Position numbers and translations under genes: made by a program. The notes below the pieces were generated by a model that saw nothing but the letters and a program-made list of their open reading frames with translations, was not told the origin of the DNA and made no database searches. A stretch of 63,167 bases of DNA, taken from assembly GCF_002608075.1 (NCBI RefSeq), contig NZ_LAHA01000007.1:10972-74138 (forward strand), read 5' to 3'. Below, piece after piece: positions 1 to 63,167 of the stretch (positions within the stretch are counted from its first letter, which is position 1; each line of letters opens with the position of its first letter). The DNA comes from Nostoc linckia z4. GTDB lineage: Bacteria > Cyanobacteriota > Cyanobacteriia > Cyanobacteriales > Nostocaceae.

Positions 1-82
1 AGGGGAAAGGGGAAAGGGAAAAGGGGAAGGGGGAAAGGGAAAAGGGGAAGGGGGAAAGGGGAAGAGGGAAGGGGGAAGGAAG
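1..82. repeat. purine (GGGAAAGG) tract, partial copy of an interspersed repeat
   Basis: Almost pure G/A on the + strand, built from irregular GGGGAAAGG units. The same tracts, often with a matching C/T arm, recur near 5.2, 11.0, 13.75, 15.95, 17.75, 22.7-23.0, 55.7 and 63.15 kb. The window starts inside this copy. Confidence 0.8.
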
Positions 83-232
83 ATTTTCAGGCTTTCAAGG
101 TGTTGTTTTTGCTCTTTGCTCGTCAGGATAAATACTATAAAGTTAGTACAAAACTCAAAAATATAGGCCTAAAGTATTATTTATACGTCATTCTCAACTC
201 TTGAGCAAAAATATCAACGTATCCAAAAGCAG

Positions 233-1252
233 TTGATAGCCGGGGCGATCGCTCTTGGTGGTGTTTTCATAATTGGCACTTTGTGGTACTCGTTAGTGGA
301 GGGCTGGTCATGGGAAGATGCAGCTTATATGACGGTCATCACCTTAGCTACCGTGGGATATGGAGAAACCCATCCATTGGGTAGCCGAGGACGGTTGTTT
401 ACAATTGCCCTGATTTTGTTGGGTGTAGTCAATATCGGTTACATTGTCAACAGATTTACAGAAGCAATTATTGAAGGCTACTTTCAACAAGGAATTCGAC
501 TACAACAACAGAGGCGGTTAATGGAATCCCTATCAGAACACTACATCATCTGCGGATTTAGTCGGACTGGTCGCCAAATTGCCAAGGAATTTAGAGCAGA
601 AGGTGTACCCTTTGTAGTCATTGATTCGGAGATGGAATCTGTGCAAAGGGCGCAATCAGAGGGTTATACGGTATACCAAGGTGATGCAACGTTAGATGAT
701 ACACTTTTGAAGGTGGGCATTCAAAGAGCAGTTTGTCTGGTTGCGGCGCTGCCTTCTGATGCTGAAAATTTATATACTGTTTTGTCAGCAAAAACGCTTA
801 ACCCAGAAATTCGGGCGATCGCTCGCGCCAGTACGGAAGAAGCTTTACAAAAGTTACAACGTGGTGGCGCAGATGAAGTAATTTCACCATATATTACTGG
901 TGGAAAGCGGATGGCGGCTGCGGCTCTGAGGCCGCAAGTTTTGGACTTTGTAGATGGAATTTTGACTGGTGCAGACCGCCAGTTGTACATGGAAGAATTT
1001 TTACTCGACCCGGCTTTTTGTCCTTTTGTTGGTCAAACTTTACAAAAAGCGAGATTGCGATCGCAAACTGGGGCATTAGTGCTGGCAATTCGCCGCCTTG
1101 ATGGTACTTTAATCGGCGGCCCCACCGGCGATACGGTGTTAATGCCGGGAGACCGGCTAATTGGTATGGGTACAGCTGAGCAGTTGCGTAACCTCAACCA
1201 AATTCTCGGCCCGATTAATTATAAACAACTGCGACGACCGAAAAATAGCTGA
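233..1252 (+). CDS. potassium channel protein, two membrane helices plus RCK (TrkA-N/TrkA-C) domains
   Basis: Predicted K+-selective channel of the inner membrane gated by a cytoplasmic RCK domain. Seen: helix 1 (about residues 1-22), pore loop with the selectivity filter TVGYG (40-44), helix 2 (about 52-80), a Rossmann TrkA-N domain starting at HYIICGFSRTG (about 103) and a TrkA-C domain near the end. The start is uncertain. The chosen codon is TTG at 233, which cuts close to helix 1, yet the frame stays open back to 173 and encodes a plausible channel-like N-terminus (STLEQKYQRIQKQ). That extension has no ATG, GTG or TTG, only ATT codons at 176 and 179. So the gene either uses a rare ATT start or has lost its start codon. 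It stands alone, with a minus-strand gene downstream. Confidence 0.88.
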   Translation: MIAGAIALGGVFIIGTLWYSLVEGWSWEDAAYMTVITLATVGYGETHPLGSRGRLFTIALILLGVVNIGYIVNRFTEAIIEGYFQQGIRLQQQRRLMESLSEHYIICGFSRTGRQIAKEFRAEGVPFVVIDSEMESVQRAQSEGYTVYQGDATLDDTLLKVGIQRAVCLVAALPSDAENLYTVLSAKTLNPEIRAIARASTEEALQKLQRGGADEVISPYITGGKRMAAAALRPQVLDFVDGILTGADRQLYMEEFLLDPAFCPFVGQTLQKARLRSQTGALVLAIRRLDGTLIGGPTGDTVLMPGDRLIGMGTAEQLRNLNQILGPINYKQLRRPKNS

Positions 1253-1441
1253 TACAGCAGATTTCAGGGAAATGAGGTACAAATGCTAAAAACAAAGCCA
1301 TATACCAGGAGACTTTCAACCTGTTCCTCGTTAAGAGTTCCCTGTTTCCTGCTGTAATTTGCTTTTTTATACTAAACGCTCCATTTGCAATGATTATTCC
1401 CTAATTGGGTAAATTTGCTTCCATTGGGATGCTTCCGTTTT

Positions 1442-1672
1442 TTATTTCTGGTCAATAGATGTATTAGCAGCCTTGAATTCCTGACCTTTCTGAATCTTTA
1501 AAACTTCAAGTTGTATACCTCTAGAAATAGCTTCATTAAATGCATTGTTTAAACGAGCTAAAGATTCATCAAAAGAATAACTACTGCCTCCGTAGACCAT
1601 AGCAGCGGTTTTGTCGTCTAGTTCTACCAAATTTTCTTTTGTGATAAAATTTTCTACATTTATTCTGTTCAT
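1442..1672 (-). CDS. small peptide with double-glycine leader-like sequence
   Basis: A 76-residue protein of unknown function. Residues around 14-30 read as a leader of the type cleaved by C39 peptidase ABC exporters: an acidic, amphipathic stretch (LVELDDKTAAMVYGG) ending in Gly-Gly, followed by a Ser/Tyr-rich start and a helical, Lys/Gln-rich remainder. There are no cysteines, so no lanthionine or disulfide bacteriocin. It lies downstream of the DUF3445 and AAA+ genes on the same strand (131-bp gap). No peptidase/ABC exporter is in the window. It could instead be an ordinary small cytoplasmic protein; the GG match is suggestive only. Confidence 0.55.
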   Translation of the reverse strand: MNRINVENFITKENLVELDDKTAAMVYGGSSYSFDESLARLNNAFNEAISRGIQLEVLKIQKGQEFKAANTSIDQK

Positions 1673-1802
1673 TTTAAATAATACTTTTTACAGCTATTTT
1701 GGTTAGAAAAATTATATATTAGACCCGAATTGATTACAAGCCATAGGACGGCACGGCTCATAATCCTTACCCAGAATATGTTTTAGGCATTTTTCATATA
1801 TA

Positions 1803-2861
1803 TTAAATATCCTCTAACCAGCGCAAAATACTAACTTTACTTTCTACCAAGCCTTTATAAATTAATGATTCTGGTGTCATAGACTCAATTGCAGCATAAA
1901 GTTTAGAATTTAATATTGAATCTTTTTTAACTACAGCACAATCTCTAAAGTAAGTACGAATAGTAAACAGCGCTGCTTCATATTCTGGTATTCCCCAAAT
2001 TACCTGTCGCTCAATTCGCAGATAAAGCCTGGGATTTTGCAAATCAAAGTTTCTACCTTGCCATTGGCTAACTGACACATTAGGCGGTGGTTCGGGATGG
2101 TGGTTGAGGCGGGTATCGGTACTCAAACCCCAAGCAAAACGCACCATAGGTTTGTGGGTAATCATTGTATTAGCGATCGCTTTCCCTCGGCGATTTATTT
2201 TTTCCATACCCGCCACCGGTGCATGTATTTTGGCAAAATCCTGACCAATTTTTTTTTCGGCTGACCAGTGGTTGGGATAGCACAGATGGACTGCACTCAA
2301 GAAGCTGTTACCATCAGCTAAACGACAAATAATTCCTAAATCTTCTTGTACCTGTGCTGCTAAAGCATCAAGAGTAGAAGCGTAAGGAGGGACAAATTGG
2401 CTACCTTCAACTTTTTGTAACTGTAGCTGTGCATCGAAATAAAGTGTTTCTTTGGTGAGTCGGCTATGAAATTTGAGGGTGTTATCTATTAACTTTTCGC
2501 ACTTAAAATAATTTGGGTGTTCTTGGGTGAGACGATTAATTATTAAACGAGCGATCGCACTAGCCACAGCTTGAGAATAATTGCAAGTTTGGTAATACTT
2601 ACTCAATCTTTCCTCACGAGCTAAAAGCTTAGCTTGACGGTAGTCGCTAAAATTATCATCAATTTGAAATACCTGGCCATCAACCTGAGTGTTACCTAAA
2701 CAGCAACCAAAGGGCATCATCCCTGGCTTAACTTCATAGCGTCCACTCATCAGGGGAAAGTAGTAAGCCGCATTATCAACAGCTTCCACCGTCCTAACTT
2801 CTTGGAACAAGTTGTTTAGAGACACAAATTTATAATCTTTGTTTGATTTTTCAATTTCCAA
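1803..2861 (-). CDS. DUF3445 protein, heme-dependent oxidative N-demethylase-like
   Basis: 352 residues. The C-terminal half has the signature pattern of the DUF3445/HODM alpha-subunit family: SAVHLCYPNHWSAEKKIG (about 193-210), then FAKIHAPV, an Arg/Trp-rich segment with RFAWGLS, and LYLRIERQVIWGIPE followed by ALFTIRTY near the C-terminus. The characterised bacterial HODM demethylates dimethylamine using heme; whether this protein acts on methylamines is unknown. No partner subunits (flavin or iron-sulfur reductase) are adjacent. It lies 118 bp downstream of the AAA+ ATPase gene on the same strand, possibly co-transcribed. Family call fairly secure, substrate not. Confidence 0.7.
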   Translation of the reverse strand: MEIEKSNKDYKFVSLNNLFQEVRTVEAVDNAAYYFPLMSGRYEVKPGMMPFGCCLGNTQVDGQVFQIDDNFSDYRQAKLLAREERLSKYYQTCNYSQAVASAIARLIINRLTQEHPNYFKCEKLIDNTLKFHSRLTKETLYFDAQLQLQKVEGSQFVPPYASTLDALAAQVQEDLGIICRLADGNSFLSAVHLCYPNHWSAEKKIGQDFAKIHAPVAGMEKINRRGKAIANTMITHKPMVRFAWGLSTDTRLNHHPEPPPNVSVSQWQGRNFDLQNPRLYLRIERQVIWGIPEYEAALFTIRTYFRDCAVVKKDSILNSKLYAAIESMTPESLIYKGLVESKVSILRWLEDI

Positions 2862-2979
2862 TATAAAAGAAGAGGGAGAGGTTCTGATAAGCGCAAGCCC
2901 CTAACTACACTAGCGTGGTTGTTAACTATCAACAGTCAACAGTCAACAATCTAATCGATTAACGAGTGTTCTATTCGTA

Positions 2980-4926
2980 CTAAATCCATCCTTTGGTTTC
3001 CTCATCATTTAATAATCTTTTCAATTTGAGATACTCCCTTTGTGCGGCTTGTAGGATGTGTTTCATCATCACTGGTTCATCGGTGTCGGCTGCTGTAAAA
3101 GCGGCATTCATGGCAATATTGCGGATATTACCGCCAGCAACCTTGAGTTGTGCTAATTTTTCGTAGTCTAAACCTTGGGTGGGTGTTTGAGGGGGGAAAA
3201 TGCGCTGCCAAATTTCACTACGTGAGGAGGCTTCTGGGAAGGGAAAGGCAACCAAAAAGCGGATACGGCGTAGAAAAGCAGAATCTAAAGCATTTTTTAA
3301 ATTTGTAGTCAAAATCGCCAAACCTTGATATGCTTCCATACGTTGGAGTAAATAAGATACTTCTACATTGGCATGGCGATCGCGGCTATCTTGAACTTCT
3401 GTACGTTTGCCAAATAAAGCATCTGCTTCATCAAATAGCAAGATTACTCCTCCGGTTTCCGCTGCTGTGAATATCCGCTCTAAATTCTTTTCTGTTTCAC
3501 CTATATATTTACTGACTACGGCACTAAGATCGATGCGGTAAAGATCGAGACGAAATTGATTTGCTAATACCTCTGCTGCCATCGTTTTACCAGTTCCGCT
3601 TTCCCCGTGGAAGAGGGCGCTAATCCCTAAACCACGGCTACCTTTGCCAGCAAAACCCCATTCTTGGTAAACTTTCGCTCGTTGTCGCAGTTGAGTAGCC
3701 ATATCTGCAAGTACCTGGCGTTGTTGTTCGGGTAACACTAAGTCATCCCAAGTGGCGGATGTATCTATGCGTTGGGCTAAACCATCAATGTGAGGGCGGG
3801 CTTGATGGCGGCAAAAATCCCACAGTAAGTTAGCGTCGAGAGTGTCAGCTGCTTTTTGAAGTTGGAATTGCAGACAAGCTGCTTGAATGGTGGCGTTACT
3901 GAGGTTAAATTGAGATACTAACTTGGTAATTTCTCCATTGAATTGTTTGGCTGCTGTACCAAGATGGGTTGCCCAAATTCCTGCTTGTTCTTGATAGCTC
4001 AGTTGCGGTACATCAAAGGTAATCAGATGATTTTGTTTAGCGTATAGTCGTTGTCCACTGGAAATAATCACAGGTGTTTGCAGATGTTCCACAAACTGAG
4101 AAACAGGGAAAGCAGGTTTTGGTTCGTTGGGGAAAATATCATCGCACTCAAGTAACAGCAGACTATTATTTAATAACGCTTCTCTTTCCCAACGTTGTTT
4201 AATTTGGTAAATTTCGTTGGGCGATTGGCTAAGCACCACCGCAGACATAACATGCAAATTATAGCCAAGGCGAATCGATACAGCTTTGGCAATGGCATAT
4301 TTAGCGGTTATTTCCCCACCACACAATTGCAACGCCAAAGAAGAGGAGGAAAGCTCAGACCAAATAGTAACTAATTGTTCTACAATCTTTTCCTGGGAGG
4401 GAGCTAAGGGTATTTGCTCAAGGTGGAGGGGAAGGGGATGAACAAAACCGATTAATTGCTCGTCAAAAGCTGCTTCTCCCACAAGATAACTGAGAATTCG
4501 TGGATTGATGCGGAGGGGGGCTTGGGTGAGGGTAAAGCCCGTACCAATTTCAATTAATTTCCAGGATTGTAAGGGATTTTGCCCAGAAACCACAGACAAA
4601 CTAGCTTGGGGAAAAGTGGTTAAAGCTAAGGCAAGGGTAGGATAATTGAGTTGCGGATTTCCCTGGAGTTTGGCACATAGTTGGCCGAGGGTGGGGTCAA
4701 TTTCCAAAGCTGTGCATAAAAGCAGGATATCCCGTTCAAATTCCGTGAGGTAGAACAGGCGACATAAATTTGCTAAGGCGGATGTAGGTAATATTGTTTC
4801 GGTGGTTAGGGGCTGTGGCGCTTTATTTTCCAGCTTATTTTCTAGATATTGACGGATATAGCCAGTAGCTTGAATAAGTGTAGCAAGGTTTTCTTGATGC
4901 CAATGGGATATGGGGGATGTTTTCAT
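2980..4926 (-). CDS. AAA+ ATPase of the contractile-injection-system (Afp15/Pvc15-like) type
   Basis: 648 residues. The C-terminal third is a complete AAA+ module: Walker A GESGTGKT, then DLYRIDLSAVVSKYIGETEK, Walker B LLFDEADALFGKR, sensor-1 ILTTNLK and the arginine-finger segment FLRRIRF. The N-terminal two thirds are a divergent helical and degenerate ATPase-like region. This architecture and these motif spellings match the ATPase conserved in extracellular contractile injection (phage-tail-like) clusters, but relatives also occur alone in cyanobacteria. No sheath, tube, baseplate or spike gene is in the window, so it is an orphan here. ATG start at 4926. It is the first gene of a possible leftward unit with the DUF3445 and GG-peptide genes. 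Confidence 0.8.
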   Translation of the reverse strand: MKTSPISHWHQENLATLIQATGYIRQYLENKLENKAPQPLTTETILPTSALANLCRLFYLTEFERDILLLCTALEIDPTLGQLCAKLQGNPQLNYPTLALALTTFPQASLSVVSGQNPLQSWKLIEIGTGFTLTQAPLRINPRILSYLVGEAAFDEQLIGFVHPLPLHLEQIPLAPSQEKIVEQLVTIWSELSSSSLALQLCGGEITAKYAIAKAVSIRLGYNLHVMSAVVLSQSPNEIYQIKQRWEREALLNNSLLLLECDDIFPNEPKPAFPVSQFVEHLQTPVIISSGQRLYAKQNHLITFDVPQLSYQEQAGIWATHLGTAAKQFNGEITKLVSQFNLSNATIQAACLQFQLQKAADTLDANLLWDFCRHQARPHIDGLAQRIDTSATWDDLVLPEQQRQVLADMATQLRQRAKVYQEWGFAGKGSRGLGISALFHGESGTGKTMAAEVLANQFRLDLYRIDLSAVVSKYIGETEKNLERIFTAAETGGVILLFDEADALFGKRTEVQDSRDRHANVEVSYLLQRMEAYQGLAILTTNLKNALDSAFLRRIRFLVAFPFPEASSRSEIWQRIFPPQTPTQGLDYEKLAQLKVAGGNIRNIAMNAAFTAADTDEPVMMKHILQAAQREYLKLKRLLNDEETKGWI

Positions 4927-5076
4927 AAGGCTTGAGAACTCCGATAATCGCCTATGATAAAACCAGTTCCACCCAGTTCATAGAGCCGTACCCTGCGGGA
5001 AGGCAGAGCCTACGCCCTTACGCTCGTATTCATATCACAAATAAAATGAAATGGTATAAGTCCTGAGTTCTAAAAG

Positions 5077-5133
5077 GTTCGTAGTAAGCACTTTAGTGCT
5101 TAAAAATCAAGGACTAAAGTCCTGACTACGAAC
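5077..5133. repeat. 57-bp palindromic repeat, GTTCGTAGTAAG ends
   Basis: Terminal inverted repeats GTTCGTAG / CTACGAAC enclose further inverted ACTTTAGT blocks. A near-identical copy lies in opposite orientation at 16109-16165 and a third at 51808-51861. The 4927-5278 spacer otherwise holds a second repeat family and no gene. Confidence 0.75.
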
Positions 5134-5167
5134 ATTTTTTTCTACAAAATTAATGCTATGAACCACT

Positions 5168-5276
5168 AGTAGTTCGCCAAGTCAACTTAGCGGGGAAAAG
5201 GGTAAAGGGGAAAGGGAAAAGGTTTTAAATCCCTTACCCTTTTCCCCTTTCCCTTTCCCCAGCCCTCACCCAGCAA
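5168..5276. repeat. interspersed G/A-C/T hairpin repeat
   Basis: Starts AGTAGTTCGCCAAGTCAACTT, then a GGGGAAAGGG arm, a centre GGTTTTAAATCCCTTACCC, a CCCCTTTCCC arm and CCTCACCCAGCA. The two arms are complementary and would fold into a long hairpin. It abuts the 3' end of the sucrose-phosphate synthase gene and may act as its terminator. Confidence 0.7.
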
Positions 5277-5278
5277 AA

Positions 5279-6820
5279 TTAATGGGACAGAGCACTAGGT
5301 GTACTTAGTAATCTTTGGTTAGATGCAAAGTAAAGGTCACTCAATTCTGCCAAAGAAACATCAGTGTGGGATTGTGGATTACGGAAGTAGGAATGGATGG
5401 GAAGGAATTCAGCGCGGGGGCGCGTTTTTGCTGAAGACACAATTTGTTCAAGCAAATTCAGGTAGTTTTCAGCAGTACATTCCCAGGTGTATGTCTTTAA
5501 TACTCGTTGCTGACCAGCTTGGGCAAAATACTCCCACTCGTTGACATCACATAACAACCGCTCCAAGCCCCGCGCAATATCAGCAGGATCTTCTGGGTCA
5601 ACGAGTACGCCATATTCCTTATTTCCCTGTCGCAAGCTTTCGCTAGGGCCGCCATTTTTGGTTGCTACCACCGGTAAACCTGCTACTGCTGCTTCTAAGG
5701 GAGCAAGTCCAAAGGGTTCGTAGAGTGCAGTCAGCGCAAATACCGAACGGCGTTTAACCATAAATCGATATGCTGCTGCTAGTGATTCTTGAGATTGATT
5801 TGGCAAGCCAAATGCAGTGATTTTTCCCCACAAGTCGTTTTCTTTGACTACCTCTCGAATGGGGGCTAATACTTCCTCCGTTATGTCGTCGCCAGTCGCC
5901 TCTCGTAAAGGATCGTCCAGTCCCCCTGTGAGTAACATTAAGTTAGCTCGTTCCTGGAGTGTGGGACTCATGGCGAAAGCTTGCACCAGACCTAATATAT
6001 TTTTTTTCAGTTCTAATCGACTAGATGCGATGATTGCTGGCAAATCTTGACGTGACTGGGCAATATCTCGCGCCAATCGTTCCTGAATGAATTCCTGGGT
6101 AGCTTCCTCGTTTTCGGAACGCGCCTTTGCACCGAAAATCGAAAAATCTGCTCCTGGTGGAATCACTGCAAAGCGATCGTCGTTGTCTACATCCACTGCA
6201 CCACCATAAACTGGATGAGAATACTGTTCAAAACGTTCGAGTCGCGTGCTAGTGATATTAATAGCCGAGCGATTCATACTCAAGCGTTCGGCTAAAATGC
6301 GATATTTGAAGTGGAATTGCTCGTTGATTTCTGTAATATTCTCCGGAGTGACCTCTAGTTTGTCCATTTTTTGAGCGCCGAGAGAATGAGCGGTAAAGGT
6401 AAAAGGTATGCCTGCCTTTTCCTCAATCAAAACACCACACAGTCCTCCATCACCGTAGTGGGCAGTCATGGCATCGGGTAAGCCGCCTTCTTGTTGATAG
6501 AATTGCAAGATGTTGGTTACCCAATCTTTAACTAGGTGAGGCCACAATAACTCTTTAGGTAAAAATTCTTTTGGCCCGGCTGTTAATCGGATAATCCGGA
6601 CATTATCTACCCCTGGATAGGTGTCAATTACTTCAGCAAATTCTGGCCACTCCGGGTCAATAATTTGACGGGTGAGAATATCAACTTTGTGTCCCTGCTG
6701 AGCTATGGCTATAGCCACTTGCTTAACGTAGATCAGCTGACCACCAAAATCTGGGTGTTTGGTTATGTGACTATTGCCAGAATCAAAATTGCCTTGAGGG
6801 TTGAGAAATCCAATGTGCAT
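5279..6820 (-). CDS. sucrose-phosphate synthase-like GT4 glycosyltransferase
   Basis: 513 residues, GT-B fold, no membrane segment. The N-terminus has the SPS/sucrose-synthase-like start (MHIGFLNPQGNF, then HPDFGGQLIYVKQVA), followed by AHYGDGG and FTAHSLGAQK. The nucleotide-sugar domain has the SSRLELKKN segment and the E-x7-E motif in YEPFGLAPLEAAVAG. The expected reaction is UDP- or ADP-glucose plus fructose-6-phosphate to sucrose-6-phosphate, in the cytoplasm, for osmoprotection or carbon transfer to heterocysts. It lacks the C-terminal phosphatase domain of some SPS enzymes, so a separate sucrose-phosphatase is needed and is not nearby. Mannosylfructose-phosphate synthase is a close alternative within the same family. 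ATG start at 6820; monocistronic. Confidence 0.82.
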   Translation of the reverse strand: MHIGFLNPQGNFDSGNSHITKHPDFGGQLIYVKQVAIAIAQQGHKVDILTRQIIDPEWPEFAEVIDTYPGVDNVRIIRLTAGPKEFLPKELLWPHLVKDWVTNILQFYQQEGGLPDAMTAHYGDGGLCGVLIEEKAGIPFTFTAHSLGAQKMDKLEVTPENITEINEQFHFKYRILAERLSMNRSAINITSTRLERFEQYSHPVYGGAVDVDNDDRFAVIPPGADFSIFGAKARSENEEATQEFIQERLARDIAQSRQDLPAIIASSRLELKKNILGLVQAFAMSPTLQERANLMLLTGGLDDPLREATGDDITEEVLAPIREVVKENDLWGKITAFGLPNQSQESLAAAYRFMVKRRSVFALTALYEPFGLAPLEAAVAGLPVVATKNGGPSESLRQGNKEYGVLVDPEDPADIARGLERLLCDVNEWEYFAQAGQQRVLKTYTWECTAENYLNLLEQIVSSAKTRPRAEFLPIHSYFRNPQSHTDVSLAELSDLYFASNQRLLSTPSALSH

Positions 6821-7118
6821 CGCCCACTTCCTAATACAAATTAATTTCTACTAGAGGTTTTTGCCAAACATGGCAGCAGAACACTTTAGTGAGCTTGTTA
6901 AAACTCTCAAGACTCAAAAACACAAATAGCCAAGGTGTACACAAATACAAATGAGAAGTAAGTCAAAGGACTTTTATTGATTCCCTTCAACTTCAACCCG
7001 GCCAATCCGCGCATTTTCCTATGTTTAAGTTAATCGCTACTGTACTTGGCGTACATATACCCAATGGTATAAATCCTATGGCGATCGCTAACTTCTACTA
7101 TTCTTTCTTGATACTGAA

Positions 7119-10100
7119 TTAAACTACCACCCCTTCTAATTGTTCATCTGTTAATTCATATAATTGGCGTAACTTATCTAATTTTTCATCATCAGCTTGC
7201 CAGAAACCGCGGCCGTGTGCTTCTAACATTCTGCCTACAATATTGCGGAAAGCTTCGGGATTTGCTTGGCGTAATTTCTCAGCCATTTCTGCATCTAAAG
7301 CATAAGTATCAGCCGCTTGGTCATAAACCCAATTATCGGTAAAATCGGCAGTACCACCCCAACCAATTAACGCCGTCATGCGTTGAGAAATTTCAAATGC
7401 ACCACCCGAACCTTGATTAGCCATTGCTTGGGCCCATTTAGGATTTACTAATTTACTGCGATATTCAATTCTGAGTAAATCGTCTAAATTGCGGGGGGTA
7501 GTATCTTTAGAGAAACTTTCTACAAAACTGGTTGTAACTTTTTGATTGCGTTGTTTTTCTGCTGCCTTTTTCAAACCGCCGGTATTAGCGTAATATTCTT
7601 GAATATCAGTTAAACCATATTCTACCGAATCGATTTCTTGAACGATGCGATCGCTTGTTTTTAATAATGCATTCAAAACTTCCGGTCTCGCTTGACCTTT
7701 ATCGTTTCTACCATAGCTAAAAACATTCCGACTTTGCCAAGTATTCCCCAATTCTTCACCAGATTCCCAGTTACCATCAACTACTTTATCGTTCACCAAA
7801 GAACCAAAATCACCCGCCGGATTAGAAAACAATCTCGCCGACGCATTTTCTACACCTTGCGCCTGCAAAACTAAAGCATGTTTTCTAATAAAATTTTCTT
7901 CTTCCGATTCATCAACATCAGCCGCCCGTTGAAACAAATCATCCAACAATTCAATAATATTCACAAAACTATCGCGGAAAATTCCTGATAAATTTCCCAA
8001 CACATCAATGCGGGGATGTCCAACTTCCGCCAAAGGTTTTAATTCATAACGAACAATTCGCCCAGTTCCTTCCTTTACAGGTGCAGCCCCCACCAATTCC
8101 AACAGAATTCCTAATGATTCACCCTTGGTTTTAATCGCATCTAATCCCCATAACATCACCGCCACAGTTTCCGGATATTTGCCATATTCTGCCAAATGCT
8201 GGGCAATAATCTTTTTCGCAATTTCCCTTCCCCTTTCATAAGCCCCAGGCGAAGGCATTCGATAAGGATCTAAAGCATGAATATTCCTCCCAGTTGGTAA
8301 CACACCAACTCCATCCCGCAACAAATCACCACCAGGCGCAGGCGGAATATATTCCCCATTCAATCCCCTTAACAAATTCGTTAATTCATCCGTAGATTGC
8401 ATTAACAAATCCCTGATTAATCTCTCCTCCTCTTCTCTGTGTTCTCTGCTTCTCTGTGGTTCGTTTCTTCCTTCCTCTTCCCCAAAATAAGCCTCCAAAT
8501 ACGAAGCCAATTTCTCCTCACTCGGTCTTTCCCCCAAAGTATGTAACCCCGAAGAAAATAACCGATTTTCTAAAACTTGCAAATATTCATATAACTCCAC
8601 CAAATAATCTTCAAAAGCATGATTGCTAAACATGCGGATATTTTCCGGACTAAAGGCAATTCCCAACTGTTTCGCATCTTCAAAGGGGCAATCGGCATCT
8701 AAACCAGTGTCCACAATTTTCTTACAAATCACCGACTTGAGAGCATAATTTTTTTGGGTATCTTCTCGATATTCCGAGATTAAATCTCGCAATGCCATTA
8801 ATTCCTTATACAAACCTGCACGTCCATAAGGTGGTACATTATGGGAAATTAACACACCATAACCGCGACGTTTTGCCAAAATCGACTCCGAAGGATTATT
8901 GGCAGCATATATATATAAATTGGGCAAATTTCCTAACAAAATATCCGACCAAGAATAGCCAGTATTTCCCAAAGGAGAACCAGGCAACCATTCCACAGTA
9001 CCATGCATTCCAAAATGAACTATGGCATCAGCTTGAAACTCATTTTGCAGCCATTTATAGTAAGCAGCATATTGGGGATGGGGCGTTAAATCCCGTTCAA
9101 ACATTAACCGCATGGGGTCGCCTTGAATTCCCAATGGTGGTTGTACGCCTATCCACACATTTCCTAATTGCACACCATTAATTTGGAATTCATCACCATA
9201 GGTTTTAATACCAGTTCCGGTGAGAGATTTCCATTGTTTTTCGATGCGAGATGTTCGCAGATATCCCAGCCATTTTTCTAATGTGCGGACGTTGACAGTA
9301 TTTGTGGGGTGGACATCTTGTCCGCCATTCTCAAAGGGCAGGCGAGACGACTGCCCCACAAGCGAATTGTCTTCATCTGCTTCTTTTACCAAGCGAATTA
9401 ATTCTTCGCCATCTTCTGGTAAATCTCCAATGGTGTAACCTTGGTCTTTGAGTGCAGCAAGAAACTTCAAAAGGCTACGGGGGACATTTAATAATGCAGC
9501 TGTGCCCACAGCCCCGTAACCTGGAGGAAAGCCATATAAAATGATGGCTATTTTTCGTTCCGATGCAGGTTTTTGCCGTAAAGCTACCCAGCTTTTCACC
9601 CTACCAATTAATCGCTGCACCCGTTCGGGAACTAAATAAATGTTTTCGCCCACTAAACCGCCAAGGGGAACGGTATCAATTGCGCCATCCAATTCTGGTA
9701 AAGCATACAAGACGACACTTTGCAAGCCACCGATTCCTTGACGCGTCCAGGAGTATATATCTTGAATTAATAGTGGTGCTGCAACAATATAAGGTACATT
9801 CTTGGCAGTGAGGATGCGCTTTGCTACATCTACCTGACGGCCTGCTTCCATTGAACCAGCAGGGCCACCCACCAGAGGAAAGCCAATTGTGGAAACTATC
9901 GCGTCTACCTTTACTGCTTCAGTTGAAAGTGAGGGCGTTTCGATATTACCTAATTTTCGTTGCCCAATTTCATAGTCCGTTGTCATCCAATCTCGTACCG
10001 CCACATGTCCTTCCACGCCGTTAATGAAAATCGGCAAAGGAATTAACCCGGCTGCTTCAAAACGGCGAATTAATTGCGGAATGTATGGTTGTTTTGTAAT

Positions 10101-10835
10101 AACGTGTTTGCGGTAAAGAAGAATGCCTATAACTGGAGAGTGGGAAATTTTTTCTATGCTTTCTTTTTGATACCATTCCAAATATTCACGGGGCGATGCA
10201 AAAAACCCCGGATAGTCGGGATGCAGTAATCCCATATTCGGCGTTTCCACTGGCGGGGGAATGTCGCCGACTTTTAAACCCAAGTATTTTTCTGCCAGTG
10301 TCCAGAATAATGAAGCTACGTTTTCAGAACCGCCGGCATTCCAGTAACCATAGATAATTAGCCAGTTGCGTAAGTCTTGGACTTTTTGCACTGGTATGTA
10401 TTTCAGGAGTTTCGGGCCAATTTTTAAGAAGCTGATGTAACCAGCGAGTTTGTCTTCTTCCCTTCCATTGCTAAATTTATCGAGGATGAATTTAACTGGT
10501 TTGGGCATTCCTTTGGGTTTATCGCCAATGGCAAAATCCCCCAGCTTGGTTAAACTCATTAATTCCAAGGCTGACTCAAACACCAGTCGGATGGGAATTT
10601 GGGCAATGCGATCGCGCAACCACACAACCTGGTCATAATCAAATAGTAAACTACCAAAAAACACATCCGCGCCATCGAGTGCTGCTTGTACTTCCTGGCG
10701 CTTGCTTGTAAGATCGCGATCGCTAAATACCCGAATATCCAACTGGGGACAGCCGGAGTTAGCCAAAAAAGCCGCTTTTCTGTATAAGTCGGCGTTAAAT
10801 GATTCAAACCCAGCAACCAAGACGATGCGTTTCAT
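7119..10835 (-). CDS. magnesium-chelatase H-type (ChlH/BchH-like) large subunit, short paralogue
   Basis: About 1238 residues. It begins with a BchH-type N-terminal domain (MKRIVLVAGFESFNADLYRK, about 1-160), followed by the long CobN/Mg-chelatase body with HFGMHGTVEWLPG (about 620) and AANNPSES. The family inserts Mg2+ into protoporphyrin IX with the I and D subunits, or Co2+ in the CobN branch. Cyanobacterial ChlH is usually about 1330 residues, so this looks like the second, shorter paralogue that genomes often label BchH or CobN. The frame is open to a GTG at 10859, but the ATG at 10835 gives the conserved MKRIVLVAG start and is preferred. No cobalamin riboswitch was recognised upstream, and no I/D or cob genes are adjacent. 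Confidence 0.85.
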   Translation of the reverse strand: MKRIVLVAGFESFNADLYRKAAFLANSGCPQLDIRVFSDRDLTSKRQEVQAALDGADVFFGSLLFDYDQVVWLRDRIAQIPIRLVFESALELMSLTKLGDFAIGDKPKGMPKPVKFILDKFSNGREEDKLAGYISFLKIGPKLLKYIPVQKVQDLRNWLIIYGYWNAGGSENVASLFWTLAEKYLGLKVGDIPPPVETPNMGLLHPDYPGFFASPREYLEWYQKESIEKISHSPVIGILLYRKHVITKQPYIPQLIRRFEAAGLIPLPIFINGVEGHVAVRDWMTTDYEIGQRKLGNIETPSLSTEAVKVDAIVSTIGFPLVGGPAGSMEAGRQVDVAKRILTAKNVPYIVAAPLLIQDIYSWTRQGIGGLQSVVLYALPELDGAIDTVPLGGLVGENIYLVPERVQRLIGRVKSWVALRQKPASERKIAIILYGFPPGYGAVGTAALLNVPRSLLKFLAALKDQGYTIGDLPEDGEELIRLVKEADEDNSLVGQSSRLPFENGGQDVHPTNTVNVRTLEKWLGYLRTSRIEKQWKSLTGTGIKTYGDEFQINGVQLGNVWIGVQPPLGIQGDPMRLMFERDLTPHPQYAAYYKWLQNEFQADAIVHFGMHGTVEWLPGSPLGNTGYSWSDILLGNLPNLYIYAANNPSESILAKRRGYGVLISHNVPPYGRAGLYKELMALRDLISEYREDTQKNYALKSVICKKIVDTGLDADCPFEDAKQLGIAFSPENIRMFSNHAFEDYLVELYEYLQVLENRLFSSGLHTLGERPSEEKLASYLEAYFGEEEGRNEPQRSREHREEEERLIRDLLMQSTDELTNLLRGLNGEYIPPAPGGDLLRDGVGVLPTGRNIHALDPYRMPSPGAYERGREIAKKIIAQHLAEYGKYPETVAVMLWGLDAIKTKGESLGILLELVGAAPVKEGTGRIVRYELKPLAEVGHPRIDVLGNLSGIFRDSFVNIIELLDDLFQRAADVDESEEENFIRKHALVLQAQGVENASARLFSNPAGDFGSLVNDKVVDGNWESGEELGNTWQSRNVFSYGRNDKGQARPEVLNALLKTSDRIVQEIDSVEYGLTDIQEYYANTGGLKKAAEKQRNQKVTTSFVESFSKDTTPRNLDDLLRIEYRSKLVNPKWAQAMANQGSGGAFEISQRMTALIGWGGTADFTDNWVYDQAADTYALDAEMAEKLRQANPEAFRNIVGRMLEAHGRGFWQADDEKLDKLRQLYELTDEQLEGVVV

Positions 10836-11018
10836 GCCCATAAGGAAATTTTTCTTCACTTAAATTTTAAACGCGCTTCCAAGCTGATTGTTATACTAAT
10901 CTGCGTTGTCAAAGGTAATTCTAACTCTGGGGAGATGGGAGAAATGCTATTGGAAAATTTTCAAATACTGCTAAAGGATGATTCAACTATAGGACTCATA
11001 TTTGATTTGTGTGAAGCT

Positions 11019-11134
11019 AGTAGTACGCCAAGGCAACTTAGCGGGGGAAAGGGGAAAGGGGAAAGGGGAAAGGTTTTAAATCCCTTACCCTTTTCCCTTT
11101 AACCTTTACCCAACCCCACTTAACATTTTTGGGT
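11019..11134. repeat. interspersed G/A-C/T hairpin repeat
   Basis: Copy starting AGTAGTACGCCAAGGCAACTT with GGGGAAAGG arms, centre GGTTTTAAATCCCTTACCC and end CCACTTAACATTTTTGGGT. Same organisation as the copies at 5168, 15906 and (inverted) 55651. Confidence 0.75.
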
Positions 11135-11548
11135 CTTTTTACCTGTTCGGTGTTCTGTGTCTCTATGAGTAGTTCTTTCAATCAAACTAGATTCCTATAA
11201 GTACATTTGTCATAGCTTTCTACTTTTAACAAGCGTTATTATCTGAATAATGGGGGTAATTGCTGCATTTCAATTTATTGCAAGAATTACTAGGTGATTC
11301 TCGATTTTGATAAATTATGAGGGTTGTGTTTTTTCTAGCAATTTTTCTTTCTGGAATCTCTGGATTTAACCTAAAAATCTTTGATTACCTTTGGCATAGA
11401 AATTTATTTTTATGTCAGGTTACTAATGCTTAAAATAATGCAATATTTTTCAAAAAAAAACTTGAAAAACAAGTATTAACAAAATTTTTTATTTATAATT
11501 TTAAGAGTTTTGGACTAGTGTAAACAGAAGTCAATTGAGGATGGAATC
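11135..11548. other. intergenic, A/T-rich upstream region of the amidase gene
   Basis: No open frame with coding character. The last 150 bp are strongly A/T rich with long A runs (around 11452-11462), plausibly the promoter region of the amidase gene; no motif is clear enough to name. Confidence 0.4.
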
Positions 11549-12490
11549 ATGAAATTTGGAATTGATAGCGGCCATAATTGTCCACCAGACACGGGAGCTA
11601 GAGGAATCAAAGTTGAGGATAATTTAACTTTAGATGTCGGCAATAGAGTTATAACCAAGTTGAGAGCTTTAGGACATGACGTTGTAGTATGTAAACCAAG
11701 TAGTGCGAACACAGTCACCGAATCACTTTCAAAAAGATGTGCTACAGCCAACGCCAGTAGAGTCGATACTTATGTCTCGATTCATTTTAATGCCTTTAAC
11801 GGACAAGCTAATGGCACAGAAGTCTTTGCAACCAGTGACGCTGGAAGAAAAATTGCTAAACCTGTATTAGATGAAATCGTCAAATTGGGATTTTTTAATC
11901 GCGGCGTTAAAAGCGGTTCCCATTTGTATGTTCTCAAAAATACAAATATGCCTGCCATTCTTATAGAGTGTTGCTTTATTGATTCGGCAAAAGATATGAA
12001 TCTTTTTAATCCAGAAGCAATGGCCAATTCCATCGTCAAAGGTTTAACTGGTACACTGCCAACAAGCCCAGTTACCCCAGTACCAGACGAAGAAGACAAT
12101 ATAGATACTACTATTAAGAGACTGCAACAAAACTTAAATCGACTGAAAGTAACTGATAAAAATGGTAAAACCTTAGTGGAAGATGGCATCAACGGCGCTA
12201 ACACCAAATCTGCCACAGAAAAATTTCAGACTATTATCGGAGTGCAGCCTACTGGAATTGCCGATACAAATACCTGGAATGCCATAAATGTAATTTTGGC
12301 AAAACGAATCATTCGGGTAAACCATGCTGGAGGCGCAGTTGTCAGATACTTACAATACCGTGTAGGTGTTGAAGTTGATGGTGTTTACGGGCCACAAACA
12401 GAAGCTGCAATTAAAAACTTTCAAAGGCAAAACGGTTTGGAAGCCGATGGAATTGTTGGGCCTGCTAGTTGGCAGAAGTTAATTGGTTAA
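11549..12490 (+). CDS. N-acetylmuramoyl-L-alanine amidase (Amidase_3) with two peptidoglycan-binding domains
   Basis: 313 residues. The Amidase_3 zinc hydrolase occupies about 1-170, with zinc ligands His9 (DSGHN), Glu23 and His79 (SIHFNA) and the catalytic Glu in ILIECCFID near 140. It is followed by an acidic linker and two PG_binding_1 repeats (about 185-245 and 255-313, the second with VDGVYGPQTEAAIKNFQ and DGIVGPASWQ). It would cleave the MurNAc-L-Ala bond of peptidoglycan. The protein starts directly in the first strand of the enzyme, with no signal peptide or membrane anchor, unlike the septal AmiC enzymes of Nostocales. That resembles endolysins or proteins released by another route. 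Convergent with the LURP-one gene. Confidence 0.9.
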   Translation: MKFGIDSGHNCPPDTGARGIKVEDNLTLDVGNRVITKLRALGHDVVVCKPSSANTVTESLSKRCATANASRVDTYVSIHFNAFNGQANGTEVFATSDAGRKIAKPVLDEIVKLGFFNRGVKSGSHLYVLKNTNMPAILIECCFIDSAKDMNLFNPEAMANSIVKGLTGTLPTSPVTPVPDEEDNIDTTIKRLQQNLNRLKVTDKNGKTLVEDGINGANTKSATEKFQTIIGVQPTGIADTNTWNAINVILAKRIIRVNHAGGAVVRYLQYRVGVEVDGVYGPQTEAAIKNFQRQNGLEADGIVGPASWQKLIG

Positions 12491-12583
12491 ACTCAAGGTG
12501 TTTGAAGTTTAAAGTATGAAGGATGAGTTTACTGTTGACTGTCTTGTAATTCATACTTCATACTTTATGCTTCAACTTTGAGT
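12491..12583. terminator. long imperfect inverted repeat between convergent genes
   Basis: ACTCAAGGTGTTTGAAGTTT and AAAGTATGAAGGATGA on the left pair with TCATACTTCATACTTTA and GCTTCAACTTTGAGT on the right. The hairpin fills the gap between two convergent genes and probably serves as a bidirectional terminator, although neither side has a strong T run. Confidence 0.5.
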
Positions 12584-12587
12584 GTGA

Positions 12588-13172
12588 CTAACCACGGTTC
12601 CGTTCTAGCAGTAGCATCATTAACAAACTTAATAAAATTTGCTGTTCTTGGCGATCGCTGAGTTGATCCACAGCTTTGATGATAAATTTTCTAGAGAGGA
12701 AAGTGGGGATTTTCTCCAAACGCATCACAATTGTGCCATCATCTCGGCTCACCAAGTACACTGGATTAAAAACATAACCAGTGAACAAACCCAGAATTGG
12801 AATTTCTGCAAACAGGGCATCAGCAACTTTCACCCACGGGTTTTTCTCCTGGATGTTCAAAGTAGTGGTTTCGCCATCAAAAATGTCATAACGCGCACGC
12901 CAAATAGATTTTAATCCCCGTCGTTTTACTGAACCAATGTAACTACCATTACTATCTGTAAAGTCATAGCGTGCGGAGAAGTCAATAATCCGGTCTGCTT
13001 TGATGTAGTATAAGGGACGAGTTTGCTCTCCATCCGCAAAGATTGTAATTGCTTCCTTGAGCTTGAAGAGTTTCTGTTTAACATAGAAAATCAAATTATT
13101 TTGAGCATCAACAACAGATATTTGTGGTGCCAATGCCCACAATTTAAAGGTGAGTTCCAGAGGATATTGCAT
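12588..13172 (-). CDS. LURP-one-related / Tubby-C-like protein
   Basis: 194 residues, no signal peptide. The sequence has the strand-rich layout of the LURP-one family: an N-terminal LALAPQISVVDAQN-like segment, FYVKQKLFKLKE (about 30-41), a central YDFTDSNGSYIGSVKR strand pair, YDIFDG, and a hydrophobic helix near GLFTGYVFNPVYLV, with a short C-terminal helix. Family members form a scramblase-like 12-strand barrel; biochemical roles in bacteria are undefined. ATG start at 13172. Single gene. Confidence 0.65.
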   Translation of the reverse strand: MQYPLELTFKLWALAPQISVVDAQNNLIFYVKQKLFKLKEAITIFADGEQTRPLYYIKADRIIDFSARYDFTDSNGSYIGSVKRRGLKSIWRARYDIFDGETTTLNIQEKNPWVKVADALFAEIPILGLFTGYVFNPVYLVSRDDGTIVMRLEKIPTFLSRKFIIKAVDQLSDRQEQQILLSLLMMLLLERNRG

Positions 13173-13451
13173 AGTTTTGGACTAGACAAGAAAATATGAC
13201 TTTATTAATCCCAATTGTGGGGGAAAAGTAACATTGTTAGGTCATTTCCATCGCAACAGTGGATAGTCGTATGGGGCATAGAGCATCTTTCAAGGGTTGG
13301 TATTTAAAAAAGCCATAGATAAGCAAGTAAAATGCTTATCAGATAGGGGACAGCAGAAATACCAGTGTGGAACTTCTGGATGCTCCAGGGTGTGTAGGAG
13401 GAGAAATGCAGGTAGGAAAAAGTAAGGAATTAAGGCTTTCCACCACATCGT

Positions 13452-13592
13452 GGTGGCAATGCTCCTGTCAATTGGTCTATCTTACACAACTTTTTCATTA
13501 CGATCGCCCGCAAACTTGGTTTGCGAACTATTCCTCAAACACAACGTGCCCTATCTAACCAACTGCACAAAGTTTTTTCTTTCTTTGTATGA
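13452..13592 (+). pseudogene. C-terminal remnant of a transposase-like gene
   Basis: A 46-codon open stretch without a start codon reads GGNAPVNWSILHNF, then ARKLGLRTIPQTQRALSNQL, and ends in a stop at 13590-13592. The composition and ending look like the C-terminus of an ISAs1/IS4-type transposase; this is from memory, not a search. An in-frame stop lies about 20 bp upstream of the readable part, so nothing longer survives. The surrounding 13173-14221 spacer holds no intact gene. Confidence 0.4.
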
Positions 13593-13727
13593 AACCACCC
13601 TGCTCCCCGCTTGCGGGGAGGGGAGGTTTTGCGCTAGCAAAGCCGGGGTGGGATCAATACGGTTCGGATAAGCAGTATGAACTTACCTTGTGGTCTGGGA
13701 AAAGGTTAATGGTTCGACAAGCTCACC

Positions 13728-13813
13728 AACCGGGGTAAGGGGATTTGGATGTATTTGAAACCTTTCCCCTTTCCCCTTTTCCCTTTAACCGAACCATATT
13801 GGGGGTGGGATGA
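13728..13813. repeat. C/T-tract repeat, half copy
   Basis: GGATGTATTTGAAACCTTTC followed by CCCCTTTCCC units and TTTAACCGAACCATATTGGG. The first part recurs at about 22862 and the end recurs at about 55757. Confidence 0.65.
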
Positions 13814-14221
13814 CTGGGGATTAGTTAGTAATGGAGTAAGTTTGCTCTAACGTCATTACAAGGGTTTTACGTTAACTTGACACCAACGGTGAGGACACCA
13901 ATCCCACAATAAAATCTATTACAACATTTTAGCCTTGCCACGCCACTACATTTATTTACATTACGTATGACGTTTTTTTTAGGTTGAGCTACTTATCAAC
14001 AAAATGACTTTTCAAACATGCTTTGATAATTGTTATATTTTTCTCTAAAAAAATAATATACTACAAATAAATATTGTATATCATACATTCTATCAGTTAC
14101 TAAAAAGTATAATTTTTAATTTTATATAAACAATATGACAATTTTTGATAATTTGATTGAAATTAACATATCTAAAAATTAGTAAATCTGCGATTATGAA
14201 GATGTTTAAAGAATCCTAAAA
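13814..14221. other. intergenic, A/T-rich upstream region of the amine oxidase gene
   Basis: Mostly A/T with no coding frame. It probably contains the promoter of the downstream amine oxidase gene. Confidence 0.35.
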
Positions 14222-15907
14222 ATGGGGTTTCGCTGCATGGCTAAATCTGAATTAATGGCATCTTTACAGCGGGCTTATAAAATTGCCAGAACATCACTGA
14301 AAACCGGCGTTCCCACAGATGAAATAGTTGACATTTTAAAACAAAAAACCACTCGCCGCCGCTTACTTTATGGAGGTTTGGGGTTGGCAAGTGCATTGGC
14401 TACAGCTACCTGGGGTAATGGCCGTGATTCTGCGGCTTTTGCAACAATTCCCAAAGTGCTGATAGTGGGTGCGGGAATTGCTGGTTTGACTGCTGCTTAT
14501 CGCTTGCGTCAGGTTGGGGTTCCTGTGGACATCATCGAGGCCAGAGGCAGTGTTGGTGGTCGGATGCGTAGTTTAGCCAACGCGGCTGGTACTGGTGTGA
14601 CAGTGGAAATAGGTGGAGAATTCATCGATACAGATCATAGAAAATTGCGATCGCTTGCTCAAGAACTGGGTTTAACAACCATCGATTTACTGGCTAGCGA
14701 TAAAGCATTAGTACCAGAAATATGGTATTTTCAAGGTCGGAAAATTTCTGAATTAGAAATTATTAATTACTTTATTCCTTTAGCAGAAAAAATTGAAGCA
14801 GATTTAACTGCCATTGGTGATGGAGATGTGACTTTTCGCTCTTACAATCAGGCGGCTTTCATATTAGATAATACCTCCATTGCAGATTATTTGGAGCAAG
14901 CACAAATTAACCCCATTCTCCAAGAATTGCTCAAGTTATCTTACACCACAGAATATGGTCGAGAAGCCACAGAACAATCTTGTTTAAATTTAATATTTTT
15001 AATTGGCACTAACACCGATATATTCTCAGTTTACGGCGAAAGTGATGAACGTTTCACGATTCGTGGAGGTAACGACCAAGTACCGCGTTTACTAGCCAAT
15101 TATGTAGCCAATGTTCTGCAAACCGACACAGAATTAGAAGCTATCCGTATTCTTTCCGATGGTCGTTATCGAGTTAGTTTGCGGTCTGGGTATAGAACCT
15201 TCGATCGCACCTATGAAAGAATATTACTGACATTGCCTTTTACCACCTTGCGTTTAGTGCAATTGGATGTGGATTTACCAGCATTTAAAAAGAAAGCGAT
15301 CGCCCAATTAGGATATGGTACAAATGCCAAATTAATTACAGCCTATCAACAAAGATTGTGGCGTACTCAATATAATTCCACAGGAGCGACATTTACCGAT
15401 TTAGAATTTCAAACTACATGGGAACCAACTCGCTACGAAAAACGCACCAAAGGTCTAATTACTAACTTTACCGGTGGCGAACATGGTTTATCTTTGGGCA
15501 AAGGTTCCGCAGAATTTCAAGCTCAAAAATTTTTACCACAATTAGATAAAATTTTCCCCGGAATTCAAAACCTGCGTCAAGGTGAAGCCATTCGCGCCTA
15601 CTGGCCCGGAGAAAAATACACACGAGCTTCCTATGCTTGTTATTTAGTCGGACAATGGACAAGCATCGCCGGAGCAGAACAAAAACGCATAGGTAATCTA
15701 TTTTTTGCTGGCGAACACTGTTCTTTATCCTACCAAGGATACATGGAAGGCGGGTGTGCCACAGGTGAAGTTGCAGCTCGAAGAATCCTCAAAGATTTAG
15801 GTTTCCGCAATATCCCTGCTTCACAAGAGTCAATTAATACCAATCAACTACATCGTTATCGAAAAATACCCAGGGCGCAACGTTTTTCTGATGATTTCAC
15901 AGAATAG
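14222..15907 (+). CDS. FAD-dependent amine oxidase (monoamine/L-amino-acid oxidase type), Tat-exported
   Basis: 561 residues. A twin-arginine signal (TTRRRLLYGGLGLASALA, about 43-60) follows a roughly 40-residue N-terminal region. The FAD-binding fold starts at PKVLIVGAGIAGLTAAYRL with the distal IIEARGSVGGRM motif; the substrate region contains GGEFIDTDH. The C-terminal FAD motif is LFFAGEHCSLSYQGYMEGG. The family oxidises amines or L-amino acids to imine with H2O2 release; the substrate cannot be read from sequence. The Tat signal implies folding with FAD in the cytoplasm, then export to the periplasm. ATG at 14222 is used; ATG at 14237 is also possible. A repeat copy starts at its stop codon. 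Confidence 0.88.
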   Translation: MGFRCMAKSELMASLQRAYKIARTSLKTGVPTDEIVDILKQKTTRRRLLYGGLGLASALATATWGNGRDSAAFATIPKVLIVGAGIAGLTAAYRLRQVGVPVDIIEARGSVGGRMRSLANAAGTGVTVEIGGEFIDTDHRKLRSLAQELGLTTIDLLASDKALVPEIWYFQGRKISELEIINYFIPLAEKIEADLTAIGDGDVTFRSYNQAAFILDNTSIADYLEQAQINPILQELLKLSYTTEYGREATEQSCLNLIFLIGTNTDIFSVYGESDERFTIRGGNDQVPRLLANYVANVLQTDTELEAIRILSDGRYRVSLRSGYRTFDRTYERILLTLPFTTLRLVQLDVDLPAFKKKAIAQLGYGTNAKLITAYQQRLWRTQYNSTGATFTDLEFQTTWEPTRYEKRTKGLITNFTGGEHGLSLGKGSAEFQAQKFLPQLDKIFPGIQNLRQGEAIRAYWPGEKYTRASYACYLVGQWTSIAGAEQKRIGNLFFAGEHCSLSYQGYMEGGCATGEVAARRILKDLGFRNIPASQESINTNQLHRYRKIPRAQRFSDDFTE

Positions 15908-16070
15908 TAGTTTGCCAAGTTCACTGGGAGGGGCAAAGGGGAAAGGGCAAAGGGGAAAGGGCAAAGGGGAAAGGGCAAAGGGGAAAGGGCAAAGGGGAAA
16001 GGTTTTAAATCTTCACCTTTACCCCTTCCCCTGTCCCCAGACCTCACCCAGCATTTTTGGGTTGGTAGAC
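15906..16070. repeat. interspersed G/A-C/T hairpin repeat, long copy
   Basis: AGTAGTTTGCCAAGTTCACT, then at least seven GGGGAAAGGGCAAA units, GGTTTTAAATC, a short CCCCTTCCCC arm and CCTCACCCAGCATTTTTGGG. It overlaps the stop codon of the amine oxidase gene and could provide its 3' end. Confidence 0.75.
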
Positions 16071-16108
16071 CAATAGTGATTTGTTTCATTAATTTTGTAG
16101 GAAAAAAT

Positions 16109-16165
16109 GTTCGTAGTAAGGACTTTAGTCCTTGATTTTTAAGTACTTTACTGCTTACTACGAAC
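16109..16165. repeat. 57-bp palindromic repeat, GTTCGTAGTAAG ends
   Basis: Inverted copy of the element at 5077-5133, including part of its flank (ATTTTGTAGGAAAAAATG here versus its complement there). It lies next to a G/A-C/T repeat in both places, so the two elements seem to have moved or duplicated together. Confidence 0.75.
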
Positions 16166-16174
16166 CCATCAGAA

Positions 16175-17491
16175 CTAATGCGACAAACCACTAAATCTAA
16201 CCCGCAAACCATCCTTCGGGCGATTAGGAATTCCCATTGTGTCTAAATTTTGATTGGGTAAGATTTCCCAATCATAGCTGCGTAGCAAATGAGCAGCGAT
16301 AATTTTCATTTCCATTTTGGCAAAAGCTATGCCAATGCAAACACGTGGCCCCCCACCAAAACCAACTAAACTAAAGGGATATTGTTTGTGTTCTTGACGT
16401 TGGGGACTAAAGCGGTCTGGGTCAAAACGCTCTGGTTGAGAGTAAATTTCTGGTAGGCGATGAGTTAGTGCAATGGCATAACATAATTGCCAACCAGCAG
16501 GAACATGAAAACCTTTAAATTCAAATTCTTTAACAACACCACGAAATCCCGCGCCAACTGACGGACGCAGCCTTTCAACTTCCCATAAAACTTGGTCTAA
16601 ATAAGGCATTTGCCCCAGCTGTTCTAAAGTTACAGAACTAGCATCAGCAAATTTTAGTTGTTCTTCCCTGGCGCGTTGCAGTACCTCTGGATGACGGGCT
16701 AATTCTAAACACAACCAAGTCAACATTGTAGTTGTGGTGTCATGTCCGGCAAAAAGTAATAGTACGGCTTGGGCGATGAGTTCTTTTTCACTGAGACTGT
16801 TACCATCTTCATCTTGGGCTTGTACCAACAAACTCAGAGCATCTTTAGTTGGGTTTTGTTGGCGTTCTCTCACCACCTGAGTTACATGCTCTAAAATTTG
16901 ATTGCGAGCTGCTATGGCTTTACCAAATTTGGTAAATGGTAAAGGCAATGGATTAATTGCAAACAAGCCACTAGACAAAGTTGTAAACAAATTACTCAAG
17001 CGCGCACCTCCAGCCCCAGGAGGCGTACCCAATAATAATTCACTAGCAATATCGAATGTTAGTTGTTTAAATTCCCCAAACCAGCTGAACTCCTGCTGCT
17101 TTTCCCACTTTTGCAGATAACTGCGGGTGATATCTTCCATTGTGCTGACATAATGTGCCAATGCCGGCCCGTGCAACGCCGGCATCATCAAGCGGCGATT
17201 TTTGCGATGTTCCTTTCCATCTTGCAAAAAAAGTGATTCCCCCAGCAATATCCTGAAATTGGCAGGCCATCCCTCGCGCCAAGAAAAATTCTCTGTATGG
17301 CTTGACAAAACAAACTCTAAGGCCTCTGGCCCCACCATGAATACAGTTGGTCTACCAAAAATATGTGATTTGAAGATAGACCCATACTTTTGATAGCGTT
17401 TTTTACCAAACTGGCGGTCAAAAAAAAAGGAAAGTGTTTCACCTAATCCAGGTAAACCAAAGCTTCCAGGAGGAATTTGATTACTTTTCAT
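16175..17491 (-). CDS. cytochrome P450, CYP120-like
   Basis: 438 residues, soluble-type P450 with no membrane anchor. Key motifs: oxygen-binding I-helix AGHDTTTT, K-helix E-x-x-R in WEVERLRP, PERFDPDRF, and the heme loop FGGGPRVCIGIAF whose Cys is the axial ligand. Overall similarity is to cyanobacterial CYP120 enzymes, of which Synechocystis CYP120A1 hydroxylates retinoic acid; whether this one uses retinoids or other apocarotenoids is inference. No redox partner or carotenoid cleavage gene is adjacent. The gene's 3' end touches the palindromic repeat at 16109-16165. ATG start at 17491. Confidence 0.9.
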   Translation of the reverse strand: MKSNQIPPGSFGLPGLGETLSFFFDRQFGKKRYQKYGSIFKSHIFGRPTVFMVGPEALEFVLSSHTENFSWREGWPANFRILLGESLFLQDGKEHRKNRRLMMPALHGPALAHYVSTMEDITRSYLQKWEKQQEFSWFGEFKQLTFDIASELLLGTPPGAGGARLSNLFTTLSSGLFAINPLPLPFTKFGKAIAARNQILEHVTQVVRERQQNPTKDALSLLVQAQDEDGNSLSEKELIAQAVLLLFAGHDTTTTMLTWLCLELARHPEVLQRAREEQLKFADASSVTLEQLGQMPYLDQVLWEVERLRPSVGAGFRGVVKEFEFKGFHVPAGWQLCYAIALTHRLPEIYSQPERFDPDRFSPQRQEHKQYPFSLVGFGGGPRVCIGIAFAKMEMKIIAAHLLRSYDWEILPNQNLDTMGIPNRPKDGLRVRFSGLSH

Positions 17492-17557
17492 CTTGTTATA
17501 AACTTAATATCAATCACAGCCAATATTAAAAAACAAAGCGATCGCAGAATTCGGATA

Positions 17558-17653
17558 TTACAGCAATTTTCAGGTAAATACACCACGCACTAAGGGCGCA
17601 AAGTCTTGCACCCCTACAACAGATGTGGTTCAAATAGATAAAAACTGCTGTAA
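17558..17653. repeat. 96-bp element with TTACAGCA terminal inverted repeats
   Basis: TTACAGCAATTTTCAGGTAA at the left end and TGCTGTAA at the right end form inverted ends. Interior GGGCGCAAAG is shared with a half copy in inverse orientation at about 27664-27723, downstream of the ABC permease. Looks like a small MITE-type repeat. Confidence 0.6.
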
Positions 17654-17706
17654 TTACAGTCTACTGAAGATAATTTTAAAAGTCCCAAATCGGCATTGCC
17701 AAATCT

Positions 17707-17851
17707 AGTAGTTCGCCAAGTGAACTTGGCTTTTTAAAGGGGAAAGGGAAAATACCAAACATGCACCCCCTTTCCCCTTTTCCCTTTCCCCTTTCCCCTT
17801 TCCCCTTTCCCCTTTTCCCCTTCCCTTTTTCCCGACTTCTCTTAGAAGTCT
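17707..17851. repeat. interspersed G/A-C/T repeat
   Basis: AGTAGTTCGCCAAGTGAACTT, a short G/A arm, then a long C/T arm ending in the small palindrome GACTTCTCTTAGAAGTC, which recurs at about 22686. It adjoins the flippase stop codon. Confidence 0.7.
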
Positions 17852-17857
17852 AATTTA

Positions 17858-19345
17858 CTATCTTTTACTCTGTCCCAGTTTTTTAGATATCAATGGGTTA
17901 ACGATATCAAGTATCTGCTGTACTATCTTCGGTGCAAGCAATACAATAGCCACTGTATAAGTTATTGCACCTAACACTATGCAAATAACTAATAATGTTT
18001 GTATGTTAACAACATTTCTCAACAACTCCTTAGTTGCAAAAATTACACCTGTCATAGCCAGGACTCCAGTTAATGGAATCACGTACTGCTGTAGATAAGT
18101 AGTCAATTTAATACCAATGAGTTTGCGAATAAACCACAAATCTACAGGTGTCAACAAATAACTACGAATTACATAAACTGCTGCCACAGCGACAATTCCC
18201 CAGTGTACAGCAATGGCAAAACCGATAACATTCGCTATGGAATGCATAAAGTTTAGCCTCAGTTTCCAAGCTGGTTTACCCATCGCTGTGATTACAGTGG
18301 TGTGGAAGTAGGCAACTGAGTGAACAATTCCAATAAAGGCGAGTATTTGCATCACTGGAATACTTGGCAACCATTGTTCTCCGAATAAAACTCTGACTAA
18401 TTCGGGTGCTAGTGCTGCCATGCCCAAAAAGGCTGGAAAAGAAATGAAGCTAGTAAGTTGGGTTACTTTGTAGAAACCACTTCTCAACTTTTCAGGTTCT
18501 TGCTGTAACCTAGAAAACGCAGGCATCGCTACCTGATTGATTACACCAGTTAATAACTGGGTAATAATTAACAGTAAACGGTAAGCGACGGAGTAATAAC
18601 CCAAAGCAACTGGGCCTAAAAAATAACCTATCAGTAAGTCATCGGATCTGCGATTAACAAAGTTGAGTATTTGAGTGCCAACTACATTAATACCGAAGGA
18701 AAATAATTCTCCAAAATGTTTTTGAGAAAACTTGAATCTCGGTCGCCAATTGCTAGCCGACCAAAGAACTATCACCTTCACCAAACTATTTACTAACTGC
18801 TGACTAACTAGACTCCAAACACCAAAGCCCATAAAAGCCATGACCACGCCAACCACGCCACCGACGCATACCGCTACGAGTTCGCGTACCGCTAAGGGTT
18901 TGAAATCCAGGTTACGTTGAAAAATTGCTTCCTGAGTACTACTGAGGGAAATAATTAGAAAGCTGAGAGACAGCCAGCGAATGATTGGTGTTAACTGCGG
19001 TTGAGAGAAAAAGTCGGCAACTAATCCAGCCGACGCAATACTCAAACCTGTCATCACCAAACCGATACCCAAGTTAGTCCAAAAGGCTGTATCCAGATGT
19101 TCTGGTTCCAGTTCCTTACGTTGGATAATCGCTACAGAAAATCCTTGGTCAAGGAAAATAGTTACAAATGCCAGGAATATACTAGCTGAAGCAACTAAAC
19201 CAAAGGTCTCAGGCCCAAGCAGACGGGCAAGCAGCGCAAAAACAACAAAAGCGATCGCTTGGCGTCCCCAATTCTGAATTGCAGACCAAAATACGCCTTT
19301 TAATGCCTTCTGTTGAAAATTCGATGATTTTTTGGGTGGTTCCAT
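17858..19345 (-). CDS. lipopolysaccharide/polysaccharide flippase (MOP superfamily, WzxC-like)
   Basis: 495 residues with about 12 to 14 hydrophobic helices and short loops, typical of PST/Wzx flippases that move lipid-linked oligosaccharides across the inner membrane. Family-like segments include the N-terminal GVFWSAIQNWGRQAIAFVVF, ARLLGPETFGLVA (helix 1-2 loop), FSQPQLTPIIRWLS and ISFPAFLGMAALAPELV. No glycosyltransferases or Wzy/Wzz genes are adjacent, so the exported glycan (exopolysaccharide, O-antigen or heterocyst envelope) cannot be assigned. ATG start at 19345. Single gene. Confidence 0.85.
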   Translation of the reverse strand: MEPPKKSSNFQQKALKGVFWSAIQNWGRQAIAFVVFALLARLLGPETFGLVASASIFLAFVTIFLDQGFSVAIIQRKELEPEHLDTAFWTNLGIGLVMTGLSIASAGLVADFFSQPQLTPIIRWLSLSFLIISLSSTQEAIFQRNLDFKPLAVRELVAVCVGGVVGVVMAFMGFGVWSLVSQQLVNSLVKVIVLWSASNWRPRFKFSQKHFGELFSFGINVVGTQILNFVNRRSDDLLIGYFLGPVALGYYSVAYRLLLIITQLLTGVINQVAMPAFSRLQQEPEKLRSGFYKVTQLTSFISFPAFLGMAALAPELVRVLFGEQWLPSIPVMQILAFIGIVHSVAYFHTTVITAMGKPAWKLRLNFMHSIANVIGFAIAVHWGIVAVAAVYVIRSYLLTPVDLWFIRKLIGIKLTTYLQQYVIPLTGVLAMTGVIFATKELLRNVVNIQTLLVICIVLGAITYTVAIVLLAPKIVQQILDIVNPLISKKLGQSKR

Positions 19346-20026
19346 TGGTTAAGTCTCTAAAAAAATTAATTCCTTCTGCTTGTACTGATATAGCCACAAC
19401 GATGGTTGTGATTTTTGCCAGCAAAAAACTGTTACTGCAATTAACTAAATCCCTTCATATCAGGCTTGTTAAATAAATTACATCAAAAATACTCAAACAT
19501 TCTTCCACCTTGGGGCGAAAGTGCCAGAAATATCCTTGATTGAGAATAATGTTCTGTGTATGTTTAGGCATTCTTGTTGACAAGTGTCTTCAAGCACATG
19601 TTTCCTAACAATACCCTATTATGATTTTGGATTTAATCAGCTAATTTTTCCTGACTGGAATTAGAAACTCCAAATTTGACAGGTATCAAAATATCATCAA
19701 TGAACTACAAAGTTAAATATATGACATAAAGTATTTTTTTACTCATTTAATTTAAGTATATTACTCACATTGTAGCTATCCTAACGCATCAAGCCTTAGT
19801 AACTAAAATCTAATACTCACGGAATTGCAAAAAATCAATTATTGAATTTTTGGTATCAAAATAGCTTTTTTTGGCTGTGTTAGCTTTTCCCATGTCTTAA
19901 AAGCAATGGGATATTTTTCTATTTATAAGGTTCAATATCCTCAGTCAGCCTTAAAAAACAGAAAATTTATCAAAGCTTTAAATTCTAATGGGTTAGAGAT
20001 AGTAATTTGGGGTGGGAGTGGGGAGT
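19346..20026. other. intergenic, no gene seen
   Basis: A/T-rich spacer upstream of the flippase gene. No credible coding frame, hairpin or RNA was recognised before the repeat cluster that begins at 20027. Confidence 0.4.
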
Positions 20027-20114
20027 GATATTATGTCCGGTTGAAGACTTATTATTAGGACTGACGCTCTTACGCGGGGAATTTTTTTGATAAGTGATTA
20101 GGCGGACATGATAT
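20027..20114. repeat. element with ATATCATGTCCGC-type inverted ends
   Basis: Left end GATATTATGTCCGG, right end GCGGACATGATAT. A fuller 131-bp relative is at 44451-44581 and a 64-bp relative at 20315-20378. Confidence 0.6.
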
Positions 20115-20314
20115 GACGCACAAGAGAGAGATTTTGATAATCAGTGATTATCCGAAGTTGATATAAAACGTAGTTTTTGCTGTAGAGAGATGGAAAATAA
20201 AAATTATGAAATTACGTTTGATGAATGCAAATTGCCAAGCTCAAAAACTTAACACCAAGGATTTTCAGCCTTTTTTATTGTAAATTCGTGTCCATTGGGT
20301 TTCGTTCATCAAGT

Positions 20315-20378
20315 CATATCGTGTCTGAGTGGGATGCAATGGCTGTGGGAATCATAACTAATTATGCGGATATGATAT
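20315..20378. repeat. 64-bp element with ATATCGTGTCTG / CGGATATGATAT ends
   Basis: Interior GCAATGGCTGTGGGAATCAT is identical to the interior of the 44451-44581 element. An internally deleted relative 200 bp from another copy. Confidence 0.6.
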
Positions 20379-20585
20379 CAACTTGGGAGAATTTTAAATT
20401 ATCAATAAATAGAGGTGAATTTGATATATTTTTAAACAATATATGATAAAATCAGGCGCATTTCAGAGAACTCCAAAAAATCAATTATTTCAGTGAAAGC
20501 GTTGACTGTGGACTGTCAACGGTCAACAGTCAACACTCTTCTATGGAATATTTTTTGGCGTTGCATAATTGCGGGATGATTTGAG

Positions 20586-20670
20586 AATTTGCATCAAAAT
20601 ATAATCCCCGCGTCTCCGTGTCTTTGCGTCCCCGTGTCCCCGCGTCTCTATGTCTCCATGTCTCCGTGTC
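20586..20670. repeat. short tandem repeat of CGTGTC/TCTC units
   Basis: About ten degenerate 6-8-bp units of the GTCTCCGTGTC type. Same class of short tandem repeats as at 31882, 45678, 47268 and 49872. Confidence 0.6.
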
Positions 20671-20742
20671 AGCCTAAATCATCCCATTATTCAGCAACGC
20701 CTATTTTTTTACTTGGAAGTCCCTTACTGCTAAATCTCTACC

Positions 20743-20912
20743 AGGACTTACGCAAAAATAACGTAATTGGGTCATTACGAGCGATAGCGTACTCCTACAC
20801 AGAAGCAAGCTACGCACAGCGTCTCGTAGAGAAGTAATCCCCCCTAACGCTGGGATTGCTTCCCTACACTCCGTTTCGGTCGCAATGACAATATCGACGT
20901 TGCGTAAGTCCT
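20743..20912. repeat. 170-bp MITE-like element with AGGACTTACGCA ends
   Basis: Perfect 12-bp terminal inverted repeats AGGACTTACGCA / TGCGTAAGTCCT. A second 170-bp copy is at 25784-25953 and a 129-bp internally deleted copy at 52042-52170. No coding capacity. It ends 8 bp from the ilvD stop codon. Confidence 0.8.
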
Positions 20913-20919
20913 ATCTACT

Positions 20920-22605
20920 TCAAAATAAATCTAAATCCGTTACAGCACCAACACTACTAGAAGATACTAATTTGGCATATTTAGCCAACACGCCTTTAGT
21001 GTAACGTGGTGTAGGAGGTTGCCAATTAGCACGGCGACGCGCTAATTCTTCATCGGAGACGTTTAATTGCAATAAACGAGCTGGTGCATCAATGGTAATG
21101 CTATCGCCTTCTTGGACAAGAGCGATCGCACCTCCAACTGCTGCTTCTGGTGCAACATGACCAACCACCATCCCATAGGTACCACCAGAGAATCGCCCGT
21201 CAGTAATTAATCCTACGGCATCTCCCAAGCCAGCACCAATAATTGCCGAAGTGGGAGCCAACATTTCTCGCATTCCAGGGCCGCCCTTTGGCCCTTCGTA
21301 GCGAATCACTAAAATATCCCCTGGTTGAATTTTACCCGCCAAAATCGCATCCAAGGAAGCTTCTTCTGATTCAAATACCCGTGCGGGCCCAGTGATTACT
21401 GGCTTTTTCACCCCGGTAATTTTAGCTACTGCTCCTTCTGTTGCTAGATTGCCTCTGAGAATAGCTAAATGTCCTTGGGGATACATGGGGTTATTCCAAG
21501 GACGAATGACATCTTGGTTGGCAGACGGTTCCTCTGGAATATCTGCTAATATCTCTGCAATGGTTTGTCCGCTAATTGTAATGCAGTCTGGATGTAGTAA
21601 ATCATGCACAAGTAGCATTTTCATGACTTGGGGAATGCCTCCAGCTTTGTGCAAGTCAGTAGCTACATATCTGCCACTTGGTTTTAAATCACACAAAACG
21701 GGGACGCGACCGCGAATAGTTTCAAAGTCGTCTATGGTTAACTCTACCTCTGCGGCACGAGCGATCGCTAAGAAATGCAACACTGCATTTGTGGAACCAC
21801 CCACCGCCATAATTACAGAAATAGCGTTTTCTATGGATTTGCGGGTAATAATTTGTCGGGGTAAGATTTGTTTTCTGATGGCTTCCACCAACACAAATGC
21901 CGATTTTTCGGTACTATCAGCTTTTTCGGCATCTTCCGCAGCCATTGTGGAGGAATAAGGCAAACTCATACCCAGCGCCTCGAAAGCAGAAGACATGGTA
22001 TTGGCTGTGTACATCCCACCACAGGAACCAGCACCAGGACAAGCGCGACTTTCAACTTCTAATAATTCTTTGTCGTCAATTTTCCCAGCACTGTATTGAC
22101 CGACGGCTTCAAAAGAACTAACAACCGTTAAATCCCGTCCGTTGTAGTGACCAGGTTTAATGGTGCCACCATAAACAAAGATAGCTGGAATATTCATCCG
22201 CGCCATGGCCAGCATTGCCCCTGGCATGTTTTTATCACAACCACCAATGGCCAGTAAACCATCCATACTTTGCCCAGTACAGGCGGTTTCAATGGAATCA
22301 GCAATCACTTCTCGCGACACCAGGGAATATTTCATCCCTTCAGTTCCCATTGAAATCCCATCACTAATGGTAATTGTCCCGAACAATTGCGGCATCGCCC
22401 CAGCCGCTTTAATCCCAACTTCTGCCCGTTGTGCGAGTGTATTAATCCCCATGTTACAGGGGGTGATTGTACTATAACCATTGGCAATGCCCACAATGGC
22501 TTTGTTGAAATCTTCATCTTTAAAACCAACTGCACGCAGCATAGCTCGATTTGGCGATCGCTGCACTCCTTGGGTAACAATTTGGCTTCTCAAATTCTCC
22601 GACAT
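20920..22605 (-). CDS. ilvD: dihydroxy-acid dehydratase
   Basis: 561 residues, full length for the IlvD/Edd family. It dehydrates 2,3-dihydroxy-isovalerate and -methylvalerate, the third common step of Val/Ile/Leu synthesis, in the cytoplasm. Three cluster-ligand regions are present: the Cys in [10 protein letters not shown] (about 50), [20 protein letters not shown] (about 120) and [16 protein letters not shown] (about 190), consistent with the [2Fe-2S] plant/cyanobacterial type; C-terminal [14 protein letters not shown] is conserved. ATG start at 22605. No other branched-chain gene is near and no leader-peptide attenuator was found upstream. Tandem repeats flank both sides. Confidence 0.96.
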
Positions 22606-22684
22606 CTTTTTTCCTTTCGTGCCATCATCGCAACTGTCGCGATTATATTACCTGATTTTCTCATGCCTGGGCAGCGCGATGGAG

Positions 22685-23000
22685 CTTAGACTTCTAAGAG
22701 AAGTAGGGAAAAGGGGAAGGGGAAAGGGGAAAGGGAAAGGGGGAAAGGGTAAAGGGGGAAAGGGAAAGGGGGAAGGGGGAAAGGTTTGGTATTTTCCCTT
22801 TCCCCAATAAAGATGCATCCCTTTGACCACAAGAGTGCAAAAAGAATTGAGTGCAAGAGGTCTGATGTATTTGAAACCTTTACCCTTTCACTTTTCCCCT
22901 TTACCCTTTACCCTTTCCCCTTTCCCCTTTACCCTTTCACCTTTCCCCTTTACCCTTCCCCCTTTCCCCTTTACCCTTTACCCTTTCCCCTTTCCCCAAT
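22685..23000. repeat. paired G/A and C/T tracts (interspersed repeat)
   Basis: Palindrome AGACTTCTAAGAGAAGT, then GGGGAAAGGG units (22705-22780), a spacer, GATGTATTTGAAACCTTTAC and a long CCCTTTCCCC tract to 23000. The two complementary tracts lie about 60 bp apart and could form a very long hairpin between ilvD and the RTX gene. Confidence 0.7.
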
Positions 23001-23011
23001 TTGGAAGTTCC

Positions 23012-25306
23012 TTAAAGAATAATGTCGCTTCCTGCCAATCCTGCTGCTACGGAAAGCGCCGGTGTTCCCACTAATTGAATCTCAAAGTCAGCAGCAAGAC
23101 CCGCATTGACGTTACCTTGGAGAATACCTCCAAAATAACGAAGTTGACCAACTCCGGTGAATGCACCAGCGCCGATGAAACTAAAGGCTTGGTTACCTGC
23201 TAACAATGTATTGGCGTCAATGGTGGAAAGATCGATTTGATCGCCTAGTCCAAAACCATTGCCAGAGAAGCCATTGATAACATCCCGAAGCACACCAGGT
23301 TGACTTTCAGTAATTGAGTTGAAGTCAAAAACATCGTTACCGGTTCCTCCGGTGAGAACATCAGTTCCGTTACCACCAGTAATGGTATCGTTGCCAGCAC
23401 CGCCATTAATGTTATCGTTGCCATTACCACCGGATAATTGGTTATTTTGACCGTCACCAATAATGCTGTCATTGGCATTTGTACCAATGACGTTATCAAA
23501 GTTCACCGCAGTAAATGACAATGTTCCCAAAACAGGAACGTTATTAGCAGCCAAACTTTGGGTTTGCAGGTTAACAGTGATGGATACTCCAGGTAAAGAT
23601 GCCGATGCATCTATAGTGTTATTTGCAACACTGGCATTTGCAATCACATTTTCGACTTTAAAGAGTTGGTCTTGCCCGAATCCGCCAGCTTTTTGAACTG
23701 TTCCAACACCTGACAAGGTAATGCTTTGATTCAGTTGACTGTAGTTTGCGGTATCAATACCATCTCCACCATTAATGCTGTCGTTGCCTAGACTAGCTAT
23801 GAATGTGTCATTACCAGCACCGCCATTGAGGGTATCGTTGCCACCACCACCATTGATAGTATCGTTACCACCATTACCGTTGATAATATTATTGCTTGAG
23901 GAGCCAATAATCGTTTCACCACCTTGGCTACCTTCAACGTTCTCGAAACTCAGGATAGTTTCAGTGTTACCGCCGCTAACAGAGGTTACACCTGTAGCCA
24001 AGTTGATGGTGACTACTCCATCAGCAAAGGTGATGCCTGAGTAATCAATTGTGTCAACGCCAGTTCCACCATTATGAACATCGAAGTTCACAAAGTCGGT
24101 ATCAATCACGCGATCGTTGCCGCTACCTCCATTGGTGGTGTCAGCTCCATCGCCACCATTGATGGTATCGTTACCGCCATTACCATTAAGGACATTAGTC
24201 GCTGAGGAACCAATGATTGTCTCACCACCTTGGCTACCTTCGACGTTCTCAAAGTTACTGATAGTTTCAGTATTACCATTACTAACAGAAGTCACGCCTG
24301 TAGCCAAGTTAATGGTGACTACTCCATCCGCAAAGGTGATACCAGAATAATCAATTGTATCGATACCAGCCCCGCCATTATGATTATCAAAGTTGACGAA
24401 GTCAGTATCAACAATGCGATCGTTGCCATTGCCGCCATTGGTGGTGTCAGCCCCAGCGCCACCATTGATGGTATCGTTACCATCTAACCCAGATAACACG
24501 TTATTGCCACTGTTACCGTTAATAACGTTGTTTCGAGCGTTACCTGTACCGTTAATTGCTGCACTTCCTGTTAATGTCAGATTTTCCAGGTTAGCACTCA
24601 AACTGTAGGTTACCGAAGACTGTACGGTGTCTACACCGCCTAAAGCATCACCAAATACTTCAGAAGCAACATCGAAAATGCTGTCTACGATGTAGAGGTC
24701 ATCGTTGTCCCCTCCATCCATGTTGTCGTTGCCTGTACCGCCATTGAGGGTATCGTTGCCATTACCGCCTCTGAGGGTATCGTTACCAATACCACCAACA
24801 AGGCTATCATTACCATTACCACCAACAAGGCTATCATTACCACTACCACCGTTGAGGGTATCGTTGCCGTCACCGCCATCAATTGTATCGTTACCGCCAT
24901 TGCCGTTGAGAACATTATTCACAGAGGAGCCAATGATTGTCTCACCGCCCTGACTACCTTCCACGTTTTCAAAGCTAGTGATGATTTCAGTATTACCATT
25001 AGTTACTGAGGTCACACCTGTTGCTAGGTTGATGGTTACTACTCCATCAGCAAAGGTGATGCCTGAATAATCAATTGTGTCAGTACCAGATCCACCATTA
25101 TGATTATCGAAGTTCACAAAATCAGTATCAATAATGCGATCGTTACCAGTGCCTCCATTGGTAGAGTCCGCCCCAGCACCGGCATTGATGGTATCGTTAC
25201 CAGAGACACTATTGGCATTACCACCAACAGCCCAGCCAAATATCGAATCACTTGCTGAAGTTCCAGATAACAAATCACCATTTGTAGTGCCAAAAATAAC
25301 TGCCAT
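23012..25306 (-). CDS. RTX-type calcium-binding repeat protein, type I secreted
   Basis: 764 residues made almost wholly of glycine/aspartate nonapeptides (GGxGxDxLx type: GGNGNDTLNGG and variants) that bind Ca2+ in parallel beta-roll folds after secretion. Between the nonapeptides lie three near-identical modules of about 100 residues carrying DTIDYSGITFADGVVTINLA and FENVEGSQGGETIIGSS. The C-terminal about 110 residues (DVINGFSGNGFGLGDQIDL, then FIGAGAFTGVGQLRYFGG) look like the serralysin-type C-terminal domain that carries the uncleaved type I secretion signal. There is no catalytic domain, so it is probably structural or adhesive. No HlyB/D/TolC genes are in the window. ATG start at 25306. 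Confidence 0.88.
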   Translation of the reverse strand: MAVIFGTTNGDLLSGTSASDSIFGWAVGGNANSVSGNDTINAGAGADSTNGGTGNDRIIDTDFVNFDNHNGGSGTDTIDYSGITFADGVVTINLATGVTSVTNGNTEIITSFENVEGSQGGETIIGSSVNNVLNGNGGNDTIDGGDGNDTLNGGSGNDSLVGGNGNDSLVGGIGNDTLRGGNGNDTLNGGTGNDNMDGGDNDDLYIVDSIFDVASEVFGDALGGVDTVQSSVTYSLSANLENLTLTGSAAINGTGNARNNVINGNSGNNVLSGLDGNDTINGGAGADTTNGGNGNDRIVDTDFVNFDNHNGGAGIDTIDYSGITFADGVVTINLATGVTSVSNGNTETISNFENVEGSQGGETIIGSSATNVLNGNGGNDTINGGDGADTTNGGSGNDRVIDTDFVNFDVHNGGTGVDTIDYSGITFADGVVTINLATGVTSVSGGNTETILSFENVEGSQGGETIIGSSSNNIINGNGGNDTINGGGGNDTLNGGAGNDTFIASLGNDSINGGDGIDTANYSQLNQSITLSGVGTVQKAGGFGQDQLFKVENVIANASVANNTIDASASLPGVSITVNLQTQSLAANNVPVLGTLSFTAVNFDNVIGTNANDSIIGDGQNNQLSGGNGNDNINGGAGNDTITGGNGTDVLTGGTGNDVFDFNSITESQPGVLRDVINGFSGNGFGLGDQIDLSTIDANTLLAGNQAFSFIGAGAFTGVGQLRYFGGILQGNVNAGLAADFEIQLVGTPALSVAAGLAGSDIIL
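23860..25200 (-). repeat. three long direct repeats inside the RTX gene
   Basis: Blocks of roughly 300 bp around 23880-24170, 24160-24480 and 24890-25200 encode nearly the same module. The middle and left copies are adjacent; the right copy is separated by nonapeptide repeats and a distinct insert. High nucleotide identity suggests recent duplication or gene conversion. Confidence 0.7.
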
Positions 25307-25783
25307 AATATTGCTCCTTAATTAATAGTGTAAATAAATAGCCTCATCACTTCCTGACAAAGAAACGAACAGGAAAATGAACAGATAGCCATACCAAACC
25401 TGATTGAGGCAGGTCTTTGCTACCAAATCTTCAGATTTAAAAAGCAGTGCATATATAGATAATGTTGGCATCAAAAATTCTGCCAGCATTAATGTTGGTT
25501 GTTGATATCTTCACTGGTTATCAGACCAGACTGTGAAGAAAGAAGCAACTTTTTTTGTCTGCAACTGTGTGTATTTCTAAGATGCTATTACTTTATGTCA
25601 GAGTAATAGATGATGATAGTACCCTCAGGGGTACTATTTCTGTTGGTGGAAGAATAAGCCAGTGGAACATCAGGCAATATAGAGTCGCCAATTATAGTAT
25701 ATTTATACTATACTGCCAACGTATTTGTAAGCCGCTCGACATTTAAATTGCACCATCCAACCTACAACAGTCTTCACAAATTC
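25307..25783. other. intergenic, RTX gene upstream region
   Basis: No gene seen. Contains a small palindrome AGTACCCTCAGGGGTACT at 25618-25635 of unknown role. Confidence 0.35.
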
Positions 25784-25953
25784 AGGACTTACGCAAAAAT
25801 AACGTAATTCCGTCATGACGAGCGATAGCGTACTCCTAAACAGAAGCAAGCTACGCACAGCGTCTCGTAGAGAAGTAATCCCCCCTGACGCTGGGATTGC
25901 TTTCCTACACTGCGTTTCGGTCGCAATGACAATATCGGCGTTGCCTAAGTCCT
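25784..25953. repeat. 170-bp MITE-like element with AGGACTTACGCA ends
   Basis: Same length and orientation as the 20743-20912 copy with scattered substitutions; the right end has changed to TTGCCTAAGTCCT. Confidence 0.8.
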
Positions 25954-26044
25954 AAAATTAAAATATCCAAGCTAAATATGAAAAAGCCGATTGAATTTGT
26001 GAAAATGCAAAATCTAAAATCCAAAATCTAAAATTGATTGTTTT

Positions 26045-26800
26045 ATGCAAAAAAATAACAAAATTGCTGTTGAATTTCGCAATGTTACCTTTAGCCGCAA
26101 TCATCGCCCTTTAGTGTCAAATCTCAACTTTAGTATCAGCCAAGGAGAAGCACTAGTATTACTCGGTCGTAGTGGTAGCGGCAAAACTACAACAATGAAG
26201 TTAATTAATCGCCTATTCACACCTACACAAGGAGAAGTTTTATTTGATGGTATTCCTACAACTGAATGGAATGAAATTCAACTACGGCGAAAAATTGGTT
26301 ATGTAATTCAAGAAATTGGTTTATTTCCTCATTTTACTGTAGAAAGGAATGTGGGTTTAGTTCCTTCTTTAGAAGGTTGGCAACCAAAAAAAATTAAAAC
26401 GCGGGTTTATGAATTATTGCAATTAGTAGGTTTAGAACCTACTAAATTTGCAATGCGTTATCCACAGGAACTTTCGGGAGGACAACGGCAAAGAGTCGGT
26501 GTCGCCAGAGCTTTAGCAGCAGATCCACCAGTATTATTAATGGATGAACCCTTTGGCGCACTCGATCCAATTACCCGTATAGAAATTCAACAAGAATTCC
26601 GGAATTTGCAACAAGAATTAGGCAAAACAGTTGTTTTTGTCACCCACGATATTCAAGAAGCTTTTATTTTGGCATCTAGAATTGGTTTAATGTATGGCGG
26701 AGAATTGGTAGTATTGGGGACAAAAGATGAATTTATGCAATCTCAACATCCAGAAAGCCTTGCTTTTATGGCATGTTTACCAGACTTAAAAAATGCGTAA
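26045..26800 (+). CDS. osmoprotectant/betaine-type ABC transporter ATP-binding protein (OpuCA/ProV-like)
   Basis: 251 residues. Complete ABC ATPase: Walker A GRSGSGKTT (about 39-47), Q-loop VIQEIGLFPHFTV, signature LSGGQRQRVGVARAL, Walker B VLLMDEPFGALDP and H-loop VFVTHD. The IGLFPHFTVERNV segment and the paired permease place it in the quaternary-amine/osmoprotectant group. It stops where OpuCA/ProV proteins normally carry CBS domains, so ionic-strength gating through CBS is absent. First gene of a two-gene unit, 44 bp ahead of the permease. ATG start at 26045. Confidence 0.88.
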   Translation: MQKNNKIAVEFRNVTFSRNHRPLVSNLNFSISQGEALVLLGRSGSGKTTTMKLINRLFTPTQGEVLFDGIPTTEWNEIQLRRKIGYVIQEIGLFPHFTVERNVGLVPSLEGWQPKKIKTRVYELLQLVGLEPTKFAMRYPQELSGGQRQRVGVARALAADPPVLLMDEPFGALDPITRIEIQQEFRNLQQELGKTVVFVTHDIQEAFILASRIGLMYGGELVVLGTKDEFMQSQHPESLAFMACLPDLKNA

Positions 26801-26844
26801 TAAGGAAACTTATGAAAATTATGCTGAATTATGACTTGTAATTT

Positions 26845-27474
26845 ATGAAAAATTTTTTCCTCGTTAAGTATGCACCAGAAATTCTTCAACATACTCTAGA
26901 ACACTTTTTTTTAGTAGGCATTGCCATTGGAATTGCCATATTAGTGGGGATTCCATTAGGTATTTTAATTACACGTAAAACTTCTTGGCGTAAACCAATT
27001 CTCAGCATAGCCAACATTCTGCAAACTATCCCTAGTTTGGCGCTATTTGGCTTACTTATTCCCATTGCCGGCATTGGTGTAGTACCTGCAATTGTGGCTT
27101 TAACTTTATATTCTTTTTTACCAATAATTCGCAACACTTACACAGGAATAACTGGGGTAGATGCAGCAATTCGCGAAGCTGCCAGAGGTATGGGAATGAC
27201 AGACAGACAATTATTATTACAAGTTGAGATTCCCTTAGCCATGAAAGTAATTCTAGCGGGGATACGAGTAGCAACTGTGATTGCTGTTGGTACTGCTACC
27301 ATCGCAGCTGCAATTGGGGCTGGTGGGTTGGGAGTATTTATTTTTCGTGGGATATCACTAGTTAATGGTGAGTTAATTTTAGCTGGTGCTATTCCAGCAG
27401 CGGTAATTGCATTACTGGCTGATTTAGCAATTGGGTGGATAGAAAATCAATTAAAAATAGGCATAGATGAGTAG
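26845..27474 (+). CDS. osmoprotectant/betaine-type ABC transporter permease (OpuCB/ProW-like)
   Basis: 209 residues with five or six membrane helices and the permease coupling motif in GITGVDAAIREAARGMGMTDRQLLLQVEIPLA (the EAA loop, about 95-125). The short size and ILQTIPSLALFGLLIPIAGIG segment match OpuCB/ProW-type permeases, which dimerise in the inner membrane. Works with the preceding ATPase. No substrate-binding protein gene follows; the next 360 bp are non-coding and the next gene is on the other strand, so the ligand is unknown (betaine, choline, proline or other). Confidence 0.87.
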   Translation: MKNFFLVKYAPEILQHTLEHFFLVGIAIGIAILVGIPLGILITRKTSWRKPILSIANILQTIPSLALFGLLIPIAGIGVVPAIVALTLYSFLPIIRNTYTGITGVDAAIREAARGMGMTDRQLLLQVEIPLAMKVILAGIRVATVIAVGTATIAAAIGAGGLGVFIFRGISLVNGELILAGAIPAAVIALLADLAIGWIENQLKIGIDE

Positions 27475-27626
27475 CAAATTAGGGGTCATATATATAGGAA
27501 TTCGGTTTGATATTTGAAATGATTTGCGTAGTCAGGCAAAAGGCAACAGGCAACAGGCAATAGGGTTTCAGAGAATATAGGTATACGGAGTTATTTTCAA
27601 AAATCAAATAGGAGTCCTATATAAAT

Positions 27627-27667
27627 GTAGAGACTAGCAATTACTAGTCTCTACCAACAATTTTTTG
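27627..27667 (+). terminator. hairpin GTAGAGACTAG / CTAGTCTCTAC then T run
   Basis: Perfect 11-bp stem with a 6-nt loop at 27627-27654, followed by CAACAATTTTTT. It lies 150 bp after the ABC permease stop. It may be a dispersed GTAGAGAC repeat used as a terminator. A half copy of the TTACAGCA element follows. Confidence 0.5.
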
Positions 27668-27834
27668 TGTAGCAAGGCTTTGCGCCCCTACCGCGTGGCC
27701 TATTTACCTGAAAATTGCTGTAAAAAAAGAATGTCACAGATACACACTGCAAAAACCTGATTCGATGGGCTTTCTTAATGTGTAAATTTTGAATTGGTAT
27801 GAGAATTTAGAGTTAGAACTGGGTGAAAAATATC

Positions 27835-28182
27835 CTAATATGAACTAGGTGTACTTTGTTCCATTTGCTTGCGGAGGCTGAGTGGTCTCATATCAGTCCA
27901 AACTTCATCAATGTAAGCCAAACACTCTTCTTTAGAGCCAGTTTTGCCAGCATCTTTCCAGCCAAGAGGAACCTCTCTATCGGCTGGCCATATCGAATAC
28001 ATCTCTTCAGAGTTTACTACAACTTTGTAAACTGTCTTATCTACAGATGCATCAGTAGTTGTTGTCATCAGAACATTCGTACTGCTGAAATTAAAAGCAA
28101 AAGCAGGGGTTACTGGCCATGAAAAGACAATAGAAAGCAGAACACTAGCTACAACTGCTAGTTTGACGATCGCATTCTTCAT
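27835..28182 (-). CDS. MbtH-like protein with an N-terminal signal peptide
   Basis: 115 residues. Residues 52-105 carry the MbtH fingerprint: N57-x-E-x-x-Y-S-I-W-P (57-66), P72-L-G-W75, C87-L-x-x-I, W95-T-D-M-R-P-L-S-L-R (95-104). MbtH proteins are normally about 70-residue cytoplasmic partners of NRPS adenylation domains. Here the domain follows a textbook signal peptide: Lys7, hydrophobic core 8-20 and cleavage site A27-F-A29, then a Ser/Thr-rich linker. An internal ATG at codon 39 (28066-28068) would give a 77-residue cytoplasmic form. No NRPS gene is in the window. A triple 9-bp repeat lies 64-95 bp upstream and is shared with the secreted BP74-like gene at 57160. Confidence 0.8.
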   Translation of the reverse strand: MKNAIVKLAVVASVLLSIVFSWPVTPAFAFNFSSTNVLMTTTTDASVDKTVYKVVVNSEEMYSIWPADREVPLGWKDAGKTGSKEECLAYIDEVWTDMRPLSLRKQMEQSTPSSY

Positions 28183-28245
28183 AATTCAACTTATTTGTAT
28201 TTTGTTGATACCGAAAGTTATTTTGTGACTTTTATTATCAAAGTG

Positions 28246-28278
28246 CAAGGACAGATAAGACAGTTAAGACAGTTAAGC
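28246..28278 (-). promoter_or_regulatory. triple 9-bp direct repeat upstream of the MbtH-like gene
   Basis: Three abutting units (ACAGATAAG, ACAGTTAAG, ACAGTTAAG on the + strand; CTTAACTGT in the gene's sense) preceded by CAAGG. The same arrangement occurs at nearly the same distance upstream of the gene at 56720-57160. Candidate operator. Confidence 0.5.
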
Positions 28279-28522
28279 AAATTTTTCATAAAAATTAAAG
28301 AATAATACCAATTTTGGATTTTTAATTTTAGATTCAAAGCCTTTACTAAAAAGCCGTTCCAAGAATTTGAAGCAATACTTCCTATGTCAATTTGGTATAA
28401 ATTCTGTTTTTACTGGGACAGATTAGACGCTTGAGAGTTACTTCTCGATTGACTTTGATTTTCAGGTAAATGAACCAGATTATTTGTATATTAGTCCATC
28501 CCATTAATTTTGCGACAGACCG

Positions 28523-31500
28523 CTAGTCTGTTTTTCCTATTTGCTCTTCTTTTTGAAGTTGATGTTTTTGCCAGTTGTACTTTCGCAAATTAGTTTGCCA
28601 CGACTCCATATAAGTGTAAAAAACTGGCGTTAAATAAAGCGTGAGAAACTGCGAGAACACTAAGCCGCCAACAACTGCTAAACCAAGGGGACGGCGTGTA
28701 TCTGCTCCGGCTCCCAAACCAAGGGCGATGGGCAATGTACCCATTAGTGCTGCCATTGTGGTCATCATAATTGGGCGGAATCTCACCAAGCAGGCTTGAT
28801 AAATTGCATCATAGGGAGTTTTCCCTTCTTGACGAGCTTCAATTGCAAAGTCAACCATCATGATCCCATTTTTCTTGACAATGCCAACCAGTAAAATGAT
28901 GCCCACAAAGGCATAAATATTTAAGTCAACATCAAATATTAACAAAGTTAGCAGTGCCCCAAACCCAGCAGAAGGTAAGCTCGAAAGAATAGTCAGCGGA
29001 TGAATGAAGTTCTCATAGAGAATTCCCAAGACAATATAAATTACGAAAATGGCAACCAGCAGTAGTATTCCTAAACCCTGAATTGAAGATTGGAACGCCT
29101 GGGCTGAACCTTGAAAGCCTGTACTAATAGTTGCTGGTAGTATTTGCCGAGAAATTTGTTCAATTTTTCCAGTAACATTACTTAGCGATATTCCAGGTTT
29201 GAGATTAAAAGAAAAGGTAACAGAAGCTAGTTGTCCTTTATGGTTAATAGTCAACGGCCCTACATCTTTAGTTAAAGTTGCTACAGCATTTAAAGGCACA
29301 AGTTGTCCATTGGGGGCACGAATCGAAAGCAAATCTAGGGCTTGGGAATTTTGTTGATATTTTGGTTCCACCCCCATAATCACTTGGTATTGACTGTCAG
29401 AGGCGTAGATAGTAGAAACTTGACGAGTACCATAGGCATTACTCAGGGCAGTTTCGATTTGATTAACAGTCAAACCCAGAGCCGACGCTTGGTCGCGGTT
29501 GATGTCTACTTTGACCTGGGGATTCTTGATTTGTAAGTCGCTGTTGACATCTTGTAATTCTGACAAGTTGCGGAGTTGATTTTCTAGAAGTGGAGCGTAT
29601 TGATAAAGCTCTTGAATATTGGGACTTTGGAGAGTAAATTGATACTGCGCTTTTGTTTGTTGCCCGCCAATATTGATGGCAGGGGGATTTTGTAAGAAGA
29701 CTTTGATTCCAGGTACACTTGACAACTTCGGTCGAAGTTCCTCCACTATTTCATCGGCACTGAGGTGGCGCTCGTGGCGGGGCTTGAGTTCGATTAACAG
29801 CCGTCCACTGTTAGCAGAGGCATTTGGGCCGCCGGCTCCCACACTGGAATTAATGGAATCGACATTAGGATCGCGGTAAGCGATCGCAGCTACAGCCTGT
29901 TGATGTTTTACCATTTCATCAAAGGAAATATCCTCTGATGCTTGAGTAGTTGCAGTAATTTGCCCTACATCAGCGTTGGGAACAAATCCTTTAGGTACAA
30001 CGATAAATAGATAGATAGTCGCTACAAGAATTGCCCCTGAAATCACCATTGTTGTTCGGTGATACTTGAGCGATATCTTCAAACTCCAATCGTATCCCCG
30101 CAACAACAAATCAAAGAAACTTTCCGAAATATTGTAGAGACGAGTCTGGAAATTTTGGATTTTAGATTTTGGATTTTGGATTTGGGCATCGGGCGTTTCT
30201 CCCCCTGCTCCCCCTGCCTCCCCATCTCCCCATCTCCCCATCTCCCCATCTCCCTCATTCCCCTGATGATGAGGTGGACGCAAAAATCTAGAACACAGCA
30301 TTGGCGTTAAGCTCAGGGAAATTACGCCAGAAACTAAGATGGCAACGCTGATGGTAACGGCAAACTCACGGAACAGTCGCCCTAAAATGCCTTCCATGAA
30401 CAGTATAGGGATAAATACTGCTACCAAGGAAATGGTCATTGATAAAATTGTGAAACCAATTTCTCTAGAACCATTAAGGGCTGCTTCCAAACGACTTTCG
30501 CCCATTTCCATGTGGCGGACAATATTTTCTAGCATGACTACAGCATCATCCACCACGAAACCCACTGATAAAGTTAACGCCATCAGCGATAAGTTATCCA
30601 GGGAATAGCCAAGCAGCAGCATGACTGCAAAGGTGGCTACGATTGATAGCGGTACTGCCAAACTGGGAATGACTGTAGCCGAGATATTGCGAAGAAAGAG
30701 AAAAATTACCAGTACTACCAAAGCGATGGTGAGTAACAGCGTGAATTGTACATCATCTACGGATTCGCGAATTGATTGGGAGCGATCGTAGAGAATATTC
30801 ATGTTCACAGCCGCCGGAATCTGTTTTTGGAAAGTGGGTAGCAGTTTTTTAATTGCATCCACCACCTCCACGGTATTAGTTCCCGGTTGGCGCTGAATTG
30901 CCAGAACGATCGCCCGCACGCCAGGATTTTGGATTTGGGTATGGGGAGTGCTGAGTGAGGAGTTAGGAGTTAGGAGTTGGGAGTTATTCTTTTTATTTCC
31001 TCCTGTCCCCATCTGTCCTATTTTCTGCTCTTTATTACCCTGTTTTGTCGGAAAATACCAGCTGGCAATCTTATCATTCTCAACGCTATCGAGTACTTGA
31101 CCGAGTTCGCTTAGCTGCACGGGTGCGCCGTTTTGATAAGTTACAGTTAGGGAGCGATAGCTGGCGGCATCGTTGAGTTGGCCGTTGGCTTGAATTGTAT
31201 AGTTCTGTTGCTGTCCGTAAAGTGTGCCGGTTGGTAGGTTGACATTTCCGTTAGCGATCGCATCAGCCACTTCATCGATGCCAATGCCTTTAGCACTCAA
31301 TGATTCTGGATCGAGCTGAATCCTTACCGCGTACTTTTGCGAGCCGTACACCTGCACTTGCGCCACCCCATCCACCATTGACAAACGTTGTGCCAACAGT
31401 GTTTCGGCGTACTTATCTACTGTTGACAGCGGCAAAATAGATGAATTCAAGGAGATATAGAGGACTGGTTGATCTGCTGGGTTTACCTTGCGGAAAGAAG

Positions 31501-31879
31501 GGGGATTGGGCATATTAGTCGGTAACTGCCTCGCCGCTTTAGAAATAGCAGACTGTACATCCTGTGCAGCTCCGTCAATATCCCGATTCAAGTCAAATTG
31601 CAGCGTAATTTGTGCGCTACCCAAAGAGCTAGTAGAGTTCATTGAACTCAATCCGGCGATGCTAGAAAACTGCTGCTCTAAAGGAGTTGCAACGGAAGAA
31701 GCCATTGTTTCTGGACTGGCTCCAGGCAGGTTAGCCGTTACCTGGAGTGTCGGATAATCCACATTGGGCAAGTCACTAACAGGTAGCTGTTGGTAACTCA
31801 TCAGTCCAAATATTAAGACGCCAACCATCACTAGGGTTGTCATGATTGGACGCCGGATGAATAGCTGGGAAATGTTCAT
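28523..31879 (-). CDS. RND efflux pump inner-membrane protein (AcrB/MdtB family)
   Basis: 1118 residues, HAE1-type proton-driven exporter. Seen: N-terminal FIRRPIMTTLVMVGVLIFGLM helix, porter domain with PGASPETMASSVATPLEQ, central helices with GFVVDDAVVMLENIVRHME (proton relay Asp pair) and TMTAL-like C-terminal helices with LVGIVKKNGIMMVDFA. Two hydrophilic stretches are not family sequence: about residues 277-318 (TKQGNKEQK ... TPHTQIQNPG) and about 536-575 (HHQGNEGDGEMGRWGDGEAGG ...). Both are translations of the short tandem repeats found between genes here. They sit in the porter region and in the cytoplasmic loop between the two halves, and the frame is kept. Second gene of an operon with its adaptor; no TolC gene is adjacent. 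Confidence 0.9.
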   Translation of the reverse strand: MNISQLFIRRPIMTTLVMVGVLIFGLMSYQQLPVSDLPNVDYPTLQVTANLPGASPETMASSVATPLEQQFSSIAGLSSMNSTSSLGSAQITLQFDLNRDIDGAAQDVQSAISKAARQLPTNMPNPPSFRKVNPADQPVLYISLNSSILPLSTVDKYAETLLAQRLSMVDGVAQVQVYGSQKYAVRIQLDPESLSAKGIGIDEVADAIANGNVNLPTGTLYGQQQNYTIQANGQLNDAASYRSLTVTYQNGAPVQLSELGQVLDSVENDKIASWYFPTKQGNKEQKIGQMGTGGNKKNNSQLLTPNSSLSTPHTQIQNPGVRAIVLAIQRQPGTNTVEVVDAIKKLLPTFQKQIPAAVNMNILYDRSQSIRESVDDVQFTLLLTIALVVLVIFLFLRNISATVIPSLAVPLSIVATFAVMLLLGYSLDNLSLMALTLSVGFVVDDAVVMLENIVRHMEMGESRLEAALNGSREIGFTILSMTISLVAVFIPILFMEGILGRLFREFAVTISVAILVSGVISLSLTPMLCSRFLRPPHHQGNEGDGEMGRWGDGEAGGAGGETPDAQIQNPKSKIQNFQTRLYNISESFFDLLLRGYDWSLKISLKYHRTTMVISGAILVATIYLFIVVPKGFVPNADVGQITATTQASEDISFDEMVKHQQAVAAIAYRDPNVDSINSSVGAGGPNASANSGRLLIELKPRHERHLSADEIVEELRPKLSSVPGIKVFLQNPPAINIGGQQTKAQYQFTLQSPNIQELYQYAPLLENQLRNLSELQDVNSDLQIKNPQVKVDINRDQASALGLTVNQIETALSNAYGTRQVSTIYASDSQYQVIMGVEPKYQQNSQALDLLSIRAPNGQLVPLNAVATLTKDVGPLTINHKGQLASVTFSFNLKPGISLSNVTGKIEQISRQILPATISTGFQGSAQAFQSSIQGLGILLLVAIFVIYIVLGILYENFIHPLTILSSLPSAGFGALLTLLIFDVDLNIYAFVGIILLVGIVKKNGIMMVDFAIEARQEGKTPYDAIYQACLVRFRPIMMTTMAALMGTLPIALGLGAGADTRRPLGLAVVGGLVFSQFLTLYLTPVFYTYMESWQTNLRKYNWQKHQLQKEEQIGKTD

Positions 31880-31881
31880 GT

Positions 31882-31957
31882 GAGGAGTTAGGAGTTAGGA
31901 GTTAGGAGTTAGGAGTTAGGAGTTAGGAGTTAAGAGTTAAGAGTTAAGAGTGAGGAG
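31882..31957. repeat. heptanucleotide tandem repeat GGAGTTA/AGAGTTA
   Basis: About ten copies of a 7-bp unit fill the whole spacer between the adaptor and pump genes, so they would be transcribed within the operon. Confidence 0.85.
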
Positions 31958-33373
31958 TTAAGAGTTATTATTTTCCCCTCTGCCCCCTGCTCCCTGCCCC
32001 CCTGCTTTCCCTCCTACTTCGGGTTTCACCTGCACTGTGGCACCAGGTACTAGGTTGAATTGTCCATCGGTGACGATTTGCTCGCCTGGTTGCAAGCCTT
32101 GTTTGATTGCTGTTTGGTTGCCAATGGTGTCGCCTACGGTAATTGGACGCATTTCTACTGTTTTGTCTGGTTTGACTACAAATACAAATTGCCCTTGCTG
32201 TCCGGTTTGCACTGCTTGGGAAGGCACTGTTATGACATTGCGTTCTTCGGTTAGTTTGAGGACTACGTTGACAAACTGCCCTGGAACTAATCGTTCATCT
32301 GTGTTGGTAAATGTGGCTTTGAGTTGAATTGTGCCTGTTTGGGTATTAAGTCCGCTATCAACAAAGGTTAGTTCACCCCGTATCGGACGCCCTGTGTCTT
32401 TTGGAGGTATGGCAATGACTTCTAATTTGCCGTTAGCACTGTACTTCTTCAAATCTGGGAGTAACCTTTGAGGAATAGAAAAGGTCACGTAAATCGGTCG
32501 GATTTGGCTGATGGTAATTAATGGATCGGTGGCGTTGGCTTCTACCAAGTTGCCTCGATCGAGCTTCAGACTACCTGTACGTCCGGTAATTGGTGAGTAG
32601 ATGGAACTGTAGGAAAGCTGAATTTTGGCATTGGCGATGGCAGCTTCGTCTGCTACTACTGCCGCTTGGGCGTTTTGCACGTCTGCTTGGGCTGCGGCTA
32701 CGGCTGCTTGAGCGTCTGCGACACCGTTGCGATCTGCGTTCACTGTTGCCCGTTGAGCATCTGCTGTGGTTTGAAACTGATCTGCTTGTTCTTTGCTGAT
32801 TGCCCCTTCCTTGAGTAAGCTGTTGTATCTTTTGGCCTGGACATCTGCGTTGGTGGCTTGGGCAACATCCTTGGCGACATTGGCTTTTGCTTGGTTGACT
32901 TGGGCGATCGCTTTCGTCACATTTGCCTGTGCCTGTTTCACCTGGGCTAAATCTTTGGCTTTAGCAGCATTAGCTTGCATCAGCGCTGCTTCTAAGGAAC
33001 GGGAATCAATTTTAAATAACAAGTCTCCTTTCTTGACGTTCTGTCCCTGCTGAAAATAAACTCCAGTCAGTTGCCCGCCTACTTGGGACTTGACAGATAC
33101 CGTGGAATATGCTTCTACTGTTCCCGTAGCCGATAGCTGTATTGGAATAGTTTTTTGAGTTGCAGTGGTAACCACCACTGGCACAGCCCGCTTTTTACCT
33201 GCTTGTTTGCCACTTGATTGAGCTTCGGAAGCGTTACAGGCAGAACATAAGTATGTCAAACCTAATATCACAAGCCATAACCGTCCTCTTGGAATCAAGC
33301 CAAAAAGACGAGGAATCATTTGAGTAACTAGAAATACAGGGGTTTTCGTCTTAATGGAGATGAAACAACGCAT
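31958..33373 (-). CDS. RND efflux periplasmic adaptor (HlyD/AcrA/MdtA family)
   Basis: 471 residues. An N-terminal hydrophobic segment (RLWLVILGLTYLCSAC, about 30-46) looks like a signal or weak lipobox. The lipoyl halves are SVKSQVGGQLTGVYFQQGQ (about 92-110) and LSYSSIYSPITGRTGSLKL, separated by a long Ala/Gln-rich coiled coil (about 125-245). Then come the beta-barrel domain (ATDPLITISQIRPIYVTFSIP) and the membrane-proximal domain. The adaptor bridges the pump at 28523-31879 to an outer-membrane channel. The tail beyond VQVKPEVG is Gly-rich repeat-derived sequence. The N-terminal about 25 residues may be dispensable, with starts possible at internal Met19. Confidence 0.88.
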   Translation of the reverse strand: MRCFISIKTKTPVFLVTQMIPRLFGLIPRGRLWLVILGLTYLCSACNASEAQSSGKQAGKKRAVPVVVTTATQKTIPIQLSATGTVEAYSTVSVKSQVGGQLTGVYFQQGQNVKKGDLLFKIDSRSLEAALMQANAAKAKDLAQVKQAQANVTKAIAQVNQAKANVAKDVAQATNADVQAKRYNSLLKEGAISKEQADQFQTTADAQRATVNADRNGVADAQAAVAAAQADVQNAQAAVVADEAAIANAKIQLSYSSIYSPITGRTGSLKLDRGNLVEANATDPLITISQIRPIYVTFSIPQRLLPDLKKYSANGKLEVIAIPPKDTGRPIRGELTFVDSGLNTQTGTIQLKATFTNTDERLVPGQFVNVVLKLTEERNVITVPSQAVQTGQQGQFVFVVKPDKTVEMRPITVGDTIGNQTAIKQGLQPGEQIVTDGQFNLVPGATVQVKPEVGGKAGGQGAGGRGENNNS

Positions 33374-34082
33374 ATTAAAAAATTAAAGGAAAGGGAAAGC
33401 ACAGATATGTAGTAGTAAAGCAATGGTTTGAATATAGTCAACCAAAACTAAGCGACTGCATTAGCGATCGCCTGCTTTTAGTTGGTACTTAATTATCACA
33501 ATGAGTGTCACCTATTTCCCTAAAGTAGGGTTTGTTGCCAAACATTGCATTTTCCGCAAAATCGTTGCGATCGATTTTTAGTGGATTCACTTAATATTAG
33601 TATTTCTAACTATTAGCGTACTAAATAATTTATTTTTTAGCTTAGCTCTTAAGAAGGAAATTTGTGTGAAGCTGGCTTGACATTCGTATGAATATCTGAT
33701 GACATTTTGTCAATAATTTAATTCCAAATATCTGATTATTTATAGTTACTGTTAATTAAAAAATTTATAGCGATTCCCAGTTAAGTGAGGTACAGATACT
33801 ATTTTGAAACCCTCCAGGGATGTGCAGTAAAGCGCAGCAAAAAGTCTGTAGCTTGCTTCCCACAGGTGCGCCGGCTTGGGGCGATAGAGTAGCGATTCGC
33901 TGTGCTTGCATGTATCTGGCTTCTCTTCTCTACGAGACGCTGCGCGAACGACGAACAGAACTTTTCAAGACAGAGGTACGCAGAGATTTGTACCCAGTAA
34001 ACTAGGAAACGCTAAGGAAAAACTAAAAAATGAAAAAGTATTGTTTAAAATAGCAATACTTTGCCAATTAGAGGTTAACTTA
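33374..34082. other. intergenic between divergent genes, with dispersed-repeat sequence
   Basis: No gene. Around 33836-33965 is a dispersed repeat sequence (GCTTCCCACAGGTGCGCC, CTCTACGAGACGCTGCGCG). An open frame from 33906 continues into the transpeptidase gene but is only translation of this repeat. Confidence 0.5.
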
Positions 34083-35156
34083 ATGAGATGTAGTGAGGCA
34101 TTTAAAATGTTAATTCATTCGTTCATAAAATATAAGTTTGTTATTTTTGTATCAGTTTTTATTTTATTAGCAAATCCATTTAAAGTTATAGCCAGTTATG
34201 ACCCCACTTTTACTAATTATCTAGAACAAATCAAGGATAAACTTCCCTCAGGATGGCAGATGCGTTTACCCTCTAAAATTCGTGTTAATAATTTAGTAGA
34301 TGGAAAAAATAAGCAGTATTTAATTCGAGTTATTTGGGAAAACTCTTCATCCCGATTAACAGTTAATGTCTTTAGTTGTGACACTGGTGAATTATCTTGT
34401 TTGGTGGGTAGTTTTTCAGTAGATAGCAATACTTCAGTAAATGCCCAACAAGCATTTAAAAAACATAAATTAGCAGCAGCACCTATTACCCTAAAAGATG
34501 GTATCCAAGGATATTTCTTTGATGAATTAAAACAACAGCCTTCAACTGAATTTTCCTCAGTAATGTGGGAGCAAGAGGGTTTCCTCTATACCGTCGAATT
34601 TAATGCTCAAGAACGTCAAAATATTTTATATATGGCCTCTTCGATGGCCAAAGAGACACCAATTTATAGTGCGGTAGTTTCTACTGACACGAGATCTGAA
34701 GTTAATCAAACGGTATCTACTTCTCCATCTACTCCGTCAAATATTATCCAGCCTCAAGAAACTGTTAACAAGAAATACCTACTTCTGAATTTGAGCGATC
34801 GCCGTGTATATGTGTATAAAGATGGAAAATTACAAGCCAGTTATCCAGTTGCAATAGGCCGTTCCGGGTGGGAAACTCCTACTGGAACATTCGCAGTCAT
34901 CAATATGGAACAAAATCCTATTTGGCAGAATCCTTTCACCCAAGAAATTATTCCAGCCGGTTCTCAAAATCCTCTAGGAGTTGCTTGGATTGGTTTTTTG
35001 TCGAATGGAGGTGCAGAAATTGGATTTCATGGTACTACCAATGAGAAATTAATCGGACAAGCTGTTTCTCACGGCTGCGTTCGGATGCGAAATCAAGACA
35101 TCTTAAAATTATATCAACAGGTAACTATCGGTATGCCTGTCAAGGTAGTTCCGTAA
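34083..35156 (+). CDS. L,D-transpeptidase (YkuD) with signal peptide
   Basis: About 357 residues. A signal peptide (KYKFVIFVSVFILLANPFKVIA) is followed by a roughly 180-residue unknown domain and a Ser/Thr-rich linker. The YkuD domain starts at KKYLLLNLSDRRVYVYKDGK. Catalytic signature: HGTTNEKLIGQAVSHGCVRM, with the nucleophilic Cys and the SHGCVR motif intact. It would form 3-3 peptidoglycan cross-links or attach proteins to the wall. The frame is open from 33906, but the first 59 codons are repeat-derived; ATG at 34083 (or 34107) puts the signal peptide at the N-terminus. It is convergent with the secreted protein gene that ends the 35-44 kb island. Confidence 0.88.
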   Translation: MRCSEAFKMLIHSFIKYKFVIFVSVFILLANPFKVIASYDPTFTNYLEQIKDKLPSGWQMRLPSKIRVNNLVDGKNKQYLIRVIWENSSSRLTVNVFSCDTGELSCLVGSFSVDSNTSVNAQQAFKKHKLAAAPITLKDGIQGYFFDELKQQPSTEFSSVMWEQEGFLYTVEFNAQERQNILYMASSMAKETPIYSAVVSTDTRSEVNQTVSTSPSTPSNIIQPQETVNKKYLLLNLSDRRVYVYKDGKLQASYPVAIGRSGWETPTGTFAVINMEQNPIWQNPFTQEIIPAGSQNPLGVAWIGFLSNGGAEIGFHGTTNEKLIGQAVSHGCVRMRNQDILKLYQQVTIGMPVKVVP

Positions 35157-35230
35157 TGTAATCGTGATTAGTATCAATTTTTTTTTGCAGTGATGCAAAA
35201 ATTTAGTATTATCGAAAATTAGATTTATTG

Positions 35231-35983
35231 TTATTTTGTATATTCAACTATAGGCGTATTCTCTAGCTTAATATTATCTGAAACGTTTGTTAAAATTATT
35301 GTTTTAGCTTGAGAAAACGCTATAGGACGATTACCAGAATTTAGATTTACTAGTTCAATACGTAACTGTTTAATACCTTGCTTTTGATTGGGAAGTGGTG
35401 GTTTATTAGCAAATTCAAAAATAGTTTGGACAGTTTTATTTTTACCAAAATCAACATCAATTTGCATCGGTTTATTTTTGACATTTATCACTTGATATTT
35501 TGCTTCGACACCAAAAAGTCCAAACTGAGATTTGTTAATGATAAATAATTTGTTATCCTCAGTAAAAATATAAAACATAGTTTCATTTGAAGATGGATCT
35601 TTTCCTTGCCACTTACCCTTGAGTTCTTTAATTACATCTTCCTCTGCTGTAGATTGCTCATTTGTCTCAGGTTTTTGATTTTGGTCAGAGGAATTAGTTG
35701 CGTCAGGTTTTTGATTTTGGTCAGAAGAATTAGTTGTCTCAGGTTTTTGATTTTGGTTAGAAGAATTATGTTCTGGATTAGTAGAAGTTTGAGCTAAGGA
35801 ACCTGTTGGTGTAGCGATTGCCTGAAAACTCAAATTTGGCTCTAAAACAAGCAACATACTCCAACATAAACCAATTAAAAATTTTTTGTTTGGAATAAAA
35901 AATAAGACTGCCAAATTTTTCATAAATCGTACAATTTTTAAATTATAATTCAATTGGGAAAAATGCATTGACTTGATAGACAT
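35231..35983 (-). CDS. secreted protein with SDQNQKPE/T repeats, function unknown
   Basis: 250 residues. The likely true N-terminus is Met21 (MKNLAVLFFIPNKKF), giving a hydrophobic export signal (about 36-55). It is followed by a low-complexity stretch with three NSSDQNQKPE/D-type repeats and a roughly 140-residue domain. That domain begins KGKWQGKDPSSNETMFYIFTED and is predicted strand-rich; the GKW start recalls lipocalin-like and extracytoplasmic stress domains, but I do not recognise a family. It is the last gene on the minus strand of the tubulin/protease island and lacks the C-terminal Cys motif of its neighbours. Confidence 0.7.
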   Translation of the reverse strand: MSIKSMHFSQLNYNLKIVRFMKNLAVLFFIPNKKFLIGLCWSMLLVLEPNLSFQAIATPTGSLAQTSTNPEHNSSNQNQKPETTNSSDQNQKPDATNSSDQNQKPETNEQSTAEEDVIKELKGKWQGKDPSSNETMFYIFTEDNKLFIINKSQFGLFGVEAKYQVINVKNKPMQIDVDFGKNKTVQTIFEFANKPPLPNQKQGIKQLRIELVNLNSGNRPIAFSQAKTIILTNVSDNIKLENTPIVEYTK

Positions 35984-36053
35984 AACAACCTTTTGAGTAT
36001 TGATTGAAGTACCACAGATTAATTTTGGATTTCCATTGAGAAATCATTACTAT

Positions 36054-37157
36054 TTACCAACAACGTCCAGAGCGACCACTGGCAAGACAAGGATTAGTAA
36101 TTGGAGGATTCTTTTTGCCAGTCGAAGAGTTATTAGGATTAGGTGTAGGCGTAGAATTGTTAGTTGAAGAGTTATCAGGATTAGGCGTAGGGTTAGAACT
36201 AGTAGTTGAAGAGTTATCAGGATTAGGCGTAGGGTTAGAACTAGTAGTTGAAGAATTATCAGGATTAGGCGTAGGGTTAGAACTAGTAGTTGAAGAATTA
36301 TCAGGATTAGGTGTAGGCGTAGAATTGTTAGTTGAAGAGTTATCAAGACTTGGCGCAGAGATAGAACTGGTAGTTGAAGAGTTATTGCTATTATTCGCAA
36401 AATTAGAACGTCCAGTGCCTAAGTTCTCTAAAGCTTGTTTAACAGCTGGAATTTCTTCAGCTTTTTTTAGAAAAGATTCAATAGCGATGCCTCCACCGTC
36501 TCGTTGATGAATACCTACCAAGCTACCATTTTTGTTAACTACAGCACCACCACTACCACCACCACTAGTCCAAACCCCATCATATTTTATCTGCATGACT
36601 GGACTCAAATTAGCATAACCATTAAATTTCCCAATCTTACAGAAAAACTTTACCTTTGCCTCATTTCCATCCTGGAACTTAGGCCAACCAGCCACATAAA
36701 CTATATCTTTTCCCAGCTGTAATTGTTTTGATTCTCCTAAAGGCAAAAAATCGGTAGTTAATGGAGTCTTTGATTCAAGTTGAATAATAGCTATATCATC
36801 AGATTTAGGAGAATTGTCTAATCGACGAAATTCTAGAGGATTATTATTACTATTTGGAAAATTTGCATAAACGTTAGTTGATGGGATATTACTAGTAAGA
36901 ACATGACCGACAGAAAAGGCATATAGAGTTTTATTATCTTGGGCAAATAAGACAGCAGTGCCATAAGGTGAAGGTTTTAATTGAAACCCTTCTGAGAAAT
37001 AGATAACCAGCAAATTTTTTTTCACACTTGCCTGAATTTCAGCAGGGCAAGTTGTTGTTTCTGTTTGTGAACTAGGTTGTGCCATCCCAATGTACGAATT
37101 GGAAAAAATAAAGGCACTACTGATTAATGCTGTGTGAATAATTAAACTTAATTTCAT
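36054..37157 (-). CDS. secreted trypsin-like serine protease with repeat tail and C-terminal Cys motif
   Basis: 367 residues. Signal peptide 1-26 (MAQ end). The S1-type protease domain occupies about 37-250 with an intact triad: His85 (SVGHVLT), Asp121 (SDDIAIIQL), Ser202 (GGGSGGAVV). Then a tail of 14-residue NSSTTSSNPTPNPD repeats encoded by 42-bp DNA repeats, and the very end CLASGRSGRCW. The tail looks like a flexible spacer carrying a two-Cys cap. Similar ends (GxxG[L/R]C) close three other proteins of this island. The 51-bp gap to the upstream double protease suggests one operon. The protease target is unknown. Confidence 0.85.
   Translation of the reverse strand: MKLSLIIHTALISSAFIFSNSYIGMAQPSSQTETTTCPAEIQASVKKNLLVIYFSEGFQLKPSPYGTAVLFAQDNKTLYAFSVGHVLTSNIPSTNVYANFPNSNNNPLEFRRLDNSPKSDDIAIIQLESKTPLTTDFLPLGESKQLQLGKDIVYVAGWPKFQDGNEAKVKFFCKIGKFNGYANLSPVMQIKYDGVWTSGGGSGGAVVNKNGSLVGIHQRDGGGIAIESFLKKAEEIPAVKQALENLGTGRSNFANNSNNSSTTSSISAPSLDNSSTNNSTPTPNPDNSSTTSSNPTPNPDNSSTTSSNPTPNPDNSSTTSSNPTPNPDNSSTNNSTPTPNPNNSSTGKKNPPITNPCLASGRSGRCW
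36120..36350 (-). repeat. 42-bp coding tandem repeats
   Basis: About five copies of a 42-bp unit containing GAGTTATCAGGATTAGGCGT encode the NSSTTSSNPTPNPD repeat. Some copies are identical, so copy number may vary between strains. No spacers, hence not a CRISPR array. Confidence 0.8.
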
Positions 37158-37207
37158 ATTTCAGTCTTCTTTTACCAAGTTTTTTTACATCGAGTTGTTA
37201 GTCAATT

Positions 37208-38695
37208 TTAGTTTGACATCAAAACTTCTGGAGGAACCATTTTGAGAAAGTCATTTAGAGGAATTACATCTCCTGTTGAGGAATGAATCCCAATTAAATT
37301 GCCTGATTCATCAAGTATAATCCCGCTGCTGAGATTAATAGAATTGTTGTACATTAGTTTGGCTTCATTTTGCGAATTTACTACTTTTGTTAGTTTGCTT
37401 GGAGTTATATTCAATTGAATAGTTTTACCTAGAATAGTCGCACCAATTATATAAATAGAAGATTCTGGAGTTAAAGTATTGGGACTATAAGAATATCTTA
37501 TAAATGGAACTTGATAATTTATAGAACTACTGAATTGTAATAAAGCTAATTTTAAATCGGGTCGGTTGCTAATAATCTTAGCTGGATATTGTTTTGTATC
37601 TAATTGATTATAAGTTCCTACTTCATAATAATCCTGAGTAAAAACCACATTAGAATTAGTTAAAACATAGTAAATTCCACCATGTTTTTTAGCAATTATA
37701 ACTCCAGTACCAGAAAATTTAGTGGAGTCTGACAAGCTAGGTCTAATAATTTTGACTGTAATTTGTGCTGCTAATTTTTGTATATTTTCATTAGAAGCCT
37801 GCGATCCCAAAACCACAGGAGTTTTGATAGTTGTTGGTAGTGGGATACTAGTAACATTGTTACTATCTCTTTTTAAAGATAAAAACTGTAAGTCACGATG
37901 ATTAACAATTGTTTGAATGGGAATTGCCCAACTTGAAGATTTTAAGACTTCTAGAGGTTCCGGAACTTGGGTTCCATCTCTATATAAATAGAGATTGCGG
38001 TTCACAAAAATGGCGGGTCTACCTTTACCATTAATACCAACGACTTTACCTTGTTCATTAAACAGTGGCCCTCCGCTCATCCCGTTTTGAACCTCTAGGT
38101 AATACCCCAATTGATAACCTTGTTTCATCGGCGCTTTAAGTTGAAGAGAAACATCTGCTAAGGAGGTGCAGAAAATGTTTCCTCTTTTGTGAGGGGGATT
38201 AGGAGTCATCGGAAAACCAGCAGCCAAAACTTTTTGTCCTTGTCTCCATTGTTCAATTTCAGCTGTTTGGTAGGATATTAAAGGGCTATTAAATTGTAAA
38301 ATAGCTAAATCTAAATCGTTTTCAGCAGAACTATTTTTGCTAAAGATTTTGGAGACATTAGCTTCATAGGTCTGGTAATTGTTGCCGTCAAAAACTTGGA
38401 TAGGGTAGCTTTTTTTATTCCCTTTGAGGACATGTCTATTTGTTAGGATGTAATAAACCGTACCTCGCTTTTGAATTAAAATACCTGAACCCCAAAATTC
38501 TCCATCTAATATTCTGACGGTATTTATTTTTGCAAGTTTACACAAGTTGCTCTCAGATAGAGGAATAGATGACTTCTGAGTTAAACTAAGCTGAAAAATA
38601 ATTTGAGCTAATACAAGAAAATTAGGAGTTTCAATTAGTCGCATAAGTAACACGCTACTAAGTCCAACTCCTAATATGAATAAACGCCAGTTCAT
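37208..38695 (-). CDS. tandem trypsin-like protease / pseudoprotease, exported
   Basis: 495 residues. N-terminal hydrophobic signal (about 4-31). The first trypsin-like domain (about 55-265) has a full triad: His88 (LTNRHVL), Asp129 (DLDLAIL), Ser207 (GMSGGPL). The second copy (about 305-490) aligns segment by segment, but His is Asn349 (LTNSNVV), the Asp position is Lys382 (DLKLALL), and the Ser region reads NLSSGII. The second domain is thus predicted inactive and may bind a ligand or regulate the first. It lies between the COP23 gene and the second protease gene on the same strand. No C-terminal Cys motif. Confidence 0.85.
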   Translation of the reverse strand: MNWRLFILGVGLSSVLLMRLIETPNFLVLAQIIFQLSLTQKSSIPLSESNLCKLAKINTVRILDGEFWGSGILIQKRGTVYYILTNRHVLKGNKKSYPIQVFDGNNYQTYEANVSKIFSKNSSAENDLDLAILQFNSPLISYQTAEIEQWRQGQKVLAAGFPMTPNPPHKRGNIFCTSLADVSLQLKAPMKQGYQLGYYLEVQNGMSGGPLFNEQGKVVGINGKGRPAIFVNRNLYLYRDGTQVPEPLEVLKSSSWAIPIQTIVNHRDLQFLSLKRDSNNVTSIPLPTTIKTPVVLGSQASNENIQKLAAQITVKIIRPSLSDSTKFSGTGVIIAKKHGGIYYVLTNSNVVFTQDYYEVGTYNQLDTKQYPAKIISNRPDLKLALLQFSSSINYQVPFIRYSYSPNTLTPESSIYIIGATILGKTIQLNITPSKLTKVVNSQNEAKLMYNNSINLSSGIILDESGNLIGIHSSTGDVIPLNDFLKMVPPEVLMSN

Positions 38696-38788
38696 TTTTT
38701 GATTTGTTTACAGGATATGTTCATTTGTTCAATCTATACCTGATGTTAATTCCAACCAAATTAGGGTGATAGTTTTACTTAAGAATAG

Positions 38789-39415
38789 TTAGTTGGATCT
38801 TCGGCAAAGTCCGTTTCTCCCCCTTATACAACCACCGTCATAGGTGGAAGGTTCTTTAGGTCGGAGATTTTGGTTCATTTTGAAAACATCAATGATAAGA
38901 AACCCTTCTCTCATTTTTGTCAATCCTCCTGATTCTAGTAGTTCTCGTGTCGTTCTTTCTTCGGTTTGAGCCGCAATTTGCTCGATCGCTGGTTGGGCAT
39001 CTTTTCGTGATTTGAGAGTATATAGTATTTGTCTATCAGGACACGTAATAGGTTTGCTTGTCTGAACTCTTGAGGCACACAGAACAGGTAGCCCAGCTTG
39101 AGCAGCATCCGAGCCAGAGGTACCAGGAACAATAAAATTCAAGTTGTTATCTTGCCTATTCTGCTCAAATTTTTGGGAAACCTTCTGACAACGTTCCTGA
39201 GGTGTTGCAACCTTAGAAAAGTAATTAGATACCCACAATATAAATACTAGTTCGCTAGTACCAGATTGATAAATGGTGGCTGGATCTTTACCACTAGTCC
39301 CACAATAGTAATACCCTGGTATACTTTGAGCCGTGCTGGTTTGGGTAACAATCGCAAGGCTACCGAAGGCCACAGCGATCGCAGTTATTTTTCGTGTAAT
39401 AAATTTAAGTCTCAT
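38789..39415 (-). CDS. COP23-domain secreted protein with C-terminal Cys motif
   Basis: 208 residues. Signal peptide 1-30 (STAQS end). The COP23-like domain (about 33-160) begins YYYCGTSGKDPATIY and contains WVSNYFSKVATPQERCQKVSQKFE, NFIVPGTSG, VLCASR and ITCPDRQILYTLK. COP23 was named for a peripheral membrane protein with circadian abundance in a unicellular cyanobacterium; its biochemical role is unknown. The protein ends GGCIRGRNGLCRRSN, the GxxG[L/R]C tail shared with three neighbours. It likely acts in the periplasm or cell envelope with the proteases beside it. Confidence 0.82.
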   Translation of the reverse strand: MRLKFITRKITAIAVAFGSLAIVTQTSTAQSIPGYYYCGTSGKDPATIYQSGTSELVFILWVSNYFSKVATPQERCQKVSQKFEQNRQDNNLNFIVPGTSGSDAAQAGLPVLCASRVQTSKPITCPDRQILYTLKSRKDAQPAIEQIAAQTEERTTRELLESGGLTKMREGFLIIDVFKMNQNLRPKEPSTYDGGCIRGRNGLCRRSN

Positions 39416-39565
39416 CGTTTACTCAATGCTCCTATGGAAATCAAATAGAAAGCTGCAAGAGCTTGAGTCTATTTTCGGTTACAAATCACCAAATTTAATG
39501 ATTTTTGCATATAATTCACGTATTTTTTATAAAAACTCTAATTGATATTTTTCTCCGGACGAAAA

Positions 39566-39811
39566 TTATTTTTTACACAAACCGAGAACCCCTCTTGAAC
39601 AGTCAAATGGAGTTGTATAAGGCTTAAATGTCCGCCAATAACTAGCAATAAGAGCTAGACAAGCAGCCACAGCACTTACAACAACTGATACTAAAGTAAT
39701 GTATACAACCACTGGCCGCTCTGAGGGTTTAAGATTTCGGGACATTTTCATTCGCTTCAGCAATTTCAGCGATACTTTATGATTGATATTATACGGTTTA
39801 TATATACGCAT
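39566..39811 (-). CDS. 81-residue single-pass membrane protein with C-terminal Cys motif
   Basis: Basic N-terminus (several Lys/Arg in residues 1-32), one membrane helix (about 34-58, VVVYITLVSVVVSAVAACLALIA) and a short tail ending FDCSRGVLGLCKK. The positive-inside rule puts the N-terminus in the cytoplasm and the Cys tail in the periplasm. It lies on the same strand as the island, downstream of a terminator, so it may have its own promoter. No known family recognised. Support for reality: the membrane helix and a tail matching the ends of three neighbouring proteins. Confidence 0.7.
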   Translation of the reverse strand: MRIYKPYNINHKVSLKLLKRMKMSRNLKPSERPVVVYITLVSVVVSAVAACLALIASYWRTFKPYTTPFDCSRGVLGLCKK

Positions 39812-39925
39812 TAGTGAAATTTACATTACACTTTTTGAAATATTTTATTAAGTATTTTTAACTACGATTAAGTATTTTATTTATCATAATTCAAATTTAA
39901 AAATCTTGTCCTACGAGTGTGAATG

Positions 39926-39960
39926 TAAAAACCCCGCTCTGCAAGAGTGTAGAGCGGGGT
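39926..39960 (-). terminator. rho-independent terminator after the Zn-ribbon membrane protein gene
   Basis: Perfect 10-bp stem ACCCCGCTCT / AGAGCGGGGT (39931-39940, 39951-39960) with a 10-nt loop; on the minus strand it is followed by TTTTA. It ends the 43860-40091 transcript. Confidence 0.8.
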
Positions 39961-40090
39961 AGTTAGTAGTTATATGTAAATACAGCGTGAGTTCGGGTTT
40001 TTTTCTTGCTCAAGGACTACTCAAGTCAAGTAGCTTAATAGGTAAATTTATAGAAAGCCAAAGATATTAAGCTATGCGTAGTACTTCAAA

Positions 40091-40996
40091 TTAAGGTAGG
40101 CATAGACCTGTAGCGCCAATACCATCTCCAGTTGCACATTTTTTGCGAATATCTGTAATTTCATTATTGATTCGTCCAATTTGGCGATCGCATTTTTCAA
40201 TTTGCTCCTTTCCTGGCTCCAAAATCAAAGATTTAGAGTAATCTAAAATAATTCTATTAAGTTTTTCTAACGCTAGATCGTATTCAGCTTTAATTTTGTT
40301 TAGTTGTGAAATCCGTCTAGTTTGACCCTGTTGAAATTGTTCTAAGGCTTGATCTGCTGTATTCACTACGATCGCAGCTTCATTCAATAACTTTTGAGCT
40401 TTTTGTTCGTAGTCTAAACGTTTTTCTAAATTGCTCAATAGACTCCTATAAGAAGATAAATGCTCCTGTAACTTCACCGCAAGAGCGTTAGTAGCAGAAA
40501 TTGACTCTAGAGTATTTATTGCCTTCTTCAAAACACTTTCTGATTCCTGAAGATCCTTAATACTTTTAGCATTGTCCATCAGTTTAATTGCTATTTGAGC
40601 AAAACCTTCTGCTTGAGTCAGTTGTTCTTGTACCTGTACTTTGCCTGTAGGTGTGGGTGTAGGTGTGGGTGTAGGTGTGGGTGTAGGTGTAGGTGTGGGT
40701 GTAGGTATTGTAGGTGTGGGTATGGGTGGCGGAGGTGGTGGCGGAGGCGGAGGCGGTGGTAGTATTGAGGTAATTCTACTCAATAGGAAAATTCCAAATA
40801 CTGCACATAAACTAATAACGACATAAACTATTATCGCTGCTTGATTCCATGCTCTAATTTGCTTAACATCTCCCTTGCATTTAGGACAGGTGGTTGTATC
40901 TCCTAAATCTTCTTTTGCAACAAATTTAGGACAGTCATGTTCAGCGTCTCCTTTACATACAGTTTTAACAATTGGTCTTAAGTGGAGAAATTTCAT
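40091..40996 (-). CDS. Zn-ribbon, single-pass membrane protein with Pro-rich stalk, coiled coil and C-terminal Cys motif
   Basis: About 301 residues. Order: a zinc-ribbon-like N-terminus with paired Cys (CKGDAEHDCP and CPKC); one membrane helix (AAIIVYVVISLCAVFGIFLL); a run of 12 Pro followed by about ten Pro-Thr pairs; a long helical, Gln/Leu-rich coiled coil (about 130-285); and the tail KKCATGDGIGATGLCLP. Topology should be N-in, so stalk, coil and Cys tail are periplasmic. The frame opens with TTG at 41005 overlapping the upstream stop; ATG at 40996, 5 bp after that stop, is preferred. Tight coupling to the tubulin-like gene suggests the two proteins work together across the membrane. Confidence 0.8.
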   Translation of the reverse strand: MKFLHLRPIVKTVCKGDAEHDCPKFVAKEDLGDTTTCPKCKGDVKQIRAWNQAAIIVYVVISLCAVFGIFLLSRITSILPPPPPPPPPPPPIPTPTIPTPTPTPTPTPTPTPTPTPTGKVQVQEQLTQAEGFAQIAIKLMDNAKSIKDLQESESVLKKAINTLESISATNALAVKLQEHLSSYRSLLSNLEKRLDYEQKAQKLLNEAAIVVNTADQALEQFQQGQTRRISQLNKIKAEYDLALEKLNRIILDYSKSLILEPGKEQIEKCDRQIGRINNEITDIRKKCATGDGIGATGLCLP

Positions 40997-41001
40997 TTTA
41001 T

Positions 41002-43860
41002 TCAAAACTCTTTGCGTAAATAAATTACAACACGATTAGCTATTTTTTGATATTTCTGATATACAGAACTGTCTCTTCCATATTCTTGAAAACGTTCGCC
41101 AACACAAATTTTAAGTTGATTCTCTATTTTTTGTAAAACTTCATAATTAAGACGTGCATCCTGACATTTTTTCATGAATTTATCTGTTAATAACTCACGA
41201 GCAGTTCTAACTTGTTCGTTAATAGGATGATTGGCAATAGAATCATTTATAAAAATTGTAAAAACCTCATCCCATTGGTATCCTAGTACATAAGATTGAA
41301 TTCCAATCAGCCCATCTTGTTCAAATTCATAGCGAATTTCATTTCTATTAGTTTGTTGATTTTTGATAAAACTTATCCAACCAAACGCGCGAGCTAGAAC
41401 AAAAACTTCTTCAGCATTTTGAATTTGTTGCTGTTGCTGTTGTGTTAGCAGATAAAGATTATACAGATTAGGCACAACTTTTTTATCAATATGTAATGCC
41501 TGTTGATGCGGGTAACTTTCATAACGCTGCTTTAAAGTTGATAAACATTCGATAAAACGTAGAGGAAAGGCTTTCTTTTCTTGCAAAAAAGTAATTCTAT
41601 TTCCATCATTAGCGTTATGAGTTTGATAAACTCCCACAGATTTTATATCGTCTATTACTACAAGATGGTTAGGACGGCCTTCATGTCCGATTTGTCCTTG
41701 ATTCTTATCTAGATTGGGAACACTTATAATCTCAACCGATGTTGGAACTATTTGCGTATCAAGCTGTACTTCTGACGGAGCAAATTTCAGAAAAGATGTA
41801 GATAATCTTTTAACATCATTTAAAATTTGCTGGCGTTCTTCGCTGTTAGGATATTGATTAATAAATTTATCATAGAGTGTAAATTTACTGACGTTTGCTG
41901 GAAAAGTTTCGCTGCATACCCAATCATAAGCCGTTTGATACAAAAATCTTTCTAGATTGTGTTGTTTAATTATTTGCGTCAAATCTAAATCTTGTTGTCC
42001 TAGATTAATCCGAATCCGATTTTCGATTTCAGATTTGATAGTTTGATTATTGACTTGATTAGTTAGCTCTTCTAAGCCTATTTCATTAAAGATAACTTTA
42101 CCGTTTTCTTGAGTTCCCTTACTTAATTGTTCTAGTAAATCTTTTAATATGCCATTGAGTTTATTGAGTAGTTGCTCGGCTAGATTTTTCCAGGTTCCTA
42201 AATCTTCTTGAATTTTATCGATTTCAGGAATTATTTTCCCTAAAAAATTTAATGCGTATTTATTAGCTTTCAGACCCGCAAGGGTTATTAAATAATCTTT
42301 AAGTTTATCACTAATCTCCTTACGATCTTGCTGAAAAGTCAGATATAAAAGGCCAACTTCCCTTTTTTTAACTGCGTCAAGAACTTTAGCTAAATTTTGC
42401 CTGCTTCTGGTAACTCTTTGCTCGTATCTATCATTAGATTGTTCGCCCAATCTAGCTTTAAATTCATCTATTATTAGCTTTAATTCCGATATAAATTTTT
42501 CAGTATATTCGATGCCAAAATCAGGATTAATTAAATAACTTGTTATCTTTTCTCTGGTGAGATTAACTGCAACTTCAACCGCTCCTTTAGCATCTTTATC
42601 TAGTTGTTGATAAAAATTAACTATGCCTATTCCTCTAAATTTTTCTTCTATATTTGTACGGATTATCTCAGTATTATCTCCTAATTTTCTTGCAGCAATT
42701 CCACTTAATTCTCTATCTATTTGGTTATTTATTTCAACTTCATAGTTAAAATAACTCTTATTTCCAAAAGGATCGCTATCTCCCAGCAAATGAGAGAGAG
42801 AAAGACGAATGCTATCTAGCTCAGTTTTTACTCGTTCATTAATATTTTTGGGATAATTTGTTTCAGCAGTCCAAGAAAAGACAACAATTGTAGCAAGTTT
42901 ATAAGCTAAACACTTATAAATTGCTTCTCTAGGATAGCTAACAGTTGAAATGCCAAATGTTGAAAAATAAGAAGCGTGTTGATCTCCTGTTACTGGATCT
43001 CTTTTTAGATTTCCTAATGATGGGTTGTCCATAATAGCATCAACCCGATCTGCTGCTTCTCCACCTTGAATGTTTAAAAAGAGTCTCTGAGCAATTAATA
43101 GGGGTAAACTAGCCAAGTCAATAACTGTACCATCAGAATTGCGAGGTTCTAAAAGATAGCAATTATTATAGGGAACTTTCTCTGGTGCAAATGGATAATA
43201 ATTTAGTTCTTTTAAGGCAGCATAAGCATTAGAATGATAACGTTCATGCCAACCTGTGATTGCAAGAGGTGGAATGACAAAAAAACCATAAAATTTATTT
43301 TGGTTATTCCCTTTTTGGTATAAATGCCAATTTTCTAAATCCCAAGAAAAAGGTAAAAACATACCACTTCCTGTTCCACCACTTAGTCCACAAATGAGAT
43401 AAAATCTCCAATCTGTCAATTCTCTATGAGAGTGATTTAAAGCGTCATAGCAATTAGTACAAGCCTGTTGTACTCTTTGTTTATTTTCACTAAATTCATA
43501 AATCAGTCTGCCATAGGCACGAATACCTTTAGCTCCATTACCAGGTTCACCGATGTAATTACTAATAGTTGGAAGCCAAGCATCAATATCTGGATAATTT
43601 ACTGAATTCTGTACTAATGGGCCAAGACGATCCCCTGTGATAATTATTTTTTCAGCAGGTGTCAAACTAATATTTTTACCTAGTACCGACCAATTATGTC
43701 GAGTAATATCATTAATATCTGTATCTATATAAAGAAATTTAACTGCTGATACTTCTGATGCTTGTAATCCCTGTTCATAGCGTTCTACAATCAGCCTACG
43801 AATTTCACGAATCGCTGTCAGTCCTGTTCCACCAATGCCAATAATGAGCGTTTTTTTCAT
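41002..43860 (-). CDS. tubulin-like (Tubulin_2) GTPase domain protein
   Basis: 952 residues, no signal or membrane segment. The N-terminal 400 residues form a tubulin/FtsZ-like nucleotide domain: strand 1 with MKKTLIIGIGGTGLTAIRE, then FLYIDTD, and the tubulin-type phosphate loop LICGLSGGTGSGMF near residue 160, followed by FYGFFVIPPLA and a Leu/Asn segment. The remaining about 550 residues are mostly helical with coiled-coil stretches (Lys/Glu/Gln rich). Members are known as large tubulin-like proteins of unclear function in bacteria. First gene of the leftward island. It overlaps the next gene's frame and probably shares its transcript. Likely cytoplasmic partner of the Zn-ribbon membrane protein. 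Confidence 0.82.
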   Translation of the reverse strand: MKKTLIIGIGGTGLTAIREIRRLIVERYEQGLQASEVSAVKFLYIDTDINDITRHNWSVLGKNISLTPAEKIIITGDRLGPLVQNSVNYPDIDAWLPTISNYIGEPGNGAKGIRAYGRLIYEFSENKQRVQQACTNCYDALNHSHRELTDWRFYLICGLSGGTGSGMFLPFSWDLENWHLYQKGNNQNKFYGFFVIPPLAITGWHERYHSNAYAALKELNYYPFAPEKVPYNNCYLLEPRNSDGTVIDLASLPLLIAQRLFLNIQGGEAADRVDAIMDNPSLGNLKRDPVTGDQHASYFSTFGISTVSYPREAIYKCLAYKLATIVVFSWTAETNYPKNINERVKTELDSIRLSLSHLLGDSDPFGNKSYFNYEVEINNQIDRELSGIAARKLGDNTEIIRTNIEEKFRGIGIVNFYQQLDKDAKGAVEVAVNLTREKITSYLINPDFGIEYTEKFISELKLIIDEFKARLGEQSNDRYEQRVTRSRQNLAKVLDAVKKREVGLLYLTFQQDRKEISDKLKDYLITLAGLKANKYALNFLGKIIPEIDKIQEDLGTWKNLAEQLLNKLNGILKDLLEQLSKGTQENGKVIFNEIGLEELTNQVNNQTIKSEIENRIRINLGQQDLDLTQIIKQHNLERFLYQTAYDWVCSETFPANVSKFTLYDKFINQYPNSEERQQILNDVKRLSTSFLKFAPSEVQLDTQIVPTSVEIISVPNLDKNQGQIGHEGRPNHLVVIDDIKSVGVYQTHNANDGNRITFLQEKKAFPLRFIECLSTLKQRYESYPHQQALHIDKKVVPNLYNLYLLTQQQQQQIQNAEEVFVLARAFGWISFIKNQQTNRNEIRYEFEQDGLIGIQSYVLGYQWDEVFTIFINDSIANHPINEQVRTARELLTDKFMKKCQDARLNYEVLQKIENQLKICVGERFQEYGRDSSVYQKYQKIANRVVIYLRKEF

Positions 43861-44450
43861 AATTTATCACTAATTAGTAGAGTCTTAGGTTAGCTGTTGC
43901 AAATGCTGAAAAGGCTTTCGAGGATAAAGTTCACCTTTAGTATGAACTGAGGCGCAATATCAAAATGTGTGGACTAGAGTTACTGTCCACATTTATAGAT
44001 TGGTATTTAAAACAGTCTTTATTCGGCAATCACACAACCAAATTAATACATCATTATTATGGGGTCAATAGACTGCTACTATTATTCACCTATAGTTCAT
44101 AGTTCAAGGTTGCTTTGTAACACTGTTTGGTGTAGAAAATAAATAAAATTTTAGACTCCAAGTATCTCAAAGCCTTGATAAATCGTCAGTAGTTCAGGGC
44201 GATTAAAAAATAAAGTTTTAGAATTGAGGGTAACTCTGACTAGACAACCATAACTCAAAAATCTAGAAGTATGGAAAAACCACAAGGTTGCAAGTGGCCT
44301 TTGAGATACGTAGAGACCAAACAAAAGGCTTACCGTAGGGCAAGCCAATAAGAAGTCGAGAAATTGGATGATTTATTGTTTTGAGTTCCCTAACGCTCTT
44401 TCATCACTCTCTCTAGAGAAAAAAGCAATAATCCTTACTAAACAGGACTT
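43861..44450. other. intergenic upstream of the tubulin-like gene
   Basis: Holds the island promoter region and no convincing gene. A 65-codon frame at 44151-44348 (minus) lacks coding features and was not accepted. Confidence 0.4.
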
Positions 44451-44581
44451 ATATCATGTCCGCTTGATTACTTATTAAACCCGAAAAACCCCAAAGAGCC
44501 AAAGCTACGCTTTGTCTCCCCTTAGCAAGGGGTGGGGTGCAATGGCTGTGGGAATCATAACTAATTATGCGGACATGATAT
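44451..44581. repeat. 131-bp element with ATATCATGTCCGC / GCGGACATGATAT ends
   Basis: Perfect 13-bp terminal inverted repeats. The interior includes GCAATGGCTGTGGGAATCAT, also present in the 20315-20378 copy. MITE-like, non-coding. Confidence 0.75.
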
Positions 44582-44760
44582 TACAGCCAAAAGAAATAAT
44601 TTTAGCCATAATATTAGAAAATAAAGCTCCAAACCCAGTTTATGTCTGTAGTTGAAAACTTAGCTGAGATTTTTATTTGACCAGAGTGATTTAAAAGCGC
44701 TAAGCTCAATCTACAAAAAAATGATGAAGGTTTTGGTGGGTGCTAAGTTCAATATTTTGT

Positions 44761-45633
44761 TCAAGCAGCGCAAACAAAAGGGGCAGACTTAGAACCCGCC
44801 CCTTTTGGTTGTGATATGCTGCGCCCAACGGCTGTTGCTATGAGCTTTAAACTATTAACTAAATCCACCATATCTTGTAAAGAAAGTGCTTGACGGGCGT
44901 CAGAAACAGATTTTTCTGGTTCTGGGTGACATTCAATTATTAACCCATCTGCACCGCAAGCGATCGCAGCTCTAGCTACCGGCGCTACTAATTCCCGTTT
45001 ACCTACGGCATGGGAAGGATCTACAATCACAGGCAGGTGAGTTATTTGTTTGAGTGCTGCTACTGCACCTAAATCTAGAACGTTGCGGGTGTAATCATCG
45101 AAGCTGCGGATACCCCTTTCACACAACACCACATCAGGATTCCCATGACTGAGAATATATTCAGCAGCCATCACGAATTCTTCAATTGTCGCTGCTAAAC
45201 CACGCTTGAGCAGTATGGGTTTGCCAGCTTGCCCTAAAGCTTTGAGCAAATCGAAGTTTTGCATATTGCGGCTACCAACTTGCAGCATATCAGCGTAAGC
45301 CGCCACAGATTCAATTTGGGAAATTGACATCACCTCAGTGACAACTGGCATATTGTACTGCGATCGCACCCCCGCCAAAATTTCCAATCCTTGCTCCCCC
45401 ATACCTTGGAAAGCGTAGGGAGATGTCCGGGGTTTGTAGACACCACCACGCAAAGCTTGTACCGATGCAGTAGATAGCTTTTGGGCTACTGTCTCCATTT
45501 GTTCCCAGCTTTCAACCGTACAAGGGCCACCGATAATTACCAATTCCTCACCACCGAAAGCAACTTTTTCTGAAAGTTTAACGATTGTCTGATGGTTGGG
45601 ATGAGATTGTGCAGCCAGTTTAGCGTTAATCAT
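44761..45633 (-). CDS. aroF: 3-deoxy-7-phosphoheptulonate (DAHP) synthase, AroF/type I-beta
   Basis: 290 residues. It joins PEP and erythrose-4-phosphate as the first step of the shikimate pathway to Phe, Tyr and Trp. Seen: IIGGPCTVESWEQM (metal-binding Cys), LRGGVYKPRTSPYAFQG, GSRNMQNFDLLK, LKRGLAATIEEFVMAAEYI, CERGIRSF, PVIVDPSHAVGKRELV and IIECHPEPEKSVSD; all active-site motifs are present. There is no N-terminal ferredoxin-like/ACT domain and no chorismate-mutase fusion, so allosteric end-product control may be absent. That fits control in the leader, where an aromatic-rich leader peptide and attenuator lie upstream (45822-45947). ATG at 45633 with an AGGAG Shine-Dalgarno 8 bp ahead. Confidence 0.95.
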   Translation of the reverse strand: MINAKLAAQSHPNHQTIVKLSEKVAFGGEELVIIGGPCTVESWEQMETVAQKLSTASVQALRGGVYKPRTSPYAFQGMGEQGLEILAGVRSQYNMPVVTEVMSISQIESVAAYADMLQVGSRNMQNFDLLKALGQAGKPILLKRGLAATIEEFVMAAEYILSHGNPDVVLCERGIRSFDDYTRNVLDLGAVAALKQITHLPVIVDPSHAVGKRELVAPVARAAIACGADGLIIECHPEPEKSVSDARQALSLQDMVDLVNSLKLIATAVGRSISQPKGAGSKSAPFVCAA

Positions 45634-45677
45634 GGTTTAATTCTCCTAAGAAATTGAGTATTTGGAATTGAAAGTGT

Positions 45678-45819
45678 TGACCGTTGACTGTTGACTGTTG
45701 ACCGTTGACTGTTGACTGTTGACTGTTTAGCAAGGAGTCAAGAATTATTCTTTCCATGCCCAATGCCCAATGCCCAATGCCCAATGCCCAATGCCCCATG
45801 CCCCATGCCCCATGCCCTA
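45678..45819. repeat. short tandem repeats in the aroF leader
   Basis: GTTGACTGTTGACC units (45678-45727) and CCAATGC/CCCATGC units (45757-45819) lie between the attenuator and the aroF start codon, so they form part of the 5' untranslated RNA. Confidence 0.8.
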
Positions 45820-45821
45820 AT

Positions 45822-45893
45822 AAAAAAACCCAGAACCTTGGAAAGTTCCGGGCGCGTTGTGCTTTATCGGCATTACGCTATTTACCCGGAACT
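45822..45893 (-). promoter_or_regulatory. transcription attenuator of aroF (antiterminator/terminator pair)
   Basis: On the minus strand: segment 2, AGTTCCGGG (45893-45885), overlaps the last leader codons; segment 3, CCCGGAACT (45852-45844), is its perfect complement; segment 4, GGTTCTGGG (45837-45829), pairs with segment 3 with one G-U pair; seven U (45828-45822) follow at once. 2:3 and 3:4 are mutually exclusive. A ribosome stalled on aromatic codons leaves 2 free to trap 3, giving read-through. A ribosome at the stop codon (45884-45882) covers 2, so 3:4 forms and transcription stops. This is classical amino-acid attenuation logic read from the sequence; not tested. Confidence 0.82.
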
Positions 45894-45947
45894 GACTCTG
45901 GGCCAAAAGTAAAAGCCGTAAAACCAACTACTGAAATAACTCGTCAC
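45882..45947 (-). CDS. aromatic leader peptide of aroF
   Basis: 21 codons from GTG, with a strong AAGGAG Shine-Dalgarno nine bases upstream. Residues 4-15 read YFSSWFYGFYFW: nine of the 21 residues are Phe (4), Tyr (3) or Trp (2), the three end products of the pathway that aroF starts. The final codons, AGT TCC GGG, form the antiterminator strand, and the TAA stop is just past it. Too short and too biased for a functional protein; its job should be ribosome sensing of charged aromatic tRNAs. Confidence 0.8.
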   Translation of the reverse strand: MTSYFSSWFYGFYFWPRVSSG

Positions 45948-45960
45948 AATGAAATTCTCC

Positions 45961-46050
45961 TTAAAAAACAAAAACCGCAGAGTTCGCTCTGCGGTTCACC
46001 GGGGGGTTTCCATGTGGAAACTTAATTCACCGCCGGTGAACCACCCTAAA
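45961..46050 (-). ncRNA. structured RNA with intrinsic terminator, upstream of the aroF leader peptide
   Basis: Minus strand: GGTTCACCGG (46042-46033) pairs with CCGGTGAACC (46002-45993), enclosing a GTTTCC-ACAT-GGAAAC hairpin. The left strand can instead fold on itself (TTCACCG/CGGTGAA, 46026-46040). Next comes AACCGCAGAG-CGAA-CTCTGCGGTT (45996-45973) followed by TTTGTTTTTT, a strong terminator whose U run touches the leader peptide's Shine-Dalgarno. Either an independent small RNA (a Yfr2-like RNA is one guess, unverified) with read-through into aroF, or a second switch in the aroF leader. Confidence 0.6.
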
Positions 46051-46798
46051 CCAGAAATAAAAATAGGAATTTGTGTTAAACATTGGCGAGGCGTTTTAGC
46101 TGGAAAATTTAACTAAACTAGATAAATCTATGTATAGTAACATTAACAAAAGGAATTAGTGTTGTCAAGACCCCCACAACAGCTAAAAAAGCGATAAACT
46201 CAGTACAACTGGGGGAATCAAGACTATAAGCATTTCTTCATGAAATGCTTGGTGTAGGTTGCTTTTTGTAGAGGAGTCACCAAAATTCACTCATCAAGCT
46301 TGTTCTGATGCCTATGACAAGTCGTCTTTTGCGCGTCTAGGCTCAAAAGTGGCGCATCGTACCTGAAATGAGTTTTCAGATTTTTCTTTGAATTTAGACG
46401 CTTACATTTTAAGCTTTTTTATCCTCAATTTCCCAGAATTTGTATCATGAAGTTTTCGTTGATTGTTTGCCTAGAAGAAGAAAGTGGCTTGCCATACGAC
46501 GTTGTGATAGTTATATAACTTTACAAGTATTGGTATGTCATAACTAAATAAATAGTGTAAATAATCAAAAATCAATGAAAAAACTTGAAAAGTCCAGATG
46601 AATAGATACAGCAAATTTACAGTGGCATAGCCTTTCAAAAATTGGGAAAGCTACGATTCCAAAATCAAAACATCTAATTTTCCTGACTTTTGTTTTTACC
46701 TTGCGAAAGCTAATTACAGACAATTGAGAAATGGCATACATTATTCTTTCCCAAGTCTTTATTCAGCAGATCAACTTTTTAGAATCAACAGTTTCATT
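46051..46798. other. intergenic between aroF leader and Zn-ribbon membrane protein
   Basis: No gene recognised. Contains a hairpin AAGCATTTC-TTCAT-GAAATGCTT (46228-46250) of unknown role; promoters for the aroF leader (minus) and the 46799 gene (plus) must lie here. Confidence 0.4.
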
Positions 46799-47293
46799 AT
46801 GCCCAGTCCCAAAATCTTAGCCAAATCTTTTGACTATCATGGAGTTTACCCCTGCCCAGTCTGTCGGATAGGTAAGATTTCTCACATGCCATTGATGGAA
46901 GCGATGGCTTGTGACTTTTGCCAAGAGATTTTTACGGTGAATCTAGAACTACAGCAAATCAAGATGCCTTCTAGGCAACCACCCTTGGTTTGGCGTTGGA
47001 ATGGCTTTAGTTGGACAGAAGCCCAGTTAGAAGGGGTGGAATTGGGTTGGGGTTATGGACTAGCTGCTATAGCTTTTGTAGTCCTTCCTACTACTCTCAT
47101 TGGCATAGTAGCTTATTATTTTCCTCCTAATATCAACGAGCCGATTACGTGGATGCCATATATTTGGACAATATTAACTTTCCTGTCACATTTATCAATT
47201 ATTGTTTGGATTTTTATTGAAGTTTATCAAATTCCAGTTGCTGCATATTTGAGAGCGATCGCTCGATGGAGAAATGGGGAGATGGGGAGATGA
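46799..47293 (+). CDS. membrane protein with N-terminal zinc ribbon, unknown function
   Basis: About 164 residues. A Zn-ribbon-like N-terminus has two CxxC pairs (CPVC and CDFC, about 19-46); a Trp-rich link (PPLVWRWNGFSWTEAQLEGVELGWGYG) follows; then two or three membrane helices (about 90-112 and 122-150). The frame is open from ATG at 46724, but Met at 46799 starts right before the conserved-looking MPSPKILAKSFDYHG. The last residues (RWRNGEMGR) are coded by the first units of a GATGGGGA tandem repeat, so the natural C-terminus may have been altered by repeat expansion. No family named. Confidence 0.65.
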   Translation: MPSPKILAKSFDYHGVYPCPVCRIGKISHMPLMEAMACDFCQEIFTVNLELQQIKMPSRQPPLVWRWNGFSWTEAQLEGVELGWGYGLAAIAFVVLPTTLIGIVAYYFPPNINEPITWMPYIWTILTFLSHLSIIVWIFIEVYQIPVAAYLRAIARWRNGEMGR

Positions 47294-47440
47294 GGGGGAT
47301 GGGGAGATGGGGGGATGGGGAGACTTGTACTGAGCGGAGCCGAAGTATGGGGGAGACGCGGGGACGCGGGGACTCGGAGAATAACCAATCCCCATGCCCC
47401 ATGCCCCATGCTCCATGCCCAATGCCCAATGCCCAAATAA
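47268..47440. repeat. short tandem repeats GATGGGGA, GACGCGGG and CCATGCC
   Basis: Three kinds of 7-9-bp degenerate repeats in a row. The first overlaps the 3' end of the preceding gene; the last resembles that in the aroF leader. Confidence 0.75.
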
Positions 47441-47506
47441 TAAAACATGCAGCCGATAGACCGCTGCATAACTCATAATTAAGTTGATTGTGTACCAAAA
47501 TGACGT

Positions 47507-48160
47507 ATGAGCGATCTGGAGCGGTACTATAGAATTTTGGAGTTAGAGCCTGGGGCAACGCTTGAGGAAGTGAACCAGGCTTATAAAGATTTAGTCTTTG
47601 TTTGGCATCCGGATCGCATTCCGAAGGAAAATCTCCGCTTACAACAAAAGGCACAGGATAAGCTCAAAGCAATTAATGAAGCTCGTGAAAAATTGCGCTC
47701 TGTAAAAACCAAGCATCAAAGCACACAGAAGCCATCGCCATCACCGTTTCATTATGAAACAACATCTCAAATTAAGCAGCCACCGTCAAAGCACAATCCA
47801 GATTTGAGTGGTAAAGACTATAGTCGAGCAAATTTGAGCAATAAAGACTTATCTGGCAGAAATCTCAGTTATGCCAACTTGAGCGGTGCTAATCTCAGCG
47901 ATACTTTTATGCACAAAGTTAATCTCAGAGGAGCGAATTTATCTGAAGCTAATTTGTTTCGAGCCAACTTACTTTTAGCGGATCTCAGGGAAGCAAATTT
48001 ACGTGCTGCTAATTTAATTGGTGCGGATCTTAGTGGAGCCGATTTACGGGGAGCCGATTTAACTGGAGCGCGAATTCGTTCTGGTGAAAGGCTTCTGGTT
48101 AAACTAATTGGTGCTAATTTAGCTGGAGCAATTATGCCTGATGGTGCGATTCATCAGTGA
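47507..48160 (+). CDS. DnaJ-domain protein with pentapeptide repeats
   Basis: 217 residues. J domain about 5-70 with the Hsp70-stimulating HPD tripeptide at 34-36 (VFVWHPDR) and a KLKAINEAREKL helix, then a Ser/Lys/Pro linker (about 70-100). About 20 pentapeptides of A(N/D)LSG type (about 103-205) should fold into a right-handed quadrilateral helix. Probably a cytoplasmic co-chaperone whose pentapeptide helix selects the client; the client is unknown. ATG at 47507, single gene. Confidence 0.9.
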   Translation: MSDLERYYRILELEPGATLEEVNQAYKDLVFVWHPDRIPKENLRLQQKAQDKLKAINEAREKLRSVKTKHQSTQKPSPSPFHYETTSQIKQPPSKHNPDLSGKDYSRANLSNKDLSGRNLSYANLSGANLSDTFMHKVNLRGANLSEANLFRANLLLADLREANLRAANLIGADLSGADLRGADLTGARIRSGERLLVKLIGANLAGAIMPDGAIHQ

Positions 48161-48359
48161 TAGGGCAATATGCTTGGGTTAAGAAAGTTTGTTTGTGGAG
48201 GTAAGGGAACAGGGAATGGGGAATAGGGAATAGGGGAAGAAAAAACAGGTTTATCTTAACTGTATTGAGTGATGGCAAAGACGCAAAAACGTTCGCTAAA
48301 TCAAGATTCATCCAAGCTATTTTCAATCCAAAATCTAAAATCCAAAATCCAAAATTGTA

Positions 48360-49034
48360 TTACTCGCGCAGTGCGTAACCTACGCCACGTACTGTGTGAA
48401 TTAGGCGTTTTTCCTTATTTTCTTCTAATTTCAGGCGTAGATAACGAATATAGACTTCGATAATATTAGAATCACCCATGAAGTCGTAACCCCAAACTTT
48501 TTCAAGAATTTGGTCTCTGGTAAATACTTGACGGGGATGTGAAAGCAAATATTCTAATAAATCAAATTCTTTTGCTGTTAATTCAATGCTTCTTTTACCA
48601 CGAAATACTTGACGAGTGCGGCGATTTAAGCTTAAGTCTTCAAACTGTAATAAGTCTTCGTCGGTTTCTTGAGTACGGCGTAAATGAGCGCGGATTCTTG
48701 CTAGTAGTTCTTCTATACTGAAGGGTTTGACTACATAATCATCGGCTCCTGCATCTAATCCGGCGACGCGATCGCTAACTTCATCTTTTGCTGTCAATAA
48801 AATTACTGGTACTGTGTTACCTGTGGCTCGCAAACGACGGCAAATTTCCACACCTGAGAGTCCTGGTAACATCCAATCAAGGACGGCTAAATCTGGCGAC
48901 GACTCCCGCGCCAAAGTCAATCCAGTAATTCCATCATGGGCTATGCTAACTTTGTATCCTTCACTACTCAGTTCTAATTCCACAAATCGTGCTAGTTTGA
49001 CTTCATCTTCGACTAAAAGAATGTGTGCTGTCAT
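48360..49034 (-). CDS. OmpR/PhoB-family response regulator
   Basis: 224 residues. Receiver domain 4-115 with acidic pocket Glu9-Asp10, phosphoacceptor Asp53 (LAVLDWMLPG), Thr in VILLTAKD and Lys in VVKPFS. The winged-helix DNA-binding domain (about 128-223) contains LTAKEFDLLEYLLSHPRQVFTRDQIL and VDVYIRYLR-like recognition helix IIEVYIRYLRLKLE, ending HTVRGVGYALRE. It is divergent from the DUF2808 gene (331-bp spacer); the likely cognate histidine kinase is on the same strand at 50260-51678, on the other side of that gene. ATG start at 49034. Confidence 0.93.
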   Translation of the reverse strand: MTAHILLVEDEVKLARFVELELSSEGYKVSIAHDGITGLTLARESSPDLAVLDWMLPGLSGVEICRRLRATGNTVPVILLTAKDEVSDRVAGLDAGADDYVVKPFSIEELLARIRAHLRRTQETDEDLLQFEDLSLNRRTRQVFRGKRSIELTAKEFDLLEYLLSHPRQVFTRDQILEKVWGYDFMGDSNIIEVYIRYLRLKLEENKEKRLIHTVRGVGYALRE

Positions 49035-49365
49035 TTTTTACTCCTAAATAAATGATTTCAAAATAAAGATGTTAAATTGACCTAGCTGTAATATATTTGA
49101 TACCAAAATTTATATATCGTTCGCACTTTAATATGTATGAGCGTCAGAAAAATGAGTTTTTGCTGAATAAAGTGATAATTTTTGCTGAAAAACTGTAAAA
49201 CCTGATTTTGCAAGCTTTTTTGTACCGTCTCAATTAAAATATTTTTCTCATAAAATTAACCTGGAAATCTCAGAATACTTTAATTAATGCATCAGCTAAA
49301 ACTCAGTGTGATGTTGGAATCTAATCATTAAGAAGTTTAGTTGATACAAAAGCGAGGATTCGATA

Positions 49366-49869
49366 ATGAAAGGTTTAATTTTTGGTAGTTTATCTGCTTT
49401 AATACTCACTACATCTACTGCGGCTATGGCTACACCTGTAAAGTATCAACAATCAAATTCTGATACACATACAGTTTCTCAAATTGCATTGAAGGTAAAG
49501 GTTCCTCATATCACTAATTCTGGTGTCAGAAATGATACTCATTTTATTAGAGTAGCAGTAGTTGGTATGTCTTTACAAGATTTAATGATTTCCCTACCAA
49601 GCCAGATGGAAAGCTTTAATAAAGTTAGAATTGTAAACCAGTCTGGACAAGAAATTGCAGCTAAAACAGAGATTAGTAAAGAACGTGTGTCAATCACTTT
49701 TGACCAGCCTGTAAATTCTGGTGGTTCTGTGGAAGTACAATTTACTGGCGTACAAAGAAGAATTCCACTTGAAAAAATCTTACTCTATGGAGTAACTGCA
49801 AAAAGAGTTGGATTAAACGGAGATATTCCTATTGGAACAGCCAGAATTGATATTCCTGATAAAGGTTAG
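49366..49869 (+). CDS. DUF2808 secreted protein
   Basis: 167 residues. Signal peptide 1-22 (AAMA end). The body matches the cyanobacterial DUF2808 family: VPHITNSGVRNDTHFIRVAVVG, strand-rich, then VEVQFTGVQRRIPLEKILLYGVTA and IGTARIDIPD. Such proteins are small, exported and of unknown function. It lies between the response regulator (divergent) and sensor kinase genes, so it is a likely target or ligand-sensing partner of that two-component system (inference from position). ATG at 49366 with GCGAGG ahead. Confidence 0.8.
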   Translation: MKGLIFGSLSALILTTSTAAMATPVKYQQSNSDTHTVSQIALKVKVPHITNSGVRNDTHFIRVAVVGMSLQDLMISLPSQMESFNKVRIVNQSGQEIAAKTEISKERVSITFDQPVNSGGSVEVQFTGVQRRIPLEKILLYGVTAKRVGLNGDIPIGTARIDIPDKG

Positions 49870-49871
49870 AA

Positions 49872-49973
<102 letters not shown>

Positions 49974-50259
49974 TATATTTTAAGTGCGGACTTTGTTAGT
50001 CAAATCCGCACTTTTACATATAGAATAGCGTGCAAGTTAATAAAGAATATCTTTTCAAATTAAAAAACAGATACAAACCAATACGCTTAAATTAAAGGCT
50101 AATTATACAAAATCGTGGGTTTACAAGACGCGATAAATCGCCATTGTTACAAGTGTTTTGGTCTTATTTTAACTGTTTTGAAATATAAACTAATACACTT
50201 TACTGAAAACTTTGTTCTGACTTCTGAATTCTGACTTCTGAATTCTGACTTCTATTTAA

Positions 50260-51678
50260 TTAAATTGGTAAAGTAATTGTAAAAATACTCCCTTCTCCTA
50301 ATTTGGATTGTACGCTGACATTACCACCCATACCTTCTACAAGTGTCTTGACGATTGATAAACCTAAACCAGAACCTCCAGTAGTATGAGAGCGAGATTC
50401 ATCTACGCGGTAAAATCTTTCAAAAATACGTGCTTGATGTTGTAGAGGAATTCCATAACCGTTGTCACAAACTTGAATAATTACTTTACCTGGAAGTTGG
50501 TCTAATTTAAAAATTATAGGCGTACCAGCTTCCGAATATTTTACAGCATTATCAATTAAATTCAGTAATACTTGTTTGAGACGACTGTAGTCTACTTTTG
50601 CTTCAATTGGATAAATTGTAGACTCAATATTAATTTGGCGATCGCTATATTTTTCTGCCATCACTACAATTTCTTCAACTAAGTCATTTAAAATATAAGA
50701 TTTCATTTGAAAATGTAGGTGACCACTATCTGCTCTTGCTAAATCAAGTAAATCTTGTAGCAGGCGAATAGTACGTTCGGCTTCTGATGCAGCAGTTTCT
50801 AAAGCTTCTTGTTGAGTTTGAGTTAAGTTATTTTGCCGCCGTAAAACGCTTTGTAAGTAACCGTGTACAATTGTCAAAGGTGTACGTAATTCGTGAGAAA
50901 CATTACTGACAAATTCTTTTTCTTGCTCCCACGATTGCGAAAGACGCGACAGTAACATAGTTAAAGTTTGAGCTAATTCTTTAACTTCGCTTGGTGCATT
51001 ATCGAGATATAATTGTGGTTCTCCTAAATCTTCTGGGGAAATCACAGCAGCCATTTGATTTAGCTGACGCAAAGGCTGTAGGGAATGCTTAATATAAATG
51101 GCGATCGCAACTGTTAAAATAATAATTGCAAACACACTAATCATCACTAAACTCCGTACCATCGCCACTAACATTTTCTGTTCGCGGGTAATATCTTTAG
51201 CTATAAATAAATTCCCCAGTAACCTACCCTGCACTTCTATAGAACTACCACATAAAATAAAATAATTTTGATTAATTTGATAAACTTGTGCTTTAATTGG
51301 CATTTTCGTTAAAGACATTAACTCCGATACCAGAGAATTAGATAATAAAGTTAAAGTACTAGATTGTACCAAAATTTGATTTTCCGAATTTTTTACCCAT
51401 AATAATGTATTGTGATTCGTTAAGTTATTGATAGCCTTCTGTAACCCGGTTTCAGGTTGCATCATTTCACTATAAATTTGTACATCTCGCGGTAAACGTT
51501 TAGCTACTTGTTCTATATTATGTTTATGATTATCAATTAAAACTTCTTGGGTTTTCCAACTCGTCCATGTAGCCACACCACCTAATACTAAAGCCGAAAA
51601 GCCAGCTATACCAAACGTTAGGCGTAACTGTAATGAAAATGGGTCTAGATTTAGCCAATTTTTTTTTATTTGCTTCAC
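50260..51678 (-). CDS. membrane sensor histidine kinase
   Basis: 472 residues. Membrane helix 1 (about 20-42), a periplasmic sensor of about 130 residues, helix 2 (about 172-195), HAMP (about 195-250), HisKA with FVSNVSHELRTPLTIVHGYL (phospho-His in the SHELRTP box), and HATPase_c with N box NLIDNAVKYS, G1 VCDNGYGIP and G2 GGSGLGLSIVKTLVEGMGG. It autophosphorylates and most likely signals to the OmpR-type regulator at 48360-49034; the two are separated by the opposite-strand DUF2808 gene. The signal sensed is unknown. ATG at 51678. Confidence 0.92.
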   Translation of the reverse strand: MKQIKKNWLNLDPFSLQLRLTFGIAGFSALVLGGVATWTSWKTQEVLIDNHKHNIEQVAKRLPRDVQIYSEMMQPETGLQKAINNLTNHNTLLWVKNSENQILVQSSTLTLLSNSLVSELMSLTKMPIKAQVYQINQNYFILCGSSIEVQGRLLGNLFIAKDITREQKMLVAMVRSLVMISVFAIIILTVAIAIYIKHSLQPLRQLNQMAAVISPEDLGEPQLYLDNAPSEVKELAQTLTMLLSRLSQSWEQEKEFVSNVSHELRTPLTIVHGYLQSVLRRQNNLTQTQQEALETAASEAERTIRLLQDLLDLARADSGHLHFQMKSYILNDLVEEIVVMAEKYSDRQINIESTIYPIEAKVDYSRLKQVLLNLIDNAVKYSEAGTPIIFKLDQLPGKVIIQVCDNGYGIPLQHQARIFERFYRVDESRSHTTGGSGLGLSIVKTLVEGMGGNVSVQSKLGEGSIFTITLPI

Positions 51679-51807
51679 TGTTTTAATATTTTGAAAAATA
51701 AAATTGTGAGTAGAGAATAGCGTATATTAAGTTTTAATTTTTAGCTAAGTAAAACGACTTGAAAAAACCAAACTATGTGAAGTAATCTAAAAAGCTTGGT
51801 CTAAATA

Positions 51808-51861
51808 GTTCGTAGTAAGGACTTTAGTCCTTATTAAAGGACTGAAGTCCTTATTACAAAC
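51808..51861. repeat. palindromic repeat, GTTCGTAGTAAG ends
   Basis: Third, more diverged copy of the 5077/16109 element: AAGGACTTTAGTCCTT centre-left and AAGGACTGAAGTCCTT centre-right. Confidence 0.7.
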
Positions 51862-52041
51862 CTTTAATTATTTACACCATTCTACTTATGGCTAACCTAC
51901 AAAAATTAGTTATTGCCAAAATTTTGCTGTCTTTTATTGTACTTTTATTTCAATTTTGATAGTCTCTCTAATTATAATTTATATGTAATTCATCTCAATT
52001 AAATTAATTTTGTCTGAGAATTACCTGAAAATTTTTTAAAT

Positions 52042-52170
52042 ACACGATTTCCGCAAAAATCAGGTAATTTCGTGATTACGAGAGATAGCGTAGTCATCCC
52101 CCCTGACGCTATGATTGCTTTCCTACGCTTTGTTTTGCTTGCAATGACAATATTGACAGTGCGTAAGTCT
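52042..52170. repeat. internally deleted MITE-like element (AGGACTTACGCA family)
   Basis: Matches the 170-bp copies at 20743 and 25784 at both ends but lacks about 40 bp of the middle. The left end has decayed; the right end reads GTGCGTAAGTCT. Confidence 0.7.
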
Positions 52171-52198
52171 TCAAATCAACTGAACTTTTTTAAAGACA

Positions 52199-52230
52199 AT
52201 AACCCTGGTGATTAAACAAACCAGGGTTAT
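52199..52230 (-). terminator. hairpin ATAACCCTGG / CCAGGGTTAT downstream of the PLD gene
   Basis: Perfect 10-bp stem with a 12-nt loop, 31 bp past the stop codon of the gene at 52262. The following minus-strand sequence is only moderately U-rich. Confidence 0.5.
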
Positions 52231-52261
52231 GAACGATTGTTTTGTGAATAAAAACTGAATT

Positions 52262-53686
52262 TTAGTAAGATATTTTTACCTGAGAACATTTTGTTTGCTG
52301 GGCTTGAATTTTCTGTTGAATCCCTGGTGGTAAGCCAGGTTTAATTTTGGTATAAAGACGAGCAAATTCCCGCACATAATGAGCAGCAACAATTGGATTT
52401 TCAATGACTAAAAGTGTCTCGTCGTTACCGTTATTGGCTGCATCAGACCAATTATGAGAACCTGTAATTACTGTTCGATTATCAATAACGGAAAACTTAT
52501 GATGTAATAAATCTCCTTTTGGTAATGTAGGTACGCCTACAGTGGTAATTGGATTTTTCCAAGGATGATTGTCAAGTTCATATTTACATTTATTACTGAG
52601 AGCAACTCCCATCATATCTAATGCTTCGCTATAAGGACGATAAGCAAATTGTGGCTCAATTAAAGCTCGAATTTGGACATTTTGTTGATGTCGATTTTCC
52701 AAGATATTAGCTAGACGCTGTTCGGAAAAGACAAATAAAGCCAAATCAATAGATTTTGTTGCTGAATCTAAAGTTTTGCCAATTAAACCATTACTACTAT
52801 GACTCCAAGGTTGAGTAGGAGAAGTAGGAGAAAACTGCACAGTAATTTTGGTTTGATTTAATGTGATTTGTTGGGGTAAGCGTTGTGGTTTTTTAAGGCC
52901 AAATCGACTATCTGGCTTACCTCCTGGGCCGTCGCCCCACATAATGTTAAACTCTTGTGTAAATAAAGATGCTAATTCTGGGCTATCAATTTGCAATAAA
53001 TTATTGGCATTCCCTAAACTGCTAGGATTTGTATAATCACCAAAAGTATCGCTCAAGGTGAAATTGGCGGAAGTAATAATTACAATGCGATTATCTACAA
53101 TTACAAACTTATGGTGCATTAAACTACTACCAGCTGAACCATCTGCTTTATCGTCCAGCCAGGGAATGTTTGCATTTTGTAAAATTATTAAAGCATCTCT
53201 TTGATTTATTTCTGCGGGAGTTAGTTGATTGTCGTGGTTAATATCGATGAATTGATAAAATTCTTGATAGCGTTCTCGCTCTCTTTTATCTAATTTACTT
53301 ACTTCTTCTGGTGTAAAACTACTCCAAGGTCGGCTATAGGTATTTTCTAAAATTAACCTGACTTTAACTCCAGCTTTTTGTCTATCAACCAATGCCTGGG
53401 CGATTTTAGGTAAACGTAATTCTTGCACAGCTACATCTATTGTAGATTTAGCTTGAGAAATAGCATCAACAATTTGTTTTTCTAAGTCATCTCCCAACCG
53501 AGTTTGCTGGCGGTAAGCTTCTTGATATTCTGAAGCTTGAGAATGGTTAAAGTAAACTTTAACTAAGGGATCTTGTGGTAAAGCTGCTAGAAGTTTATTA
53601 GATGACTGGACTCGTTGACAACCGGCGAGGGCAAATATCGGTAAAAAGATATATAAAAAAAACCTTTGTCTAGATAAAAGTTGCAC
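52262..53686 (-). CDS. phospholipase D-like lipoprotein with an inserted EF-hand loop
   Basis: 474 residues. Lipoprotein signal with lipobox LAGC at Cys23. Two PLD domains, each with the HxK(x)4D motif: MHHKFVIVDNRIVIITSANFT in the first, LHHKFSVIDNRTVITGSHNWS in the second, so the active site formed by both is intact. Residues 148-159 (DINHDNQLTPAE) form a canonical 12-residue EF-hand calcium loop inserted between the strands of the first domain. The family includes phospholipases, nucleases and transferases; the substrate is undetermined. It would be anchored on the outer face of a membrane. ATG at 53686; divergent from the cysteine desulfurase gene. Confidence 0.87.
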   Translation of the reverse strand: MQLLSRQRFFLYIFLPIFALAGCQRVQSSNKLLAALPQDPLVKVYFNHSQASEYQEAYRQQTRLGDDLEKQIVDAISQAKSTIDVAVQELRLPKIAQALVDRQKAGVKVRLILENTYSRPWSSFTPEEVSKLDKRERERYQEFYQFIDINHDNQLTPAEINQRDALIILQNANIPWLDDKADGSAGSSLMHHKFVIVDNRIVIITSANFTLSDTFGDYTNPSSLGNANNLLQIDSPELASLFTQEFNIMWGDGPGGKPDSRFGLKKPQRLPQQITLNQTKITVQFSPTSPTQPWSHSSNGLIGKTLDSATKSIDLALFVFSEQRLANILENRHQQNVQIRALIEPQFAYRPYSEALDMMGVALSNKCKYELDNHPWKNPITTVGVPTLPKGDLLHHKFSVIDNRTVITGSHNWSDAANNGNDETLLVIENPIVAAHYVREFARLYTKIKPGLPPGIQQKIQAQQTKCSQVKISY

Positions 53687-53882
53687 TGTAATCTGTTAAA
53701 AGTGGATTGAGAGGGGACATGTTTATCATTCCCAAAATTTGGGGTTATGAGATGAAGTAAAAAAATAGCTTTCCCAGGCAAGAAAAACTCACTCGAACAT
53801 CCAAAATTACAGAGATTTTCTCAGATTTGCTAAAAAAATCAGCAGCCTATTGCCAGCGTGTGTTCTCATCATTATCGGTTAT

Positions 53883-55052
53883 ATGCAAATTTATCTAGAT
53901 TACAGTGCGACTACTCCCACTCGCAAAGAAGCGATCGCAGTTATGCAAACAATCCTCACTCAACAGTGGGGGAATCCTTCTAGCTTACATGAGTGGGGAA
54001 AACGGGCTGCAACGGTTGTGGAACAAGCCAGAATCCAAGTTGCTTGCTTAATTAACGCCGCCACTCCAGAATCGATTGTTTTTACCTCTGGGGGTACTGA
54101 AGCAAATAATCTAGCAATTATGGGTGTGGCTCGCTTGTATACTGTTCCGCGACATATAATTATCTCCAGTGTCGAGCATTCTGCAATTTCTGAGACAGCG
54201 CGATTGTTGGAAATATGGGGTTGGGAAGTTACACGCTTAGATGTAGATACCAAAGGTAAAGTCAACCCCTTGGACTTAAAGGCGGCATTGCGACATAATA
54301 CAGTGTTGGTTTCCATAATTTACGGTCAAAGTGAAGTTGGCACTGTACAACCAATTGCAGAATTGGGAAAAATTGCGCGATCGCATGGTGCTTTGTTTCA
54401 TACAGATGCAGTGCAAGCTGCGGGACGTTTAGGCATAGATGTACAAGAACTTCCAGTAGATTTACTTAGCCTTGCCAGTCATAAAATCTATGGCCCCCAA
54501 GGTGTAGGCGCGCTGTATGTCCGTCCTGGCGTAGAATTGATGCCTTTATTATGTGGTGGCGGGCAAGAAATGGGATTGCGTTCTGGTACACAAGCAGTAC
54601 CGATAATTGCCGGCTTTGGTGTTGCAGCTGAATTAATAGCAGAGGAATTACCAAAAGAAACACCACGGTTGATTCAGCTACGCGATCGCGCCTTTGACCA
54701 ATTAGCTGAAATTCCTGGTTTAATTCCTACAGGGGATACCTGCGATCGTTTACCTCATCATGTGAGTCTGTGCTTAGAATACGCCGATGGCGAAAAACTC
54801 AGCGGTAAAACCTTAGTAAAACAGCTAAATCTTGCAGGTATTGGTATTAGTGCCGGTGCTGCTTGTCATAGTGGAAAACTCAGCCCAAGTCCCATATTGT
54901 TAGCAATGGGTTATTCCGAAAAAGCCGCCTTGGGCGGAATTCGCATCACATTAGGGCGTGATACCACCGAAGCCGACATTGATTGGACAACAATGGTATT
55001 AAAGCAAGTTTTAAAGAGACTAACCCCAGATTTATCTATTATCAAGCGTTGA
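53883..55052 (+). CDS. cysteine desulfurase (NifS/IscS class V aminotransferase)
   Basis: 389 residues from ATG 53883 (MQIYLDYSATTPT, the canonical start); the frame is open from a TTG at 53850 but those 11 codons add nothing conserved. PLP enzyme that takes sulfur from cysteine for Fe-S clusters and thio-cofactors. Seen: FTSGGTEANNLAI, SSVEHSAI, HTDAVQAAGR, PLP-Lys in SLASHKIYGPQGVGALYVR, RSGTQ and the catalytic-Cys loop GISAGAACHSGKLSPS. The short loop and RITLGRDTTEADID end suit the NifS/IscS group I. No nif or suf gene is adjacent, so nifS versus iscS cannot be decided. Confidence 0.94.
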   Translation: MQIYLDYSATTPTRKEAIAVMQTILTQQWGNPSSLHEWGKRAATVVEQARIQVACLINAATPESIVFTSGGTEANNLAIMGVARLYTVPRHIIISSVEHSAISETARLLEIWGWEVTRLDVDTKGKVNPLDLKAALRHNTVLVSIIYGQSEVGTVQPIAELGKIARSHGALFHTDAVQAAGRLGIDVQELPVDLLSLASHKIYGPQGVGALYVRPGVELMPLLCGGGQEMGLRSGTQAVPIIAGFGVAAELIAEELPKETPRLIQLRDRAFDQLAEIPGLIPTGDTCDRLPHHVSLCLEYADGEKLSGKTLVKQLNLAGIGISAGAACHSGKLSPSPILLAMGYSEKAALGGIRITLGRDTTEADIDWTTMVLKQVLKRLTPDLSIIKR

Positions 55053-55083
55053 GTTTTCTAACTAAAATTTCAGGCGTTGTTGA

Positions 55084-55614
55084 GAGACTATTTATTCTGA
55101 TTCTCTTTATAGAGAAGGAGATTGGATTTCGGTTTCAGGATTGCAGGGTTTTGTACAGGTAATGAATATTGGATTTAGAACTACAACCTTGCATGTCTAC
55201 CAATGGGGTTCCATTGTCAAAATGCCCAACTCTAGGATGATTACCGGAATTGTAGAAAATTGGTCACAAAATCCTGGTGAAGAATTAAAGTGGGGTATTA
55301 GTTTAACTCTCAAAATTGATAATATTTCTGCCCAACAAACTGCCAAAATTTGCAATGCTATTCGCGAAACACCTTCGTATATTCAGGGATTATCGCAAGA
55401 GATAATTGTCCGTTTTTCCAGAATTGAAAATAATGCTCGTGTCATTAACATTGTTGCCTTTGTTAATGATGATAAGCTTTATTATGATGCTGAGAAAAAT
55501 TTGAATTTAGCTATCTTAGAAATCTTAGAAAAAGAAAGTATTGATTTCTTGTACGTGGATCTCCGAACCGATCCAGAAAAATATAAACAGAATCAGCTAG
55601 CAGCTAATAACTAA
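55084..55614 (+). pseudogene. 5'-truncated MscS-family mechanosensitive channel gene
   Basis: The readable frame begins abruptly at about 55105 with LYREGDWISVSGLQGFVQVMNIGFRTTTL, which is the start of the MscS beta domain just after the pore helix. It runs through the complete cytoplasmic C-terminal domain (MPNSRMITGIVENWS to the stop). All membrane helices are missing; the frame is closed by a stop at 55081-55083 and upstream sequence does not resemble MscS. Internal TTG (55141) or ATG (55162) could start a soluble 150-residue product. Most likely a relic whose 5' part was lost by rearrangement. Confidence 0.75.
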
Positions 55615-55650
55615 TTTCATACCAAAAAAAGCTGTGAATGATGGTGGCTA

Positions 55651-55783
55651 GTAGTCTACCAACCCAAAAATGTTAGGTGGAGGTTGGGTAAAGGTTAAAG
55701 GCAAAAGGGGAAGGATAAAAAATATGAGTCCCTTTTCCCTTTCCCCCTTCCCCTTTAACCGAACTGTATTGGGGGTGGGGTGA
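55651..55783. repeat. interspersed G/A-C/T repeat, inverted copy
   Basis: Starts GTAGTCTACCAACCCAAAAA, complement of the end of the 15906 copy, followed by G/A and C/T arms and TTTAACCGAACTGTATTGGG. It fills most of the 307-bp spacer. Confidence 0.7.
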
Positions 55784-55921
55784 CGCGGATGGTGATGGTA
55801 AGCGAGAAAATTTCAAATCCTGCTTTAGCAAGGGTTTCACATTGCGTTTGTGTTGGTGCTAACGAAAATCACAGCCAATGCTGGAACAATAGAAGTAATG
55901 CTAAACCAACGATAATAAATC

Positions 55922-56656
55922 ATGAGTGAACTTCCCAATAGTCTTGAAGATGCGATCGCCCAATCTCAGACAGCTGTCCAAGCCGCCCTTGCCGATGGTT
56001 GTAATCGCCTACAAGTTGATTTCCTGTTCCCAGAACTGAAACTCATGCCCGTGGCAGAACAATTTGTGCCGTTGTTTGCTGAATACGATTCTCGCTTGAA
56101 GATTTTCTTTGCTGATGCTGGGGCTGCGGCCTTAGCCCGCCGCGATTGGGCTGATGCACCATTTCAAATTTTGGATATCGGGACGGGGAGGGCTGCTTCG
56201 TTGCAAACAAAAATCCAGCCAGAGGATGAAATTTTCTTATTTATCTCTCCCACTTCCGTAGAAGTACCACAGTTAGAAAAGTTATGTGACGAAATTGGCG
56301 ATCGCCCTTTAGTATTTTTAAATCCCCGCCTTGAAGATTCGGGAACTGTGGGTATTGGTTACGCAGCTAGAAAAATCCGCGATCGCTTCATTAATACCAT
56401 TGAATCCGCCTATTACCTGCGGCCGATAGACGATCAAACCGCTTTATATCGCTGCTACCCAGGACAGTGGGAAATTTGGGTAGAAAACGGTGGTGAATAT
56501 CAAAAAATTGCCGAATTACCCACAAAACCATCGGGGGATGAGTTGGATCTCATCCTGATGAAGGGACAACCCCAAACAACAACCAACGCTATACCAGCAA
56601 GAAAGCCGAATGTGTTTAAGAGTTTACAACGGTTTTTAAAAGCTTTGAGTAGTTAG
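55922..56656 (+). CDS. DUF1995 protein (cyanobacterial/plastid family)
   Basis: 244 residues, soluble. Matches the DUF1995 family shared by cyanobacteria and plastids: MSELPNSLEDAIAQSQTAVQAAL, LQVDFLFPELKL, FADAGAAALARRDW, LFISPTSVEV, PLVFLNPRLEDSGTVGIGYAARKIRDRFINTIESAYYLRP and YPGQWEIWVE. A plant relative is linked to photosystem II assembly; the bacterial role is unknown. A diverged copy of its 3' part (source 56468-56572) occurs at 57302-57405, beyond the neighbouring gene. ATG at 55922. Confidence 0.8.
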   Translation: MSELPNSLEDAIAQSQTAVQAALADGCNRLQVDFLFPELKLMPVAEQFVPLFAEYDSRLKIFFADAGAAALARRDWADAPFQILDIGTGRAASLQTKIQPEDEIFLFISPTSVEVPQLEKLCDEIGDRPLVFLNPRLEDSGTVGIGYAARKIRDRFINTIESAYYLRPIDDQTALYRCYPGQWEIWVENGGEYQKIAELPTKPSGDELDLILMKGQPQTTTNAIPARKPNVFKSLQRFLKALSS

Positions 56657-56665
56657 GAAAAAGCA

Positions 56666-56701
56666 GAGGTAGCAGGAGAAAACTTAATCGCCTGCTGCCT
56701 C
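56666..56701. terminator. hairpin GAGGTAGCAGG / CCTGCTGCCTC between convergent genes
   Basis: 11-bp stem with one G-U pair and a 14-nt loop, directly between the DUF1995 (+) and BP74-like (-) genes; followed by T-rich sequence on the + strand. Probable shared terminator. Confidence 0.55.
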
Positions 56702-56719
56702 ATTGTCAATTTTCTATTA

Positions 56720-57160
56720 CTATGAAATTTCCTTAACTAGCCGGGAACTCCAAGGACACCAGAAGCCACCTGGTAAAAATGGGCCGCCTGCCTCATCTAA
56801 ATGGTCTTCGGTGTATTCAATTGAAGCATCACAAACTTCTATCGCCACTTGAAAGAAATTGATAGACGCTGGGTCTAATTGGTAACTCCAACCTGGATTG
56901 TATGCGGCTGGTCTTTTTATGATTCTTCCGTATATATGGGTTGTATCTTTTTCTTTTCCACTGAGTATATCCCTCGCTTGTTGAATTTTACTCTCATCAG
57001 TAAGTTCCACAACAAATTGACCGCGAGAAGGTGGAGTTTCAAATACAAATCTGGCAGGAGTAGCGGCGTATGATGGTGAACTAAAACCCATAGCAAGGAT
57101 AGCTACAACAGCCAACACAGTTAGTACTCGACGGATTAATTTTCTTGCGATCGCAATCAT
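56720..57160 (-). CDS. secreted BP74-like protein
   Basis: 146 residues. Signal peptide 1-32 (SYAA end). The mature part has the pattern of the bacterial family related to the N-terminal domain of Dictyostelium calmodulin-binding protein BP74: FVFETPPSRGQFVVELTD, IQQARDILSG, HIYGRIIKRPAAYNPGWSY, a helix around FFQVAIEVCDASIEYTEDHLDE and the end GGFWCPWSSRLVKEI. Two Cys (about 111 and 136) could form a disulfide. Function in bacteria unknown. It is bracketed by DUF1995 and a fragment of DUF1995, and has the triple 9-bp repeat upstream also found at the MbtH-like gene. ATG at 57160. Confidence 0.68.
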   Translation of the reverse strand: MIAIARKLIRRVLTVLAVVAILAMGFSSPSYAATPARFVFETPPSRGQFVVELTDESKIQQARDILSGKEKDTTHIYGRIIKRPAAYNPGWSYQLDPASINFFQVAIEVCDASIEYTEDHLDEAGGPFLPGGFWCPWSSRLVKEIS

Positions 57161-57219
57161 AATTTTCCCTATGTAGGTACAAATGTTGCGAGTAAGCTAA
57201 CACGATCGAGAAAGTTACA

Positions 57220-57252
57220 CAAGGACAGTTAAGACAGTTAAGACAGTTAAGA
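57220..57252 (-). promoter_or_regulatory. triple 9-bp direct repeat upstream of the BP74-like gene
   Basis: CAAGG then three perfect ACAGTTAAG units (57225-57251; CTTAACTGT in the gene's sense), 64-91 bp before the ATG. Same layout and near-same distance as at 28246-28278. Confidence 0.5.
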
Positions 57253-57301
57253 AAAAATTATTAAAAAAAATCAGAATTGTATGGAAAACTCAGTTTTTGC
57301 A

Positions 57302-57405
57302 CGTGGGAAATTTGGGTAAAAAACGGCGGCGATTATCAAAACATTGCCGAATTACCCACAAAACCATCAGGTGATGAATTGGACTCATCCTGATGAAGGG
57401 ACATG
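57302..57405 (+). pseudogene. duplicated fragment of the DUF1995 gene
   Basis: About 100 bp match the 3' part of the DUF1995 gene (GTGGGAAATTTGGGTA through CATCCTGATGAAGGGACA) with substitutions and a one-base deletion that shifts the frame. Neither end of the gene is present. The fragment ends where a dispersed repeat begins. Confidence 0.8.
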
Positions 57406-57407
57406 TC

Positions 57408-57545
57408 CAGTAAATTACTTGTGATATGTCATTGCGAGTGCAACGAAGTGGAACGACGCAATCGCAAGAATTCTGCGATTACTTCACTTCGCTATCGCTA
57501 CGTACCCTGCGGGAACGCCAAGGGCGAACGTAATGACAAGCATTT
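57408..57545. repeat. dispersed repeat with ATTGCGAG / CGTAATGAC motifs
   Basis: GTCATTGCGAGTGCAACGAA, GCAATCGCAAG, CGCTACGTACCCTGCGGGAA and AACGTAATGAC are typical of cyanobacterial dispersed repeats; related words occur at 4984-5030 and within the 170-bp elements. No coding function. Confidence 0.55.
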
Positions 57546-57711
57546 AGCCGGACTTGATATTATATGGAAAAGTCTACGGAAAATCTAACTTCCAAACCAA
57601 GAATTCAAAGTCTCTCTCCTCGCAGGAGAGAGATTTAGAGAGAGGTTTTCCAGATACCGTGAAAAGTTAGGTTGATTGTTGGCTAGTATTTCCTTCTCAA
57701 ATAGAAATTTA

Positions 57712-57828
57712 ATGTTGAAAACCCTATACATTGTGCGACATTGCCAAGCAGTTGGTCAGGAACCTGACGCGCCTCTGACATCAGAAGGGTATATTTTGCC
57801 AAAATGCTGTCCGAACAATAAGAGTTAG
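57712..57828 (+). pseudogene. 5' fragment of a histidine phosphatase (phosphoglycerate mutase-like) gene
   Basis: 38 codons from ATG read MLKTLYIVRHCQAVGQEPD, then APLTSEG: the phosphohistidine motif RH(G/C) and the first conserved turn of the histidine phosphatase superfamily. After LTSEGY the similarity ends; the frame runs into a tandem repeat (GAGTTAGGA) and stops. The remaining about 130 codons of a normal gene are absent. Confidence 0.7.
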
Positions 57829-57869
57829 GAATTTTAATATTAACTCCTAACTCCTAACTCCTAACTTTT

Positions 57870-60800
57870 TTAATTTGCTTGCAACGGCGCATTCAAGATT
57901 TTTTCAATGCGATCGCGTGTTTCTAGAATATGCGCTTTGGTATATTCATCATCAGAATTAACATCTTTGAGTTTCTCATCCAACTGTTTGAGTTTATACC
58001 ATGCCAAAGTGCGAGCATCTTCTGGAACGTATTCTTTTCGCAAGACCATATTGCTTAAAATGTCTAAATACTTTCTCTGCAAGCCTCGCCGCAAGCTAGC
58101 AATCTTCATTGGTTTACCTTTTGGTTTGATGACTTCCGTCCAAATACCTGACTGTAATGTGTCAAATAATTCTGGAAGAGTCAATGCATTTTCTGGCTTA
58201 CTTTTAAGTTCGATATCCTTGAGACGCGAAAGGCGATCGCCAGAGAGTAAATCTCGCAACACAGAACCCTGCAACAATAATACTAAATCGTGAATTGGAT
58301 AATCCAAGCGACCAACTTGGGGATAACTACCCCAATGTCGCCAACGGGAAGGTGCTAATTTATTCAGTAGTTCTGGGGAAAAGCTGAGGGCATCTTCGGC
58401 AAATAGATATTTTTGCAGTGTTTCTAAAGCCTGACGTTGTTGATCTACTGGTACTGGTTCAAATGGTAATCGGCGTTGGCTAACTTCCAAGGGGATTTCG
58501 TTGGGGCGGACGCGGTAGAAAGACTGCCCGCCGATGTATTTTGTGGTGTAGTATATTTGCTGAAAATAGTTACCCAATACTGTAGTAAAACGTTCGCTGA
58601 CATCGCTGTAACTATCTCCATCCACAGGGAAACGTTTATCCAGACGATCCCACATAACACGGGAATTATTCAATTGCCACTGAGAATAAAGTAGCACGTT
58701 GCCGCTATTATCCCAGGCATCAGCAGTTGGGTCGAGGTCATACACATCTTCGTCGGTGGAATAACTCAATTCAGGTTTGTAAGATTGTGCAGCAATTTCT
58801 TGTAAAACTTGCTTTTCTCCTATTGCATTTGATGTCTGAATTGGTATGTAGCCGTACTTAATCGCCCATTCATCATAAGGCCCCACCATACTAGGAAAGT
58901 AATCTCCCTGTTTTGTACCTTGGGGGGCAATGTTTGGGGGAATATAATCCATTACCGAAGTCGTCAAACCTTTAGTTTTGGTAATTTCTGTATTATTCAT
59001 TTCTTCTGGTGGTAGCAAGGTACTACCACGGAAGTTATGGCGTAAACCAAGGGTATGTCCGACTTCGTGGGCGATGATTAAACGCAAATATTGGTTAATA
59101 TATTCTTTCACCTGGATTTGATTGGGTGTAGTATCTGGCAGCAGTGACATTGCCAAGGAACCAAAGGCAAATTGATTCGCTGCTTCCATGCCATAACACA
59201 AATCGTACTCCCCTGCCATTTTAGATAAATGACGCAAAAACCCTTGACTTTGCTGGGGTACATTCCGATCTTTGGCATTTAAACCATTGGCGCAAAGTAA
59301 ACGATTTTGCATCAATGCCGTTAAAGTAGTGGTATTTTGTGTATTTTGTACTTCGTTGGGTTGGATAATTTTGCGATATTCATTCTTGAGTGCCCGCACA
59401 AAACTAGCATCTACAATAATGTCTGCATCTAAAATTTCTCCGGTCAATGGATTAACACGCGATGGCCCCATTGCAAAGTATCCGTCTACCGTGTTAATCC
59501 AGCGAATCGTGTTGTAACGAATATCTGCTGGATCCCAAGTGGCGTCATCTGGCATTTGGCGGGCTTCAATGGCGTCCTTGAATCCGGCTTTGAGGAAGGC
59601 TTTGTTCCACATAACGATGCCTTCTTTAATGGCATCGCGGTATTCTAAGGGCACAGCGTTATCAATCCAAAAGACAATAGGTTTTTTGGGACGAGAAATT
59701 GCTGCTTTTGGGTCTTCTTTTTCCAAGTTCCAGCGGTTGATGTAACGCACAAAAGAATCGCCGCGATCGTCTTTGGATAAATCTTGGTAAGCGGTGATAA
59801 AATAGCCGATGCGATCGTCGGCAATGCGGGGGCGATAATTATTATCGGCAAGTTGAGAGAGGCTGTAGTGGATGCGTAACGTAAAACCACGGTTATCAGC
59901 TAGTGAGGCAAAGCTTGGCACTTCACTGTCTTTACCACTACCACCGGAGAAATTTAACACAGATTCAACTTCTATGTTTTGGGGAAAAGCTTTAGAATTA
60001 CCGAAATATGACTGGTCTGTGGTTCCTGGAACTCCTAAACTTGAAGATAATCCCGCTAAGTCTGTGAGTAACAAATCCCCCAGGTCAATGAGAATGGTTT
60101 TGCGTTGCGGATGAATGCTTTTAATAGAAATATTATAGAGAACAGAGTCACTAAAGGAACGGGCAAGCGATCGCGCCTGCGGATCTCCCTCACGAGTCCG
60201 GAAATTGACATTGCGAATCACAAATTGTAAATTATTATCCACTTGCCGGAAATAAAACAAAAAATCTTGCAAAGGCATCCCGCTGTAAATACCCCGTTCG
60301 CCAATGCCCGATTCCAAGGTTGCCGCAGCCAGAAAATTTTTATTTAGTTGCTCTGGTTTAATTTCTAAATAAATTTTATTCTTTTCTTTATTTTGATAAA
60401 GGGTAAACAATCCTCCCTGCTTCACAGTATCTTTGATTACTTCATCAAAGGCTTGTAAATCATCCTTTGCTTCTGGTTTAGTACTAGAATTCGGTTTGGA
60501 ATTCGGTTTTTGTGATGGTTTGATAACTTGTAAAAATGGTTGCTGTGTTATTTTTTTTAGGTCTTTTACTACCCACATAAAGGGTTGAGGCTCTACCTGT
60601 TGATGTTGATTAACTACCCAAACTTGCCCTGCTGCTAGTCTCTGTTGGGGACGGCTATTGCTATTTTTTAGTGATAAGCTTGAGTTTTTGTTGGAAAAAG
60701 TTTCGGTCTTTGAAGGGTGATGAGACTTTTGTTTACTTGTTAATACTGTCTGATGTTCGCTAGATAACTCCGAATTTACTTTATTCACAGCCAATGACTT

Positions 60801-60884
60801 GGCATTAGTCGTTACTATTCCTAAAAACAAACCTTGTAACAAAATCACATAAAAGCCAAATCTGGTCATTGCATTCATCCCCAA
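57870..60884 (-). CDS. secreted zinc-dependent metalloprotease (DUF5117/DUF4953)
   Basis: 1004 residues. N-terminal signal (MTRFGFYVILLQGLFLGIVTTNAK; Met6 may be the real start), a Ser/Lys/Gln-rich linker to about 135, a DUF5117-like domain (about 150-400) and a metzincin-type catalytic core with IIAHEVGHTLGLRHNFRGS (three His ligands in HExxHxxGxxH) near residue 610, and a Met-turn in SVMDYIPPN. The C-terminal DUF4953-like region follows, to about 990. It probably degrades proteins outside the cytoplasm. Tandem GGAGTTA repeats lie at its 3' end. It stands alone, downstream of the phosphatase fragment on the opposite strand. Confidence 0.87.
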   Translation of the reverse strand: MGMNAMTRFGFYVILLQGLFLGIVTTNAKSLAVNKVNSELSSEHQTVLTSKQKSHHPSKTETFSNKNSSLSLKNSNSRPQQRLAAGQVWVVNQHQQVEPQPFMWVVKDLKKITQQPFLQVIKPSQKPNSKPNSSTKPEAKDDLQAFDEVIKDTVKQGGLFTLYQNKEKNKIYLEIKPEQLNKNFLAAATLESGIGERGIYSGMPLQDFLFYFRQVDNNLQFVIRNVNFRTREGDPQARSLARSFSDSVLYNISIKSIHPQRKTILIDLGDLLLTDLAGLSSSLGVPGTTDQSYFGNSKAFPQNIEVESVLNFSGGSGKDSEVPSFASLADNRGFTLRIHYSLSQLADNNYRPRIADDRIGYFITAYQDLSKDDRGDSFVRYINRWNLEKEDPKAAISRPKKPIVFWIDNAVPLEYRDAIKEGIVMWNKAFLKAGFKDAIEARQMPDDATWDPADIRYNTIRWINTVDGYFAMGPSRVNPLTGEILDADIIVDASFVRALKNEYRKIIQPNEVQNTQNTTTLTALMQNRLLCANGLNAKDRNVPQQSQGFLRHLSKMAGEYDLCYGMEAANQFAFGSLAMSLLPDTTPNQIQVKEYINQYLRLIIAHEVGHTLGLRHNFRGSTLLPPEEMNNTEITKTKGLTTSVMDYIPPNIAPQGTKQGDYFPSMVGPYDEWAIKYGYIPIQTSNAIGEKQVLQEIAAQSYKPELSYSTDEDVYDLDPTADAWDNSGNVLLYSQWQLNNSRVMWDRLDKRFPVDGDSYSDVSERFTTVLGNYFQQIYYTTKYIGGQSFYRVRPNEIPLEVSQRRLPFEPVPVDQQRQALETLQKYLFAEDALSFSPELLNKLAPSRWRHWGSYPQVGRLDYPIHDLVLLLQGSVLRDLLSGDRLSRLKDIELKSKPENALTLPELFDTLQSGIWTEVIKPKGKPMKIASLRRGLQRKYLDILSNMVLRKEYVPEDARTLAWYKLKQLDEKLKDVNSDDEYTKAHILETRDRIEKILNAPLQAN

Positions 60885-61359
60885 TAACTATCTTTCGTTA
60901 AGTTTTAACTTTTGCAAAGGTACGCAGCCCTTGTGGTGTTGATTCAATACCTGCTTTATATCCAGCAGCAAAGTTTGACTTCAATTTTAATTGTCATTTT
61001 TTCGATTTTTTGTGTTGTTTTGCAGTAGTATTTTTCCTAATAATTGCGTCTCTCACAAAGAGTAAGTATTATTTTTACATCACACCAGTAAATATCGTGG
61101 GAAAAAAATATAACGAATTTGTCAAGACCGCAAAATTATGTGATTTTTGAAATAATTTTTCACTTGACAATTTATTGACATTAACAGTATCAGTTTTAGG
61201 CTGAAAACGCCTTCTAGCAGTACCTATGACAAGTCACACTACAAATTTAGAAAGCATATAATAGTAAATATTTATACGAGTATCTTCATCATGGGAACAA
61301 AACTAACTTAGTTCAGGATTATCGCAACAATTACTTTAAATGTATCAACGGACACAGAA
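60885..61359. other. intergenic between divergent genes
   Basis: No gene seen. A/T-rich; a TTGACA at 61166 with further TTGACA at 61178 could be -35 elements for the pentapeptide gene, but no convincing -10 was fixed. Confidence 0.35.
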
Positions 61360-63129
61360 ATGTCAACATATTTATCTCAAGTCTGGAAACTGCTGATAAA
61401 TTATGTGAGGGGTACAAGGTTACAACAGATGTCAAAAACTGCATCTTTGGAAACCGAAGCAGTTTTGCCTCTAAGAAAAAATATTAAAGAACCAGACGAA
61501 AGCCTTAAATTTGTTCAAGATTATTTGCCTGAATATTTATTGTGTGAAAAACTGCAAAAAAGTATCCAAAAATGGACATTAACAGGGAAAACTGAGAACT
61601 CTAACATAGACGAAAAGATATTGAGTAGGCAACCTGCTGGGTTATGCTTTGCAGTTAGCGATCGCCAACTACATGAAGAGATTTACAATTTACTGGGTGA
61701 AGCGGCGCTGAAACCCGAAATAGTCAACCAACTAATGGAATTGGTGGTTACAGATCGAAAAATCAACCCAGAACTACTTTTTTGGCGGTTAGAAGATTTT
61801 TATCGTCGTTGGTGTCAGGGAGAATTTATTGATGCCACACCAGAGGATAACCTACCTCAGAAAAAAATGTTACAGTTGGCAGCAAAAAATGTGGCGATCG
61901 GACTCAGACAGGTAGATGTATATACAGGGCTAAACGTCCTGATTTTACTACTAGAGTTACACCGCTACGCCCAAGAACAAGACCGACTCAAACAAAAAAT
62001 TATTTTTTATCCTTCAGCTCAACCAGACACAGATAATTTTTTCACATCCGAACTACTGCGAATTGTTAACTACAGCGATGCCCTAGCAATTGGGAACTTT
62101 AGCACCATAATCGGGCAATTTCTCAAAAGTGGTAACTTTATCGGTGCTTACCTCGGCGATGCTAACCTCACCGGGGTAGACTTTAGCAACGCCAACCTCA
62201 GCCGTGCTTACCTTGGGGATGCCAACTTAACAGGAGTCAACTTTTGCGGTGCTAACCTGACCGCAGCAAACCTTGGCGATGCCAACCTCAGCGCAGCCAA
62301 CCTCAGTGGTGCTAACCTCAGTGGTGCCGACCTCAGCAGCGCCAACCTCAGCGGTGCTAACCTCAGCGGTGCTAACCTCAGCGGTGCTAACCTCAGCCGC
62401 GCTGACCTTAGTAGTGCTAACCTCACTCGTGCCAACTTGAAAAGCGCCGACCTCAACCGCGCCGACCTCAGCAGTACCAACCTCAACTGTACTGACTTTA
62501 GTAACGCCATCCTTTTCGGTGCTAATTTGAGTGACGCCAACCTCAGCAGCGCCAACCTCAGCCATGCTGACCTTTGCCGTGGCGACCTCAGCGGTGCTGA
62601 CTTGAGTCACGCCATCCTTAACGGTACGAACCTCAGCGACACAATTCTTTTCAGTACCAATCTGAAGGGCGCTATCCTCGTCGCCGCCGACCTCAGTTAT
62701 GCCAAACTCAACGGCGCTAAGCTGAACAACGCCAGACTCGACGGTGCAATGTTCTTAGGTGCAGACCTCAGCAGCACAGACCTGAGTCGAGTCACTCTTA
62801 ACGAAGCCGACCTCAGCGGTGTAATTCTCAACGACGCCGACCTCAGTGGTGCAGACCTCACCGACGCCATACTTTTTGGCACAGACCTCAGCTATGCCAA
62901 CCTAAATAATGCCAACCTCAGCGGCAGTAACCTCAGTGGTGCGATGCTCAATGGTGCAAATCTGAGCCATAGTAATCTCAGTAGCGCCATTCTTGGAGGT
63001 GCTGACCTCAGCGACGCCAACATGGAACAAATGACCTGGGGTCAAAAGCAGCAGTGGGAAAGTGTACGGGGATTAGACACAGCAGTTAATGTGCCAGAGG
63101 CGTTGAAGGAAGAGTTGGGGTTGAAGTGA
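61360..63129 (+). CDS. large pentapeptide-repeat protein with unknown N-terminal domain
   Basis: 589 residues. Residues 1-255 form a helical, Leu/Gln/Lys-rich domain of no family I recognise (LSRQPAGLCFAVSDRQLHEE, FWRLEDFYRRWCQGEF, LNVLILLLELHRYAQEQDRLKQK). Residues about 256-560 are some 60 consecutive A(N/D)L(S/T)x pentapeptides, an uninterrupted right-handed beta-helix about 15 turns long, capped by NMEQMTWGQKQQWESVRGL. No signal peptide or membrane helix. The DNA of 62140-63020 is itself highly repetitive (15-bp units). Pentapeptide proteins may mimic DNA or scaffold other proteins; the role here is unknown. ATG at 61360. Confidence 0.88.
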   Translation: MSTYLSQVWKLLINYVRGTRLQQMSKTASLETEAVLPLRKNIKEPDESLKFVQDYLPEYLLCEKLQKSIQKWTLTGKTENSNIDEKILSRQPAGLCFAVSDRQLHEEIYNLLGEAALKPEIVNQLMELVVTDRKINPELLFWRLEDFYRRWCQGEFIDATPEDNLPQKKMLQLAAKNVAIGLRQVDVYTGLNVLILLLELHRYAQEQDRLKQKIIFYPSAQPDTDNFFTSELLRIVNYSDALAIGNFSTIIGQFLKSGNFIGAYLGDANLTGVDFSNANLSRAYLGDANLTGVNFCGANLTAANLGDANLSAANLSGANLSGADLSSANLSGANLSGANLSGANLSRADLSSANLTRANLKSADLNRADLSSTNLNCTDFSNAILFGANLSDANLSSANLSHADLCRGDLSGADLSHAILNGTNLSDTILFSTNLKGAILVAADLSYAKLNGAKLNNARLDGAMFLGADLSSTDLSRVTLNEADLSGVILNDADLSGADLTDAILFGTDLSYANLNNANLSGSNLSGAMLNGANLSHSNLSSAILGGADLSDANMEQMTWGQKQQWESVRGLDTAVNVPEALKEELGLK

Positions 63130-63132
63130 GGT

Positions 63133-63167
63133 GAGGGAAAGAGGAAGGGGGAAGGGGGAAAGGGGAA
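63133..63167. repeat. G/A tract at the window edge
   Basis: GGGAAAG-type purine tract directly after the pentapeptide gene; same class as the tract at 1-82. The copy is cut by the end of the window. Confidence 0.7.

Follow-up and report, generated by a model that had tools for sequence, protein, structure and literature searches.

The short DAHP synthase gene (aroF) of Nostoc linckia z4 is very probably controlled by two ribosome-mediated transcription attenuators in series, which, judging from sequence and a folding model, would sense charged Phe, Tyr and Trp tRNA. The DNA analyzed was a stretch of 63,167 nucleotides, referred to below as the window. An earlier note had described a complete aromatic attenuator upstream of aroF. 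Its positions for the AAGGAG sequence, the GTG start at 45947, the 21 codons with nine for Phe, Tyr or Trp, the stop codon, the three pairing strands and the T7 run were all exact, and this leader with its strands and hairpin is real. However, it is only the second half of a tandem, and the upstream leader (46083-46027) had been overlooked, together with its antiterminator, its terminator and a promoter-like sequence. The reading of the region as attenuation is itself supported by the results below.

Organization of the aroF leader region

The minus strand was inspected over 46300-45400, where the following features were found.

46163..46168, minus strand: predicted -35 box TTGACA, from the sequence and a conserved pattern
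46140..46145, minus strand: predicted -10 box TAATGT, with a 17-base spacer to the -35 box (promoter span 46168-46140)
46027..46083, minus strand: leader ORF 1, MFNTNSYFYFWFRVVHRR and stop; 7 of 18 codons aromatic; in 77/77 testable related loci
46033..46044, minus strand: element 1 strand 1, GTGGTTCACCGG, in leader 1 codons 14-17; partner at 46002-45991
46006..46021, minus strand: small hairpin GTTTCC-ACAT-GGAAAC within the antiterminator 1 loop, from the fold
45991..46002, minus strand: element 1 strand 2, CCGGTGAACCGC, common to antiterminator 1 and terminator 1
45963..45997, minus strand: terminator 1, GAACCGCAGAG-CGAA-CTCTGCGGTTT, with U tract TTTTTGTTTTTT at 45974-45963
45957..45962, minus strand: Shine-Dalgarno-like AAGGAG of leader 2, immediately 3' of terminator 1
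45882..45947, minus strand: leader ORF 2, MTSYFSSWFYGFYFWPRVSSG and stop; GTG start, TAA at 45884-45882; 9 of 21 codons aromatic; in 77/77 testable related loci
45884..45893, minus strand: element 2 strand 1, AGTTCCGGGT, the last three codons and first stop base; contains AGTTCCGGG at 45893-45885
45844..45853, minus strand: element 2 strand 2, GCCCGGAACT, common to antiterminator 2 and terminator 2; contains CCCGGAACT at 45852-45844
45822..45837, minus strand: element 2 strand 3, GGTTCTGGG at 45837-45829, and T7 at 45828-45822; 3' side of terminator 2
44761..45633, minus strand: aroF, DAHP synthase of 290 aa without the N-terminal ferredoxin-like regulatory domain

The order from 5' to 3' is thus promoter, leader 1, terminator 1, AAGGAG, leader 2, terminator 2, repeats and aroF. 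Inspection of the window sequence revealed no clear Shine-Dalgarno sequence for leader 1. The small hairpin at 46006..46021 is well kept among near relatives and is not kept in more distant ones.

Both elements carry features expected of an attenuator. The leader ORFs are short and hold clustered codons for the amino acids that the pathway produces, and a terminator-like hairpin with a U tract lies before the gene in each element. Sequence and folding model together also indicated a mutually exclusive antiterminator, whose 5' strand would lie under a ribosome at the stop codon. Each element has three conserved strands, without a separate conserved protector strand, and in the window the antiterminator duplex overlaps 7/11 terminator pairs at element 1 and 10/11 at element 2.

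Across both strands of the 63 kb window, seven small ORFs (8-40 codons) had at least 7 aromatic codons making up at least 35% of the frame. A terminator-like hairpin followed within 130 bases in two of these seven, and these two were leaders 1 and 2. Two aromatic-rich leaders, each with its hairpin, are beyond chance in a window of this size.

No Rfam family, including the amino acid leaders (Trp, Phe and others), matched the window at its gathering score, and the covariance models of the T-box and the Rfam riboswitch families were likewise unmatched there. Three weak Rfam matches in 45600-46750 (E up to 5; microRNA, rnk_pseudo and lncRNA) were rejected, being of unrelated kinds and far under the cut-offs. 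We also considered whether hairpin 1 (45997-45963) is the terminator of a neighboring gene. This was rejected because the next sizeable upstream ORF is divergent (46724, plus strand) and because the hairpin accompanies leader 1 and aroF even in distant relatives.

Short tandem heptamer-like repeats (gggcatg/gggcatt, aacagtc) lie between terminator 2 and aroF (window 45633-45822), and similar repeats were also seen upstream, at about 47195-47476. The length of the spacer between leader 2 and aroF differs widely among relatives.

Conservation and distribution of the two elements

A regular-expression search for a second cluster of aromatic codons covered 80 related aroF loci. Leader 1 was found in 71/80 of these loci and in the window; six of the nine misses carry Leu in the motif, and the other three (L014, L036 and L047) have no more than 102 bases of upstream sequence. 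Leader 2 was found in 76/80 and is also present in L031, the remaining three being the same loci with too little sequence. Therefore, both leaders accompany all 77 related aroF genes with enough upstream sequence, as well as that of the window. The laboratory strains Chlorogloeopsis fritschii PCC 6912 (L073) and Nostoc punctiforme NIES-2108 (L034) are among those with the pair. The distance between the leaders (VHR motif to WFY motif) was 116-129 bases in 74/78 sequences and 172-334 bases in the other four. The promoter pattern TTGACN-N16-18-TANNNT preceded leader 1 in 95/97 loci, compared with 1.3% of shuffled upstream regions; it was absent at L062, where 47 bases were available, and at L080.

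DAHP synthases were then surveyed in 80 genomes, nearly one per genus. The short enzyme was found in 21/80 (one copy, in genome G382, is interrupted), and a longer paralogue of about 50% identity was found in most genomes. Comparison of the regions upstream of 20 short and 20 long genes revealed at least one aromatic leader in 20/20 short-gene regions and both leaders in 17/20. As for the exceptions, L118 has kept the second aromatic frame and the strands and has lost the stop, L131 has leader 1 only, and L132 has leader 2 only, with a shifted end; in L125, which was counted as having both, leader 1 stops early. No leader-like ORF was seen upstream of the long paralogues (0/20), as judged by eye from the three small ORFs richest in aromatic codons in every region.

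The leader frames, whose conservation in other aroF loci the earlier note had proposed to check, were kept with aromatic-for-aromatic and third-position changes. In the seven aromatic columns of leader 2, minor letters occurred 0 times at first, 16 times at second and 39 times at third codon positions (29 distinct rows); this count took only the rows fitting a peptide pattern (85/96, 29 distinct), so aromatic identity was partly selected for. The corresponding count for leader 1 was set aside owing to poor alignment (26/97 rows). Leader 2 peptides such as SWFYGFYFWPR are highly similar among close relatives, and in distant relatives Phe, Tyr and Trp swap for one another and other residues change too. 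The third-position changes and these swaps suggest that any aromatic tRNA would serve to read the leaders, and speak against an arrest peptide of fixed sequence. As a separate observation, GTGA around the usual TGA stop of leader 1 was invariant in 43/43 rows of alignment A3; this is so even though the motif lies where the paired strand ends or beyond, and though a few loci have an earlier stop upstream of it.

Pairing was counted on alignments A3 and A4, in which relatedness inflates the covariation counts. Antiterminator 1 was paired in 92.7% of 559 cells, with both sides changed in 20 cells (shuffled mean 3.9), and terminator 1 in 96.0% of 428 cells, with both sides changed in 6 cells (shuffled mean 1.7) at 3 pairs. 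The values were 91.7% of 420 cells and 11 changed cells (shuffled mean 2.6) for antiterminator 2, and 96.2% of 420 cells and 21 changed cells (shuffled mean 5.5), at 5 pairs, for terminator 2. Sliding the partner by 1-3 columns lowered pairing to 13-65%. In this check, which the earlier note had proposed, pairing is thus kept among relatives, with changes on both sides. The number of double-change pairs was not above shuffles for antiterminator 1 (44/500) or antiterminator 2 (132/500), nor was the number of pair types for terminator 1 (42/500) or antiterminator 2 (455/500), so antiterminator 2 has the least covariation support.

The duplex of strands 1 and 2 was stronger than that formed by shuffled strand 1 (at most 1/100 as strong) in 94/97 loci for element 1 and 86/95 for element 2. 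It was at chance level at L125 element 1 (85/100 as strong) and weak relative to shuffles at element 2 of L068 (35/100) and L072 (15/100). The median antiterminator duplex energy was -28.2 kcal/mol for element 1, compared with -18.4 kcal/mol for element 2.

To describe the distribution, covariance models R1 (element 1, from 43 sequences) and R2 (element 2, from 42) were built and 338 genomes of the class were scanned, under the stricter filters that apply to large scans and with a short-aroF threshold of E <=1e-100. The short aroF was present in 126/338 genomes, 15 of which had also supplied sequences to the models. R1 lay just upstream of it in 122/126 and R2 in at least 103/126 (matches down to E about 2e-4); both were found in at least 99/126, R1 alone in at most 23, R2 alone in 4 and neither in 0. 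Of the strong R1 matches (E <=1e-5), 121/126 stood 63-370 bases upstream of aroF. For four others (G455, G563, G469 and G415) the contig stops, on the side of the gene, within about 830 bases, which leaves no room for a whole aroF; the last, in G030, adjoins an aroF remnant. Strong matches occurred in several families of the window's order and also, outside that order, in ten further families of the class. The system thus extends further than the window's order. The element was absent from 204/338 genomes at E 0.01, in line with the absence of the short aroF from 212/338. R1 was found in 0/18 genomes of the other class of the phylum, where an empty result from this search shows little.

Ten of the R1-only genomes were fetched. 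Six of them have a divergent second leader (L198-L203), and in the other four (L204-L207, family f49) a second leader was absent. Among the four R2-only genomes, a leader 1 candidate was found in L208 and L209 and none in L210, and L211 is at a contig edge. No leader 2 was found in 5/5 fetched loci of family f49 (L204-L207 and L217). Leader 1 seems to have been retained in this family, whereas leader 2 was either lost or never present, and the family offers a natural single-attenuator comparison.

In the window's own genome, each element gave one strong match, at aroF, and the next best matches had E values of 0.0099 (element 2) and 0.29 (element 1). Five weak-match loci scanned in this genome held no leader resembling leaders 1 or 2. 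One weak match (L154) was rejected as a plain hairpin and T run between unrelated genes, with a modestly aromatic frame (5/18 codons) on the opposite strand; another (L162) has a modestly aromatic frame of 32 codons. A leader-2 pattern search of 386 genomes matched 36 genomes, and of 30 loci scanned, 22 were beside aroF and 8 elsewhere. The reversed pattern also gave single matches in several genomes, so the matches away from aroF are attributed to chance.

Predicted switching and rival explanations

In the proposed mechanism, a ribosome finishing a leader would cover strand 1 and leave strand 2 free for the terminator, so that transcription would end there. If instead the ribosome stalls at an aromatic codon, strand 1 would remain free to pair with strand 2, and the polymerase would read on. 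Full-length aroF mRNA would need read-through at terminators 1 and 2, and the gene would be on when charged aromatic tRNAs are scarce. Translation of the leaders, stalling, termination and the response to amino acids are what we infer from the sequence features and their conservation.

Switching was assessed by equilibrium folding with a ribosome mask, which ignores co-transcriptional order, and a locus was counted as switching when the stem base probability was below 0.5 in the stalled state and above 0.8 in the released state. By this measure, element 2 switched in 52/95 loci and element 1 in 18/97. With the ribosome at any of the seven aromatic codons W8-W15 of leader 2 in the window, the terminator pair probabilities were 0-0.02, and with the ribosome at the stop they were at least 0.92 for 10/11 pairs. 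For leader 1, Phe10 in the A site lowered the five outer terminator 1 pairs to 0-0.39, and Trp11 or Phe12 in the A site left the terminator 1 G-C core intact. In the model, therefore, leader 2 of the window switches cleanly and leader 1 in part. The partial opening at Phe10, with an intact core at Trp11 and Phe12, suggests that leader 1 would report Phe and Tyr rather than Trp.

The idea that untranslated RNA would read through was dropped, because the terminators form without translation in the model. Untranslated RNA was mostly in the terminator form (medians 0.74 and 0.90), with a terminator probability of at least 0.5 in 83/97 loci for element 1 and 68/95 for element 2. During transcription the antiterminator should be favored, because strand 1 would meet strand 2 before strand 3 is made.

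These folding results bear on the possibility that only leader 2 is regulatory and that element 1 is a constitutive or weakly regulated terminator, which would lower basal expression or release a short leader RNA. The clean switch of leader 2 in the window, the partial one of leader 1, and the 18/97 loci in which element 1 switches by our criterion speak for this. However, leader 1 is at least as widely kept as leader 2 (R1 in 122/126, R2 in at least 103/126), antiterminator 1 covaries and is the stronger duplex of the two by median energy, and the model leaves out the co-transcriptional order, which brings strands 1 and 2 together before strand 3 has been made. We therefore regard a role for leader 2 only as unlikely.

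Two further rivals appear less probable still. The leaders might encode arrest peptides, whose nascent chain in the ribosome tunnel would itself detect a ligand such as a free aromatic amino acid, and not tRNA charging; the great likeness of the leader 2 peptides in close relatives would fit this, but distant relatives swap Phe, Tyr and Trp and vary at other residues, which codon sensing fits better, and we consider arrest peptides very improbable. An equally slim chance is given to the prematurely ended leader RNA, or the leader peptide, acting in trans as a small RNA or micropeptide, with cis attenuation secondary. An RNA running from the predicted promoter to terminator 1 would measure about 170 nt, and excerpts of PMC7298713 report that the Sinorhizobium leader peptide peTrpL acts in trans. 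Nevertheless, the elements remain beside the short aroF (121/126 strong element 1 matches, the other five being near contig ends or at an aroF remnant), and the antiterminator strand is conserved, although a free small RNA would not need it. Two tRNA-sensing attenuators in series remain the preferred reading.

Known systems and the short DAHP synthase

The aroR leader of aroF in Corynebacterium glutamicum was reportedly described by Neshat et al. in 2014. According to excerpts of PMC11802643 and PMC4046766, aroR is likewise an aromatic-codon leader peptide before a DAHP synthase gene, at which stalling raises transcription; it is a single leader with Phe-Tyr-Phe, and Tyr availability is reported to be without effect. 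Compared with aroR, taken by its description only, the locus studied here is cyanobacterial, has two serial leaders whose 7 and 9 aromatic codons include Trp, and precedes an enzyme without the ferredoxin-like domain. The E. coli trp attenuator has a four-strand design, whereas each element here has three conserved strands, the two elements stand in tandem, and no Rfam family matched. The E. coli pheL/pheA, pheST and trpL/trp systems share with the present one a codon-rich leader, a choice between terminator and antiterminator, and a cognate gene (PMC11802643, in part). Unlike in these attenuators, untranslated RNA here still mostly forms the terminator in the equilibrium model. The mgtM/mgtP leader of Salmonella mgtCBR also has two short ORFs in one leader and one transcript, but one of these responds to ATP and the other to proline, and the genes have no part in amino acid biosynthesis (excerpts of PMC3641672). 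In contrast, both leaders here are aromatic, and an intrinsic-terminator-like hairpin belongs to each.

The earlier note knew of no aromatic attenuation in cyanobacteria, and an excerpt of a 2016 paper (PMC4833913) states that reliable data on cyanobacterial attenuation are lacking. Among the literature matches listed for cyanobacteria with leader peptide or attenuation, none was a cyanobacterial amino acid attenuator; subscription papers and preprints lay outside this scope. Within the available excerpts, PMC2965389 reports that some Gammaproteobacteria have a tandem terminator in their rimP leader and mentions neither cyanobacter nor Nostoc, PMC1262725 covers Actinobacteria and does not name aroF or DAHP, and PMC8632094 describes a cysS leader motif in Rhodobacterales. 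Similarly, the excerpt of PMC7693272 gives C. fritschii PCC 6912 three DAHP synthase homologues with different light responses and does not report attenuation, and that of PMC10875765 suggests no stepping up of the pathway in Synechocystis when Phe is low. The mechanism is already known; what appears new is the tandem design and its occurrence in cyanobacteria.

Profile matches identify the product of 44761-45633 as a DAHP synthase (Pfam DAHP_synth_1; NCBIfam TIGR01361 and PRK08673), and a genome scan placed the nearest named relatives of the gene in Nostoc (96% identity). The earlier note saw no obvious regulatory domain in this enzyme, and profile and structure matches agreed that the ferredoxin-like domain is missing. 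The short protein aligns to PRK08673 from profile position 69 only and to DAHP synthase structure 1rzm, which we take to be from T. maritima, from residue 74 only. PF18152, the ferredoxin-like domain, is present in the long paralogue of the window's genome and had no match in the short DAHP synthase of the window. In the T. maritima enzyme, this domain mediates feedback by Tyr and Phe. By analogy, the short enzyme, which lacks it, is probably insensitive to feedback and regulated by attenuation instead.

Taken across the class, we moderately favor a double attenuator in which two serial aromatic sensors, leader 1 mainly for Phe and Tyr and leader 2 for all three, would both have to be relieved for the cell to make the DAHP synthase that lacks the domain and is probably blind to feedback. 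Since the long paralogue has the regulatory domain and the short gene the double attenuator, shikimate control would be split between allostery and tRNA charging. If true, attenuation would be shown in cyanobacteria. Oxygenic phototrophs would thereby have their first demonstrated case of leader-peptide attenuation, and no earlier tandem would have had both leaders tuned to the pathway's own end products. It would imply tight transcription-translation coupling at the aroF locus, offer a ready read-out of Phe, Tyr and Trp tRNA charging in phototrophs, and explain what restrains a DAHP synthase that has no feedback domain. The elements could also serve as a ready-made control part for aromatic compound production in cyanobacteria.

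In genome G382, of the same family, the short aroF is split by an insert of about 5.8 kb (L213, C1:3950200-3957900), and both leaders are upstream of the interrupted gene (L089). At one end the insert carries a 425 aa recombinase of the phage integrase family (PF00589), and both of its junctions show a 16-base direct repeat. Excision elements are known from heterocyst-forming cyanobacteria, and the insert resembles these, but it sits in a gene of the aromatic pathway.
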